Source of the DNA: Candidatus Vecturithrix granuli
GTDB lineage: Bacteria > Moduliflexota > Moduliflexia > Moduliflexales > Moduliflexaceae
Assembly: GCA_000739535.1 (NCBI GenBank)
Contig: DF820473.1
Location: 73,441 to 122,361, forward strand
DNA length: 48,921 nt
Direction: 5' to 3'
The notes beneath the pieces are model-generated. The model was not told the origin of the DNA, ran no database searches, and was given only the letters and a program-made list of their open reading frames with translations. Shown here one piece after another: positions 1 to 48,921 of this stretch. A program made the position numbers and the translations under genes. Within the stretch, counting starts at the first letter, position 1, and each line of letters starts with the position of its first letter.

Positions 1-85
1 CTCGTTGAGCGAAGTCGAAACGAGCCGCTCATTGTTCCCTTCGACTTCGCTCAGGGAACGCATCACTTACCATTCAACCACTACC
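1..85 (-). repeat. 113-bp palindromic MITE-like element, copy 1 (cut by window edge)
   Basis: This partial copy carries the same core as the complete elements at 18895-19007 and 44287-44399 but in the opposite orientation. The motif GAGCGAAGTCGAAACGAG is followed by TTCGACTTCGCTCAGGGAA and by the terminal inverted repeat, which reads CATCACTTACCATTCAACC then ACTACC. The other end lies outside the window, so a target duplication cannot be checked. It sits just beyond the 3' end of recG. A pyrimidine-rich stretch (about 86-140) with repeated GCCCT/CCTTT units follows it. Confidence 0.75.
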
Positions 86-150
86 CACCTTTTATCCTTT
101 GCCCCTCGCCCTTTACCTTTCGCCCTGTGCCCTGTGCCTCACGTCCCGAG

Positions 151-2796
151 TTATCCAATACTAATAAGATCCAGGCTTTTTTTCCAGCGTTGTTCCAATG
201 CCTTTTTGACGGCCTGGTGTTCAGAAAACATCAACCCCGGATCTTTCCGAATAATGGCAAAAGCCTCTTCGCGGGCGCATTCAAGCAGTTTCACATCCCG
301 TATCAGGTTGGCAATATGTAAATCGGGCACACCAGATTGTTTTGTGCCAAAAAATTCACCTGGCCCACGAATTTCCAAATCGCGCTCAGCAATCAGAAAT
401 CCATCAGTGGTTTCAACCATGGCGTCAAGCCGTCTTCGAGCTTCCTGACTCATGGGATAGGAGGTCATCAATAAACAGAATGACCGTTGGCTGCCGCGCC
501 CCACCCGCCCTCGAAGCTGGTGCAATTGCGATAAACCAAATCGTTCGGCATGTTCAATCAGCATCACAGTCGCATTTGAGACATCAATGCCCACTTCCAA
601 CACGGTGGTTGATACGAGAATATCCAGTTCGTGGTTTTTGAACGCTATCATCTGCCGGTCTTTCTCTTCGGCCTTCATCCGTCCGTGTACTAAACCGATC
701 CGGTATTGGGGAAACACGTCCTGCGCCAGATGTTCCGACATTTCAGTGGCAGCTTTTAAATCGAGGTTTTCAGATTCTTCAACCAGAGGATACACAATAT
801 AGACCTGGCGTCCTTGTTGAATTTCTTCAGCAATAAGTCGATAGGCTTTTTCGCGATTCTGCTCGTAAAATCGTGAAGTCATCACCGGGGTGCGCCCAGG
901 CGGCAGTTCGTCAATAATTGACACATCCAAATCGCCATATACAGTTAAGGACAGGGTGCGAGGGATTGGAGTGGCAGTCATGATTAACACATCCGGATTG
1001 TAGCCTTTGGCTTTCAGCGTGGCGCGCTGCATCACGCCGAATTTATGCTGCTCATCAATTACAATCAGACCCAGGCGGTGAAAGGCGACATCATGTTGGA
1101 TCAGCGCGTGGGTCCCAACCACCAGATGGATCTCGCCGCGTTCAATTTGCAACAGTCGCTCTTCTCGTTCGCGTTTTTTTAAGCCGCCAGTGAGCAAGCA
1201 AATCCTGAATTGCTGATTATGCGCAGAGAGATAGAGATCCGGCTGTATGGGTTCCTGGGAAGAGTGACGATCTTGATGCGATTTCCGGGCAAGATGTTCG
1301 TTCAACTGCTGAATATAGTCCGAAATTTTCCGAAAGTGCTGTTCAGCCAGAATTTCTGTGGGTACCATAATCGCGCCCTGATAGCCAGCTTCAATCGCCG
1401 ACAAAAGAGCAATCAACGCCACCAGGGTTTTTCCTGATCCCACATCCCCTTGCAATAATCGGTTCATCGGCTGCGGGGCGCGCATATTCTGCTGAATCTC
1501 ACGAATCACGCGATTCTGCGCAGAGGTCAGAGGAAACGGTAATGCCTGGCGCAGATAGCGTTCTAAATCTCCCTGAAACTCAAACGCAATCCCTTTTTCA
1601 TGAACAAGGCTATGCTGCCGCTTTAAGCCCATTCCCAATTCCAGTAAAAAAAACTCATCAAAAATGAGACGCTGATGGGCAGGGGATTTTTCCTGGTTTA
1701 ACAACGCTACATCATCGGTGTTTTCGGGAAAGTGAATACGCTGCAAGGCTTTGTGCAGGTCAAAGAACCGGTATTTTCTTCGAATCGCCAGAGGCAACCC
1801 TTCTTCAACCGAGAGCGCATAGTGGTCAACAATGTGTTTCATGATCTTGCGCATGTCTTTTTGATACAGTCCATCGGTTAATGGATAAATCGGAACAATC
1901 CGCCCGGTGTGCAGCAGATCTTCGTCAGCATCGGTGGTGGTGAGCAGTTCGTATTCCGGTTGAATCATCTCCATCCCACCATAGCGGTTCATACTAATTT
2001 TTCCACTCAGCACCACCTGCGTCGCAGGCTTAAAAATTCTGCGTAAATAGTCCTGATTGAACCATTTCGCTGTGAATACCCCGGTATCATCGCTGATCTC
2101 AAGTTCAAAAATCCTGACGCGTTGCTTTGGAGTCACGGTTAGGCCGCTTCTACGCACAACGCCATACACCGTGGTGGGGTGGTCACCGGGACGCAGGTAG
2201 GCAATCTTTTCAATCCGGCGGCGATCCTCATAACGACGAGGAAAAAAGAACAAAGCCTGTTGAATGGTCTGAATCCCAAGACGTTGCAATAAACGCGCTC
2301 GTTTCGGTCCAACTCCTTTGATATATTGGATTTCAAGGGAAAGATCATGCTGCACGTCTGGCTCCGAGGGAGGTAACGCTGAAGAAGGCTTCTCTTCTAC
2401 TGCTGTTGAATCAAGCAAGCCCCCATTCGTAGTGAACTTGTCGAAATGCTCGTTTACAGATGGTTCAACGAGTTCATCTCGAACGGAAGCTGATAATTCA
2501 GCCGTATTGGAGGAAATCGGGATGACATTTGTGGTTTCAAGCTCCTGGAGCAAATGAAAGGCGGCTTGAATCACCGCAATTTTTTCAACCACCGTTTTCC
2601 CGTCATATTGCCGGAAAAGCTCGCGAAACTGAGATACGGTCTGTTGTTGCGCTCCAGATAGATCCAGGGCATTGACATGTTCGACCCAGCTCGCAATCGT
2701 TTTTTCAAGATCACGAACACGTTCGATATTAGCAAAATGATTCTTTGCTGAAAAATCGAGCGGTTTTCGAATTCGTTGGATGGCATTGTGTAACAA
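151..2796 (-). CDS. recG: ATP-dependent DNA helicase RecG
   Basis: RecG is a superfamily 2 helicase that remodels stalled replication forks and branched recombination intermediates. The 881-residue protein has an N-terminal helical extension (about 1-95), an OB-fold wedge domain beginning near the helix-hairpin-helix motif IKGVGPKRARLL (about 155), Walker A GDVGSGKT (about 450), a DEQH box (about 577) and motif VI QLRGRVGRG (about 758). The start is a TTG: an in-frame stop lies immediately upstream, and no ATG or clear Shine-Dalgarno is visible. Oddly, residues about 101-123 (SVRDELVEPSVNEHFDKFT) look like a translated dispersed repeat inserted between the N-terminal extension and the wedge. 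A MITE-like element lies just past the stop codon. The identification is secure; the exact start is less so. Confidence 0.95.
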   Translation of the reverse strand: MLHNAIQRIRKPLDFSAKNHFANIERVRDLEKTIASWVEHVNALDLSGAQQQTVSQFRELFRQYDGKTVVEKIAVIQAAFHLLQELETTNVIPISSNTAELSASVRDELVEPSVNEHFDKFTTNGGLLDSTAVEEKPSSALPPSEPDVQHDLSLEIQYIKGVGPKRARLLQRLGIQTIQQALFFFPRRYEDRRRIEKIAYLRPGDHPTTVYGVVRRSGLTVTPKQRVRIFELEISDDTGVFTAKWFNQDYLRRIFKPATQVVLSGKISMNRYGGMEMIQPEYELLTTTDADEDLLHTGRIVPIYPLTDGLYQKDMRKIMKHIVDHYALSVEEGLPLAIRRKYRFFDLHKALQRIHFPENTDDVALLNQEKSPAHQRLIFDEFFLLELGMGLKRQHSLVHEKGIAFEFQGDLERYLRQALPFPLTSAQNRVIREIQQNMRAPQPMNRLLQGDVGSGKTLVALIALLSAIEAGYQGAIMVPTEILAEQHFRKISDYIQQLNEHLARKSHQDRHSSQEPIQPDLYLSAHNQQFRICLLTGGLKKREREERLLQIERGEIHLVVGTHALIQHDVAFHRLGLIVIDEQHKFGVMQRATLKAKGYNPDVLIMTATPIPRTLSLTVYGDLDVSIIDELPPGRTPVMTSRFYEQNREKAYRLIAEEIQQGRQVYIVYPLVEESENLDLKAATEMSEHLAQDVFPQYRIGLVHGRMKAEEKDRQMIAFKNHELDILVSTTVLEVGIDVSNATVMLIEHAERFGLSQLHQLRGRVGRGSQRSFCLLMTSYPMSQEARRRLDAMVETTDGFLIAERDLEIRGPGEFFGTKQSGVPDLHIANLIRDVKLLECAREEAFAIIRKDPGLMFSEHQAVKKALEQRWKKSLDLISIG
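2428..2496 (-). repeat. Repeat-derived in-frame insertion within recG
   Basis: This segment contains an imperfect inverted repeat: GTAGTGAACTTGTCGAA near 2431 pairs with TTCAACGAGTTCATCTCG near 2462. Its translation (VRDELVEPSVNEHFDKFTTNG) resembles the xVRAEPVEP...FDKLRxNG peptides produced when GTTCGAACT-type extragenic repeats are read through in many bacterial genomes. It falls in a low-conservation linker and keeps the frame open. The resemblance to that repeat class is from memory, not from a search. Confidence 0.55.
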
Positions 2797-2903
2797 GGGT
2801 CAAAATGGAAGAGGAGCATGCCCGCCCTGCATGGAAAAACTGACGATGCCATGCCAAAGCGGACAGCTCCTGTTCAACTGCGTATGAGAGATATTAACAG
2901 GTC

Positions 2904-3392
2904 CTATTTGTTCGTCTGGGGAACCCACACGTCAGCTTCATTAAAATATCCGCCACCCATGGATTGATAGTCCTGATATGGCATTCCATACCAGCCCCCT
3001 GCGTGCGAGCCCGACACATAGACATCAGGTCTGGTATGATATCCAGTGGTTTGCCAAAATCCTCCAACCCATTGATAGCGTGTCGTCGGATAACCTGGAA
3101 TCCACACTGGGCGATAAATCCAACGTCCTGGCATCATGACTCTGACAGCAACCCAGTGCCCCGGAATCCACTTCGAGCAATACTCTGTTGAACCTGGATA
3201 ACGAGACCAATCGTATCCCATAAATCCATTGTTATTATATCCCCCGGAGGGATTATAATATCCGTAAGGGGCATACCCGCATCCATATTCCGAGCACGCG
3301 GATTGCGTCTGATTCTGTCCGATTGCCATGGCAGGCACCGCCAACATCAACAAGCCTACAACAAGACTGACAGCTATTCCTAATTTTTTCAT
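2904..3392 (-). CDS. Exported Trp/Tyr/Gly-rich protein with PGxW-type repeats
   Basis: The 162-residue protein starts MKKLGIAVSLVVGLLML and has a typical signal peptide ending around AVPAMA, so it is exported. The mature part is rich in Tyr, Gly and Trp. Its centre has several spaced WIPGHW, MPGRW, WIPGY and WVGGFW segments, reminiscent of the YXWGXW-type repeats of small envelope or coat-like proteins. Two cysteines close together (CSEYGC) may form a disulfide. The ATG at 3392 is preferred because the upstream GTG (3404) lies inside the AGGAGGTGGAG ribosome-binding site. It lies 18 bp downstream of the carbonic anhydrase-like gene on the same strand. Function unknown. Confidence 0.75.
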   Translation of the reverse strand: MKKLGIAVSLVVGLLMLAVPAMAIGQNQTQSACSEYGCGYAPYGYYNPSGGYNNNGFMGYDWSRYPGSTEYCSKWIPGHWVAVRVMMPGRWIYRPVWIPGYPTTRYQWVGGFWQTTGYHTRPDVYVSGSHAGGWYGMPYQDYQSMGGGYFNEADVWVPQTNK

Positions 3393-3410
3393 ACGTAGCT
3401 CCACCTCCTT

Positions 3411-3926
3411 TCATTTGATGATGTCTTCCATGTATGTCTTTTTATATTCGACATACCGTTGAGAGCGTTCTCGTAATTTATAAACTTCTTTTTCAGTCAA
3501 CCGCCGCTTGATCTGTCCCGGTACACCGATGATCAGGGAATTGGGCGGTACCTTTTCCCCTTCTTTGACTACAGTTCCGGCCCCAACAATGCAATTCTCT
3601 CCAATTTCGGCATGATCCAGGATAATCGCTCCTATTCCAATCAGACAATAAGAACGAACGCTGCAACCGTGGAGCACCGCATTATGTCCCACAGTCACGT
3701 CATGTTCAATCACAACCGACAAAGACGATGTACCATGCAGGACACACCCATCTTGAATATTGGTGCGCGCTCCAATTCGGATGGCATTGACATCGCCGCG
3801 TAACACTGCATTATGCCAGATACTCGCATCCTCTCCGATACTCACATTTCCGATCACCTGGGCGCTTTCTTCAACAAAGGCGGTCGGATGTACTTCCGGA
3901 ACTTTTCCCTGATATGATTTCAGCAT
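3411..3926 (-). CDS. Gamma carbonic anhydrase family protein (left-handed beta-helix)
   Basis: The 171-residue protein consists of hexapeptide repeats forming a left-handed beta-helix, followed by a C-terminal helix (EKEVYKLRERSQRYVEYK). Three histidines, H64, H81 and H86, have the 17 and 5 spacing of the zinc or iron ligands in compact CamH/YrdA-like gamma carbonic anhydrases; R43 and D45 match conserved inter-subunit residues. The acidic loop of archaeal Cam is absent, as in the short bacterial class. Activity may be CO2 hydration or a related acyl-CoA reaction; members of this family are often of unknown substrate. GAAAGGACAGAACCTATG gives a reasonable ribosome-binding site. The gene is probably co-transcribed with the exported protein downstream. 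Confidence 0.88.
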   Translation of the reverse strand: MLKSYQGKVPEVHPTAFVEESAQVIGNVSIGEDASIWHNAVLRGDVNAIRIGARTNIQDGCVLHGTSSLSVVIEHDVTVGHNAVLHGCSVRSYCLIGIGAIILDHAEIGENCIVGAGTVVKEGEKVPPNSLIIGVPGQIKRRLTEKEVYKLRERSQRYVEYKKTYMEDIIK

Positions 3927-4145
3927 AGGTTCTGTCCTTTCAGTCCACTGTCAAGGTGGAACAGACAGCTTTGAGACTTCCGAGGTCTCGCTTCAAGCCC
4001 GTACACGTTGAACATCTCAATGACTTTTAAAGTACCGGAGTTATTAAAAAAGTTCAAGAAAAAATTGCGAAAATTCTCTTTTTTCCTCTGGTGAAAAGGA
4101 TCGTTGTTCCTCGAAAAAACACATAACATCTTATATTTCAATATA

Positions 4146-4880
4146 TTAGCGAGGTAAGCTGTCGCGAGGAAAAAACCGTGACTCAAGCAATGCGCAGAGC
4201 GCGTGATAGAGTACGATATGATGTTCCTGAATGGATTCGGTTGAGGTTTCTGGTGCTTTGATGGCAATATCGGCGTATTGAGCGAGTTTTCCTCCGATAT
4301 GCCCTGTAAACCCTATCGTCTTGACGCCTAACACCTTTGCGGCCGTGATTGCGTACAGGACGTTCAGGGCGTTCCCACTGGTGCTGATCGCCAGGAGCAT
4401 ATCACCTTTGATCCCAAGTGCATATAATTCCTGGGCATATTGTACGGCTTCAACTTTGCAATCGTTCTGCACCGCGCTGAATAGTGCATGGTTTAAGCCT
4501 AACACCGTGCAAGGAAATCCATATTCCAGGTATTCGGCCAGAATATCGCCATATTCATATTGGGAAAATAAACTCTTATCTGTTTGAGAAAGCGATCTTC
4601 GGCGCTTAAAGGATTTCAGAAGTTCACCAGAAATGTGCATCGCATCCGCAAGACTACCTCCGTTGCCGCACAAAAATAGTCGGTGTTTTGCCTGAAAACC
4701 AGTAACTAACAGATGATATGCGCGCAGAAACTCAGGCAGAATAGCGGTGTATGCCTGCTGATTTTTTTGAAGCAATTGCTGCAGCAATTGAGCTTCTTCA
4801 GGGTAGTGCGTCTGGATATCGTGATAGATGTTTTGGACATCCGTAGGTTGTGAACAGAGATCAAATTCCTGGGTATTCAT
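4146..4880 (-). CDS. gmhA: SIS-domain isomerase, GmhA-like (sedoheptulose-7-phosphate isomerase)
   Basis: GmhA converts sedoheptulose 7-phosphate to D-glycero-D-manno-heptose 7-phosphate, the first step to ADP-heptose for LPS inner core. This 244-residue protein has the SIS signature CGNGGSLADAMH (71-82), a second phosphate-binding motif STSGN (166-170), and QEHH (218-221) near the end in the position of GmhA metal and catalytic residues. It is about 50 residues longer than usual because of an N-terminal helical extension. The insert around 95-125 (KRRRSLSQTDKSLF) differs from canonical GmhA, so DiaA or another sugar-phosphate SIS protein is possible. GmhB lies 30 kb away at 34466-35011, which supports the heptose reading. 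Confidence 0.75.
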   Translation of the reverse strand: MNTQEFDLCSQPTDVQNIYHDIQTHYPEEAQLLQQLLQKNQQAYTAILPEFLRAYHLLVTGFQAKHRLFLCGNGGSLADAMHISGELLKSFKRRRSLSQTDKSLFSQYEYGDILAEYLEYGFPCTVLGLNHALFSAVQNDCKVEAVQYAQELYALGIKGDMLLAISTSGNALNVLYAITAAKVLGVKTIGFTGHIGGKLAQYADIAIKAPETSTESIQEHHIVLYHALCALLESRFFPRDSLPR

Positions 4881-5071
4881 AAAAATTTTACACGAGGCTT
4901 CAGGAAGGGCAAAGCCGGAATGCTACTGAACACATAAAGCCTTCATCCTCCTTAAAACGCCCTGTAAATCGCAAACTTCCGTTGCACCATAACAAACATG
5001 TAGCTTCAAAATACGGGATACCCTATTGTATGCGTGAATCCTGTCAATAATTATTCAATGAACTGCACCTC

Positions 5072-6166
5072 TCACGCGCCAGGATTAAGCGAGGTTCTTG
5101 CGGCGGGTCCGACAGTCTTACAGGCATTGACAGGAATATTCAGATAGATCGCCTGGCCTGCCTGTTGAATAAAGTGCTCATCTTTGATATAATTACTCAC
5201 GAGATATTCCTGTCCATCCTTACTTCGGATAGTTGTCAAAATTTCTGCCCCTAAATATTCCTGTCCGACAATGACGCCATGAATCGTATTTTTCTCCTGC
5301 GGAGTGACTGAAAGATAGCTTTCTTCCGGGCGAAAGAAAAACGTGATAGGGTCGTGAACAAGATACTCCTGCTGTGCCGGGATAATCATGTGCTGGTGAG
5401 GCGTTTGCACCACATAGCAGTTATGTTCCTGGTGCAGGATGATCCCTGAGAGCATATTTGACATGCCAACAAATTGCGCGACATACTCGGTTTTGGGGTT
5501 CTGATAAATTTCGACCGGCGCTCCGATTTGTTCAACCTGTCCATTGTTCATCACCGTGATCCGATCGGAAATGCTCAACGCTTCTTCTTGATCATGAGTG
5601 ACAAAGATCGTGGTAATACCAAGTTGGCGCTGCACTTTCTGAATCTCCTGCCGTAAGCGCTTTCGTAATTGAAAGTCTAACGCACTTAATGGCTCATCTA
5701 GCAGCAAAAACTCAGGATGGGGCGCGATGGCGCGTAACAGTGCAATCCGCTGTTGCTCTCCTCCTGAGAGTTGATCCGGATAACGTTGTTCATAGCCTTC
5801 AAGACCGACTAATGAAAGGAGTTCTTCTACCCGATCACGGATTTGGGTTTTAGTGTAGCGTTTCTTCATGCGCATCCCAAAGGCAATATTCTTCATCACA
5901 TTAAGATGAGGGAACAAAGCATAATCTTGAAAGACCACACCGATATTGCGCTGATAAGGTGGAACATCATCAATCAAACGTTCATCCAAATAGAGATGGC
6001 CGCTGTCAATGTGAATAAATCCGGCGATAATCCTCAGTGTAGTGGTTTTGCCACAGCCGCTCGGGCCCAATAGCGTCATGATTTCCCCGGACTGCACGTG
6101 CAAATCCATCTGGAGCACCCAATCATCATAACGTTTGACAATATTTTTTAAATATAATTTATCCAT
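5072..6166 (-). CDS. ABC importer ATP-binding subunit (iron/thiamine/spermidine type)
   Basis: This nucleotide-binding subunit energises the fused permease encoded 86 bp upstream. Motifs in the 364-residue protein are Walker A GPSGCGKTT (34-42), the Q-loop at Q80, signature LSGGEQQR (133-140), Walker B FLLLDE (153-158), D-loop SALD and the H-loop at H191. The C-terminal 120 residues (about 235-355) look like the TOBE regulatory domain of MalK/FbpC/PotA proteins. The segment IALLRAIA after the signature deviates slightly from the usual VALARALA. With a double-domain permease, iron(III), thiamine or a sulfate/molybdate-like anion are the likeliest substrates. No solute-binding protein gene is adjacent. 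Confidence 0.88.
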   Translation of the reverse strand: MDKLYLKNIVKRYDDWVLQMDLHVQSGEIMTLLGPSGCGKTTTLRIIAGFIHIDSGHLYLDERLIDDVPPYQRNIGVVFQDYALFPHLNVMKNIAFGMRMKKRYTKTQIRDRVEELLSLVGLEGYEQRYPDQLSGGEQQRIALLRAIAPHPEFLLLDEPLSALDFQLRKRLRQEIQKVQRQLGITTIFVTHDQEEALSISDRITVMNNGQVEQIGAPVEIYQNPKTEYVAQFVGMSNMLSGIILHQEHNCYVVQTPHQHMIIPAQQEYLVHDPITFFFRPEESYLSVTPQEKNTIHGVIVGQEYLGAEILTTIRSKDGQEYLVSNYIKDEHFIQQAGQAIYLNIPVNACKTVGPAARTSLNPGA

Positions 6167-6187
6167 TGAGCATGATTAATTTCTGAA

Positions 6188-6225
6188 TTGTTTCGGGAAT
6201 GGGTCTTAGAAATTCCTGAGACAAC
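6188..6225. repeat. GTTTCGGGAAT palindrome, copy in ABC operon
   Basis: Arms TTGTTTCGGGAAT and ATTCCTGAGACAAC flank a spacer containing GGGTCTTAG. It lies in the 86-bp gap between permease and ATPase genes and belongs to the dispersed palindrome family seen best at 43167-43205. Confidence 0.7.
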
Positions 6226-6252
6226 ATTCTTCAAAGAAAATATGCATAATTA

Positions 6253-7938
6253 TTAGAACGTTTTATATCCCGTTTTTTCGATGCACACGAAGAGCAGGGT
6301 GCACACAATGATTAAGATCACCCCCATGGCGCTGGCTCCAACCAGATCATGAGCTGAAAGAAAACGATAAATGGAAATCGGCATGGTGGTCAGGGCCGGA
6401 CGGTAGAGCAGATAGGTTGCGCCTAATTCCCCAATTGAGATGGCAAAGGCAAAGGTCGCTCCGACAATAATGCCTGGTTTGACGATAGGCAGTTCGATCT
6501 GCAAAAATGCCTGCAATCGCGTGGCTCCCAGGCTCATCGCGGCATCGGTCAAACTGGCTGTCATCTTTTTCAGAATGGGCATGACCGATCGCATCACAAA
6601 CGGATAGGCGATCACCGTGTGTGCAAAGACAATGGCATACCATGTGCCGGCGATCATCAGGGGAGGTCTGTGGAAACTCCGCACATATCCCAGCCCTAAG
6701 CTCACCGAGGAAATGCCCAGAGGTAGCATGACCAGGGTATCAAAAAACGGCTTGCAAGGAAAGCGGGTACGAGTGAGCAGAAACGCAATGCTCACTCCTA
6801 AGGGCAGGGAAAACAGCACTGTCATAATCCCAAAAAACAAGCTATTTTGGATGGATTGGAGCGGAGTTGTGCCGAGAATCGGTGTATAAGGAATAGTCAA
6901 AATTTTGTGATAGGATTTCAGCGAAAACATCGCCTGTCCTCCTTCCTGATGAATCACGGAGAACGCCAAAACAGAGACTAAAGGGCCAAGGATGATTAGG
7001 CAGATCAGCAACAGATAACTGATAAGCAGCACACCGCGCCAGGTGAAAAGATCGCGGGCATGAGCAAATAACGGTGGTTTATTACCATTCGTTTCTACCG
7101 CAACCTTTTCCGTACGTGAGCCAAATTCCAGCACTCTGGCATAAAAAAACATAAAACTTAACGAAAACAGCGATTGCACGATTGCCAGCGCGCTGCCCAT
7201 TTTATAGTCCAGAAGCACGGTCATTAAGGTATAAATATTCACTTCAATTGTGGCGTATTTGACACCTCCCAGAACAAGGACGACCGCAAAACTCATAAAC
7301 GAAAAAATAAAGGTCAGGGCCAGACTGGCCAAAATTCCGGGAAAGAGCATGGGCAGTGTTACATGCCAGAACACCCGGTATTCTCGCGCTCCAAGTGACC
7401 TGGCTGCATCCTCAATTCTGGGGTCAATACTCGACCAGACCGCAGCAACCAACCTGACGACCAGCGGAAAATTATAAAAAGCATGGGCCAACACAATGGC
7501 CTTTAAACTGTATAAAATCCGTAAAGGAGGGGTCTGAAGATCGAAAATCGCCATCAACGCCTTATTGAGCGCGCCATTATTGCCAAAGAGCAGCACAAAT
7601 CCGAGCGATACAATAATGGAGGGCAAAACAAATGGCACAGTCGTAATGGCTTTCAAGAGAGATTTGCCTGGAAAAGTAAATTTGGCTGCAAGATAGGCTC
7701 CAGGAAATCCTAATACAAAGGTCAATCCCGTGCTCAATACTGCTTGTTTCAGTGTAAACAGGATCACACGGCGATTATATGGATCCTTGATCGTAGCAAG
7801 CAGATATTGCACTGTCAGATGGCCTGGAGCATCCCAAAAACCTTCTTTCAAAATGGAAAGCAAGGGAAAATAAAAAAAGATGATCAGAAAGGTCAGGGGA
7901 AATAATGAAAGCACAAAAAACGTGCGATATGATTTCAT
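6253..7938 (-). CDS. ABC importer permease, two fused membrane domains (FbpB/ThiP-like)
   Basis: The 561-residue inner-membrane protein contains two homologous permease halves, each with about six transmembrane segments. Each has an EAA-type coupling loop: EDAARSLGAREYRVFWHVTLP in the first half and TDAAMSLGATRLQAFLQIELP in the second. A hydrophilic linker near residues 270-295 separates them. This duplicated layout is typical of iron(III) (FbpB/SfuB) and thiamine (ThiP) importers. The gene is followed by the ATPase gene in the same direction. I looked upstream for a periplasmic binding protein and for a TPP riboswitch and saw neither, so the substrate is undecided. Confidence 0.88.
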   Translation of the reverse strand: MKSYRTFFVLSLFPLTFLIIFFYFPLLSILKEGFWDAPGHLTVQYLLATIKDPYNRRVILFTLKQAVLSTGLTFVLGFPGAYLAAKFTFPGKSLLKAITTVPFVLPSIIVSLGFVLLFGNNGALNKALMAIFDLQTPPLRILYSLKAIVLAHAFYNFPLVVRLVAAVWSSIDPRIEDAARSLGAREYRVFWHVTLPMLFPGILASLALTFIFSFMSFAVVLVLGGVKYATIEVNIYTLMTVLLDYKMGSALAIVQSLFSLSFMFFYARVLEFGSRTEKVAVETNGNKPPLFAHARDLFTWRGVLLISYLLLICLIILGPLVSVLAFSVIHQEGGQAMFSLKSYHKILTIPYTPILGTTPLQSIQNSLFFGIMTVLFSLPLGVSIAFLLTRTRFPCKPFFDTLVMLPLGISSVSLGLGYVRSFHRPPLMIAGTWYAIVFAHTVIAYPFVMRSVMPILKKMTASLTDAAMSLGATRLQAFLQIELPIVKPGIIVGATFAFAISIGELGATYLLYRPALTTMPISIYRFLSAHDLVGASAMGVILIIVCTLLFVCIEKTGYKTF

Positions 7939-8000
7939 GAGAGCGTTCTGTTATTTCGGGAATGAGTCTTCAAAATTCCCAAAATTTCGCGTGACATCCA

Positions 8001-8035
8001 TGTTTCGGGAATTCGTCTCTCATTCCCGAAACAAC
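8001..8035. repeat. GTTTCGGGAAT palindrome
   Basis: TGTTTCGGGAAT and ATTCCCGAAACAAC arms flank TCGTCTCTC. A degenerate neighbour (TTATTTCGGGAATGAGTCTT) lies at about 7951-7985. Both are upstream of the ABC permease gene. Confidence 0.75.
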
Positions 8036-8258
8036 GGTTTTTTCGAGCAACCTGGTCGTGAGAAGACCTGAAAACGTTTCGTTAGAAACTTACGAGTCGG
8101 ATAAACACCCGGGAACTTTTCACGAAAAAAGTCAAGAAGAATCATGAAGAAATGAAAATCTTGATGATTTTTTCTTGCACGGAATAAACAGGTTTTTCAT
8201 AAGAGTCTGTCTAAATAGAGAGTTTACTAGCGCAGAGCGAGAAGAACAGAGAAAAAAC

Positions 8259-8287
8259 TTGACAAGCTCACTCTGCTTTGGTAACAC
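8259..8287 (+). promoter_or_regulatory. Candidate sigma-70-type promoter for bactofilin
   Basis: TTGACA at 8259-8264, a 17-bp spacer and TAACAC at 8282-8287. The -35 is perfect and the -10 is weak. It lies 115 bp before the GTG start. Confidence 0.3.
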
Positions 8288-8402
8288 TCATCTAAAATTA
8301 TCGGAAAAAAAAGAGTGTCAATGTTGAGAGGATCATCTCATTAAACAACATTTCCGCAGTTTGTGAACAGAAACGGAAGTATTTTGAAGGAGGATATGAA
8401 TA

Positions 8403-8885
8403 GTGGCATTATTTGGACGTCAGAAATATGAATCTGAAACAGAAGTAGAAGAACCCACCCCTACCCTTGTCGAACCTGTAGTACGTGCTCCGCGCCAACC
8501 CGTCACTCCTCCGCCCGCGCCTGCAACTCGACGAGAAGGAGGCGTAACGGTTGTGGGAAAAGGGATCTCGATTAAAGGAGAATTATTTGGCGATGAAGAT
8601 GTAAAAATTGAAGGCCGGGTTGAAGGAAAAATTCGATTGGCGAAAAATCTGCTGGTGGGACAGTCCGGTGTGATTGAGGCCGATGTTGAAGCTGAAAACA
8701 TTAATATTGGGGGAACGGTCACGGGAAATATTGTGGCGCAAAATCGGGTGGAAATTGTGTCGTCAGGAACAATGATCGGAGATATTAAAGCGCCGCGGGT
8801 GATTGTGGCGGAAGGCGCCCATTTCAAAGGGAATGTAGATATGGATACGTCAAAACGCCCTTCATTAAAAGGCGACACTGAGTAA
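8403..8885 (+). CDS. Bactofilin (polymer-forming cytoskeletal protein)
   Basis: Bactofilins self-assemble without nucleotide into filaments and scaffold cell-shape, stalk or wall-modifying proteins at the membrane. The 160-residue protein has a Pro-rich disordered N-terminus (about 15-45), then a central right-handed beta-helix of short repeats rich in Gly, Val and Ile (about 48-140, including EGRVEGKI and NINIGGTVTGNI), and a short polar tail. This is the standard DUF583 layout and size. The GTG start is chosen because AAGGAGG lies 9 bp upstream; the nearby ATG at 8396 is in another frame and soon meets a stop. Promoter candidate at 8259. Confidence 0.93.
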   Translation: MALFGRQKYESETEVEEPTPTLVEPVVRAPRQPVTPPPAPATRREGGVTVVGKGISIKGELFGDEDVKIEGRVEGKIRLAKNLLVGQSGVIEADVEAENINIGGTVTGNIVAQNRVEIVSSGTMIGDIKAPRVIVAEGAHFKGNVDMDTSKRPSLKGDTE

Positions 8886-9021
8886 GTCCTTAAGCAAAAA
8901 GGAAACGAGCGACACAGCAAAGTTGTCGCAAAAATCTTTTTCAGCGTTTGATGTTCAAGTCTGAATGCTTTCGAAACTTGGACATTGAGTCGCAAACTCA
9001 GGGGAATTAAGGAGCGAGCCT

Positions 9022-9405
9022 ATGTATCCCGAAAATGTCAAATATACGAAAGAACATGAATGGGTGCGAGTCGAAAATGGAACTGCTGTTGTAGGTATTA
9101 CGGATTATGCCCAGGAACAACTTGGTGATGTTGTGTATGTTGAACTACCCGACATGGGAGCAGAACTGGCGCAATTTAGTACCTGCGGTACCATTGAATC
9201 GGTCAAGACCGTGTCAGACCTGTATGCTCCGGTCAGCGGCGAGGTTGTCAAGATTAATGAGGAACTCGATGAGAATCCTGAATTGATTAACGACGATCCT
9301 TATGGCGCGGGATGGATTTTGGAAGTGACCCTGTCAAATCCTGACGAGTTGGGGCAGTTACTTTCAGCCGGGGAATACGAAGCTTTTATCAAGGAAAACG
9401 CATAA
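9022..9405 (+). CDS. gcvH: Glycine cleavage system H protein
   Basis: GcvH is the small lipoyl carrier that shuttles the aminomethyl group between the P, T and L proteins of glycine cleavage. The 127-residue length is typical, and the lipoylation site is K62 within GTIESVKTVSDLYAPVSGEV. The N-terminus YPENVKYTKEHEWVRVENG is characteristic. TTAAGGAGCGAG precedes the ATG. No gcvT, gcvP or lipoyl-ligase gene occurs in the window, so it is a stand-alone locus here. It may serve glycine cleavage encoded elsewhere or act as a lipoyl relay, as proposed for extra GcvH proteins in other bacteria. Confidence 0.96.
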   Translation: MYPENVKYTKEHEWVRVENGTAVVGITDYAQEQLGDVVYVELPDMGAELAQFSTCGTIESVKTVSDLYAPVSGEVVKINEELDENPELINDDPYGAGWILEVTLSNPDELGQLLSAGEYEAFIKENA

Positions 9406-9420
9406 ACGATGTTCTGGAAA

Positions 9421-9455
9421 ACCGGTTATCTGAACGCGACTTTCAGATAACCGGT
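9421..9455. other. Stem-loop between gcvH and the TPR gene
   Basis: A perfect 14-bp stem (ACCGGTTATCTGAA with TTCAGATAACCGGT) encloses a 7-nt loop. No T-run follows. The stem ends just before the GAGAGGGA ribosome-binding site of the TPR gene, so it may be a weak terminator, an mRNA stabiliser or a translation modulator. Confidence 0.6.
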
Positions 9456-9466
9456 GAGAGGGAACA

Positions 9467-11128
9467 ATGGCAAAAAAAGGCAGTTTTTTAGATGTTGTCA
9501 AAGGCTTAACCCAAAAAAAGGGTGGAAAAGATAAAGAAGTCGAAAAATACGAAAAAATCTTGCAAGAGCATCTGGACGATAGGAATGCCCTGAATGCCCT
9601 GGGTGATTTATACGCCAAACGTAATGAGACCGGGAAAGCCTGCGAGTATTATCTGAAAGTGGGGGAATTATACGCCAAGGATGGGTTTACTTTAAAAGCG
9701 ATTGCGGTATATAAAAAAGCGCAGCGAGCGAAACCGGAAATCATAAAAACATATCTTGATTTGGCGGATTTGTATGTCCAAAAGGGACTGATCGGCGAGG
9801 CAAAAACCAATTATCTGGCCGCGGCGGAGATGCAAGCGGCCGCCGGTAATAAACATGATTCATTGGACACCTATCGAAAAATTGCGGATCTTGATCCAAC
9901 AAATATAAAAATTCGGACGAAACTCGCGGCAATGTATGAAAGTGAAAATTTTATTGAAGATGCGGCGGTAATTTATAGTGATATTGGCGATGTCGTGATT
10001 CGTAAAAATCTTGAAGAAGGACAAAAGTATTATGATCGCGCCTTACAACTGCAAGCTGAAAATGAGGAAATTCTCTCGCGAATCGGGTATAGTTATACGG
10101 ATTTGGGCCTGAAAGAGCACGCAGCAAAACTTTTCGATAGCCTTGTCCGCATGTTTCCCGGAAATATTGATTATAAAGAACAATTAGAAGAACTCACCTC
10201 AGGAGCGAGAGCACCTGAAGTCGCGCTTGAAGAAGCTTCAATCCAATTTTCGGAAGAAGAATTGTCTTCCTTAAATTTTGGTGATGAAACGGGAGCAACA
10301 GAACCCACATTAGAAAGCCATGTATTAGATTTTCAAATCGGCGAAGATGGTTTAACCGGACTTGCTGAAGAGGAACCGAGAGCAGCAGCGATAGAAGAGC
10401 ACACTCTGGATTTTGCGATTGCCGACCAGGGAGCAATTTCCTGGCAAGATGAACACGAGCCAAAACCTGAATCACCTGAGCCACCTCACGAAACCCTGAG
10501 TTATGGACCCGATTTTCACCTTGATGTGGAGGTCTTCGCTGAACCTGCTCAGGAAACTGCCGCCGTTCCTGCATCCGAGTTTTTCGATCTGGCTGGCCGA
10601 CTGGATACTGCAGCCAAACAGCCCAAAGGACTTTCTCCCTGGGGACAACGACCGCCGCAACCCGAACCAGGTGTGAGAATCGAAAGGTCTGAGCAGCTTG
10701 CGCTGAGCGAAATCGACGATATTGTGAAAGAGTTCAAACAAGGCGTCTTGGAGGAAGTGGGCACAGAAGATTATGAAACCCACTATGAATTAGGCATTTC
10801 GTATAAAGAAATGTCATTGTTAGATGACGCGATTGAGGAATTGAAACTTGCAGCTTTAGAACCCTCAAAATTTGTTGAATGTCAGGGCATTATTGCGCTG
10901 TGTTATCTTGAAAAAGGCGAGACGGCTCTTGCGGTTCAGGCATATCAGGAAGCCCGTAGGCGCGTAGAGCCTCAAAGTGGCAAATACCAGGATTTAACAT
11001 ATCAAATTGCATCGATTTATGAAGAAGAAGAAAAGATCACGGAAGCGGCCCAGGTGTATCAGGAATTGTTTCAAATTAACCCGAATTATCGCGATGTTAA
11101 ACGCCGCTTGAAAAGACTGTTGGGATAA
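9467..11128 (+). CDS. Large TPR-repeat protein
   Basis: The 553-residue protein has no signal peptide and begins with a Lys-rich segment (MAKKGSFLDVVKGLTQKKGG). Residues about 25-245 form a run of tetratricopeptide repeats (for example ALGDLYAKRNETGKACEYYLKVGELY and KTYLDLADLYVQKGLIGEA). Residues about 250-405 are an acidic, Glu/Pro-rich low-complexity linker, and the last about 130 residues form a second TPR block starting TEDYETHYELGISYKEM. This two-block design recalls large scaffold TPR proteins encoded near gliding or pilus genes in deltaproteobacteria, but no such genes are adjacent. The function is probably protein-protein assembly. Its transcript ends at the hairpin at 11181-11212. 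Confidence 0.85.
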   Translation: MAKKGSFLDVVKGLTQKKGGKDKEVEKYEKILQEHLDDRNALNALGDLYAKRNETGKACEYYLKVGELYAKDGFTLKAIAVYKKAQRAKPEIIKTYLDLADLYVQKGLIGEAKTNYLAAAEMQAAAGNKHDSLDTYRKIADLDPTNIKIRTKLAAMYESENFIEDAAVIYSDIGDVVIRKNLEEGQKYYDRALQLQAENEEILSRIGYSYTDLGLKEHAAKLFDSLVRMFPGNIDYKEQLEELTSGARAPEVALEEASIQFSEEELSSLNFGDETGATEPTLESHVLDFQIGEDGLTGLAEEEPRAAAIEEHTLDFAIADQGAISWQDEHEPKPESPEPPHETLSYGPDFHLDVEVFAEPAQETAAVPASEFFDLAGRLDTAAKQPKGLSPWGQRPPQPEPGVRIERSEQLALSEIDDIVKEFKQGVLEEVGTEDYETHYELGISYKEMSLLDDAIEELKLAALEPSKFVECQGIIALCYLEKGETALAVQAYQEARRRVEPQSGKYQDLTYQIASIYEEEEKITEAAQVYQELFQINPNYRDVKRRLKRLLG

Positions 11129-11180
11129 TGTCTGAACTCTTGTAAAAATAAGGACAATGATAAATATTTATTGACTCCGA

Positions 11181-11212
11181 AAAACCAGGTTTCTTTGAGA
11201 AACCTGGTTTTT
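11181..11212 (+). terminator. Intrinsic terminator after the TPR gene
   Basis: A perfect 13-bp stem (AAAACCAGGTTTC / GAAACCTGGTTTT) with a 5-nt loop ends in a T-run. It lies between the TPR stop (11128) and the der start, and argues that upstream TTG starts for der are wrong. Confidence 0.8.
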
Positions 11213-11227
11213 ACGTCTTATAACCGA

Positions 11228-12544
11228 ATGATACAAAGAACCACAGTGGCCCTTGTAGGTAAACCGAATGTTGGTAAATCAACATTATTTAATCGCCTGA
11301 CTGGAAAGAATACAGCCATTACCCAGGATGTTCCAGGGGTTACTCGCGACCGGATTTACGGCGTCTGTCAGTGGATGGACAAAACCTTTGCGTTGATTGA
11401 TACTGGAGGGCTTATGCCGACCACCGATGATCCAATGTTGTCGTTCATGCAGTTGCAAACCCGTGTAGCGATTGAAGAAGCAGATGTGATCGTGTGCCTG
11501 TTCGATGGGCAGTCTGAATTGAGTACAACGGATTATGAAGTGGTCGAACTGTTACGTCAGGCCGGGAAACCCACCTACTTTGCAGCCAATAAAATTGATG
11601 ATCCGAAACACGAGCAAAACCTTGCGAACTTCTATCAACTTGGCATTCCTGACATTCTTCCGATTTCCGCCGAACATAAACGCGGTCTGGATGATTTGCT
11701 CGATGTAATTTGCCAACATGTTGAAGCAACCGAGCCTGAAAGTGAGCAAGAAACGGCGGCGGTGAGAATCGCGGTGGTGGGCCGGCCCAATGTCGGTAAA
11801 TCCTCTTTTGTGAATTACCTGCTCGGGGAAAATCGCATGTTAGTGACGGAGATTGCCGGAACAACTCGCGATGCGATTGATTCAGACCTGTATCTCAACG
11901 GAACGCACTATGTATTCATTGACACCTCCGGTATTCGCCGGAAAAGCAAAATCACTGATCCGATTGAACGGTATAGCGTGGTGCGCGCCTTTAAAAGCCT
12001 TGATCGCTGTCACATCGCGTTTGTCTTGCTCGACGCCGAAGAAGGCGTCACAGATCAGGACGCCCGCATTGCAGGCTATGCTTATGAAAATGGACGCGCC
12101 ATCATCCTGGTCGTCAATAAATGGGATCTCATTGGGAAGGACTCAAAGACGGCCGGCGAATACGTCCACCGCATCCGCGACAAATTGAAATATCTGGAGT
12201 ACGCGCCGATTATCTTTACTTCGGCTCTGACCGGACAACGTGTTTTTAAAACTCTCAACCTGGCTGATAACTTGTATGCCCAATATAACCGCCGGATTGC
12301 CACATCAGAGTTGAATATGGCTCTCCAAGAGATGCTTGCGAAGCACCAACCGCCAGTCTATAAAGGCCATCAGGTCAAGCTCTATTATATCACCCAGACC
12401 GCTGTGCGTCCCCCGACCTTTGTGGCCTTTTGCAATTATCCCGAAGGCATTCATTTTTCCTACAAACGCTATCTGATGAATCAATTACGTGAATCCTTCG
12501 CGTTTGAAGGAACACCCCTTCAGCTTCGGATTCAACAAAAATAA
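11228..12544 (+). CDS. der: Ribosome biogenesis GTPase Der (EngA)
   Basis: Der is an essential tandem GTPase needed for 50S subunit maturation. The 438-residue protein has two G domains: the first P-loop GKPNVGKST (11-19) with DTGG switch, and the second GRPNVGKSS (about 184-192) with DTSG and NKWD. A KH-like C-terminal domain follows (about 355-438, ending FAFEGTPLQLRIQQK). The ATG at 11228 is preferred because an in-frame TTG at 11171 lies upstream of an intrinsic terminator. The ATG lies 16 bp after that hairpin and lacks a strong Shine-Dalgarno, so either the promoter overlaps the terminator or readthrough feeds it. The next gene begins 13 bp after the stop. Confidence 0.96.
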   Translation: MIQRTTVALVGKPNVGKSTLFNRLTGKNTAITQDVPGVTRDRIYGVCQWMDKTFALIDTGGLMPTTDDPMLSFMQLQTRVAIEEADVIVCLFDGQSELSTTDYEVVELLRQAGKPTYFAANKIDDPKHEQNLANFYQLGIPDILPISAEHKRGLDDLLDVICQHVEATEPESEQETAAVRIAVVGRPNVGKSSFVNYLLGENRMLVTEIAGTTRDAIDSDLYLNGTHYVFIDTSGIRRKSKITDPIERYSVVRAFKSLDRCHIAFVLLDAEEGVTDQDARIAGYAYENGRAIILVVNKWDLIGKDSKTAGEYVHRIRDKLKYLEYAPIIFTSALTGQRVFKTLNLADNLYAQYNRRIATSELNMALQEMLAKHQPPVYKGHQVKLYYITQTAVRPPTFVAFCNYPEGIHFSYKRYLMNQLRESFAFEGTPLQLRIQQK

Positions 12545-12557
12545 TGGTGAGCGCGTG

Positions 12558-14069
12558 ATGCAAAAAGGGTTTATTATTTGCGTAGATGATCAGCCTGAAG
12601 TGGTTGGTTCCCTGATGACCCAGCTTGAAAATGCCGTGGGACATCTGTGTGAAATCGAAGTGGCTGAAAGCGCGCTTGAAGCGTTAGAAGTTCTGAAAGA
12701 ATTGAAAGAACAGGGGGAACAGATTGAAATCGTCATCACCGACGAAATCATGCCCGGCATGCAGGGATCAAAATTGTTAGAAATTGTGCATCAGCTTGAT
12801 CCCAATATTATGACGGCCATGCTGACCGGCCAGGCCGGCTTTGATGACGTGGTGTATGCCGTAAATCACGCGGCGTTAAATAAGTGTCTGAAAAAACCCT
12901 GGGAATATCAGGAACTGAAAGAAACCGTGCTCGATCTACTCGAAAAGGCAGAACTCAATCGCAAATATGAACGCTTAACTCAGGAAGTCGTGACCGAAAA
13001 AAATAAAGCCGAGGCCATTGTGCAATCAATTACCGACGGCATTATCGTGGTCAATGACGAAGATAAAATTTCTCTGGTTAATCAAGCTTGCCTTAATCTT
13101 CTGGGCCTTTCAGAAAAAGACCTCCTCGGAAAACGTCTTCTGCACGTGCTCGATTCCCGCGAACTCGCCCTCTTATTTGTCGAAGCCTCGCAGCGAACCG
13201 ATGAAGTGATTAGTGAAGAATTTGTGTTAAAACGAGGAGGAGAGAACATGGATGAGGTGACGGTGATCGCGATTGCCAAAACCTTGCGCGATAAATATCA
13301 GCATCAGATCGGGGTTGTCACCGTCTTACGCGATGTGACACAAGAAAAGGAAATCAGCCGCATGAAGGCGAATTTTCTTGCAACAATTTCCCATGAACTG
13401 CGTACGCCGTTGACCTCAATTCTGAGTACGTATGAATTGCTGTTGCAAGACAGCCTGGGTGAATTGACTCAAGAGCAGCGCGAATTCATCAACCTGTCAA
13501 GACAGCAAGGCGAATATTTATCTGAATTGATTGATAATCTGATTGTGCTGAACAGGCTGGAAGCCAACCAGATCGATATCGCCGCCGCGCCGATGGACCT
13601 CGCCCGGATTGCCCGGGATGCCTCAAGTACGGCGAAAATATCCGCATTGGCGAAAGGCGTGACGTTTCACCTCAATATTGAGCCGCAGCTTCCTCAAATT
13701 ATCGCAGATGAAACCCAAATTACGCATTTGATCAAAAATTTACTTTCCAATGCGGTAAAATTTACCGAAAGCGGTGAGATCCGTCTAAAGATCGGCAGTG
13801 ATACCCTGGTGAATCAGAAGGGGATTCATATTACGGTGATAGATACTGGCATTGGCATTGCGGCCATGTATTTTGAAAAAATCTTTGAGAAGTTTTTCCA
13901 GATTGATGATTCCACAACCCGGGAATTTGGTGGACCAGGTGTCGGGCTGGCGATTTGCCGCGCCATTGTGCAGGCCCATCACGGGCGCATCTGGGTGGAA
14001 AGTGAAGTCGCAAAAGGCTCGACCTTTCACGTGCTGCTGCCTCTCAATTCCGAAGGAGTCATCGCATGA
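12558..14069 (+). CDS. Hybrid response regulator-PAS-histidine kinase
   Basis: The 503-residue cytoplasmic signalling protein has an N-terminal receiver domain (1-120: acidic D10/D11, phosphoacceptor D62 in ITDEIMPGMQG, T90, K113), a linker helix, a PAS domain (about 150-265, starting AIVQSITDGIIVVNDED), a HisKA dimerisation domain with phospho-accepting H279 in ISHELRTPLTS, and a HATPase domain (N box KNLLSNAVKF, G1 DTGIGI, and G2 GGPGVGLAIC, a slightly variant GxGxG). There are no transmembrane segments, so input arrives through the receiver or PAS. An upstream extension overlapping der is rejected; the ATG at 12558 gives a receiver domain of normal length. Possible translational coupling to der. 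No partner regulator is adjacent. Confidence 0.9.
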   Translation: MQKGFIICVDDQPEVVGSLMTQLENAVGHLCEIEVAESALEALEVLKELKEQGEQIEIVITDEIMPGMQGSKLLEIVHQLDPNIMTAMLTGQAGFDDVVYAVNHAALNKCLKKPWEYQELKETVLDLLEKAELNRKYERLTQEVVTEKNKAEAIVQSITDGIIVVNDEDKISLVNQACLNLLGLSEKDLLGKRLLHVLDSRELALLFVEASQRTDEVISEEFVLKRGGENMDEVTVIAIAKTLRDKYQHQIGVVTVLRDVTQEKEISRMKANFLATISHELRTPLTSILSTYELLLQDSLGELTQEQREFINLSRQQGEYLSELIDNLIVLNRLEANQIDIAAAPMDLARIARDASSTAKISALAKGVTFHLNIEPQLPQIIADETQITHLIKNLLSNAVKFTESGEIRLKIGSDTLVNQKGIHITVIDTGIGIAAMYFEKIFEKFFQIDDSTTREFGGPGVGLAICRAIVQAHHGRIWVESEVAKGSTFHVLLPLNSEGVIA

Positions 14070-14114
14070 CCGGTATGAATAACGCAAATGTGACACGTGT
14101 ACTGGATGAAAAAA

Positions 14115-14156
14115 TAGTCGTTTTAGCGGCATTATCAAACGCTAAAGCGTTTACTA
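14115..14156. repeat. Imperfect palindrome related to the 18.77-kb array
   Basis: TAGTCGTTTTAGCG pairs imperfectly with CGCTAAAGCGTTTACTA. The right arm plus flank (GCTAAAGCGTTTACTACAAA) is almost identical to 18806-18825, which opens the hairpin array there. It stands just upstream of the TTGGAGA ribosome-binding site of lolA. Confidence 0.6.
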
Positions 14157-14186
14157 CAAACGTAGATTTACATTGGAGATATCTCT

Positions 14187-14846
14187 ATGAAAAAAATTGC
14201 TACAATAATGTTACTGATGAGCATTGTTCTTCTGTCCGGAACCCAAGCATGGGGTCAGGACGTTCAGATGGTCATTGACCGGATTCAGGCCGAATATGAA
14301 CGCACTCAGGATATTCAAGCCGCCTTTACGCAGGTGGCGCAGTTACGCTCCCTGGCCGGACGCAAGCAAGAATCGCACGGTCAGGTCTATTTTAAAAAGC
14401 CCGGTAAAATGCGCTGGGAATATACCAATCCCGATCAACAATTACTGGTGAGCGATGGCAGCACTATGTGGTTTTATGCGGCCGAAGACAGCCAGGTAAT
14501 TATCCAGCCTGCAGAAGATGCTTACGGGTCCAAAACCCCGATTACCTTTCTTTCCGGGATGGGTAGGTTACAGGAAGACTTTTACATCAAGCTGCTGCCC
14601 GCCAGCACAGACGATCCTGATCTGTATAAACTGGAACTGCTTCCCAAACAGCCTCAACCGGATCTGGCGAAATTGATCCTGTCGGTCGAACCGACTGGGT
14701 TCCGCATTGTCCATACAGGCGTATATGACCCTTATGGGAATATTACCGACGTGTTTTTGCGCGACATTGACGCCAACGTCGGCCTGCCGGATGAGATGTT
14801 TGTGTTTGAGATTCCCGAGGGCGTGGATGTGATTCGGCAAAACTGA
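14187..14846 (+). CDS. lolA: Outer-membrane lipoprotein carrier protein LolA
   Basis: LolA chaperones lipoproteins across the periplasm from LolCDE to the outer membrane. The 219-residue precursor has a signal peptide (MKKIATIMLLMSIVLLSG, likely cleavage after AWG at 23). The mature part shows the family core: an early AAFTQVAQLRSLAGR strand, then GQVYFKKPGKMRWEYTNPDQQLLVSDG and TMWFYAAEDSQV, then the later half-barrel with LPKQPQPDLAKLIL. TTGGAGATATCTCT precedes the ATG. The gene is direct evidence that the host has an outer membrane. LolB and LolCDE are not in the window. Confidence 0.92.
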   Translation: MKKIATIMLLMSIVLLSGTQAWGQDVQMVIDRIQAEYERTQDIQAAFTQVAQLRSLAGRKQESHGQVYFKKPGKMRWEYTNPDQQLLVSDGSTMWFYAAEDSQVIIQPAEDAYGSKTPITFLSGMGRLQEDFYIKLLPASTDDPDLYKLELLPKQPQPDLAKLILSVEPTGFRIVHTGVYDPYGNITDVFLRDIDANVGLPDEMFVFEIPEGVDVIRQN

Positions 14847-15023
14847 TCAACTCCAAATCTATAGGTTAAAACCTCAGTCTCAAAACCGGTAAGAATTTGC
14901 CGCACAGAAAAACACGGTGAGCGGCCCGGGAAAGCGGATGCCATGAATATCGCCCGATCCCTGCCAATCTGTCCTGGTCTCTATTCATGAGCTTTGTCGG
15001 GCGATCTCTCAAAACCGGATTGA

Positions 15024-15992
15024 TCACAGGCTTTGTGGAAACTCCTCGCTTAGATGGTCAAGGATGTGTTTCTGCATGACCGTGCGGATGGTCGCTTGCT
15101 CGACGCTCATGAGAAGGTGGCCCCCTCGCTCGAAACGGACCAGCTTTGCCCCCGGAATGGTAGAAGCCGCGAACTCGGCATTGTAAAAGATCTGCAGGGT
15201 GTCGTCGGTGGCATGAAAGATCAAGGTCGGGGCCTGGATCGCGGCAATTCTTTCATTCGGCATCTTCGCCTTGTTGTCGAACGCCACACCCGCGGATCGC
15301 GGCGAAACCGGGTTCATATCATCAATAATCTTGTCAATCAACTCTCGCTGTTCAGGGGTCAGACCGGCAATGATCGCATCGTTGGCGCCCATCAGCTCCA
15401 TGAATTGCCGTTTGAACAGTTTGCTGATGGCCCAGTACAGCGGATTATATGAGTAGATCGTCGTCAGCATATCGCCTTTCTGGTTCGCCTGCGCCTGGTC
15501 CTGGGTGACTGAAGACGCGACACCACAGGAGATGAGGGTCAGCGAAGAGACCCGTTCAGGGTGCAAGACCGCAAAGAGCAGCGCCGAAGGGCCGCCATGC
15601 GAGAGCGCGACGACTGCCACATGTTTGAAGCCCAACTGGTCGAGCAAATACGCATAGGCATGCGCCTGGTCATCAAATGTGGCACCCTCATGGAAGGTCG
15701 AGCGTAGATACCCAAAGCGCGAAGGCGCAATCCAGTGGAAGTGTTCACCCAGCACCGCCTGTACAAGGAGTTCGCCCTGATCGTAGCCGCCGCCGCTCCC
15801 GTGAATCACCAGGACAGCGGGACCTGCTCCCCCTTCGGTGTATTCGATATCCCCATAAGACGAAGGGATAACCGTGCTCTTGCCACTGATCCGTTCATAA
15901 GCTCGATGTATATCCCAGAAATAGGCGGCTGCAACCAACACCACCAATGCGATCAATCCTATCGCTATCCAGCGTAAAATCTTCCTAAACAT
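15024..15992 (-). CDS. Membrane-anchored alpha/beta hydrolase
   Basis: The 322-residue protein has one N-terminal transmembrane helix (about 9-25) and a classical alpha/beta-hydrolase fold. The oxyanion-hole region is VIHGSGGG (62-69), the nucleophile is S131 in the elbow ALSHGGPS, the acid is near D263 (HATDDTLQ) and the base is the His of GGHLLMS near 293. The elbow reads A-L-S-H-G rather than G-x-S-x-G. The best general match from memory is to esterase or epoxide-hydrolase-like members of unknown substrate. AGGAAGGAGAGTAAG gives a strong ribosome-binding site. It is convergent with lolA and stands alone. Confidence 0.85.
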   Translation of the reverse strand: MFRKILRWIAIGLIALVVLVAAAYFWDIHRAYERISGKSTVIPSSYGDIEYTEGGAGPAVLVIHGSGGGYDQGELLVQAVLGEHFHWIAPSRFGYLRSTFHEGATFDDQAHAYAYLLDQLGFKHVAVVALSHGGPSALLFAVLHPERVSSLTLISCGVASSVTQDQAQANQKGDMLTTIYSYNPLYWAISKLFKRQFMELMGANDAIIAGLTPEQRELIDKIIDDMNPVSPRSAGVAFDNKAKMPNERIAAIQAPTLIFHATDDTLQIFYNAEFAASTIPGAKLVRFERGGHLLMSVEQATIRTVMQKHILDHLSEEFPQSL

Positions 15993-16091
15993 CTTACTCT
16001 CCTTCCTGGAACCGACCGAAGTCAGTGTTATAATGGGATCGGGTGATTTTTTGAGCGAAGCTTGTTACATAGATCATTAATAGAATTATTC

Positions 16092-16790
16092 TCATCTTGC
16101 CACATATAGCCCTCTTCCTGTTAATCCCTCGTTGTCATGGGTGACAGAAAGTCCAGCTTGCCGAAACGCATCAGACATCTGTTTGACAGAAAATAGACCA
16201 AGTTCATGACATTCTGTCACATATTCAACCCCATTCCGTGTTCCAATCAAATAATGAAAGATCAAGACAGAAAGATGCCCGATATGTTCGCTCACATTCA
16301 TGCGGCATATTTTACCATCTTCTGTCTCTCCTGTCAGCATATAGACCCTGCCCTCAGGTTTCCATGTTTCTGGTGTCAGCCACGGTTCGACGATGATGAT
16401 CCCATCGGGGTTGAGATGCTGCTTAAAACATTGAAAGGTGCGAATCATGTTGTCGGTCGTTTTGACATAACCAATTGAACTGAATAAACAGAGCACGACA
16501 TCGTAGGTCTTTTTCAGGCTGAAATCAATCATATTGGCGCAGAAATACGTACTTAAAGGATTTTTCTTTGAAGCAATAGTGATAAAATCAGCGTTGATAT
16601 CAAGCCCATCAACCTGATACATGCGTGACAAATATCGATCATGTTCTGCGGTTCCACACGCAATGTCAAGCACAGTTTTGGCGTGGGGATGTTCACGTTT
16701 TACACAATCAATAATCGCCTCTGACTCCTGTTGATAGTTCTTGAAACGATACAAGGCATCATACCATGCCGCAGTTTTTGAAAACATCAT
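16092..16790 (-). CDS. Class I SAM-dependent methyltransferase
   Basis: The 232-residue protein has SAM-binding motif I VLDIACGTAEH (40-50), the acidic end of beta-2 in VDGLDINADFI (60-70), and a motif like DVVLCLFSSIGYV, then IIVEPWLTPETW. This arrangement is seen in small-molecule or sugar N-methyltransferases of the methyltransferase-25 type. Substrate unknown. AAAGGAAATGA precedes tandem ATGs; I use the first. The flanking minus-strand region upstream (16.8-17.3 kb) contains gene remnants, so this gene may be what survives of a larger acquired segment. Confidence 0.85.
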   Translation of the reverse strand: MMFSKTAAWYDALYRFKNYQQESEAIIDCVKREHPHAKTVLDIACGTAEHDRYLSRMYQVDGLDINADFITIASKKNPLSTYFCANMIDFSLKKTYDVVLCLFSSIGYVKTTDNMIRTFQCFKQHLNPDGIIIVEPWLTPETWKPEGRVYMLTGETEDGKICRMNVSEHIGHLSVLIFHYLIGTRNGVEYVTECHELGLFSVKQMSDAFRQAGLSVTHDNEGLTGRGLYVAR

Positions 16791-16817
16791 TCATTTCCTT
16801 TCACAAATTTAAACTCT

Positions 16818-16985
16818 CTAATGATCCTGTTTCACGTGCTGCAAAAGGTAGGCGCAATCCAAATCCGAAGTGACACCACCGAATTTCCCCGCCCACCTTT
16901 TGAGGTCACGTACAAACAGCTCGTTCGGCGCATGACATCCCTCAACCGATCCTATAACCTATCGGTCTTCACAGGATTTTTTCAT
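16818..16985 (-). pseudogene. Short remnant gene with an in-frame TAG
   Basis: From an ATG at 16985 the frame reads MKKSCEDR, then TAG (16959-16961), then continues open for 46 codons to a stop at 16818. The downstream part (including CHAPNELFVRDLKRWAGKF and DLDCAYLLQHVKQDH) has the composition of real protein, not random sequence. I do not recognise the family. The simplest reading is a decayed fragment whose start region was lost; recoding of the TAG is possible but unsupported. It is upstream of the methyltransferase on the same strand. Confidence 0.35.
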
Positions 16986-17084
16986 AGTACTTTCTGGTAA
17001 AATTCCTCTATACGCGCCCGTTTACGCTTATTCTATCCTCTCTCGAAGTTACTGAGCTACTAATTTCGCGGCAAGTTCCGCCCC

Positions 17085-17288
17085 TTACATAGAAAAATGC
17101 CCATCGTTATTTTGAGTGAGAAAATCTTCTTGCTTCTGACTTAGCGCTTTCTTAAATCCCTCTTCTAAGTCAAGAAAAGGAATACGGTACTTCTGACAAA
17201 AATCATGCTTTAATTTTTCTGACAAGTTTAAAATGCTAAAAAGTAAAGAATGAAGTTTTTTTAATTTTCGATTGCCCTGTTTGTTGTT
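17085..17288 (-). pseudogene. C-terminal remnant, probably of an SGNH-hydrolase/AlgX-like protein
   Basis: A 67-codon frame without a start codon ends at 17085. It contains KYRIPFLDLEEGFKKALSQK followed by NNDGHFSM and stop. The pattern FLDL...(about 25 residues)...DGHxS resembles the C-terminal catalytic Asp-x-His block of SGNH hydrolases acting on cell-surface glycans. The 5' side runs into AT-rich sequence with a palindromic repeat at 17328-17362 that could mark the truncation. Family assignment is tentative. Confidence 0.4.
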
Positions 17289-17327
17289 TTAAGAATGAGA
17301 TATAGCGGATTTTGCAAAATAAAGAGT

Positions 17328-17362
17328 GTTTCGGAAATTTCAACGACTCATTCTCGAACAAC
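17328..17362. repeat. Degenerate GTTTCGGGAAT palindrome
   Basis: TGTTTCGGAAATTTCAACG and ACTCATTCTCGAACAAC match the family consensus with several changes. It lies at the 5' edge of the truncated remnant and about 210 bp before the C-S lyase gene. Confidence 0.55.
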
Positions 17363-17575
17363 AGAAGACGAAAAAATTATTGCCTGCTAAGATGCGACTT
17401 CGCAGCACAACTTTTTCTTTACTTTTAAACATGTCTTTACAAAAGTGGTTTTCTGTGGCATCCTATCCTCAAAAACTGAGTTTTTCAACACTCAGTTTTT
17501 CTGTAAATAAACAACGCGAGTCGAGATGTCCGAAGTCTGGCAGACTTTGGACATCTGTTAAGAAGGAGTTTATGA

Positions 17576-18751
17576 ATGCACTACGATTTTGATACAATCA
17601 TTGAACGACGAAATACACAGAGTTTCAAATGGGATCTGGCAGAGACCCTGGTGGGCGAAAAAGATGTACTGCCGTTATGGGTGGCGGACATGGATTTTCA
17701 ATGCCCGCCGGCTGTGATTGAGGCCATTCAACGCCGGGCCGGACATGGCATTTATGGTTATACCGCTGTGCCTGATTCCTGTTATCAGGCGATTATCAAT
17801 TGGATGAAGAAACGACATGGCTGGAACATTGAAAAAGAATGGATCGTGTTGACGCCGGGCGTGGTTTCCGGGTTTCACTGGGCGGTCAGAGCCTATACCC
17901 ATCCGGGGGATAGCGTGATCGTCCAGACGCCGGTTTATTATCCATTTTTTAAGGCAGTAAAATTCAATGGATGTCAGATGGTTGAAAATCAACTGAAATT
18001 TAGCAACGGGCAGTATGAAATTGATTTTGACGATTTAGCCCGCAAATTCGATTCACGCACAAAAGTCTTGTTATTGTGCAGTCCGCACAATCCGGTCGGG
18101 CGAGTCTGGACCCGGCCAGAACTTGCGCGGCTGGCAAACCTGTGTCTGGAGCACAATGTAGTGCTCTGCTCAGATGAGATTCATGCAGATTTGATTTTTC
18201 GAGGGTATCGTCACACACCGACGGCCATGATTTCAGACGAGATTGCCGCGAAAACCATTACATGCGCTGCGGCTAATAAAACTTTTAATATTGCCGGATT
18301 ACAAACCGGATTTGTCATTATTTCCGATCCAGTGTTGCGTGATGCGTTTGTGAATACCAAACAAAATCTTGGGATTAGCAGCATGTCGAATATTTTTGGG
18401 GTTGAGGCCATGGAGGCCGCCTATTCCGGGGGCGAAGAATGGTTGGAACAGTTGTTAGACTATCTCCAGAACAATCTTGAATTTTTGCTGGAATTTGTAA
18501 ACACGCGGATTCCGAAAATCAAGGTCATTAAACCCGAAGGCACGTATCTGGTCTGGTTGGATTGCCGCGCTTTGGGCCTGGAAGGTGACCATCTGAAACA
18601 GTTTATGCTGAAAAAGGCCAAAGTCTGGTTGAATAATGGCGCAGAGTTTGGCAGCGGCGGAGCGGGATTTCAACGCTTGAATCTGGCCTGCCCACGGTCG
18701 ATTCTTGCAGAAGCCCTGCAACGCATTGAGCAGGCGGTCAAGACTTTGTAG
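17576..18751 (+). CDS. patB: PLP-dependent C-S lyase, PatB/MalY family
   Basis: This fold-type I aminotransferase-like enzyme probably cleaves cystathionine or cysteine conjugates to thiol, pyruvate and ammonia. The 391-residue length is typical. Family marks are the N-terminal FDTIIERRNTQSFKWD, LPLWVADMDF (substrate-loop region), the PLP lysine K235 in AANKTFNIAGLQ, and the phosphate-binding LLLCSPHNPVGRVW. AAGGAGTTTATGA gives the ribosome-binding site for the second of two close ATGs, and the alternative ATG at 17572 is in another frame. It is monocistronic, with a repeat array downstream. The MalY-type regulatory role is not predictable from sequence. Confidence 0.92.
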   Translation: MHYDFDTIIERRNTQSFKWDLAETLVGEKDVLPLWVADMDFQCPPAVIEAIQRRAGHGIYGYTAVPDSCYQAIINWMKKRHGWNIEKEWIVLTPGVVSGFHWAVRAYTHPGDSVIVQTPVYYPFFKAVKFNGCQMVENQLKFSNGQYEIDFDDLARKFDSRTKVLLLCSPHNPVGRVWTRPELARLANLCLEHNVVLCSDEIHADLIFRGYRHTPTAMISDEIAAKTITCAAANKTFNIAGLQTGFVIISDPVLRDAFVNTKQNLGISSMSNIFGVEAMEAAYSGGEEWLEQLLDYLQNNLEFLLEFVNTRIPKIKVIKPEGTYLVWLDCRALGLEGDHLKQFMLKKAKVWLNNGAEFGSGGAGFQRLNLACPRSILAEALQRIEQAVKTL

Positions 18752-18773
18752 AGGTAGTGTAGAAAAAATAAGC

Positions 18774-18824
18774 TCGTAGCAGCCGCTTCAGCGGCGTGAA
18801 GAAATGCTAAAGCGTTTACTACGA
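18774..18824. repeat. Hairpin-array unit 1 (locus A)
   Basis: An imperfect palindrome: TCGTAGCAGCCGCTTCAGC pairs with GCTAAAGCGTTTACTACGA. It is followed by ATTTTCAAAGGAGTTCATAC, the start of the conserved linker with a Shine-Dalgarno-like core and a nearby ATG (18854). Confidence 0.6.
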
Positions 18825-18874
18825 ACGCCTATTTTCAAAGGAGTTCATACGAATGGATTATGCGCCCGGCACAA

Positions 18875-19105
18875 TGAAACTACAAGGATTTCGTGTAATG
18901 GTGAGATGGTAAGTGATGCGTCCCCTGAGCGAAGGCGAAGGAAACAATGAGCGGCTCGTTTCGACTTCGCTCAACGAGCGGGCATCACTTACCATTTAAC
19001 CACTACCGGATTTCGTGTAGGAAGGATGCTCAGAGGCAGGGGTCGGCGTCACGCCAACCAATTCGCCGTTAAGAATCCTTCCTACACGAAATCCTTGTAG
19101 TTTCA
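18875..19105. repeat. Hairpin-array unit 2 (locus A), interrupted by a MITE
   Basis: The left arm is split: its first 20 bases are at 18875-18894 and the next 11 at 19017-19027. Joined, they are the exact complement of the 31-base right arm at 19075-19105 (ending CCTTGTAGTTTCA). The interruption is the 113-bp element plus one 9-bp duplication. AAAGGAGTTAACATGA follows the right arm. Confidence 0.9.
18895..19007 (+). mobile_element. 113-bp MITE-like element, complete copy with 9-bp target duplication
   Basis: The element begins GTAATGGTGAGATGGTAAGT and ends CATTTAACCACTACC, forming imperfect terminal inverted repeats of about 25 bp, and has an inner palindrome based on GAGCGAAG and CTTCGCTC. 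The 9-mer GGATTTCGT occurs immediately on both sides (18886-18894 and 19008-19016). It encodes no protein. Excision in silico restores a perfect host palindrome, which proves insertion rather than chance similarity. The mobilising transposase is not in the window; a 9-bp duplication is compatible with several IS families. Confidence 0.92.
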
Positions 19106-19150
19106 AAGGAGTTAACATGATCTGACGCTCACCCGACGTAATGAACATAC

Positions 19151-19216
19151 GATGTAGCGCGAAACTCCAGTTTCGCGGCGGTCAACCATGCGCGAAACTG
19201 GAGTTTCGCGCTACAT
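19151..19216. repeat. Hairpin-array unit 3 (locus A)
   Basis: Arms at 19151-19177 (GATGTAGCGCGAAACTCCAG...) and 19191-19216 (...TTTCGCGCTACAT) pair almost perfectly over about 25 bp, with a 13-nt loop. TTTTCATAGGAG follows. The stem is nearly identical to the unit at 46503-46567. Confidence 0.9.
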
Positions 19217-19313
19217 TTTCATAGGAGAAATAGCTTGTGTTGTAAGGTGAATTTTGACGGGTCCGTAGTCTCGGCTTCAATCGGAAACTCAAGCGAGTAC
19301 TACGAGCCTGTTG

Positions 19314-20057
19314 TTATCGAGTAAAGGGCAATTGCCCGAGAAAATAGGCGATCTGCTTCCGCCACCAGGGCCAGTCGTGATTCACATCATACCCCCAAAA
19401 ATCCACCCAGGCGGGAATTTGTTTTTCTTCCAGCACCCGTTTCATATTGCGCGTATCGGGAAGTGATTCCTGCTCCCATGCGCCCTGTCCGACGCACAAA
19501 ATAATCTGGCTTTCCCGATATTTATCCAAATATCCCACATCGTTCAAATTAGGAAGGTAGGTCAGTGGGAAATGATAATAGGTCGCATCACTCATGAAAT
19601 CTCCAAGAAAGCTCCAGGAGCCATACATGCCGCTCAGGGCAACGAGTGTATCAAAAATATCGGGATGTTTAAAAAAGAAATTCGCTGCGTGGGTGCCCCC
19701 CATACTACACCCCGTTGCCATTAATTTTTCATACAGTGTGCCATGGGCACGAATAAACGGCACCACTTCATGAATAATATAGCGTTCATAATCTTCATGG
19801 CGTCGCGCGCGTTCATCCGGATGGACGCCATAATTTAACCAGGACTGATCGTCAATGCTATCCACGGTAAACAATTTAATTTTCCCGGTGTCAATAAAAG
19901 GACGACACGCTTCCACCATGTCAAAATCTTCATAGTCATAAAAGCGACCGGCGGCCGATGGAAAAACCACAACGGCTTTCCCATCATGTCCATAGACTTT
20001 TAATTCCATATCATGTCCTAAATGAGGACTCCACCAGCGATGATATTCTATATTCAT
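19314..20057 (-). CDS. Esterase family protein (alpha/beta hydrolase)
   Basis: The 247-residue cytoplasmic protein belongs to the putative esterase (esterase D / antigen 85-like) group. It has the nucleophile elbow GCSMGG with S118 and a terminal base H227 in NHDWPWW. The first strands (VVVFPSAAGRFYDYEDFDMV) are typical of YbbA/Fes-like serine esterases. AGAGGAGTAAAACAC precedes the ATG. The gene starts 5 bp after the ATP-grasp stop and is almost certainly co-transcribed with it. Substrate unknown; the pairing suggests hydrolysis or processing of the ligase product. Confidence 0.88.
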   Translation of the reverse strand: MNIEYHRWWSPHLGHDMELKVYGHDGKAVVVFPSAAGRFYDYEDFDMVEACRPFIDTGKIKLFTVDSIDDQSWLNYGVHPDERARRHEDYERYIIHEVVPFIRAHGTLYEKLMATGCSMGGTHAANFFFKHPDIFDTLVALSGMYGSWSFLGDFMSDATYYHFPLTYLPNLNDVGYLDKYRESQIILCVGQGAWEQESLPDTRNMKRVLEEKQIPAWVDFWGYDVNHDWPWWRKQIAYFLGQLPFTR

Positions 20058-20062
20058 GTGTT

Positions 20063-21229
20063 TTACTCCTCTGTTTGATGAATAAACTCGATGACCTCAA
20101 ACATTCTTGTGAGTTCAGGACTTCTTACCACGTATCCAGAATTCCCCAGGACAGAGACCAACATTCCCCTCATCTCTTGATAATGAACGATCAAGTCGCC
20201 GTAGGTTCGCAAAATATCGTCATGAGAGTGTTGGTACCTTCGATTAGGTTTTCTTCCAATGTACCCCACATGATACTTGCGTTGATAGGCCATTGCTCTG
20301 AAGGTATCGTACACAATCAAATTCGCCCATTCCTGATACAGATCCACGTCAGCCGCATAATTGAACATATCCATTGTTAGTCCGGCCGGGGGTCGCATGT
20401 TTGCTTCCAATATGATAAATCGGCGTTCATCGACCTTAAAAAATTCCAGATGAAAAAAGCGTTCTTTCATGCCAAAGGCATCAATAATTTTTGCGCCATA
20501 ATCGTTCAGAGCCTCCGGAATCTCACGCAGGGAATAATACGCCATATTCAGGTCATGGTTGAAAATTTCCATGTCGCTGTGATTAAAAACATGACTGGTC
20601 GAAAAAACGATATTGCCATGTCGGTCAGTTAAACCATCGAAAGAATACAGTTGACCTCTGATAAATTCTTCGAGCATATAATCAGTGGTCTCTTTTTCCT
20701 CAAAAAACCGGTATAATTCCCCGGCATGATGAATGAGTGTGGTATTAAAGGCTTCAACTCGTTTATCTGGTTTTGCTATTACCGGATAGCCAACTTCTTG
20801 CACCAGATCCATCGCATCTTTCGGGCTATGGACCACCTTTCCTCTAACCACCGGAATTCCGGCAGCCTGAAATTTCTCCTTCATTTTGGACTTATATTGC
20901 GTGTATTCGAGTTGTTGCGGATGAATTCCAAAGACATTGAAATCCATTCTCAGTCGGGCGTCAGCTTCCAGCCACTGTTCGTTATGCGATTCAATCCTGT
21001 CAATTTTCCCGTGTCTATACGTAAAATACCCAACAGCTCGGATCAATTCATCATAATTATGCATGTCCTGTACTTTGTAATATTCTGTTAACACCTCCCG
21101 CAATTCCGAACGTAATTCATAATAGTCAACATTTGCTATCGCCAACACCGTTGCTCCGGAACGATGTAACGCCTTACAAAAAAGATAAAAATTTTCCGGA
21201 AAATGAGGCGACATGATTAATACATTCAT
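20063..21229 (-). CDS. ATP-grasp domain ligase of unknown substrate
   Basis: The 388-residue protein has the three-part ATP-grasp layout: an N-terminal pre-ATP-grasp Rossmann-like domain (MNVLIMSPHFPENFYLF...), a middle lid domain (about 115-190, with YTQYKSKMKEKFQAAGIPVV and PVIAKPDKRV), and a C-terminal metal-binding block FHLEFFKV...FIILEANMRPPAG, where Glu, Glu and Asn bind Mg. ATP-grasp enzymes join a carboxylate, via acyl phosphate, to an amine or thiol. It is not a recognisable carbamoyl-phosphate synthase, biotin carboxylase or D-Ala ligase. CAGGAGTCCAG precedes the ATG. The next gene in the operon is an esterase. Confidence 0.85.
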   Translation of the reverse strand: MNVLIMSPHFPENFYLFCKALHRSGATVLAIANVDYYELRSELREVLTEYYKVQDMHNYDELIRAVGYFTYRHGKIDRIESHNEQWLEADARLRMDFNVFGIHPQQLEYTQYKSKMKEKFQAAGIPVVRGKVVHSPKDAMDLVQEVGYPVIAKPDKRVEAFNTTLIHHAGELYRFFEEKETTDYMLEEFIRGQLYSFDGLTDRHGNIVFSTSHVFNHSDMEIFNHDLNMAYYSLREIPEALNDYGAKIIDAFGMKERFFHLEFFKVDERRFIILEANMRPPAGLTMDMFNYAADVDLYQEWANLIVYDTFRAMAYQRKYHVGYIGRKPNRRYQHSHDDILRTYGDLIVHYQEMRGMLVSVLGNSGYVVRSPELTRMFEVIEFIHQTEE

Positions 21230-21430
21230 TCATCTGGACTCCTGTAAATGCGTGTCAATTTCATATAATTCCGTTCCTGAATCGTTCTTTCTGTTTCCAG
21301 AGAAAAATTCAAGGTTTTTTTGATGTAAAGGAATATTTTCTTTACATTTCTTCCCAAAACAACGATAAGGATTTCTTCATTATTTAGGGAAGGCGTTTTC
21401 GAAATTCCCGAAATCCTTCCGTTATTTGTC

Positions 21431-21468
21431 TGTTTCGGGAATTTCGAAGACTCCTTCCCGAAATAACA
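21431..21468. repeat. GTTTCGGGAAT palindrome upstream of the MazG-like gene
   Basis: TGTTTCGGGAATTTCGAAGA and CTCCTTCCCGAAATAAC form the palindrome. A degenerate neighbour occurs at about 21381-21415. Both lie in the 260-bp divergent spacer between the ATP-grasp and MazG-like genes. Confidence 0.75.
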
Positions 21469-21489
21469 TTTTTTGATACTTATTGATTT

Positions 21490-21873
21490 ATGAAAGATAT
21501 GACCGATATTACATTGTATGAATGCCAGCAACTGGTTGATGAATGGGTGAATACGATTGGCGTCAGATATTTTTCCGAACTGACCAATCTGGCGCAATTG
21601 GTTGAAGAAGTGGGGGAAGTCGCCAGAATTCTCTCACGACGATACGGCGATCAGAGCATGAAGCCCTTGGAAAAAGAGAGCGATCTGGCCGATGAACTCG
21701 CCGATGTGTTCTTTGTGTTGTGCTGCCTTGCCAATCAGATCGGAATTGACCTGACAGACGCTTTTCACCGGAATCTGGCGAAAAAAACCAGGCGTGATCA
21801 AGGCCGGCATCTCAATAATCCGAAATTATCACCTAAAGGGTCGTCTTCTCCTTACGAAACGGGAGATTTCTGA
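21490..21873 (+). CDS. MazG-like nucleotide pyrophosphohydrolase
   Basis: The 127-residue all-alpha protein has the EExxE...ExxD metal-binding signature of MazG/dUTPase-like hydrolases: EEVGEVARIL around 37-46 and DLADELADVFFV around 63-74. This is a single-domain form, half the size of E. coli MazG, like the iMazG/RS21-C6 group that cleaves non-canonical dNTPs to monophosphates. The Ser/Pro-rich tail (SPKGSSSPYETG) is probably disordered. The Shine-Dalgarno is weak, and ATG at 21499 is an alternative start. It stands alone, divergent from the ATP-grasp operon. Confidence 0.88.
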   Translation: MKDMTDITLYECQQLVDEWVNTIGVRYFSELTNLAQLVEEVGEVARILSRRYGDQSMKPLEKESDLADELADVFFVLCCLANQIGIDLTDAFHRNLAKKTRRDQGRHLNNPKLSPKGSSSPYETGDF

Positions 21874-22273
21874 AAAAATTGCAATGTCTCAAACTCTTCA
21901 TTGAGACGCTGACAGGATACAAAAATATTTTCACAACACTGTTTACTATTGCAGGAAATGAGTTATCTAATTAAACAAGACTTGCAACCTGTTGCCAAAC
22001 TTGAATAAAGAGTTTGGAATCTATTACCTGAACACATTCATTTTGATAGGCTAGTAGTTCTTGCTTTATGGCAGGCAGATCGAAAAATACAGAAGATATT
22101 CAACGTATGCGATCAAGACATATCTAATGAAAAGTAGAAAATAGGTCAACCAGCTTTTTTAAGGATGTTCACATGTTCTCTGAATTTTCTGAATCTTGAG
22201 GAATAGAACACACAAGAAAAATGGAAACATGTACTATTTTCATTAGTCCTCAATTTAATAAGGAGTCACAGAT
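21874..22273 (+). other. AT-rich spacer before the MCP gene
   Basis: About 400 bp with no supported gene. An open stretch of 42 codons without a start (22009-22137, containing LLPEHIHFDRLVVLALWQAD) has protein-like composition and could be a gene scrap. TAAGGAGTCACAGAT at the end is the MCP ribosome-binding site. Confidence 0.5.
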
Positions 22274-24856
22274 ATGATTAAATGGAATTTGTTCAGTAAA
22301 TTTCTTGCTCCCACCTTGAGCATCATCATTATTGGATTGCTGGTGGTCACGCTCATCTCGTTTTATTCGTCGAAAGCCGCGCTTCATAACGCGCTGACTC
22401 ATGAACTTGCCCAGATTGACAACACTCTGGCAAAGCAATTAGATGAATGGTTGGCCCGCATTCAATATGAAGTTGAACAAAACAGCCAGCGCGAGGAATT
22501 CATTGCGGTGTTACGTGAAGGTGCGACCTTACAAACGTTTACGAAGGCCAATGAGCTTCTAAAAAATATGCAAGTTGGCTCTGGCTATAATATCAACTTA
22601 CATATTGTAGGTAAGGACGGCTGGACGCGAGCCACATCATCTGATGAAAGCGTGATAGAATTTCTGCCGAAACAGGAAGTACAGCAGCATACAACCGAGA
22701 AGACCAAAGTAGTGTTTGAACAATATGACCAGGTGATCCTTTCCAAACAGTTTTTTGGCGATCGTGCGTATTTTCTGGAGAGTATGCAAGGCAAATCAGT
22801 GATTTCAGAGGTTTTAAAAAGTCGCATCAGCGGAGAACCGATTGTCTCTGTGACCGCGCCGATCCGCTATCAGAATGAGATTCTTGGGATGACCTTTATT
22901 GCGCTTAATCTATCAGAATTTTCCAGGCAATTTATTGATCCTATTCAAGTCGGCAATGAAGGCTATGCATACGTTCTGGCTGCTGATGCTACCGTGCTCG
23001 CTCACCCCGAAAAGGAACGTATTCTCGAAGAAAAACTGACCAAATATGATTTTGGCGAAGCGTTAATTACGCAAAAGCAAGGATTTTTTGAATATGTCTG
23101 GAAAGGCAATCCGAAAATTGTCCATCTGACCACGGTAGCAAGAACAGGCTGGATCGTGGCGGTTGGGGCCGACCTGAATGATATTTTCAGCCCGATCGTC
23201 AAAATACGTAACATCATTACGGCGATTTCAATACTCATCCTGGGCGTCATTAGCCTGACGATCTGGCTCGTGGTGCGCGGCATCGTCAAGCCAATGATCA
23301 AAGGCGTTGATTTTGCCAAAGCGATTGCTGAAGGGCATCTTGATGTCACGCTTGATGTCCACCAGCATGATGAAGTGGGCATCCTGTCGGAGGCCTTGCG
23401 CAATATGCAAACCACGATTAAAGATGTTTTGAGCGAAACGGAACATCTCACCCAATCTATTCAAGCAGGGAATTTAACGACTCGCGGTCATGCAGAAAAT
23501 TTTCGCGGCGCCTGGCGTGAACTGATTATGGGAATCAATAACGTGATTGAGGCCTTCGTCGCTCCTTTTACCGTCGCCGCAAGCCATATTGACCGTATTG
23601 CTAAAGGCGACATTCCTGAACGACTGACATACCAGTATCAAGGGGATTTTAACACGCTTCAGAACAATCTGAATTCCTTAATTGACGCCATGAATGAGAT
23701 CACGGACATTGCTGAGGCGATTGCCATCGGCAACCTGTCTGTGACCGCTCGTGAACGGTCGGAACACGACCGGCTCATGCAAGCCCTGAACGCGATGATT
23801 CGCGCGCTCAATGAAGTGGTCGCACTGGCAGAGGCGATTGCTGAAGGGGATTTGATAGTTGATGCTAACGAGCGTTCCGAGCACGATCGACTGATGCAAG
23901 CCTTAAACGCCATGATTGAACGACTACACGACATTGTCACCAGCGTGCGACTGGCGGCAGATAATGTCACTAACGGCAGCCAGCAACTCAGTATCAGCGC
24001 ACAGCAGGTGGCAGAAGGCGCCTCGGAACAATCGACCGCGGCTGAAGAGGCTTCGTCTTCGGTTGAAGAAATGGCGGCCAATATCAGGCAAAATGCCGAT
24101 AATTCGCTGCAAACCGAAAAAATCGCCACTCGCGCTGCTGAAGATGCGCGTCAGGCCGGGCAAGCCGTGGTGCAAACCGTTCAGGCCATGAATCAGATTG
24201 CGAAAAAAGTTGCGATTATCGAAGAAATCGCTAACCAAACACGGATGCTCTCTCTGAACGCAACGATTGAAGCGGCCAGAGCACATGAACACGGGCGCGG
24301 GTTTTCGGTGGTCGCCTCTGAGGTGCGCGCATTGGCCGAACGCAGCCAGGAGGCAGCCGAAGAAATCACAGAATTAACCAATTCTAGTGTTGAAATTGCC
24401 GGAAATGCCGGTAAGATGCTCGATCAACTGGTGCCTGATATTCAGAAAACCTCTGAACTGGTGTTAGAAATCAGCGCGGCAAGTAATGAACAGAGTTCAG
24501 GCTCAGAACAAATTAACATGGCGATTCAACAACTCGATCAGGTGATCCAGCAGAATGCCTCCACTTCTGAAGAAATGGCCTCAATGGCAGAACAACTCGC
24601 CGGACAGGCTCGCCAGCTTCAAAAAATCATGACTTATTTTCGCGTCAGAGATGAAGAAGAGCAAGATTCTTCGAGGCAAAAATCTCGTATGTCTGCCCAT
24701 GCTCCTTTTCACAAGAGAAAAAACTCCCTGGCTCATGAAAATGGACAGGAGAAGTCGCCCTCTGCTCCAAAACACTCCGATGAAGATCGAAATGGGGCTT
24801 TACTTGATACGGAACCTCATAAAGACCATTATGATGAAGAATTTGAACGATTTTAA
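22274..24856 (+). CDS. Methyl-accepting chemotaxis protein with stacked HAMP-like units
   Basis: This transmembrane chemoreceptor has 860 residues: TM1 (about 12-31), a periplasmic double-Cache-like sensor (about 35-310, with [16 protein letters not shown] typical of the distal Cache), TM2 (about 313-337), and a HAMP domain. Further HAMP-like segments follow, ending in two near-identical 39-residue units (about 475-553; both contain [15 protein letters not shown]). The signalling coiled coil carries the hairpin [19 protein letters not shown], with Arg where the usual motif has Asn. The extreme C-terminus EFERF fits the x-aromatic-x-x-aromatic pentapeptide that tethers CheR/CheB. It heads the chemosensory cluster followed by cheA, cheRD and cheB. 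Confidence 0.95.
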
Positions 24857-25231
24857 TACATGTGCTATCCACAAAAAATCTCTGTATGAAAATGAACATC
24901 CTTCTTGCCGTCTCGTATTTTTTCAGATCGATGTCTGAAATTGATCACTCTGGCATTGACAAAAAAATAGAAGGGAAATACATTGAGTGATAAATGACAA
25001 GAGGGATCACAGATTGAGAATTTTGAAAAGGGTGTTATTATTTTTCATAAATCGCTCTTTACAAAATTCTTTCAACATGGAATAGTAAACATCCCCAGAA
25101 ACCAGAGGATTATTTCACATTTTTGAGAACATGTTAAGTGTCTGACGCGAAGAATCATTTGGGCATTTCAGATTTCAACCTATAGATAGAGGAGCGCATG
25201 GTTATCAACTCTTTGAAGGGAGAACAATATT
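24857..25231 (+). other. Spacer between the MCP and CheA genes
   Basis: The 375-bp AT-rich spacer has no full gene. It holds a candidate promoter (24956-24984) and a short leader frame with its own ribosome-binding site that overlaps the cheA start (25198-25239). Confidence 0.6.
24956..24984 (+). promoter_or_regulatory. Candidate promoter upstream of cheA
   Basis: TTGACA (24956-24961), a 17-bp spacer and TACATT (24979-24984). The -35 box is perfect and the -10 matches at 4 of 6. It would give a leader of roughly 240 nt before cheA. Confidence 0.35.
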
Positions 25232-25239
25232 ATGATTGA
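25198..25239 (+). CDS. Possible 13-residue leader peptide overlapping cheA
   Basis: GAGGAGCGC precedes an ATG whose frame encodes MVINSLKGEQYYD and stops at 25237-25239, overlapping the first codons of cheA (ATG at 25232) by 8 nt. Such an overlap suits translational coupling. cheA also has its own GAAGGGAGAA site, which lies inside the leader frame. The evidence is positional only. Confidence 0.35.
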   Translation: MVINSLKGEQYYD

Positions 25240-27892
25240 TGGATTAGATAGGGTTCTTCGAGATTTTATTGTTGAATCCCAGGAAAATCTTGAACGGCTG
25301 GATCATGAATTTATTGCCCTGGAACAAAATCCGGAAGATAAAGATTTGCTCGCCGATATTTTCAGGACGATTCACACGATCAAAGGCAGCGCCGGATTTT
25401 TAAGCCTGGCAAAATTAGAGCAGGTTTCACATCATACCGAAGATGTGCTTGCCAAATTGCGAGAGCAAAAACTTGCGCTCGATACAGACTTGACCACAAC
25501 GTTACTCAGTTCAGTTGACTGCATCAAATCGCTCCTGGTGACGATTGAAAAAACTGGTGATGAAGGTGAAGCAGAAATCGAGGCTGTTGTGAAAAAACTT
25601 CAACAGATTACGCGAGGAGAAAAAACATTCATTTCAAACGCAGATCTGGAGCAGACATCAGCCATCGGGCCAGCACTGAAAAGTGAAGAGTCTGCTCTTG
25701 CCGGAGAAGATGAAGAGATGATCCTGTCTAAGTATGAAACGGAAGATATAGAAGAGACCGCTACCGGAAAAATTTCCGAAGTGCTTGAACATGTCGTCGC
25801 CTCAACGGTGGAGGATAATCGTATTCATGTTGATGTGCAATTGCTGGATCAATTAATGAATCTGACAGGAGAACTGGTTTTAGCTCGGAACCAGGTCGTG
25901 CAATTTGCCAATAAACTTGATGATAAAAATTTTCGAGCCATTTCGCAGCGCATGAACGTGGTGGTATCTGAACTGCAAGAAACAGTAATGAAAACGCGCA
26001 TGCAGCAGATTAAGAAGGTATTCGGCATCTTTCCCCGCCTGGTCAGAGATCTCTCGAAATTGCACGGTAAAAGTGCGAATCTTGTCATGGAAGGCCAAAA
26101 TACAGAATTGGATCGCACCCTCATAGAAGCCATTAAAGATCCATTGACACATCTGGTACGCAATGCCCTTGACCATGGCGTTGAAACTCCGGACATTCGA
26201 AAACAATACGACAAACCTCCCACGGCCACCATTTCAATTCATGCCTATCACGAAGGCGGCCTGGTAAATATTGAGATCTCGGATGATGGCGCTGGCATCG
26301 ATATCGCCCGCATTAAAGAAAAAGCCATTAAAGAAGGCATTCTGACCATTCATAAAGCAGAAGAGGTGAGTGAACGCGATCTGATTAATCTGATTTTCCG
26401 CCCTGGTTTTTCTACGGCAGCCAAAATCACCAAAATCTCAGGTCGAGGGGTTGGTATGGATGTCGTCAAAAAAAATCTGGATCGTATCGGAGGAACGATT
26501 GATGTCCAGACCGAACTCCATCGGGGAACAACAATCAAAATCCGGATTCCCATCACGCTTGCGATCATCCCGGTCTTAATCGTGATGGCAGGCCGTCAGA
26601 AATTTGCGATTCCACAAGTCAATTTGGAAGAGTTGATTATGGTGCAGGAAAGCGGTGAGAAGGCTCGCTCCATTGAAAAAGTGCATGGCGCGGAAGTGTA
26701 TCGTTTACGAGGACAATTGCTCCCTCTGATTCGTTTAAATCAGATACTGCAACTTTCATCAGAGGTCAGTCCGACGAAAGCGAATAATCTGAATATTGTG
26801 GTTCTTTCTTCCGGAGAATCCCACTTTGGAGTGATTGTTGATGATGTCGGCGATACGGAAGAAATTGTGGTGAAAGCCCTGAGTTCCCATATTAAACAAC
26901 TCTCTTATTACGACGGCGCAACGATCATGGGTGATGGCAGCTTGGCACTGATTCTCAATGCGAGCGGCTTATTTAGCGCAACTCAACTGACCACCGAGGA
27001 TCTCAAAAAAGTTGAACAAGCTAAAAAAATTGAAGAACAGAAGAAAGTGGGGCTTGCCAGCATAGCTGAACAAAAACAAACCATCGTCCTCTTTCGCATT
27101 GGAGCAAAAGAATATTATGGCGTCCCCCTGGCATTTGTGGTCCGCCTGGAGGAATTTTCTGCTTCACAAATCGAATTTTCCGGTGGACGCGAAGTCATCC
27201 AATATCGAAACGACATTCTGCCGCTCATTCGTCTTGAACCCTTTCTGAACATTGCTTCCGTACCAGATCAAGAAACGCTCTCCCTCATTGTATTTGCTGT
27301 TGAAAAACAAATCGGCCTCGTCGTCGCGGAAATTATCAACACCGTCGAAATCAGCACGCACATTGACACGGATACCTTTAAGCAGAAAGGCATCCTGGGG
27401 TCAACCATTGTTGAAGGTCATTCCGTGCTGATCCTGGATATCCATGGTCTGATTGAAATGGCTTATCCTAACTGGTATAAGAAATTTTTTGTGAGTAATC
27501 TCAGTGAAGAAGAACGCCAAAATCTCACCGTGCTCCTGGCGGAAGATTCGATGTTTTTCCTCAATATCGAAAAATCGTACCTTGAAGCGGCAGGCTATAA
27601 GGTGATTACTGCCAATAATGGCAATGAAGCCCTCGAAAAGTTGGAAAATTATCCGATTGACGTTGTGGTGACCGATTTAGATATGCCCTATTGCACAGGG
27701 TTTGAATTGACCAAAAAGATCAAATCCAGCGAACAATGGCGACATCTTCCGGTCATGGCGTTGACCGCTTTATCAGGCGAACAGGATCGGAAAAAAGGGA
27801 TCGAGGCAGGGATAGATGAATATCAGGTCAAACTTGATCGCGATGATGTGCTTAGCGCGTTAGAACGATTGATTTTACGCAGTCGAACATAA
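25232..27892 (+). CDS. cheA: Hybrid chemotaxis histidine kinase CheA with two CheW-like domains and a receiver
   Basis: CheA phosphorylates CheY/CheB-type receivers in response to receptor state. The 886-residue protein has an HPt domain (1-105, phosphorylated H48 in TIHTIKGSAGFL), a linker, a dimerisation domain (about 195-265, DVQLLDQLMNLTGELVLARN), a HATPase (about 270-440: NALDHG, DDGAGID, GRGVGMDVV), a CheW-like domain (about 445-590), a second CheW-like domain (about 610-755, starting QTIVLFRIGAKEYYGVPL) and a C-terminal receiver (about 765-886, phosphoacceptor D815). No P2 CheY-binding domain is evident. No free cheY or cheW is in the cluster, so the built-in domains may replace them. 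Confidence 0.95.
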   Translation: MIDGLDRVLRDFIVESQENLERLDHEFIALEQNPEDKDLLADIFRTIHTIKGSAGFLSLAKLEQVSHHTEDVLAKLREQKLALDTDLTTTLLSSVDCIKSLLVTIEKTGDEGEAEIEAVVKKLQQITRGEKTFISNADLEQTSAIGPALKSEESALAGEDEEMILSKYETEDIEETATGKISEVLEHVVASTVEDNRIHVDVQLLDQLMNLTGELVLARNQVVQFANKLDDKNFRAISQRMNVVVSELQETVMKTRMQQIKKVFGIFPRLVRDLSKLHGKSANLVMEGQNTELDRTLIEAIKDPLTHLVRNALDHGVETPDIRKQYDKPPTATISIHAYHEGGLVNIEISDDGAGIDIARIKEKAIKEGILTIHKAEEVSERDLINLIFRPGFSTAAKITKISGRGVGMDVVKKNLDRIGGTIDVQTELHRGTTIKIRIPITLAIIPVLIVMAGRQKFAIPQVNLEELIMVQESGEKARSIEKVHGAEVYRLRGQLLPLIRLNQILQLSSEVSPTKANNLNIVVLSSGESHFGVIVDDVGDTEEIVVKALSSHIKQLSYYDGATIMGDGSLALILNASGLFSATQLTTEDLKKVEQAKKIEEQKKVGLASIAEQKQTIVLFRIGAKEYYGVPLAFVVRLEEFSASQIEFSGGREVIQYRNDILPLIRLEPFLNIASVPDQETLSLIVFAVEKQIGLVVAEIINTVEISTHIDTDTFKQKGILGSTIVEGHSVLILDIHGLIEMAYPNWYKKFFVSNLSEEERQNLTVLLAEDSMFFLNIEKSYLEAAGYKVITANNGNEALEKLENYPIDVVVTDLDMPYCTGFELTKKIKSSEQWRHLPVMALTALSGEQDRKKGIEAGIDEYQVKLDRDDVLSALERLILRSRT

Positions 27893-27948
27893 GTATCAGC
27901 AAAAGGATTTTAGCTCGAAAGAGTAACCATCCGGGAAAAAAAGAGTGT

Positions 27949-29337
27949 ATGGAAGAGAATCACAACCAGAGGATTCCTGCAACAACGATGTCTGATGAAA
28001 TTTTTGCGTTGTTCAGTGAATTTATTGAAGCTGAGATCGGCATCAAGATGCCGCCAGCGAAAAAAACCATGCTGCAAGCCCGCCTGCAAAAGCGGTTGTG
28101 GAAAGTCGAACTTAGTTCGTTTGACGACTATTACCAGTATGTGTTCAGTCCTGAAGGAAGAGAGTATGAACTTCCCAACATGATTGATGTGGTGACAACG
28201 AATAAGACCGATTTCTTTCGGGAACCGAAACATTTTGAAATCTTAACGCAGCGTATTATTCCCGAGTTACTCGCCCGTGAAGATGCTGAACGACAGATGA
28301 TGATCTGGTGCGCCGGATGTTCGACGGGTGAAGAACCTTATAGCCTGGCCATGGTGTTGCATGATTTTGCTGAACAGGTGCGGAAGTTTGAATTTTTGAT
28401 TCTTGCCACCGATATTTCGAATAAAGTCCTGGAAAAAGCCCGCCTTGGCATTTATGACGAGGAAATGAGTGCGCCGATTCCGGCGTCATTTCGTAAAAAA
28501 TATCTCTTAAGAAGCAAAGACGATAATAAAAAACTTGTGCGAGTGGTTCCGGAAATCAGATCCCTGGTCAAATTTCGCAAATTGAATCTGATCCGGCCAG
28601 ATTTTGGGTTCCGCGAAAACATGGATATTATCTTCTGCCGAAATGTCATCATTTATTTCAATCGAAGTATCCAGGAACAGGTGATTGGTCGGATCTGTTA
28701 TTACTTGAACCCCGGAGGCTACCTCTTTACCGGGCATTCTGAAACGCTCAATGGGATGAGACTCCCCATCAAGACTGTCGCCCATACGGTGTACCAAAAA
28801 GAAATGGATGTTCCGCTATCAGAACAATTGCCCATTATTACGCTCAAGCCAGCAGAAATGTTTGTCAGCGAACGTCCGACGATTGTGCGAACTGTCTTAG
28901 GATCGTGCGTGGCCGTGACCATGTTTGACCCACAGCATGGCGTTGCCGCGATATGTCATGCTTTATTACCGGAAAGTGATAATCTCTCTAAACATGAAGA
29001 AGAGAAACCCAATAGTTATAAGTATGTCGATTCCGTGATTCCTCTGATGCTCAAAAAACTTCGAAATTACGGGGTGAACCCGCAAGATTTGGAGGTAAAA
29101 CTGTTTGGGGGCGCCGATATGCTGGGAGCACGGACAGGAAAAATTGGATTTCAACCGGTCGGGAAATTGAATATTGATGCGGTGATTCAGACGATTCAAT
29201 CTCAAAACCTGCGTTTGAAAGTCTCTGATGTCGGAGGAATCTCCGGGCGAAAAATTTTGTTTTATACTCATACAGGCGAGGTCTTATTGAAACGCATTAC
29301 ATTACGAACGGCGTATAACAGTCCGGCAATCGAGTAA
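27949..29337 (+). CDS. cheRD: CheR-CheD fusion: receptor methyltransferase and glutamine deamidase
   Basis: One 462-residue polypeptide joins two receptor-modifying enzymes. Residues about 10-280 are CheR: an N-terminal helical domain, VTTNKTDFFREPKHF, the SAM motif IWCAGCSTGEEPYSLAM, FLILATDISNKVLEKA, IIFCRNVIIYF and FTGHSETL. Residues about 300-462 are CheD: LGSCVAV with catalytic C320 and H337 (AAICHALLP), spaced 17 residues apart as C27 and H44 are in Thermotoga CheD, with T315 nearby, then KLFGGADML and VGGISGRKILFYTHTGEV. CheR methylates receptor glutamates and CheD deamidates receptor glutamines. No stop or frameshift lies at the junction (about 280-300). It is flanked by cheA and cheB. 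Confidence 0.95.
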   Translation: MEENHNQRIPATTMSDEIFALFSEFIEAEIGIKMPPAKKTMLQARLQKRLWKVELSSFDDYYQYVFSPEGREYELPNMIDVVTTNKTDFFREPKHFEILTQRIIPELLAREDAERQMMIWCAGCSTGEEPYSLAMVLHDFAEQVRKFEFLILATDISNKVLEKARLGIYDEEMSAPIPASFRKKYLLRSKDDNKKLVRVVPEIRSLVKFRKLNLIRPDFGFRENMDIIFCRNVIIYFNRSIQEQVIGRICYYLNPGGYLFTGHSETLNGMRLPIKTVAHTVYQKEMDVPLSEQLPIITLKPAEMFVSERPTIVRTVLGSCVAVTMFDPQHGVAAICHALLPESDNLSKHEEEKPNSYKYVDSVIPLMLKKLRNYGVNPQDLEVKLFGGADMLGARTGKIGFQPVGKLNIDAVIQTIQSQNLRLKVSDVGGISGRKILFYTHTGEVLLKRITLRTAYNSPAIE

Positions 29338-30450
<1,113 letters not shown>

Positions 30451-30477
30451 AAATTTTTAGAAAAAACACAAAAACTT

Positions 30478-30867
30478 ATGCCAGCAATGAATTCATACAG
30501 TAATCCGTGTTTAACGTGCGGCGCCTGTTGCGCATTTTATCGCGCCTCATTTTACTGGGGGGAAACGGACGATGCCCCGACAGGAACTGTCCCGGCAGAA
30601 TTGACAGAACAATTGAATGATTTCTATTGCGTCATGAAAGGTACGAATCAACCTAACCCCCGCTGTATTGCTCTGCACGGCGTCATTGGAGAAAACGTGT
30701 TTTGTACAATTCACGCACGCCGTTCCTCAGTATGTCGGGAATTTGATGCATCGTGGGTATCTGGAATTCCAAATGAACGCTGCGACAAAGCCCGGGCGGC
30801 CTGGGGGCTGTCTCCTCTCTTGCCAGACGCCTGGACCAGGTCGGAAGACCTGCTCAAAGCTACCTAA
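30478..30867 (+). CDS. YkgJ-type cysteine cluster protein
   Basis: The 129-residue protein has eight Cys in the spacing of the zinc- or iron-chelating YkgJ family: [12 protein letters not shown] near the N-terminus (residues about 11-17), then FYCVMKG and RCIAL, and later [14 protein letters not shown] and RC. The family function is unknown; a metal cluster is likely. It begins 27 bp after cheB. An ATG at 30487 is an equally good start, and no strong Shine-Dalgarno is visible. It is probably the last gene of the che transcript. Confidence 0.85.
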
Positions 30868-30868
30868 G

Positions 30869-30930
30869 TAACGTGAGTTCGGGATAAGCTTTTACTTTTA
30901 CGGTGTTTTTCTTATCCCGAACTCACGTTA
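30869..30930. terminator. Perfect 20-bp inverted repeat between convergent genes
   Basis: TAACGTGAGTTCGGGATAAG (30869-30888) is exactly complementary to 30911-30930, with a 22-nt loop rich in T. It follows the ykgJ-type stop directly, between it and the convergent ispA. No T-run follows the stem on the plus strand, so it may act as a bidirectional terminator or transcript-end stabiliser, or be another mobile palindrome. Confidence 0.55.
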
Positions 30931-30933
30931 AGT

Positions 30934-31006
30934 AGAGTCGAAGGGAGCATAACCCTGATTCGTTTCGACTTCGCTCAACGAACACACGCCACTTACCAAT
31001 AACCCA
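30934..31006 (+). repeat. Degenerate relic of the 113-bp MITE-like element
   Basis: AGAGTCGAAGGGAGC, TTTCGACTTCGCTCAACGA and CACTTACCAATAACCCA match the inner part and right end of the complete elements with many changes and deletions. No target duplication is recognisable. Confidence 0.6.
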
Positions 31007-31013
31007 TTACTTC

Positions 31014-31916
31014 TCAGTGTGTGCGGGTATAGATGTAATTTGCGAGTAAGATCAAATAATACGCGCGATCGCCAAAAGAGTGTAAGGCGCGTTTGGCCTC
31101 GTCAATGAGCTGCTGCGCTATCATTCTTGAGCGTTCACGACCATACAAGGCCGGATAGGTTGCCTTCTGGCGAGATTCATCGCTATGCACGGGCTTTCCC
31201 AGTGTCTCGGTAGAACTTTCGATGTCGAGCAGATCATCTATGATTTGAAACGCCAGTCCCGTCTTTTCGCCATAGGTGGAAACCGCTTCAAGCTGTGCAG
31301 ATGTCGCATCAGCTAATATCGCCCCAATCCTGACGGCCGCCGTGAGCACTTTCCCGGTTTTGTGGGAATGAATATATTCCAGTTCTTCAGGCTGAATCTG
31401 GCGTTTCTCTGCCTGCATATCCATGACCTGTCCGCCGACCATGCCATACGTTCCTGCGGCAAAGGCTAATTCGTGGATCGCTGACAAAATAGCCTGAGCG
31501 GAACATCCGCTCCGCTGAGTTGGGTCTGCCATAACTTGAAAAGCCAGGGTCAGCAGGGCATCCCCGGCTAAAATAGCTACATCTTCGCCATATTTTTTGT
31601 GGCTGGTCGGTTTTCCCCGGCGCAGATCGTCATTGTCCATTGCAGGCAGATCGTCATGGATTAGGGAATAAGTATGAATCATTTCAATGGCGGCTGCGGC
31701 AAATAAGACGTCGGTAATGGGTTTTGCACACATTTCCGCCGCCATCAGCAGCAGAATCGGACGCAAACGCTTGCCTCCGGCAAATACACTGTAGCGCATG
31801 GCTTCATGGATGATTGCAGGGTAGCTCGCCTCGGGCGGCAGATAATGTTCCAGGGCTTGTTCAACAATCTGCTGTTTTTCACGCAAATACGTTTTCAGAT
31901 CTTTAACTGTATTCAT
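31014..31916 (-). CDS. ispA: Polyprenyl (farnesyl/geranylgeranyl) diphosphate synthase
   Basis: This trans-prenyltransferase condenses isopentenyl diphosphate with allylic diphosphates. The 300-residue protein has FAGGKRLRP (early basic motif), the first Asp-rich motif LIHDDLPAMDNDD (about 85-97) and the second FQIIDDLLDIE (about 223-233), plus THKKYGEDVAILAGD and QVMDMQAEK. Its length and motifs match bacterial IspA. The start at 31916 (MNTVKDLKTYL) is chosen because longer frames run through xseB in another frame. It lies 13 bp after xseB. xseA-xseB-ispA is a widely conserved gene order, often followed by dxs, which is absent here. Confidence 0.94.
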   Translation of the reverse strand: MNTVKDLKTYLREKQQIVEQALEHYLPPEASYPAIIHEAMRYSVFAGGKRLRPILLLMAAEMCAKPITDVLFAAAAIEMIHTYSLIHDDLPAMDNDDLRRGKPTSHKKYGEDVAILAGDALLTLAFQVMADPTQRSGCSAQAILSAIHELAFAAGTYGMVGGQVMDMQAEKRQIQPEELEYIHSHKTGKVLTAAVRIGAILADATSAQLEAVSTYGEKTGLAFQIIDDLLDIESSTETLGKPVHSDESRQKATYPALYGRERSRMIAQQLIDEAKRALHSFGDRAYYLILLANYIYTRTH

Positions 31917-31929
31917 GAGTATATCACGA

Positions 31930-32166
31930 TTATTCCTGGATCTGAGAAGCATCGAACAGGCTGGTTTGAGCTTCTCCATTGCTGACCCCGAGCAATAATT
32001 CGACTTTCTTTTCCGCTTCTTCCAGTTTTCGGTTACAGATTCGAGACATGCGAATGCCTGTTTCAAAGATTTCCAGGGCTTTCTCAAGCGGTAAATCGCC
32101 GGATTCTAACCGTTCTACGCTTTGTTCGAGGTTCTTTAATGCCTCCTCAAAAGTGATGTCTTTCAT
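31930..32166 (-). CDS. xseB: Exodeoxyribonuclease VII small subunit
   Basis: The 78-residue helical protein has the family core FEEALKNLEQSVERLESGDLPLEKALEIFE, followed by MSRICNRKLEEAEKKVELL. Several XseB copies bind each XseA to form ExoVII, which degrades single-stranded DNA from either end. It lies between xseA (68 bp upstream) and ispA (13 bp downstream) on the same strand. The C-terminal tail (SNGEAQTSLFDASQIQE) is variable in the family. Confidence 0.95.
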   Translation of the reverse strand: MKDITFEEALKNLEQSVERLESGDLPLEKALEIFETGIRMSRICNRKLEEAEKKVELLLGVSNGEAQTSLFDASQIQE

Positions 32167-32234
32167 AATCGTCTGTCCGTAAGCCTGTCAACACGTCATT
32201 GGTAAAACTTCTTTACGCCTGACACGTTTACGCA

Positions 32235-33440
32235 CTAACTCTCCGATTTTGCTTTCACCTCGCAACGTAATTCGCCTTCTAAAACTCGTACTAACACTTC
32301 TTCTCCGAGATCAACATCAGCAACCGTGGTGATCGTCCGCAGCGTGATCGCATGGCGACATATAGCATAGCCTCGTGCAAGCAGGGCAAGCGGATTTGAA
32401 CTCTCAAGTTTTCCAACAACGGTATGCAATTGATACTGTTTTTTTTCAAAAAGGTATCGAAAGGTAGTGTAAAGTCTGTGATGGAGTTCATCAAGACGTT
32501 GCTGCCATTCATTCAAGCGTTTCCTGGGATCTTGCAGATGCGACGCATATTGTTGAACGGCCTCTTTCAAGCGTGAGAGCACATAACTCATAGCATTCTC
32601 TAAACGCCTGCTCAACACATTGATCGTTTTCACTAACACGTCTTTCTGTTGTACTACCAGTTCTGCGGCGGCTGAGGGAGTTGGCGCTCTGAGATCAGCG
32701 ACAAAATCAGCAATCGTGAAATCAATTTCGTGCCCCACGGCCGAAATCACCGGGATGCGCGAGGCAAAGATGCTGCGTGCGACAATTTCCTCGTTAAACG
32801 CCCACAAATCTTCAAGCGATCCGCCGCCTCGGCCCACGATGAGCACGTCAACATCTGGTAATTGATTCAACATCTCAATCGCCCGGACGATTTCAGCCGG
32901 GGCCTCTGCGCCCTGGACTCGCACTGGCGCAATCAACACGTGAACATTGGCAAAACGACGATTGACGACGTGCAGAATATCACGAATCGCGGCGCCTGTG
33001 GCCGATGTCACCACGCCGATTTTTTTCGGTAAAATCGGAATCGGCTTCTTGTGGGCTTCATCAAACAGTCCTTCTGTCGCAAGACGCTGTTTTAACTGTT
33101 CAAAAGCCAGTTGGAGTGCTCCCGCGCCACGCGGTTCAATATATGTGAGAATCAACTGATATTCCCCGCGCGGCTCATAAACGGAAACCGAACCGCGAAC
33201 CAGCAGGTGCAGCCCATTTTCCAATTGAAACTTCAGACGGCTTCCCACAGACCTAAATATCACCGCCCGAATCTGGCTCTGTTCATCTTTGAGCGTCAAA
33301 TACGTATGCCCTGAGCGTGGAGTCGCCAGATTGGAAATCTCGCCTTCAACCCACACATCAAGAAATCGCGCTTCCAGTTCTGATTTAATAGCTTTCGTTA
33401 GTTCTGCGACCGAATAGATTTGTTGTTCAACATGTTCCAT
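32235..33440 (-). CDS. xseA: Exodeoxyribonuclease VII large subunit
   Basis: This is the catalytic subunit of ExoVII. The 401-residue protein has an N-terminal OB-fold (IYSVAELTKAIKSELEARF, then VWVEGEISNLATPRSGHTYLTLKD), the catalytic domain (KKIGVVTSATGAAIRDI, VLIAPVRVQGAEAP, LIVGRGGGSLEDLWAFN, SAVGHEIDFTIADFVADLRAPTPSAAAEL), a long coiled-coil region (about 260-345) and a C-terminal barrel segment (LLARGYAICRH). It is slightly shorter than E. coli XseA. It is first in the operon; the upstream 560 bp are non-coding. Confidence 0.96.
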   Translation of the reverse strand: MEHVEQQIYSVAELTKAIKSELEARFLDVWVEGEISNLATPRSGHTYLTLKDEQSQIRAVIFRSVGSRLKFQLENGLHLLVRGSVSVYEPRGEYQLILTYIEPRGAGALQLAFEQLKQRLATEGLFDEAHKKPIPILPKKIGVVTSATGAAIRDILHVVNRRFANVHVLIAPVRVQGAEAPAEIVRAIEMLNQLPDVDVLIVGRGGGSLEDLWAFNEEIVARSIFASRIPVISAVGHEIDFTIADFVADLRAPTPSAAAELVVQQKDVLVKTINVLSRRLENAMSYVLSRLKEAVQQYASHLQDPRKRLNEWQQRLDELHHRLYTTFRYLFEKKQYQLHTVVGKLESSNPLALLARGYAICRHAITLRTITTVADVDLGEEVLVRVLEGELRCEVKAKSES

Positions 33441-34000
33441 ACAGGTTGATCCCTTTCTCTCAGGGTGGGCTGTTTATTCCAAGCAGGTCATTTCCCACAG
33501 TTATCAGAGCCGATTTACTTATATCTGCCACTTGCATGACTATGATGTCCAGGAAAATGCAAATAATTTTTCCAGCGGAAATTCATTCGACTTCAGGCAC
33601 AGATCATGCTCAGATTATGTAAAATGAATGGCCTGCCTGAAAAATTCAGAAAATTTCCGACAAATCACACTTCTTTTAGAAGATCAGTTAAATGAATATC
33701 ATGCACCCAGGAAAGTCAAGAAAATTGCACAAAGAAGTCGTCTTTCTGTTCAAAGGAAAAATGCTTGACAAGGATATGAGACCTATGACATTCTCTCATG
33801 ACGTGCTTTAATTTGCAGTTCTAATATTTTCAAGTTATTTTGTTGAAACTCTTGACAAAGAATGGATAATGCTCCAAAACGTAGATTGTCGCAGATTCTA
33901 TTCAAGACAATTTATAGGTAACCGGATAAATTGGGAACGGCTGATAGCTCAGGTTATGACCAATTTATGCGGTTTAAAAAGATGATAAGGAGGAAATAGG
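33441..34000. other. Divergent intergenic region without a recognised gene
   Basis: The 560 bp between xseA and the small exported protein gene are AT-rich. Two TTGACA boxes (33764 and 33853) lack convincing -10 partners at 16-18 bp. No terminator, riboswitch or long repeat is recognised. AGGAGG at 33988-33993 is the ribosome-binding site for the next gene. Confidence 0.5.
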
Positions 34001-34387
34001 ATGATGAAAAAGTTATTTGTCGTCTTGTGGGTTGTAGTTTTTAGTTTAGTTGCCGCACAAAGTTTTGCCGAATACAATAAAGAGCAAGTTGTCAATGTAA
34101 TGCAAGCCAATGCGGCCAGTATGGGCGCATTGAAAAAGGCCACGGAGAGTAAAGATTTTTTCATGGCAGCAGAAACGCTGATGGGCATTGCGAAAGCGAT
34201 GAAATCCATTGAAATTATGACGCCTCCGAAAGGATCAAAGGAGGAATGGGATAAAAACCACCAGACTCTGATTAATATGGCATTGAAAGGCATTGGGGCC
34301 TGCGGAGATCAAGACAGCGATAAGTTAAATGAATATATCGGCGAAATTAACAAACTGATCAAAGAAGGACATGGAATGTTCAAATAA
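34001..34387 (+). CDS. Small exported helical protein, cytochrome c'/b562-like without a heme motif
   Basis: The 128-residue precursor has a signal peptide (MMKKLFVVLWVVVFSLVAAQ, cleavage near SFA). The mature part of about 105 residues looks like a four-helix bundle (EQVVNVMQANAASMGALKKA, DFFMAAETLMGIAKAMKSI, KEEWDKNHQTLINMALKGI, DKLNEYIGEINKLIKEG). The pattern and length recall cytochrome c' or b562 proteins, but no CxxCH is present: the only Cys sits in GACGDQD. A heme-free relative, or a b-type heme using Met and His (NHQ), is conceivable. AGGAGG lies 7 bp upstream. A strong terminator follows at 34409. Function unknown. Confidence 0.8.
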   Translation: MMKKLFVVLWVVVFSLVAAQSFAEYNKEQVVNVMQANAASMGALKKATESKDFFMAAETLMGIAKAMKSIEIMTPPKGSKEEWDKNHQTLINMALKGIGACGDQDSDKLNEYIGEINKLIKEGHGMFK

Positions 34388-34408
34388 TTCTATGTTCACG
34401 TGTTCTAC

Positions 34409-34447
34409 AACAGCCCATACATGATGTTAAGTATGGGCTGTTCTTTT
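34409..34447 (+). terminator. Intrinsic terminator after the small exported protein
   Basis: A 12-bp perfect stem (AACAGCCCATAC / GTATGGGCTGTT) with a 10-nt loop is followed by CTTTTC. It lies inside the longer upstream reading of gmhB, which supports the downstream start for gmhB. Confidence 0.8.
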
Positions 34448-34465
34448 CATGTTGGAGAATCGTAT

Positions 34466-35011
34466 ATGCCGAAACGACAATTTGTTCTCCTGGATCGGGA
34501 TGGAACAATTATCGTAGAACGACACTATCTTTCCGATCCGGATCTGGTTGAACTTTTACCCGGTGCGGCTGAGGGGTTGCGTCGTTTGCAAAACATGAGG
34601 TTTGGCTTAGTTGTTGTCACAAACCAATCCGGTCTTAGCCGGGGGTATTTTACTGAAACTCAACTCGCCCGTATTCATCAGCGCATGAATGCCTTACTTA
34701 AGGCGGAACATGTCATTCTGGATGGTATTTATATCTGTCCTCACCGACCTGAAGATCGTTGTTCCTGCCGGAAGCCAGAACCCGGACTGGTCTTCGCAGC
34801 AGCGGCTGAGATGGATTTTGAGCCTTCAGAGTGTCTTGTGATCGGTGACAAACCTTCCGACATTGGATTGGGACAACGAATTGGAGCTACAACCCTGCTT
34901 GTGCGTACCGGATACGGGAACCAGACTGTGAACGGAACCACCTGTCAGCCCAATTATATCGCTGATGATCTGAACGAAGCGTCACAGATTATTAGAGGAC
35001 TATTGAAATAA
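34466..35011 (+). CDS. gmhB: D,D-heptose 1,7-bisphosphate 7-phosphatase GmhB
   Basis: GmhB dephosphorylates heptose bisphosphate in ADP-heptose synthesis for LPS inner core. The 181-residue HAD-IIIA protein has nucleophile D10 and D12 (LLDRDGTI), TNQSG (52-56), the structural zinc loop C91-H93-C99-C101 (CPHRPEDRCSC), K103 and VIGDKPSD with D128. The ATG at 34466, preceded by TTGGAGAATCGTAT, is chosen over the upstream frame that crosses a terminator. It is followed after 24 bp by a membrane glycosyltransferase, so it may head the glycan operon. A GmhA-like gene lies at 4146-4880. Confidence 0.93.
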   Translation: MPKRQFVLLDRDGTIIVERHYLSDPDLVELLPGAAEGLRRLQNMRFGLVVVTNQSGLSRGYFTETQLARIHQRMNALLKAEHVILDGIYICPHRPEDRCSCRKPEPGLVFAAAAEMDFEPSECLVIGDKPSDIGLGQRIGATTLLVRTGYGNQTVNGTTCQPNYIADDLNEASQIIRGLLK

Positions 35012-35035
35012 AGCCGGGCATAAAAGGAAACATGG

Positions 35036-37060
35036 ATGAAAACATATTTTTCGTTAAGAATAAAAGTTGCTCTTGGAGTAGTATGGACAATTTTCGTGCT
35101 CTGGAATTTTTTTCAAAGTTTTCCACTTTTCAACTTGATCGAAGTGCTCCAAAATGGGTTTCTTTTGCTTGTGCTGCTGATATTTTTCACAGCTCTGGGA
35201 AAACGAGCGTTTCGGGTTTTTCATGTTTCATTTGTCTCATTTTCTGAAGAGGTAAGTTACTCCTTTGGATTGGGAACAGGGATCATCATTTTTCTTCTCA
35301 TCGGTCTGGCTGCAATAGGGGCCTTATATCAAATTATTATTCTTCTTGGCATCCTTCTTCTCGCAGGGGGTATTTATCCAGAGATGAAGTCTCTTTGTAT
35401 CCAGAGTTATGAAGCGGCAATCACTTTGAATGAAAAAAAATTTGCTTTTCCGGAAAGTTACTTCACTATTCTCCTGGGGATTGCAATATGCGTCACATTT
35501 TTTGCCGCAGCCACGCCCCCATTTTTTTTCGATGCCTTGACATATCACCTAGCGGTACCTCAAAAATATCTTCAGTCTCATAGTTTTCACTATATTCCTC
35601 ATCATCATTATTCGAATTACCCGGCCAATATTGGGATGTTATTTCTGGTCGGATTAAGTTTTTCGGGAGGGATGTTAGCCCAGTTGCTTTCCTGGATATA
35701 CGCGCCAATGACCGTGCTCTCAGTCTATGCCTTTACGAAGTCTCGTTGGGGAAACTCGGTTGCAATCACTGCAGCCATTATCCTATTTTTCGTTCCGGGC
35801 ATCCTGATTGTTTCAATGCTGACTTCTGTAGATAACGGGGTCATGTTCTACGCCTTTTTGAGTTTTTCGGCATTCCTCACCTGGTGTTCAAGGCGGCAGA
35901 GATGTTGGTTCATTCTATCAGGCATATTTTGTGGGTTGGCAATCGGGAGTAAATATACGGCAATTGCTGTCACGTTTTTGACTCTGGAGCTTCTTCTCTT
36001 TCTGCATGAATATGTGTTTGAAAAATGTCCCCTGCTATCCGTGTTACGGAAGATGGTGTTGTTTGGACTGATTGTTTTGGCGATTACTTCCCCCTGGTTT
36101 ATTAAAAATAGCCTCTATACCGGAAATCCTCTTTATCCATTTTTCAACTCCTTCTTTGGAGTTCAGGAATCCGAATCCCTTGGCTATCGTCAAATTTTGT
36201 CTCGCAAAATTCCGTCAAGCAGAGATTGGCTTGAACGGATTTTTTCGTATTATTTGGCCGCTCCCTGGACAACGACGATGAAAATAACTGGCGCTGCCGG
36301 CATATCGGGGATCCTCTTTCTCATCAGTTTCCCATTGTTGTTTGGTCTAAAAAAGATGGAACGAGCAATTCAGTACCTCTTGATTGTCTCGGGCAGCTCA
36401 TTTCTCGTATGGGTCCTGTTCCTTCCGCATGTACTGCGCTATGCGTTTCCGATACTCCCTCTTTTCAGTATCGTTGTGGCCTATACGCTTTGGCATAGTT
36501 CCATGTCTCATTATGGAAAAAAAATACTTCTGAGTGGACTGAGCTTGATTCTGCTCTATCATTTTGGACTTTTTTTTAGAGAAAGCTCTATATTCCAGTC
36601 AATGACCTATCTATTCCCTCCTCAATCGAAAGAAGTGTTTTTGAGAGAACATGGTGTAAATTCTTATCCGGCCCTTGCATACATCAATACCGAAACTCCT
36701 CCAGATTCTAAAATTCTATTTATCGGGGAAATGCGAGGATTTTATTGTGAACGAGAGTATGAGTTACAGGTCGTACGCGGTGATGAGGATATTTTTTTAC
36801 AACAACTTATTTTAGAAGCTAATAGTGTGACAGAAGTACTTCAAGAATTGCAACAGAAGAAATTTTCCCATCTCTTAGTCAATATCCCGGAGATGCAGCG
36901 CATTGCGCAATCATTTCTCAGGCGAGATTCGTTTTTTCACCTGGAAGATGAGAAGAAAAACAAGATACTTGAGGAATTTTTTTCAGAACGATATTTGCAT
37001 CAGGTATTTTCAGAATATCACGTAGTTGTATATGAAATCATTTATCCGGAGGCCTTGTGA
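35036..37060 (+). CDS. Polytopic membrane glycosyltransferase, GT39/PMT-like
   Basis: The 674-residue integral membrane protein has about 11-12 hydrophobic segments in the first 520 residues and a soluble C-terminal part (about 530-674). The first extracytoplasmic loop contains an acidic motif, FFFDALTYHLAVPQKYL (Asp near 166), as in dolichyl/undecaprenyl-phosphate-sugar-using GT-C enzymes (ArnT/PMT family). It probably transfers a sugar from a lipid carrier on the outer face of the inner membrane. The following GT2 enzyme could make the lipid-linked donor. The base composition is AT-richer than the flanks. The exact acceptor is unknown. Confidence 0.82.
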   Translation: MKTYFSLRIKVALGVVWTIFVLWNFFQSFPLFNLIEVLQNGFLLLVLLIFFTALGKRAFRVFHVSFVSFSEEVSYSFGLGTGIIIFLLIGLAAIGALYQIIILLGILLLAGGIYPEMKSLCIQSYEAAITLNEKKFAFPESYFTILLGIAICVTFFAAATPPFFFDALTYHLAVPQKYLQSHSFHYIPHHHYSNYPANIGMLFLVGLSFSGGMLAQLLSWIYAPMTVLSVYAFTKSRWGNSVAITAAIILFFVPGILIVSMLTSVDNGVMFYAFLSFSAFLTWCSRRQRCWFILSGIFCGLAIGSKYTAIAVTFLTLELLLFLHEYVFEKCPLLSVLRKMVLFGLIVLAITSPWFIKNSLYTGNPLYPFFNSFFGVQESESLGYRQILSRKIPSSRDWLERIFSYYLAAPWTTTMKITGAAGISGILFLISFPLLFGLKKMERAIQYLLIVSGSSFLVWVLFLPHVLRYAFPILPLFSIVVAYTLWHSSMSHYGKKILLSGLSLILLYHFGLFFRESSIFQSMTYLFPPQSKEVFLREHGVNSYPALAYINTETPPDSKILFIGEMRGFYCEREYELQVVRGDEDIFLQQLILEANSVTEVLQELQQKKFSHLLVNIPEMQRIAQSFLRRDSFFHLEDEKKNKILEEFFSERYLHQVFSEYHVVVYEIIYPEAL

Positions 37061-37070
37061 AGTGATAAAT

Positions 37071-37955
37071 ATGAACACGCCGATAGCAGAGAAAGAAGGA
37101 CTTTCAATCATTATTCCGGTATATAACGAAGAAAGAGCCATTCGGAGAACACTCATCGATTTGCAAGAGACCTTAGATCATTCCGGAATACAACCCTATG
37201 AAATCCTGGTGATCAATGATAGCTCTTGTGATCATACCGACCAGGAGATTCAAGCGGCAAACATTCCGTGCCGGATCATTACCCATAAAAGTAATAAAGG
37301 CTATGGGGCCTCCATCAAAACCGGCTTACGACATGCTTGCTACAATACCATAGCCATTACGGATGCTGATGGAACCTATCCGAATCAGAAGATTCCTGAT
37401 CTGTATGCTCATTATAGACAACAGCAATTGAATATGGTTGTGGGGGCACGAACCGGCAAAAATGTGACCTATCCATTCATCAAAAAAATTCCGAAATTTT
37501 TTATCCTTGCTTTAGCCAATTACATTGCTGGTACGAAAATTCCGGATATTAATTCCGGATTGCGAATCTTTGATAAACCGATTGCCCTGAAATTTTTTAA
37601 TTTGTATCCTGATGGCTTTTCTTTCACTATTACCATCACGATGTCTATGCTCTGCCGGGGGTATGATGTCGACTACATGGCGATAGATTATTTTACACGC
37701 ACCGGGGTTTCCAAAATTTCTCCGATCAAAGACACACTCGAATTTTTCAGTTTGTTGAGTAAAATTGCGGTATTTTTTAATCCCATGAAACTCTTTATGC
37801 CGTTTGTCGGCTTACTGGCATTAATATCGTTAGCGTTCATGATTAAAGACGTGTTTATCGTCCATAATTTATCGCAAAGTTCCGTTCTGTTTCCTATTTT
37901 GACTGTTATGATATTTTTTATGAGCTTGATTGCTGATATGATTTCCAAAAAATAG
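37071..37955 (+). CDS. GT2 polyprenyl-phosphate glycosyltransferase (DPM1-like) with C-terminal membrane segments
   Basis: The 294-residue protein has a GT-A fold with GLSIIIPVYNEE at the start, D50 in INDSS, and the D98xD100 metal motif in ITDADGTYP. INSGLRIFDKP and FSFTITITMSMLCRGYDVDYM fit DPM1/GtrB-like enzymes that load a sugar on a polyprenyl phosphate. Two hydrophobic helices at the C-terminus (about 228-250 and 262-285) anchor it. The ATG at 37071 is preferred: the longer frame overlaps the previous gene by 35 bp and adds a segment foreign to the family. It probably supplies donor to the GT39-like protein upstream. Confidence 0.9.
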   Translation: MNTPIAEKEGLSIIIPVYNEERAIRRTLIDLQETLDHSGIQPYEILVINDSSCDHTDQEIQAANIPCRIITHKSNKGYGASIKTGLRHACYNTIAITDADGTYPNQKIPDLYAHYRQQQLNMVVGARTGKNVTYPFIKKIPKFFILALANYIAGTKIPDINSGLRIFDKPIALKFFNLYPDGFSFTITITMSMLCRGYDVDYMAIDYFTRTGVSKISPIKDTLEFFSLLSKIAVFFNPMKLFMPFVGLLALISLAFMIKDVFIVHNLSQSSVLFPILTVMIFFMSLIADMISKK

Positions 37956-37994
37956 GGCGGGATTGACTAAAGAAAAGGCTGTTTATCAATACAG

Positions 37995-38951
37995 ATGGAA
38001 ACGAAATTGATTTACATTGTGGGAGGGGGACATAGTGGTTCGACCTTATTAGATATGTTGATAGGAACCGCGCCAGAGGTCGTCAATCTTGGGGAAGTCT
38101 ATTTCTTTGAGAGTTATAATTACCCTGGCTCAGATCCAAAATTGTACGTGGTCTATTCGAAAATGTGCGCCTGCGGAGAGCAATTTTCAGACTGCTCGTT
38201 TTGGCAGGCCGTGAACCGAAAATTACCCAATCGTATGCACATTATTCGCTACAACACTCTTGCTGAAAACGTAAAAATTACCTGGAATATGGCGTCTCCG
38301 CTTCCAACACGCTATTCTTTTCGTGTTTCCACAGGAGACGATGCCACTTTGTTTGAGGCGATAGAAAGTGTGTTGAGAGAAACTGGTGAGACTCCGCTCT
38401 ATTTGTTGGATTCGTCAAAAGATCCACGGCGTCTGGTCAGGCTGACACAACTTTTCGGATCTGATAAGCTGGTCGTGATTCATCTGATTCGTGATGGCAG
38501 GGGGTATGTCAACAGTTATGCCAATACCCAGAAAGAACGGGTGTGCGTATGGGGACAAAAACCTCAAAATTTTCTGATATGCGCCATCAAATGGATACTC
38601 TTTAATTGGATGACACGGAGATATATCAAAAAGCATAAACTTCAGAGCCTTCATATCAGCTATGACCTCTTCTGTCAGAACCCTGCCCAGTATATCAACA
38701 TACTGAATGAAAGGCTCTCGATTCACATTCCTGAAAACTATCTGGGAGCACTTAATTCAACCAGATATCACACGATTCATGGCAACCTCATGAAATTCAA
38801 AGGCATCACTTCAATTACTCACGATAAATCCTGGCGCAGAGAATTATCGTGGGGGAAACGTGTTATTCTGACGGCCCTGCTCTTTCCGTTTAACTATATT
38901 TTTACGTATCATGATGATTTCTCGGCAGAGGTAGAACATATAGAGACATGA
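37995..38951 (+). CDS. PAPS-dependent sulfotransferase family protein
   Basis: The 318-residue protein has the 5'-phosphosulfate-binding loop IVGGGHSGSTLLDML (8-22) and a 3'-phosphate region VIHLIRDGRGYVNSY (about 160-174), as in sulfotransferases acting on carbohydrates or lipids. Cys pairs (MCACGEQFSDCSF) near residue 60 are seen in several bacterial relatives. It overlaps the next gene by 4 bp (ATGA), which implies tight coupling. In a glycan operon, its likely job is sulfation of a surface sugar or glycolipid. The acceptor cannot be inferred. Confidence 0.87.
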   Translation: METKLIYIVGGGHSGSTLLDMLIGTAPEVVNLGEVYFFESYNYPGSDPKLYVVYSKMCACGEQFSDCSFWQAVNRKLPNRMHIIRYNTLAENVKITWNMASPLPTRYSFRVSTGDDATLFEAIESVLRETGETPLYLLDSSKDPRRLVRLTQLFGSDKLVVIHLIRDGRGYVNSYANTQKERVCVWGQKPQNFLICAIKWILFNWMTRRYIKKHKLQSLHISYDLFCQNPAQYINILNERLSIHIPENYLGALNSTRYHTIHGNLMKFKGITSITHDKSWRRELSWGKRVILTALLFPFNYIFTYHDDFSAEVEHIET

Positions 38952-39922
38952 TCCTTTCGCGAAAAAATTTTCTCCGCGTCTTCATTGCCATTATTTTCAG
39001 CATCGGAATTCTATATTTTCTGTTGAAAAATATAGACGCCAGCATATTTTTTTCGAAGATTCCCTATATAGATCCGTATCGTCTTGGGAACATCGTCGGG
39101 ATATATCTTCTACACACTCTTTCCAGAGCATTGCGATTTTCGATAATCACCAGGACAAACATAAAAAATGTCTATATGATCTCAGCGATACACGCCTTTT
39201 TAAATAAGATATTACCATTGCGGAGTGGGGAACTGACATGGCCGATACTCATGAAAAAATACACAAATACAAACTTTGGAAAATCAATGACATTATTACT
39301 GTTATTGAGATATTTAGACCTACTGTGCGTAATATTCTTGTTTATAGTAGCATCATTCATTGTAAAACCAGCATTTGTGAATCGTCCCTTGTTCATATTT
39401 CTAGTGAGTGTGTTGATTATTCAAATAGCAAGTATCATACATGGACAATTTCTTATAAAAAGCTTCTCCTGGGGGGTAAAAAAGATCAAGCTCCCCTTCT
39501 TGACAGATAGATTTGAAAAAATCATGAATATATTTTCCCAGTTTCAACAGTATATTTACCCCAGCCAGAGATATTGGCAAAACATGGGGGTTCTTATCCT
39601 TTTAACCTTGATGAGCTGGCTCACTATTTATGCGATTTATTATCATTATATCAGAATGTTTCAGATCGAGTTCGAATTTTTTCAGGTCATCATTGGCGCC
39701 TCATTTGTCTCTCTGGGAAATAATCTCCCAATCAATAGCTTTGGCACGTTTGGCACCTTTGAACTCACCTGGACCGCAGGTTTTCTATTACTCGGAATGT
39801 CTAAAGACATAGCTATCCCGCTAGGGCTGTTTATCAATGTATCTAATACGTTATTATCTTGTTTGATTGCCTTTATAGGATATATTATTTTAACTCTTTC
39901 ATCAAGATCTAGAACATCATGA
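38948..39922 (+). CDS. Flippase-like integral membrane protein (LPG synthase TM / UPF0104 type)
   Basis: The 324-residue protein is nearly all membrane helix (about 8 segments). The LRSGELTWPILMKKY motif and the GASFVSLGNNLPINSFGTFGTFELTW segment are signatures of the lysylphosphatidylglycerol synthase transmembrane (AglD/MprF-N) family. Members flip or export lipid-linked molecules. It overlaps the sulfotransferase by ATGA and ends the glycan operon. It probably acts on the lipid-linked or sulfated product of the upstream enzymes. Local composition is AT-rich, and codon use differs from asnS or trpS nearby. Confidence 0.87.
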   Translation: MILSRKNFLRVFIAIIFSIGILYFLLKNIDASIFFSKIPYIDPYRLGNIVGIYLLHTLSRALRFSIITRTNIKNVYMISAIHAFLNKILPLRSGELTWPILMKKYTNTNFGKSMTLLLLLRYLDLLCVIFLFIVASFIVKPAFVNRPLFIFLVSVLIIQIASIIHGQFLIKSFSWGVKKIKLPFLTDRFEKIMNIFSQFQQYIYPSQRYWQNMGVLILLTLMSWLTIYAIYYHYIRMFQIEFEFFQVIIGASFVSLGNNLPINSFGTFGTFELTWTAGFLLLGMSKDIAIPLGLFINVSNTLLSCLIAFIGYIILTLSSRSRTS

Positions 39923-40043
39923 TTGATTCTCATGCTTTATCGGGCCACAATTCAAAAGATGGGCATCCCAGGGTGTCATTGGTATTTTTGCTCCGAAATG
40001 AAGCTGAAATATCACCTTTCTCGATTTCCTGTAATAACAGTTC

Positions 40044-40072
40044 TTGACAATTGATTAAGTGTCCTGAATAAT
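40044..40072 (+). promoter_or_regulatory. Promoter for the 976-residue exported protein
   Basis: TTGACA (40044-40049), a 17-bp spacer and AATAAT (40067-40072, 5 of 6 bases). A good sigma-70-type candidate about 60 bp before the ATG. Confidence 0.55.
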
Positions 40073-40133
40073 ATCCTCAGAGCAATGTTTATGTTATTTC
40101 CAAACCGTTGTTTTTGAAAAAGGAGGAAAAACT

Positions 40134-43064
40134 ATGGAAAGTAATTCGCGTCGTACGATTGTCATTTGTATAGTGCTTTTTATGGTACTCAGCGTTCCGT
40201 TCATAGGTGAGACCCAGGAGAATCAGGAACTATCATTTTCAAAATTGTCGGGATTGCCAGAGGTTAATACGCCGGAAGAATTACTGCCTGGCGGTGCAAT
40301 CGCGTATTTACGCGCCAATAATATTCAGACTTTAATGGTCAATCTCGACAGCCTGATTACCTCGTTTGTTCCAGAAAAAGTTCTGCCGCCGGAGTTGCAG
40401 CCATTCTTATCCAATCCGCAGCCGGTCATCGCATTTTTGACCAGTCAGGCTTTCGGACAACCGATCGAGGTCAGCCAACTCTCTAGTATGTTTGGGATTG
40501 CGCTGGATCGTCCGGTGAGCGTGGCACTGTATCCGATGCCGCCGGAGAAGGGGTTGGTCATCAGTCTGCCGATCTCCAATCCAGAGGTGCTGGCGAACAC
40601 GCTGCAAAATATTCTGACGCCCGAAACAGTCGAACAAGGCAGCATTGGAAACGTCACGTACTATCGAGTGACCACCTGGAATCTAGAACCACTGCGAGAA
40701 ATCTACCTCATGGCAACGAATACAACGGCCTTCCTGTGCGCGTCGCTTGAAACAGCGCAAATGCTCGTCAATTCAGCCAATATGGGCGTAATGGCGTCAG
40801 AGCCGATAATCAGCAAAAGCATCGCTAAATATGCAGACCGCGATCTGACGCTTGTGGTGAGTCCGGGAATGCTCAAAGCACAATTGCCATTCTTCAAACA
40901 ACAGTTAGAGATGGCTATCGTTCCAGCGTTTGGAGCTCTCCGGGAAAGGATAGCGGAAATTCCTCCGACCGAGCGACTCATGATCGATGCGCGGCTTCGC
41001 GTGCAATTCGGCATTGATGGTCTTGCTCAACTTGTTAATTTCGTCGAAGCCTACTCAACAGGAATTTCGAAAGTTCTGCTCGATAAAGGGTTTCAATTCC
41101 TGACGAACCTGAATGGTCTGGCACTTGCAATGAATATTGAAGAAACTCTGCAAACTCTGGCCCTCACTCTATATTCTCTGGATGTGCAACCCCAGCAATT
41201 TCCAACGGTTCTGCCATTACCTGAGATTAAACAGGCGATCAACAAACTACCAGGCAAAAAAACGACGATTATGGCCGTTGGTCAAACTCCTGAAGCTCAA
41301 TCTTCACCGCTGTTCACGGCCATCCTGAACGCCATCGAACAAGAGTTGCAGAACAAGGGTTTGCCGATGGAAGGATTTTTAGCATACAAGTCGTATTATC
41401 TTGCGAAACAACCCTGTGCTTCACTGGAATCCAGAGTGCCCTGGACGCTCAGAACGATCGTGGCGACTGCTGAAAAGATGGACTTCAGCCAATTTGCCAC
41501 GTTCTGGGAACTGCTGAAAGCAACAATGGATCGACTTGCCGCAGGGCCTCTTTTCCTGCCCGTGACCCTTATGCCTGCCATGACCGACGATGTGATTGCC
41601 CAATATTTTACGGAAAAAGCTGAAATTATCAATCAAAACGCGCAGCGCTATCAGGAAATGCGCCAGCAGCTCCCGTTCCAACAGCCATTTTTTACAGCTT
41701 CCGGCCGATTCTTCCAGGATGATGCGGGTGAAAATTTGAAGGAATTGGTCTTTGAGAACATCTATACCACCCGGCGCGGATATTTCGGGTATCAACAGCA
41801 TGAATTGGTCAACCGCAAGATTCTGTTCCAGAAAACGCTGCCAGAATATGAGGTGCTCTATGAGGCCAACGCCGATATGACTTATCTGGAAACCCTGTTC
41901 AATGCTGAAGAGATTCCTGTGCCTGCGGCAGTCGAAACGCTGCTCGATCAGGTTCCTGCTGATGCTTCAGCCCTGAGCCTCTTCCGAACGCTTTATTTCG
42001 TAGAAGATCTGCTGCGTGTGATGACAGAAGTCGAAATTTTGCTCCATCGAGAATTGGATGACTTTTTAATTGAGGTCCAAAAGATTGTTGACGCCTCCGG
42101 CGGAGACGAATTGGAGACTAAACTGATCGAAGCCGGACTCGATGTGCCCTTATTTCTGGCCGCCATTCATCTCGATGAAAGCGGAAAGGTCTATGGCATG
42201 CTGCCGGGGGGATTACACTATCCCAGGCCGCAAGCCATGCCGGTGATCGCCTCGTGGTTTACAGATTTTCTTGCAAAAACGTCTGAGATTGGGGGAAGTG
42301 TCTCCTTTATGGCCAGCCAGCCAGAAGAACTTGAACTGTCATCCGTCCAGAGTACAGAAGCTCTGGCATTGCTGGTAAAAACGGTTGTCAATAATTTTTA
42401 CAGCATGTACATGACGTCTCCTGAAGGCATGGAACTGTTGATGACTCAATTCGCGCACCCTGAGGATCTGCAAAATCTTTCAGAAGAAGAGATTTTCGTG
42501 AACCCGATTTGGAAGGGTTTGCAAGACGCAGGGCTTCCTTTCTTGAAGACTCAAGTAAGCAGGCAGAATCAAACCAAGGTTGATATGCGCGCCATTGGGA
42601 CGGCCCTGGGATCATATCTGGTCGATTTTGATTTCTTTCCTATGCATTCCGAATTGACCAGCCTCTGGAATGTGGAGTTACCGTATGAGTATTATGGGGG
42701 AGCTTATACTGATGGTTGGGATATGCCTTTTAATTATGTTTCGAATATCTCTGGCAGCCAATATCTGCTCATCAGCTATGGCAAAGATAATGCCCCTGGC
42801 TCATCAACAGGCAGCGAGTTTGATGAAGATATTATCTACATGGATGGTACCTTCGTCTCTCCGAAAGTAGATGTTGACACTCTGAACCGTACATTAATCT
42901 CGGCTGTCCATGAAAATGCAATAGGTATGGTTGAGGCCCTGCTGCAAATCGGAGTTGATCCAAATGCCAAAGATGAGGCTGGACAAAGCGCGCTTGCCAT
43001 TGCAACGGATTTGGGATTTAATGAAATCGTGGAAATCCTCAACAACGCCGGCGCCGCGCAATAA
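40134..43064 (+). CDS. Large exported protein with GspG-like domain and C-terminal ankyrin repeats
   Basis: The 976-residue protein has a signal peptide (about 1-26, IVICIVLFMVLSVPFIG). Most of it (about 50-790) is an alpha/beta region beginning ELLPGGAIAYLRANNIQTL, similar in feel to DUF3352-type exported proteins; I cannot assign a function. Residues about 812-905 resemble the C-terminal domain of the major pseudopilin GspG: KVDMRAIGTALGSYLVDFDF, then DGWDMPFNYV, then YLLISYGKDNAPG and DEDIIYMDGTF. Residues about 915-976 are two ankyrin repeats (SAVHENAIGMVEALLQIGVD; SALAIATDLGFNEIVEIL). AAAGGAGGAAAAACT precedes the ATG. The gene is monocistronic, with a promoter and terminator of its own. 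Confidence 0.82.
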   Translation: MESNSRRTIVICIVLFMVLSVPFIGETQENQELSFSKLSGLPEVNTPEELLPGGAIAYLRANNIQTLMVNLDSLITSFVPEKVLPPELQPFLSNPQPVIAFLTSQAFGQPIEVSQLSSMFGIALDRPVSVALYPMPPEKGLVISLPISNPEVLANTLQNILTPETVEQGSIGNVTYYRVTTWNLEPLREIYLMATNTTAFLCASLETAQMLVNSANMGVMASEPIISKSIAKYADRDLTLVVSPGMLKAQLPFFKQQLEMAIVPAFGALRERIAEIPPTERLMIDARLRVQFGIDGLAQLVNFVEAYSTGISKVLLDKGFQFLTNLNGLALAMNIEETLQTLALTLYSLDVQPQQFPTVLPLPEIKQAINKLPGKKTTIMAVGQTPEAQSSPLFTAILNAIEQELQNKGLPMEGFLAYKSYYLAKQPCASLESRVPWTLRTIVATAEKMDFSQFATFWELLKATMDRLAAGPLFLPVTLMPAMTDDVIAQYFTEKAEIINQNAQRYQEMRQQLPFQQPFFTASGRFFQDDAGENLKELVFENIYTTRRGYFGYQQHELVNRKILFQKTLPEYEVLYEANADMTYLETLFNAEEIPVPAAVETLLDQVPADASALSLFRTLYFVEDLLRVMTEVEILLHRELDDFLIEVQKIVDASGGDELETKLIEAGLDVPLFLAAIHLDESGKVYGMLPGGLHYPRPQAMPVIASWFTDFLAKTSEIGGSVSFMASQPEELELSSVQSTEALALLVKTVVNNFYSMYMTSPEGMELLMTQFAHPEDLQNLSEEEIFVNPIWKGLQDAGLPFLKTQVSRQNQTKVDMRAIGTALGSYLVDFDFFPMHSELTSLWNVELPYEYYGGAYTDGWDMPFNYVSNISGSQYLLISYGKDNAPGSSTGSEFDEDIIYMDGTFVSPKVDVDTLNRTLISAVHENAIGMVEALLQIGVDPNAKDEAGQSALAIATDLGFNEIVEILNNAGAAQ

Positions 43065-43092
43065 CTGCGAATGTGAACATTCCTGAACACCG

Positions 43093-43128
43093 AAAAACCG
43101 GGTTTTTGAAAAAACCCGGTTTTTTTTC
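43093..43128 (+). terminator. Intrinsic terminator after the 976-residue protein gene
   Basis: AAAAACCGGG and CCCGGTTTTT arms, with flanking A and T runs and a short loop, are followed by TTTTTC. A textbook rho-independent hairpin 28 bp after the stop. Confidence 0.88.
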
Positions 43129-43166
43129 TGAGGAACTACAAGGATTTCTTTAAGAAAAGGATTCAT

Positions 43167-43205
43167 GTTGTTTCGGGAATTTCGAAGACTCATTCCCGAA
43201 ACAAC
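43167..43205. repeat. GTTGTTTCGGGAAT palindrome, best copy (upstream of rtcA)
   Basis: Perfect 14-bp arms GTTGTTTCGGGAAT / ATTCCCGAAACAAC flank an 11-bp spacer TTCGAAGACTC. It ends 13 bp before the rtcA ATG, with AAGGA in between. This is the reference copy for the dispersed family. Confidence 0.88.
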
Positions 43206-43218
43206 TAAGGAAAATACG

Positions 43219-44241
43219 ATGGTAGTCATTGATGGAGCTTTTGGGGAAGGCGGCGGCCAGATTTTACGGACGTCTCTGGCATTATCCCTGGTTACATGCA
43301 AGCCGTTTCAAATTGAACGCATTCGAGCCAATCGCAAAAAACCCGGGCTTGGAAAGCAACATTTAACCGCTGTGAATGCCGCCGCGCAAGTCGGGTCAGC
43401 GCATGTCCAGGGTAATAGTCTCGGCTCCATGGAACTGACGTTTGCGCCGCAGCAAATCATTCCGGGACGCTACCATTTTGTTGTTGGCACCGCGGGAAGC
43501 AGTACGCTGGTCTTGCAAACCATCTTACCCGCTCTGTTGACCGTGCCCACCCGCTCTGAGTTGATTCTGGAAGGAGGCACTCATAACCCTCTGGCGCCTT
43601 CCTTTGATTTTTTAGAAAAGACCTTTTTGCCGATTTTATGTCGAATGGGTGTGAATATCACGGTTTCCCTTGAACGACCGGGATTTTATCCGGCCGGCGG
43701 AGGGAAATTTTCAGCGTTGATCGAACCTACAAATCAACTCAGTCGGCTCGATCTCTTCGAACGCGGGATCATCAAAAAATGCAGCGCAACAGCCCTGCTT
43801 TCCAAATTACCTCAACACATCGGAGAACGAGAACTTAATATACTGGAGCGTGAACTTGGCTGGCCTGCCCGCAATCTGACGATTGAAGAAGTACAGAACC
43901 CTTATGGTCCTGGCAATGCGCTGATTGCCAAAGTGGAATGTGAGCATATCACAACGGTTTTTACCGGATTCGGAGAACGCGGCGTACGCGCTGAAACTGT
44001 TGCCCACAAGTTGGCAGAAGAAATTCGAGAATATCTCGACGCCGATGTGCCGGTTGATCGCCATTTAGCCGATCAATTGATTCTGCCGATGGCTCTTGCC
44101 GGCGGCGGAGGGTTTCGGACCATCGCGCCAACCACGCATACCCTGACCAATATTGAAGTCCTGAAACAGTTTCTCGCTATTGATGTCTCTCTCGCGCAGC
44201 TCAACCCAGCCGTATGGGAAGTCACGATCAAAAATCCCTGA
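43219..44241 (+). CDS. rtcA: RNA 3'-terminal phosphate cyclase
   Basis: RtcA uses ATP to convert RNA 3'-phosphate ends to 2',3'-cyclic phosphates. The 340-residue protein has the N-terminal signature IDGAFGEGGGQILRTSLALS, the ring motif RANRKKPGLGKQHLTAV, GTAGSSTLVLQTILPAL, the HNPLAPSFDF segment and the C-terminal catalytic-His region APTTHTLTNIE. The ATG at 43219 is chosen since the upstream frame is only the palindromic repeat at 43167-43205. No rtcB, rtcR or archease gene is nearby, so it is an isolated repair enzyme here. Confidence 0.95.
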   Translation: MVVIDGAFGEGGGQILRTSLALSLVTCKPFQIERIRANRKKPGLGKQHLTAVNAAAQVGSAHVQGNSLGSMELTFAPQQIIPGRYHFVVGTAGSSTLVLQTILPALLTVPTRSELILEGGTHNPLAPSFDFLEKTFLPILCRMGVNITVSLERPGFYPAGGGKFSALIEPTNQLSRLDLFERGIIKKCSATALLSKLPQHIGERELNILERELGWPARNLTIEEVQNPYGPGNALIAKVECEHITTVFTGFGERGVRAETVAHKLAEEIREYLDADVPVDRHLADQLILPMALAGGGGFRTIAPTTHTLTNIEVLKQFLAIDVSLAQLNPAVWEVTIKNP

Positions 44242-44286
44242 CAAGGTTTCAAACCCTGTTATACTAAGTGCTCATTGAAATTTCAG

Positions 44287-44399
44287 GTAGTGGTTAAATA
44301 GTAAGTGATGCGTTCCCTGAGCGAAGTCGAAGGGAACAGTGAACGGCTCGTTTCGACTTCGCTCAACGAGCAGGCATCACTTACTATTTAACCACTGCC
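44287..44399 (+). mobile_element. 113-bp MITE-like element, second complete copy with 9-bp target duplication
   Basis: The element begins GTAGTGGTTAAATAGTAAGT and ends CTTACTATTTAACCACTGCC, near-perfect terminal inverted repeats of about 26 bp. The inner part carries CCCTGAGCGAAGTCGAAGGG and CGTTTCGACTTCGCTCAACG. AAATTTCAG is repeated at 44278-44286 and 44400-44408. The length is identical to the copy at 18895-19007. It encodes no protein. Confidence 0.92.
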
Positions 44400-44425
44400 A
44401 AATTTCAGGTATTCATTATTGTCAG

Positions 44426-44463
44426 GTTGTTTCGGGAATGGAGTACAACGGAATTCCCGAAAC
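44426..44463. repeat. GTTTCGGGAAT palindrome
   Basis: GTTGTTTCGGGAAT and ATTCCCGAAACATG arms flank GGAGTACAACGGA. The spacer differs from the usual TTCGAAGACTC. Confidence 0.8.
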
Positions 44464-44483
44464 ATGCTTGCCATGAAAAAACC

Positions 44484-44522
44484 TGGTTTCGGGAATTTCA
44501 CTGCGTTTCATTCCTGAAACAA
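44484..44522. repeat. GTTTCGGGAAT palindrome
   Basis: TGGTTTCGGGAAT and ATTCCTGAAACAAC arms flank TTCACTGCGTTTC. It lies 20 bp after the preceding copy, so two family members are in tandem here. Confidence 0.8.
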
Positions 44523-44673
44523 CGATAATTTAACTTTGTCAAGATACTGACCACTGAATAATGCTGCACGTGTTAAAAAACTTGACAGATTTTGGCTTCT
44601 TCATTCTTTTTAGAAAAATATTTTTTTATCAGCAAAATAGCTTGAAATATCATTCTTCAGCAGGAGGTTCAAT

Positions 44674-46056
44674 GTGAGTGAGCGAATCCGAATCAAAGAC
44701 GCTTTGCAAAGCGCCGCCCCTCTTGATCGTATTGTCATCAAAGGATGGGTGCGCACAAAACGTGACGCCAAAGGGTTTTCTTTTTTGGAAGTCAATGATG
44801 GGTCGTGTTTGACCAACATTCAGATTATTATAGATGAAAAGGCTGCGGGGTTTGACGAATTGAAACTGATCCATACCGGAGCAGCGGTCGCTGTGATCGG
44901 AAAATTGGCTGAATCTCCCGGAAAAGGGCAGAAATGGGAAGTTCATGCAACAGAACTCCAGCTTGTCGGCGCGGCCGATCCCGAAACCTATCCGTTGCAG
45001 AAAAAACGTCATTCCGATGAATTTTTGCGCACGATTGCGCATTTACGCCCGCGCACTAATAAATATGGCGCGATTTTCCGCATCCGTTCTGAAAGCGCGT
45101 TTGCAATCCATCAATTTTTCCATGAACGCGGCTTTGTGTATGTCCATACCCCGATTCTCACCGGCTCAGACTGTGAAGGCGCAGGCGAGATGTTCAGAGT
45201 GACAACCTTGCCGCCCGGATATACGAAAACCGGAGAAGGGATGTATGAGGAAGATTTTTTTGGAAAAGAGGCGAACCTGACAGTTTCCGGTCAACTGGAA
45301 GGAGAAGCCTATGCCTGCTCTCTTGATCGGATTTATACCTTTGGCCCTACTTTTCGCGCCGAAAATTCCAACACGCCGCGCCATGCCGCCGAGTTCTGGA
45401 TGATCGAGCCGGAATTTGCCTTTGCTGATTTGAATGATAACATGGCTCTCGCCGAAGACCTGGTCAAGTATATGACAGAGTATATCCTGAACCACTGTGC
45501 GGAAGATCTGGAGTTATTTGCAAAATATGTGGATCAGACCTTGATGGGATCTCTCAATAATCTGGTCGTATCGGAATTCGTGCGTTTACCGTACCGGGAA
45601 GCTATTCAGATTTTACAACAATCAGGGCAAAAATTTGAATTTCCCGTCAATTTTGGCACCGATTTACAAACGGAACACGAACGGTTTCTTTGCGAGACCC
45701 ACTTTAACAAGCCGGTGATCGTGTATAATTTCCCCAAAACCATCAAACCTTTTTATATGCGGGTCAACGACGATAATGAGACCGTCGCAGCGATGGATGT
45801 GCTGGTACCGCGCGTGGGGGAACTGATTGGCGGCAGCCAGCGTGAAGAACGCCTGGATGTGCTCAAACAGCGTATCCAGGAGCTGGGAATGGATGAAACT
45901 CCATATTGGTGGTATCTTGATCTGCGACGATTCGGAACAGTGCCGCACTCCGGCTTTGGTCTGGGTTTTGAACGTTTTCTTATGATGGTGACAGGCGTCG
46001 CCAATATTCGCGACGTGATTCCATTTCCCAGAACTCCGAAAAGCCTTGATTTTTAG
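44674..46056 (+). CDS. asnS: Asparaginyl-tRNA synthetase
   Basis: This class IIb synthetase charges tRNA-Asn. The 460-residue protein has an N-terminal OB-fold anticodon-binding domain ([20 protein letters not shown]), motif 2 [20 protein letters not shown], and motif 3 [27 protein letters not shown]. The [10 protein letters not shown] ending and the EFWMIEPE context mark AsnS rather than AspS. The GTG start at 44674 follows AGGAGG by 6 bp, and the ATG just upstream meets an immediate stop. Presence of AsnS suggests direct Asn-tRNA formation, though GatCAB cannot be excluded. Confidence 0.97.
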
Positions 46057-46078
46057 TTCTACGTTGTCAAGCTTGTGG

Positions 46079-46161
46079 AACTCCAGGAATCACATATAGG
46101 AAAGAATAGATTTCTGCCACACCTGACATCACATTCTTTCCTATATGTGATTCCTGGAGTT
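46079..46161. repeat. Hairpin-array unit 1 (locus B)
   Basis: Perfect 29-bp arms at 46079-46107 and 46133-46161 (outer end AACTCCAGGAATC / GATTCCTGGAGTT) enclose a 25-nt loop. TTCAAAAGAGTT and ATGAGC follow. It may double as the asnS transcription end, though no T-run follows. Confidence 0.9.
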
Positions 46162-46175
46162 TCAAAAGAGTTGTG

Positions 46176-46202
46176 ATGAGCGTACGCTCACCGACGCAAT
46201 GA
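46176..46202 (+). other. Micro-ORF in a linker of the hairpin array
   Basis: ATGAGCGTACGCTCACCGAC and the following CAATGA encode MSVRSPTQ and stop, preceded by AAAAGAGTT. Linkers at 46219 and 46325 also begin ATG after GGAGTT but encode unrelated peptides, so protein function is unlikely. The linker itself forms a small stem (TGAGCG/CGCTCA). Confidence 0.35.
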
Positions 46203-46245
46203 AACTACAGGAGTTATCATGAACGGGTTATTCGCCCGGCATCAT

Positions 46246-46312
46246 GAAGCTACAGGGATTTCACATAACCAGGGATAAAAAATCCTTGCTTATGAGGAAT
46301 CCTTGTAGTTTC
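46246..46312. repeat. Hairpin-array unit 2 (locus B)
   Basis: GAAGCTACAGGGATTTC pairs with GAATCCTTGTAGTTTC, and the pairing extends to about 30 bp with roughly five mismatches around a 7-nt loop TAAAAAA. AAAGGAGTTGCTATGAGC follows. The outer arm matches unit 2 of locus A (GAAACTACAAGGATTTC). Confidence 0.82.
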
Positions 46313-46360
46313 AAAGGAGTTGCTATGAGCTTCGGCTCACTCGGCACCATGAAAATGAGA

Positions 46361-46429
46361 GATGTACCGCGAAATTCCTTTTCGCGGCCATGCCAGGCGT
46401 AGGCGCGAAAAGGAATTTCGCGCTACATT
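46361..46429. repeat. Hairpin-array unit 3 (locus B)
   Basis: GATGTACCGCGAAATTCC and the following TTTTCGCG (46361-46386) pair with CGCGAAAAGGAATTTCGCG and CTACATT (46404-46429). TTTCAAAGGAGTT follows. Confidence 0.88.
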
Positions 46430-46502
46430 TTCAAAGGAGTTATTCATTCGTTTTGGCAAACGCACCACGGCGAATGAAGATTTTCTGTTCAGAGGAGATG
46501 GG

Positions 46503-46567
46503 ATGTACCGCGAAACTCCAGTTTCGCGGCTGTCAACGAGGCGCGAAACTGGAGTTTCGCGCTACAT
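46503..46567. repeat. Hairpin-array unit 4 (locus B), adjoining the FAH start
   Basis: ATGTACCGCGAAACTCCAG at 46503 pairs with CTGGAGTTTCGCGCTACAT ending at 46567, 26-bp arms with one mismatch and a 13-nt loop. TTTTCAGGGGAGAAACT then leads directly to the ATG at 46584. The stem is nearly the same as at 19151-19216. Confidence 0.9.
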
Positions 46568-46583
46568 TTTCAGGGGAGAAACT

Positions 46584-47534
46584 ATGCGATTTGTCACATA
46601 CATTCAACAAGATCATACGAAGATTGGCGCACTTATTGATGAACACTCACTGGTAGATTTGAATCGCGGCTACCTTGACTTACTCTGTGCTCAAGGCTCT
46701 GCGGAGAAATCGCAAGAGGTGTTTGCGTCATCCCTTAAAGAATTATTGGAAGGCGGCGAAAATGCCCTGCACACAGCGCGGAAAATACTGTCGATAGCGC
46801 AAAAAGACCTGCGACGCCAGCCAGATTCAACACCTCGTCCCTGGTTAGTGTCCTTAGACGCTGTGCGTTTGATGGCCCCGATCCCGGATCCATCGAAAGT
46901 GGTGGCAATCGGGCAGAATTATCGTGACCACTGTTTGGAACAGAACGTGCCGATTCCGGATCGTCCGATTATTTTTGCCAAATTTCCGACCGCCGTGATT
47001 GGGCCGAACGAACCGATTGTCTGGGATCCGAGCCTGACAGATCAGGTAGATTTTGAAGCGGAATTAGGCGTGGTGATTGGCAAATGCGCCCGGCATGTAC
47101 CCCAGGAACAGGCCTTTGACTATATCGCCGGGTATGTGAACGGCAACGATGTTTCGGCGCGGGATCTGCAATTTAGCGACCGCCAGTGGGTACGCGGAAA
47201 ATCCTTAGATACGTTCTGCCCGATTGGACCCTATCTTGTGACTCAAGACGAAGTGCCTGATCCGCAGAATCTTGCAATTCGGGCGATTCTCAATGACGTT
47301 GTCATGCAGGATTCCAGCACGCGGCACATGATTTTTTCAGTGGCCTATTTGATCGAATTCATTACCCGCGCCTTTACCCTTCTTCCGGGTGATATTATCT
47401 TGACAGGAACACCGCATGGCGTTGGAGTGTTCCGGAATCCGAAGATTTTCATGCAACCAGGCGATACGATCACAATTGAAGTTGAACACTTAGGCGCGCT
47501 CTCAAACCCCTGTCGAGCGGAGCACGTCGAATGA
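46584..47534 (+). CDS. Fumarylacetoacetate hydrolase (FAH) family protein
   Basis: FAH-superfamily enzymes hydrolyse or decarboxylate acylpyruvates and related diketo acids. The 316-residue protein has an N-terminal domain (MRFVTYIQQDHTKIGALI) and the catalytic domain: VVAIGQNYRDHCLEQN, the metal-binding Glu pair E158/E160 in DFEAELGVVIGK, NGNDVSARDLQFSD, QWVRGKSLDTFCPIGPYL, and LLPGDIILTGTPHGVG. It could be an acylpyruvate hydrolase, oxaloacetate decarboxylase or 2-hydroxyhepta-dienedioate isomerase. The start at 46584 is set by GGGGAG and by homology, and the longer upstream frame is repeats. Its leader is the hairpin array. Confidence 0.93.
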   Translation: MRFVTYIQQDHTKIGALIDEHSLVDLNRGYLDLLCAQGSAEKSQEVFASSLKELLEGGENALHTARKILSIAQKDLRRQPDSTPRPWLVSLDAVRLMAPIPDPSKVVAIGQNYRDHCLEQNVPIPDRPIIFAKFPTAVIGPNEPIVWDPSLTDQVDFEAELGVVIGKCARHVPQEQAFDYIAGYVNGNDVSARDLQFSDRQWVRGKSLDTFCPIGPYLVTQDEVPDPQNLAIRAILNDVVMQDSSTRHMIFSVAYLIEFITRAFTLLPGDIILTGTPHGVGVFRNPKIFMQPGDTITIEVEHLGALSNPCRAEHVE

Positions 47535-47595
47535 TCTGTTACGGTGGTACAGCGTCTCTGACCATCTGTGGCGTAATATGAAGAGGAACGTAGTT

Positions 47596-48561
47596 ATGCG
47601 GATATTATCGGGAATTCAACCATCAGGAGAGTTACACATTGGCAATTACTTTGGCATGATGAAGCGCATGATCGAGTATCAGGAAAACCATGAACTATTC
47701 TGTTTTCTGGTGAATTATCATGCCTTAACCACAGTCTTTGAGCCGGAACGCTTGCGCCGGAAGACCCTCGAAGCGGCCAGTGATTTTCTGGCCCTGGGCA
47801 TTGATCCGGAGAAATCGATCTTCTGGGTGCAATCGGATGTGCCGGAAGTCACGGAGCTCACCTGGCTGCTCTCGAATGTCACCAGCATGGGCTTGTTAGA
47901 ACGCTGCCATGCCTATAAGGAGAAAATTTCGCGAGGGATTACGCCTAATCACGGCATATTTGCGTATCCGGTTTTGATGGCGGCTGATATTCTGATGTAT
48001 GGGGCCAATAAAGTTCCGGTTGGGAAAGATCAGAAACAGCATGTTGAAGTGGCGCGCGACATTGCGATTCGGTTTAACAGTACGTATGGCGAAACCTTTG
48101 TGGTGCCTGAAGAAGAAATCCCTGAAGAAGTCGCTACTATTCCGGGGTTGGATGGACAGAAAATGTCAAAATCTTATGATAATACCATTCCCATTTTCTG
48201 TAAGGAAAAAGAATTGCGTAAACGCATCATGTCCATCAAAACCGATTCCACGCCGGTTGACCAGTCAAAAGACCCGGATAAGAGCGCGTTATATGAGATC
48301 TATGCCTTGTTTCTGGATAAACAGGAACGAGCCGTGCTGCGCGACCGGTTTTTAACCCCGGGCTTACAATACGGAGTTGTCAAACAGGAACTATTTGCAA
48401 GGGTCTGGGAATTTTTCAAACCCTACCGCGATAAGCGCGATGAGTATTTACAACGCCCTGATACGGTGCGCGACATTTTACGATACGGGGCCAAAAAGGC
48501 CAGGGCAATTGGCAGTGAATATCTCATGAAAGCCCGCCACAATGTCGGGGTAGATTATTAA
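47596..48561 (+). CDS. trpS: Tryptophanyl-tRNA synthetase
   Basis: This class Ic synthetase charges tRNA-Trp. The 321-residue protein has the HIGH-type motif SGELHIGNYFGMM (HIGN at 14-17), the KMSKS loop at 189-193 in DGQKMSKSYDNTI, MLMAADILMYGANKVPVGKDQ-like Trp and ATP-site residues (VLMAADILMYGANKVPVGK) and a C-terminal helical anticodon region. The ATG at 47596 (MRILSG) follows AGAGGAACGTAGTT; an ATG at 47578 adds six residues and is less likely. It lies 61 bp after the FAH gene and may be co-transcribed. Confidence 0.97.
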   Translation: MRILSGIQPSGELHIGNYFGMMKRMIEYQENHELFCFLVNYHALTTVFEPERLRRKTLEAASDFLALGIDPEKSIFWVQSDVPEVTELTWLLSNVTSMGLLERCHAYKEKISRGITPNHGIFAYPVLMAADILMYGANKVPVGKDQKQHVEVARDIAIRFNSTYGETFVVPEEEIPEEVATIPGLDGQKMSKSYDNTIPIFCKEKELRKRIMSIKTDSTPVDQSKDPDKSALYEIYALFLDKQERAVLRDRFLTPGLQYGVVKQELFARVWEFFKPYRDKRDEYLQRPDTVRDILRYGAKKARAIGSEYLMKARHNVGVDY

Positions 48562-48604
48562 GGCGAAGGGCAATACCGGTTGAATTCACAGTTAATCATT
48601 CACT

Positions 48605-48663
48605 ATTCACAATTGACAATTCCCTTCTTTCCTCTCTATAAAGCTCAATTGTCAATTGTGAAT
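48605..48663. repeat. Inverted repeat of the ATTCACAATTGACAATT type
   Basis: ATTCACAATTGACAATT (48605-48621) is exactly complementary to 48647-48663. A further copy of ATTGTGAATGGT follows at 48669. It sits 43 bp past the trpS stop. Confidence 0.75.
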
Positions 48664-48861
48664 GGTAAATTGTGAATGGTCAATATCGTCTTGATAGATT
48701 GCCAGAACATACGCGGTCTCCGCATGAATCAGATCGCAGAACACCGCAGCTTCGTATTCTCCCGTTAACCCCAGCGGATTGTCTGCATTGAAAACAATGG
48801 TGTTGGTCTCGTCATCGTACAACGCATCAAGCTCTTCCGACCAGATTCCTAAGAAGGAGTG
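48652..48861 (-). pseudogene. Unidentified C-terminal gene fragment
   Basis: A 69-codon frame on the minus strand lacks a start. It includes WSEELDALYDDETNTIVFNA and EYEAAVFCDLIHAETAYVLA, with protein-like composition, and its last codons run through the ATTGTGAAT repeat (DHSQFTIHN). The 5' side meets a TGA within the palindrome at 48855-48905. It looks like a coding fragment bounded by repeats, or the tail of a gene disrupted by the palindrome. The family is not recognised. Confidence 0.35.
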
Positions 48862-48905
48862 TCAAAGCTCTGCTTTGACAGCGAAAGCAGAGCTTTCGCA
48901 CTCCT
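48855..48905. repeat. Palindrome at the window end
   Basis: AGGAGTGTCAAAGCTCTGC at 48855 pairs with GCAGAGCTTTCGCACTCCT ending at 48905: 22-bp arms with two mismatches and a 7-nt loop. It interrupts a minus-strand open frame (stop TGA at 48862-48864). Confidence 0.75.
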
Positions 48906-48921
48906 CACCTGCAAACTTTTA

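Follow-up and report, generated by a model that had tools for sequence, protein, structure and literature searches.

Hairpin and linker modules flush with Shine-Dalgarno sites in Candidatus Vecturithrix granuli, a probable family of REP/MITE-like mobile elements

GTAG REPs have been reported mainly downstream of coding regions (Di Nocera et al. 2013, PMC3733652), and Correia elements have been mapped mostly immediately upstream of genes (PMC10969869). In the giant filamentous bacteria of the Beggiatoaceae, TAACTGA direct repeats are found upstream of the start codons of unrelated genes (MacGregor 2015, PMC4679880). No repeat or insertion at Shine-Dalgarno (SD) sites was reported in the open-access full-text literature that we searched. 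Here we describe hairpin and linker modules in Candidatus Vecturithrix granuli UASB270, a member of the candidate phylum KSB3/Modulibacteria whose genome was derived from the metagenome of an anaerobic granular-sludge reactor (PMC4312070), and we think it probable that they are non-autonomous, REP/MITE-like mobile modules that enter at SD sites and lie in the same orientation as the gene.

The genome comprises 8,384,694 bases in 21 contigs, and the window, meaning the whole stretch of DNA that was analyzed, covers 48,921 nucleotides of it (contig C11, 73441-122361). Within the window, an array at 46057-46583, free of assembly gaps, fills the space between a gene ending at 46056, which we take from a reading of its sequence alone to be asparaginyl/aspartyl-tRNA-synthetase-like, and a fumarylacetoacetate hydrolase (FAH) family gene on the plus strand at 46584-47534 (316 aa; PF01557, E 3.8e-74). 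From 5' to 3' on the plus strand, the order is stem C, LK1, LK1, stem B, LK1, stem A2, LK2, stem A, GGGGAG, ATG. Palindrome C (ACTCCAGGAATCACATATAGGAAAGAAT...ATTCTTTCCTATATGTGATTCCTGGAGT, 46072-46168), from a family that recurs in the genome, lies directly 3' of the stop codon of the synthetase-like gene and has 36-nt arms that are 94% complementary. Two copies of the linker LK1 follow back to back, with a stray ACTACAGGAG at their joint (46162-46203 and 46207-46248; C11 59602-59643 and 59647-59688 in the nhmmer census, from which window positions are obtained by subtracting 13440). Palindrome B (GCTACAGGGATTTCACATAACC...ATGAGGAATCCTTGTAGTTTCA), seen in the fold at about 46247-46314, leads into a third LK1 copy that starts TCAAAGGAGTTGCTATGAGC (46311-46353; C11 59751-59793), and then comes palindrome A2 (46362-46433), a REP-dimer-like stem of the family census that ends in TTTTCA and whose inverted repeat, with 33-nt arms, spans 46362-46428. 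At the joint of A2 and LK2 there is an internal SD-like site, AAGGAG (46434-46439). LK2 (46440-46497) contains a hairpin, TTCATTCG..CGAATGAA, and ends in TTCAGAGGAG; palindrome A (46503-46572), two inverted REP-like units with 29-nt arms at 46503-46567, carries a left GTAC and a right GTAG tag and likewise ends in TTTTCA. The right end of the array, GGGGAG at 46573-46578, is the SD of the FAH gene.

An initial annotation of this region had described four long palindromes, the last of which runs straight into the FAH ribosome-binding site. Inverted-repeat search and folding recovered all four (C, B, A2 and A), and TTTTCA-GGGGAG does occupy 46567-46578, followed by the ATG at 46584. The single linker plan that it had proposed has to be replaced by four linker copies of two kinds, LK1 three times and LK2 before the last stem. 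Folded as RNA, the 554-nt array has a predicted energy of -255 kcal/mol vs -148 for shuffles (z = -19), and the FAH SD is unpaired in the centroid. As the annotation had also held, this is not a CRISPR array, an attC array or an ordinary terminator: the window had no hit to an Rfam model at gathering thresholds, and no terminator-like site was found inside the array, where the tail is TTTTCA. CRISPR, an attC array and a riboswitch are all unsupported by Rfam, the terminator scan and the reading of the sequence. The FAH gene has as its longest open frame 46362-47534, which crosses A2, LK2 and A (MYREIPFRGHARRRREKEFRATFSKE...); stems and linkers extend open frames in this manner, and false N-terminal extensions are likely in the annotation of Vecturithrix genes.

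The census covered 2.03 Mb (all 1.15 Mb of C21, together with 0.8 Mb from C20 and 80 kb from C11), with genes called by a home-made hexamer model (83-85% coding), so that the placement fractions given below are approximate. Profile searches found 229 modules in 130 arrays. On C21, inverted repeats of the size class of the array number 182, vs 1 in a third-order Markov control sequence, and this excess, together with the recurrence of the modules, excludes chance. The right end of stem A, TTTCGCGCTACATTTTCANNGGAG with GGAG included, has 263 matches in the whole genome at up to 3 mismatches and none with the reversed pattern as a control, and TTTCA-N-R-GGAG occurs 98 times in the 2.03 Mb, vs 16-21 in fourth-order Markov sequence. 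Scaffold gaps (runs of N) adjoin stem A copies at C20 ~590224-590997 and at C21 ~544500, 907800, 1000500 and 1129700, so longer or more homogeneous copies may be missing from the assembly. The genome also has many further, unrelated palindrome families (for example on C21 at 51610, 161657, 730903 and 946319; L021-L078), among them AAAACCGGGTTTCTT, GGTAGTGGTTA, TTCGTAGT..ACTACGAA, GTACCCCGGACATCC and GTTGTTTCGGGAA, several of which likewise end in TATTTTCAAAGGAG.

The modules are LK1 (about 43 nt, built as TCAAAGGAGTTNNCATGAGC-4 nt-GCTCACCCGRCRCAATGAA), LK2 (58 nt, with a hairpin) and several palindromes. Stem A consists of a pair of inverted units, both of them palindromes in their own right (CGCGAAACTCCAGTTTCGCG) with a TGTA-type tag alongside. 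Of 57 full copies, 49 have GTAG as the right tag; as the left tag, 31 have GTAC and 21 have GTAG. The inner symmetry of stem A is absent from the long hairpins of stems B to E. All stems usually end in TTTCA, and stem identity is freely shuffled from locus to locus. A second array in the window (18839-19227, plus strand) is composed of an LK1-like linker, an interrupted stem D, LK1 and A. Its stem D, uninterrupted in the copies elsewhere, is split by a palindrome of the GGTAGTGGTTA.. type flanked by the 12-nt direct repeat GGATTTCGTGTA, which indicates the insertion of one palindrome family into another, accompanied by target duplication.

Covariation, which had been suggested as a check of the hairpins, is present in some modules only. 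The arms of stem A covary, with 9 pairs showing double changes in one length class and 8 in another, counts that 0/500 shuffles reached, and the outer stem of LK2 changes from U-A to G-C in five copies, a modest test because these copies are closely related. No compensatory change was found among the copies of the LK1 mini-stem. Frames opened by the LK1 ATG run for 2-196 codons with no conserved length, often as ATG-AGC-stop (stop at codon 3 in 16/64 scored copies), and on this ground an LK1 mini-cistron or leader peptide was rejected; downstream genes start from their own start codons and not from linker ATGs. Thus the idea of a cassette family that brings its own translation start stands for the family, which is dispersed and has variable stems and common linkers, but not for the start, since the linker ATGs are unconserved and the units end in an SD GGAG.

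Placement was scored on the 72 arrays that end in stem A, leaving out those cut by gaps. These arrays lie in sense orientation, 1-2 nt upstream of the SD GGAG: a same-strand gene is ahead of 63/72, and GGA is found within 10 nt of the right end in 61/72. An in-frame start follows at 6-30 nt in 47/72, vs 4.9% of random intergenic points and strands (binomial p about 1e-43). A gene start is reached from 44 of the 61 GGA-abutting arrays (72%), whereas SDs make up only 21% of the GGAG in intergenic DNA (p about 2e-17). The spacing from GGAG to start is native-like, averaging 7.5 nt with an array vs 8.0 nt in native sites. Palindromes B-E alone, without linkers or A, served as an internal control and had GGA in 6/40 and a start in 8/40. 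At operon junctions, 23 arrays begin no more than 30 nt past the stop codon of the preceding gene. A minority of arrays have no gene ahead, such as the second array at 18839-19227, which has no gene start downstream. The eight downstream genes that we examined each fall into a different family, unrelated to the others (FAH, HbpS-like, dehydroquinase, YGGT, 2-hydroxyacid dehydrogenase, STAS, sugar/branched-chain permease and aconitase C-terminal domain), which argues against a regulon.

The right end of the element reads TTTTCA-N-[A/G]-GGAG and directly adjoins the native SD-to-ATG spacer in genes that are unrelated to one another. Linker-bearing arrays start with GGAG-TTNNCATGA or GGAG-TTATTCAT, and the bases 5' of this GGAG are locus-specific. 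At C21:609254 the left AAGGAG overlaps the stop codon of a gamma-glutamyltranspeptidase-like gene, the last residues of which resemble the usual end of that family; given the overlap and the family-typical end of the protein, this left GGAG is probably the native one. At the other end, GG precedes the right GGAG in 8/10 LK2-A copies vs 22/522 native SDs (p about 4e-10), an excess which argues that the right end belongs to the element. In a test for terminal inverted repeats and target-site duplication of the MITE type, GGAG was the sole sequence common to both flanks, and no longer target duplication was found: the bases next to the left and right GGAG disagree, so any duplication is limited to GGAG. 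Stem A copies without a linker show no GGAG at the left end and for this reason are treated as decayed or as the product of a second insertion mode.

We compared three same-family or same-order genomes of different genera (G001, of the same family, G002 and G003). The ProC-YggT junction, which holds a stem A copy in Vecturithrix (C21:68478), is a bare stop-SD-ATG in all three relatives, with the stop followed by GGAGGTTAATCATG in G002 and G003 and by GAGGTGATGCGATG in G001. LivH and LivM nearly overlap in G001 and have a stem A copy between them in Vecturithrix (C20:139703), although the G001 match is 44% identical and may be a paralog. The G001 homologs of the FAH and hydroxyacid dehydrogenase genes have a plain AAGGAG with no hairpin. 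Array-type palindromes number 0 in 187 kb of G001, and G002 and G003 have some palindromes of other sequence. This comparison, which is across genera, indicates that the arrays are insertions and not ancestral leaders. The exact linker and right-end patterns had no match in GTDB genome contigs, the family had none in viral contigs or in the three same-family or same-order genomes, and a distant genome (G032) gave one weak 42-base match. Among the genomes searched, the multi-copy dispersed family is restricted to Vecturithrix. The search for the linkers with variable stems in the genome and its relatives that the initial annotation had called for was therefore positive in the genome (~229 modules in 2.03 Mb) and negative in the three relatives.

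Stem A resembles the dimers of GTAG REPs, or REPINs (PMC3733652, PMC3116915), in that it is made of two inverted units, each palindromic (CGCGAAACT-CC-AGTTTCGCG) with a TGTAG-type tag, and the family resembles them in being species-specific, intergenic and present in hundreds of copies, as in the 263 right-end matches. In contrast to these REPs, the arrays lie just upstream of SDs and not at gene 3' ends, are nearly always sense-oriented, couple stem A to two further linker modules and have GTAC oftener than GTAG as the left tag. The tagged inverted dimer is a feature of stem A only, not of stems B-E or the linkers, and none of the ten Y1_Tnp loci examined has a RAYT (TnpAREP) gene with these REPs on its flanks. 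In the literature searched we found no other REP-dimer-based, linker-bearing family that stands in register with SDs. MITEs, pneumococcal BOX/RUP (PMC3049150) and Correia elements (PMC10969869) are similarly short, non-autonomous, hairpin-forming, modular and clustered, with nested insertions; unlike them, the Vecturithrix modules showed no terminal inverted repeat with a clear target duplication, GGAG alone being common to the ends, the insertion point would be the SD itself, and the right end carries an SD. The Beggiatoaceae TAACTGA repeats (PMC4679880) share the abundance and the position just upstream of starts of unrelated genes, but they consist of tandem heptamers instead of hairpins and linkers and occur where canonical ribosome-binding sites are rare, whereas in Vecturithrix the SD is intact and forms the boundary of the element.

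The same facts could be read as a regulatory leader, in which conserved 5'-UTR hairpins set translation (as a standby site, by protecting the mRNA or as a switch), having multiplied by duplication and been retained by selection for their effect on the genes. This reading would agree with the sense orientation flush with the SD, with the strong predicted folds that leave the SD unpaired and with the compensatory changes in the stem A arms and the LK2 outer stem, but the downstream genes are unrelated, the hairpins are absent at the homologous genes of three relatives, the changes in the LK1 mini-stem are uncompensated, stems are shuffled freely among loci, and compensation within a palindrome may merely reflect symmetric REP architecture. 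A multi-hairpin leader controlling translation was the other suggestion of the initial annotation; with eight unrelated families downstream and relatives without hairpins at the same genes, we obtained no positive evidence for it and consider it unlikely. Assembly or binning error is far-fetched: the genome is a metagenome assembly with N gaps, several of which adjoin stem A copies, but the window array is gap-free and there are hundreds of copies with distinct flanks and sequences on all large scaffolds.

A plain, untargeted expansion of GTAG REPs or REPINs, in which copies landed anywhere and those at SDs remained through selection and because short intergenic regions are dense in SDs, would explain why stem A has REP architecture with GTAG as the predominant right tag, in a genome full of other palindrome families that has Y1_Tnp genes. 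We regard this as quite unlikely, since the right end stands in a fixed register with GGAG, which is more than mere nearness, starts follow GGA-abutting arrays far oftener than intergenic GGAG are SDs, palindromes B-E alone behave differently, and the REPs in the literature are mostly located 3' of genes (PMC3733652).

If the modules are mobile and enter at SD sites, as we think probable, a unit would join 3' of the native GGAG and bring a GGAG at its own right end. The gene would keep a working SD after insertion because the unit ends in its own GGAG. Both the leftover left GGAG and the new right one may then be targets again, and such reuse would give tandem SD-linker-stem arrays that grow by repeated insertion. 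Each stem is predicted to fold on itself, and so the SD would remain unpaired and the insertion would be nearly neutral; a selfish, nearly neutral repeat is the most economical view of function. A more specific proposal, which we make tentatively, is that the SD itself serves as the integration target of a family of mobile hairpin cassettes: insertion would use the GGAG of the gene, deliver a replacement at a workable distance and leave the old one as a target, renewing both the translation signal and the landing site.

More tentative again is the route of insertion. Short target motifs and subterminal hairpins are a hallmark of the HUH/Y1 TnpA-like class, and on this architecture we suggest that the modules may insert through a single-strand, HUH/Y1 TnpA-like route, served in trans. 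PATEs derived from IS200/IS605 would be comparable, with subterminal hairpins and short fixed left-junction and right-end sequences; in Vecturithrix the GGAG on the left adjoins native sequence, and the right end of LK2-A is a GGGGAG of its own. To our knowledge, GGAG as an SD is not a known target of the IS200/IS605 family. The genome has 12 Y1_Tnp (IS200/REP-type) matches. At the ten of these loci that we examined, taken with 1.5 kb flanks, there was neither a stem A or linker nearby nor an IS200-type transposase with matching ends; these loci have palindromes of other kinds or no palindromes. Three of the genes (L012, L013 and L014) are flanked by short palindromes of their own (GTCCCTACGGGAC, CCCCGCAGGGGC and CGCCCTGAAAGGGCG) and look like ordinary REP/RAYT pairs. 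It is possible that the transposase is hidden in an assembly gap, given that stem A copies lie beside several of the gaps.

Genomes usually tolerate mobile DNA in places where nothing matters, and the Vecturithrix family, if confirmed, does the reverse: it enters the ribosome-binding site, among the most constrained points of a gene, and leaves that site functional. This would be a new answer to the question of how repeats can build up to hundreds of copies in a genome dense with genes, and the targeting of a translation signal by a transposase would become directly testable.
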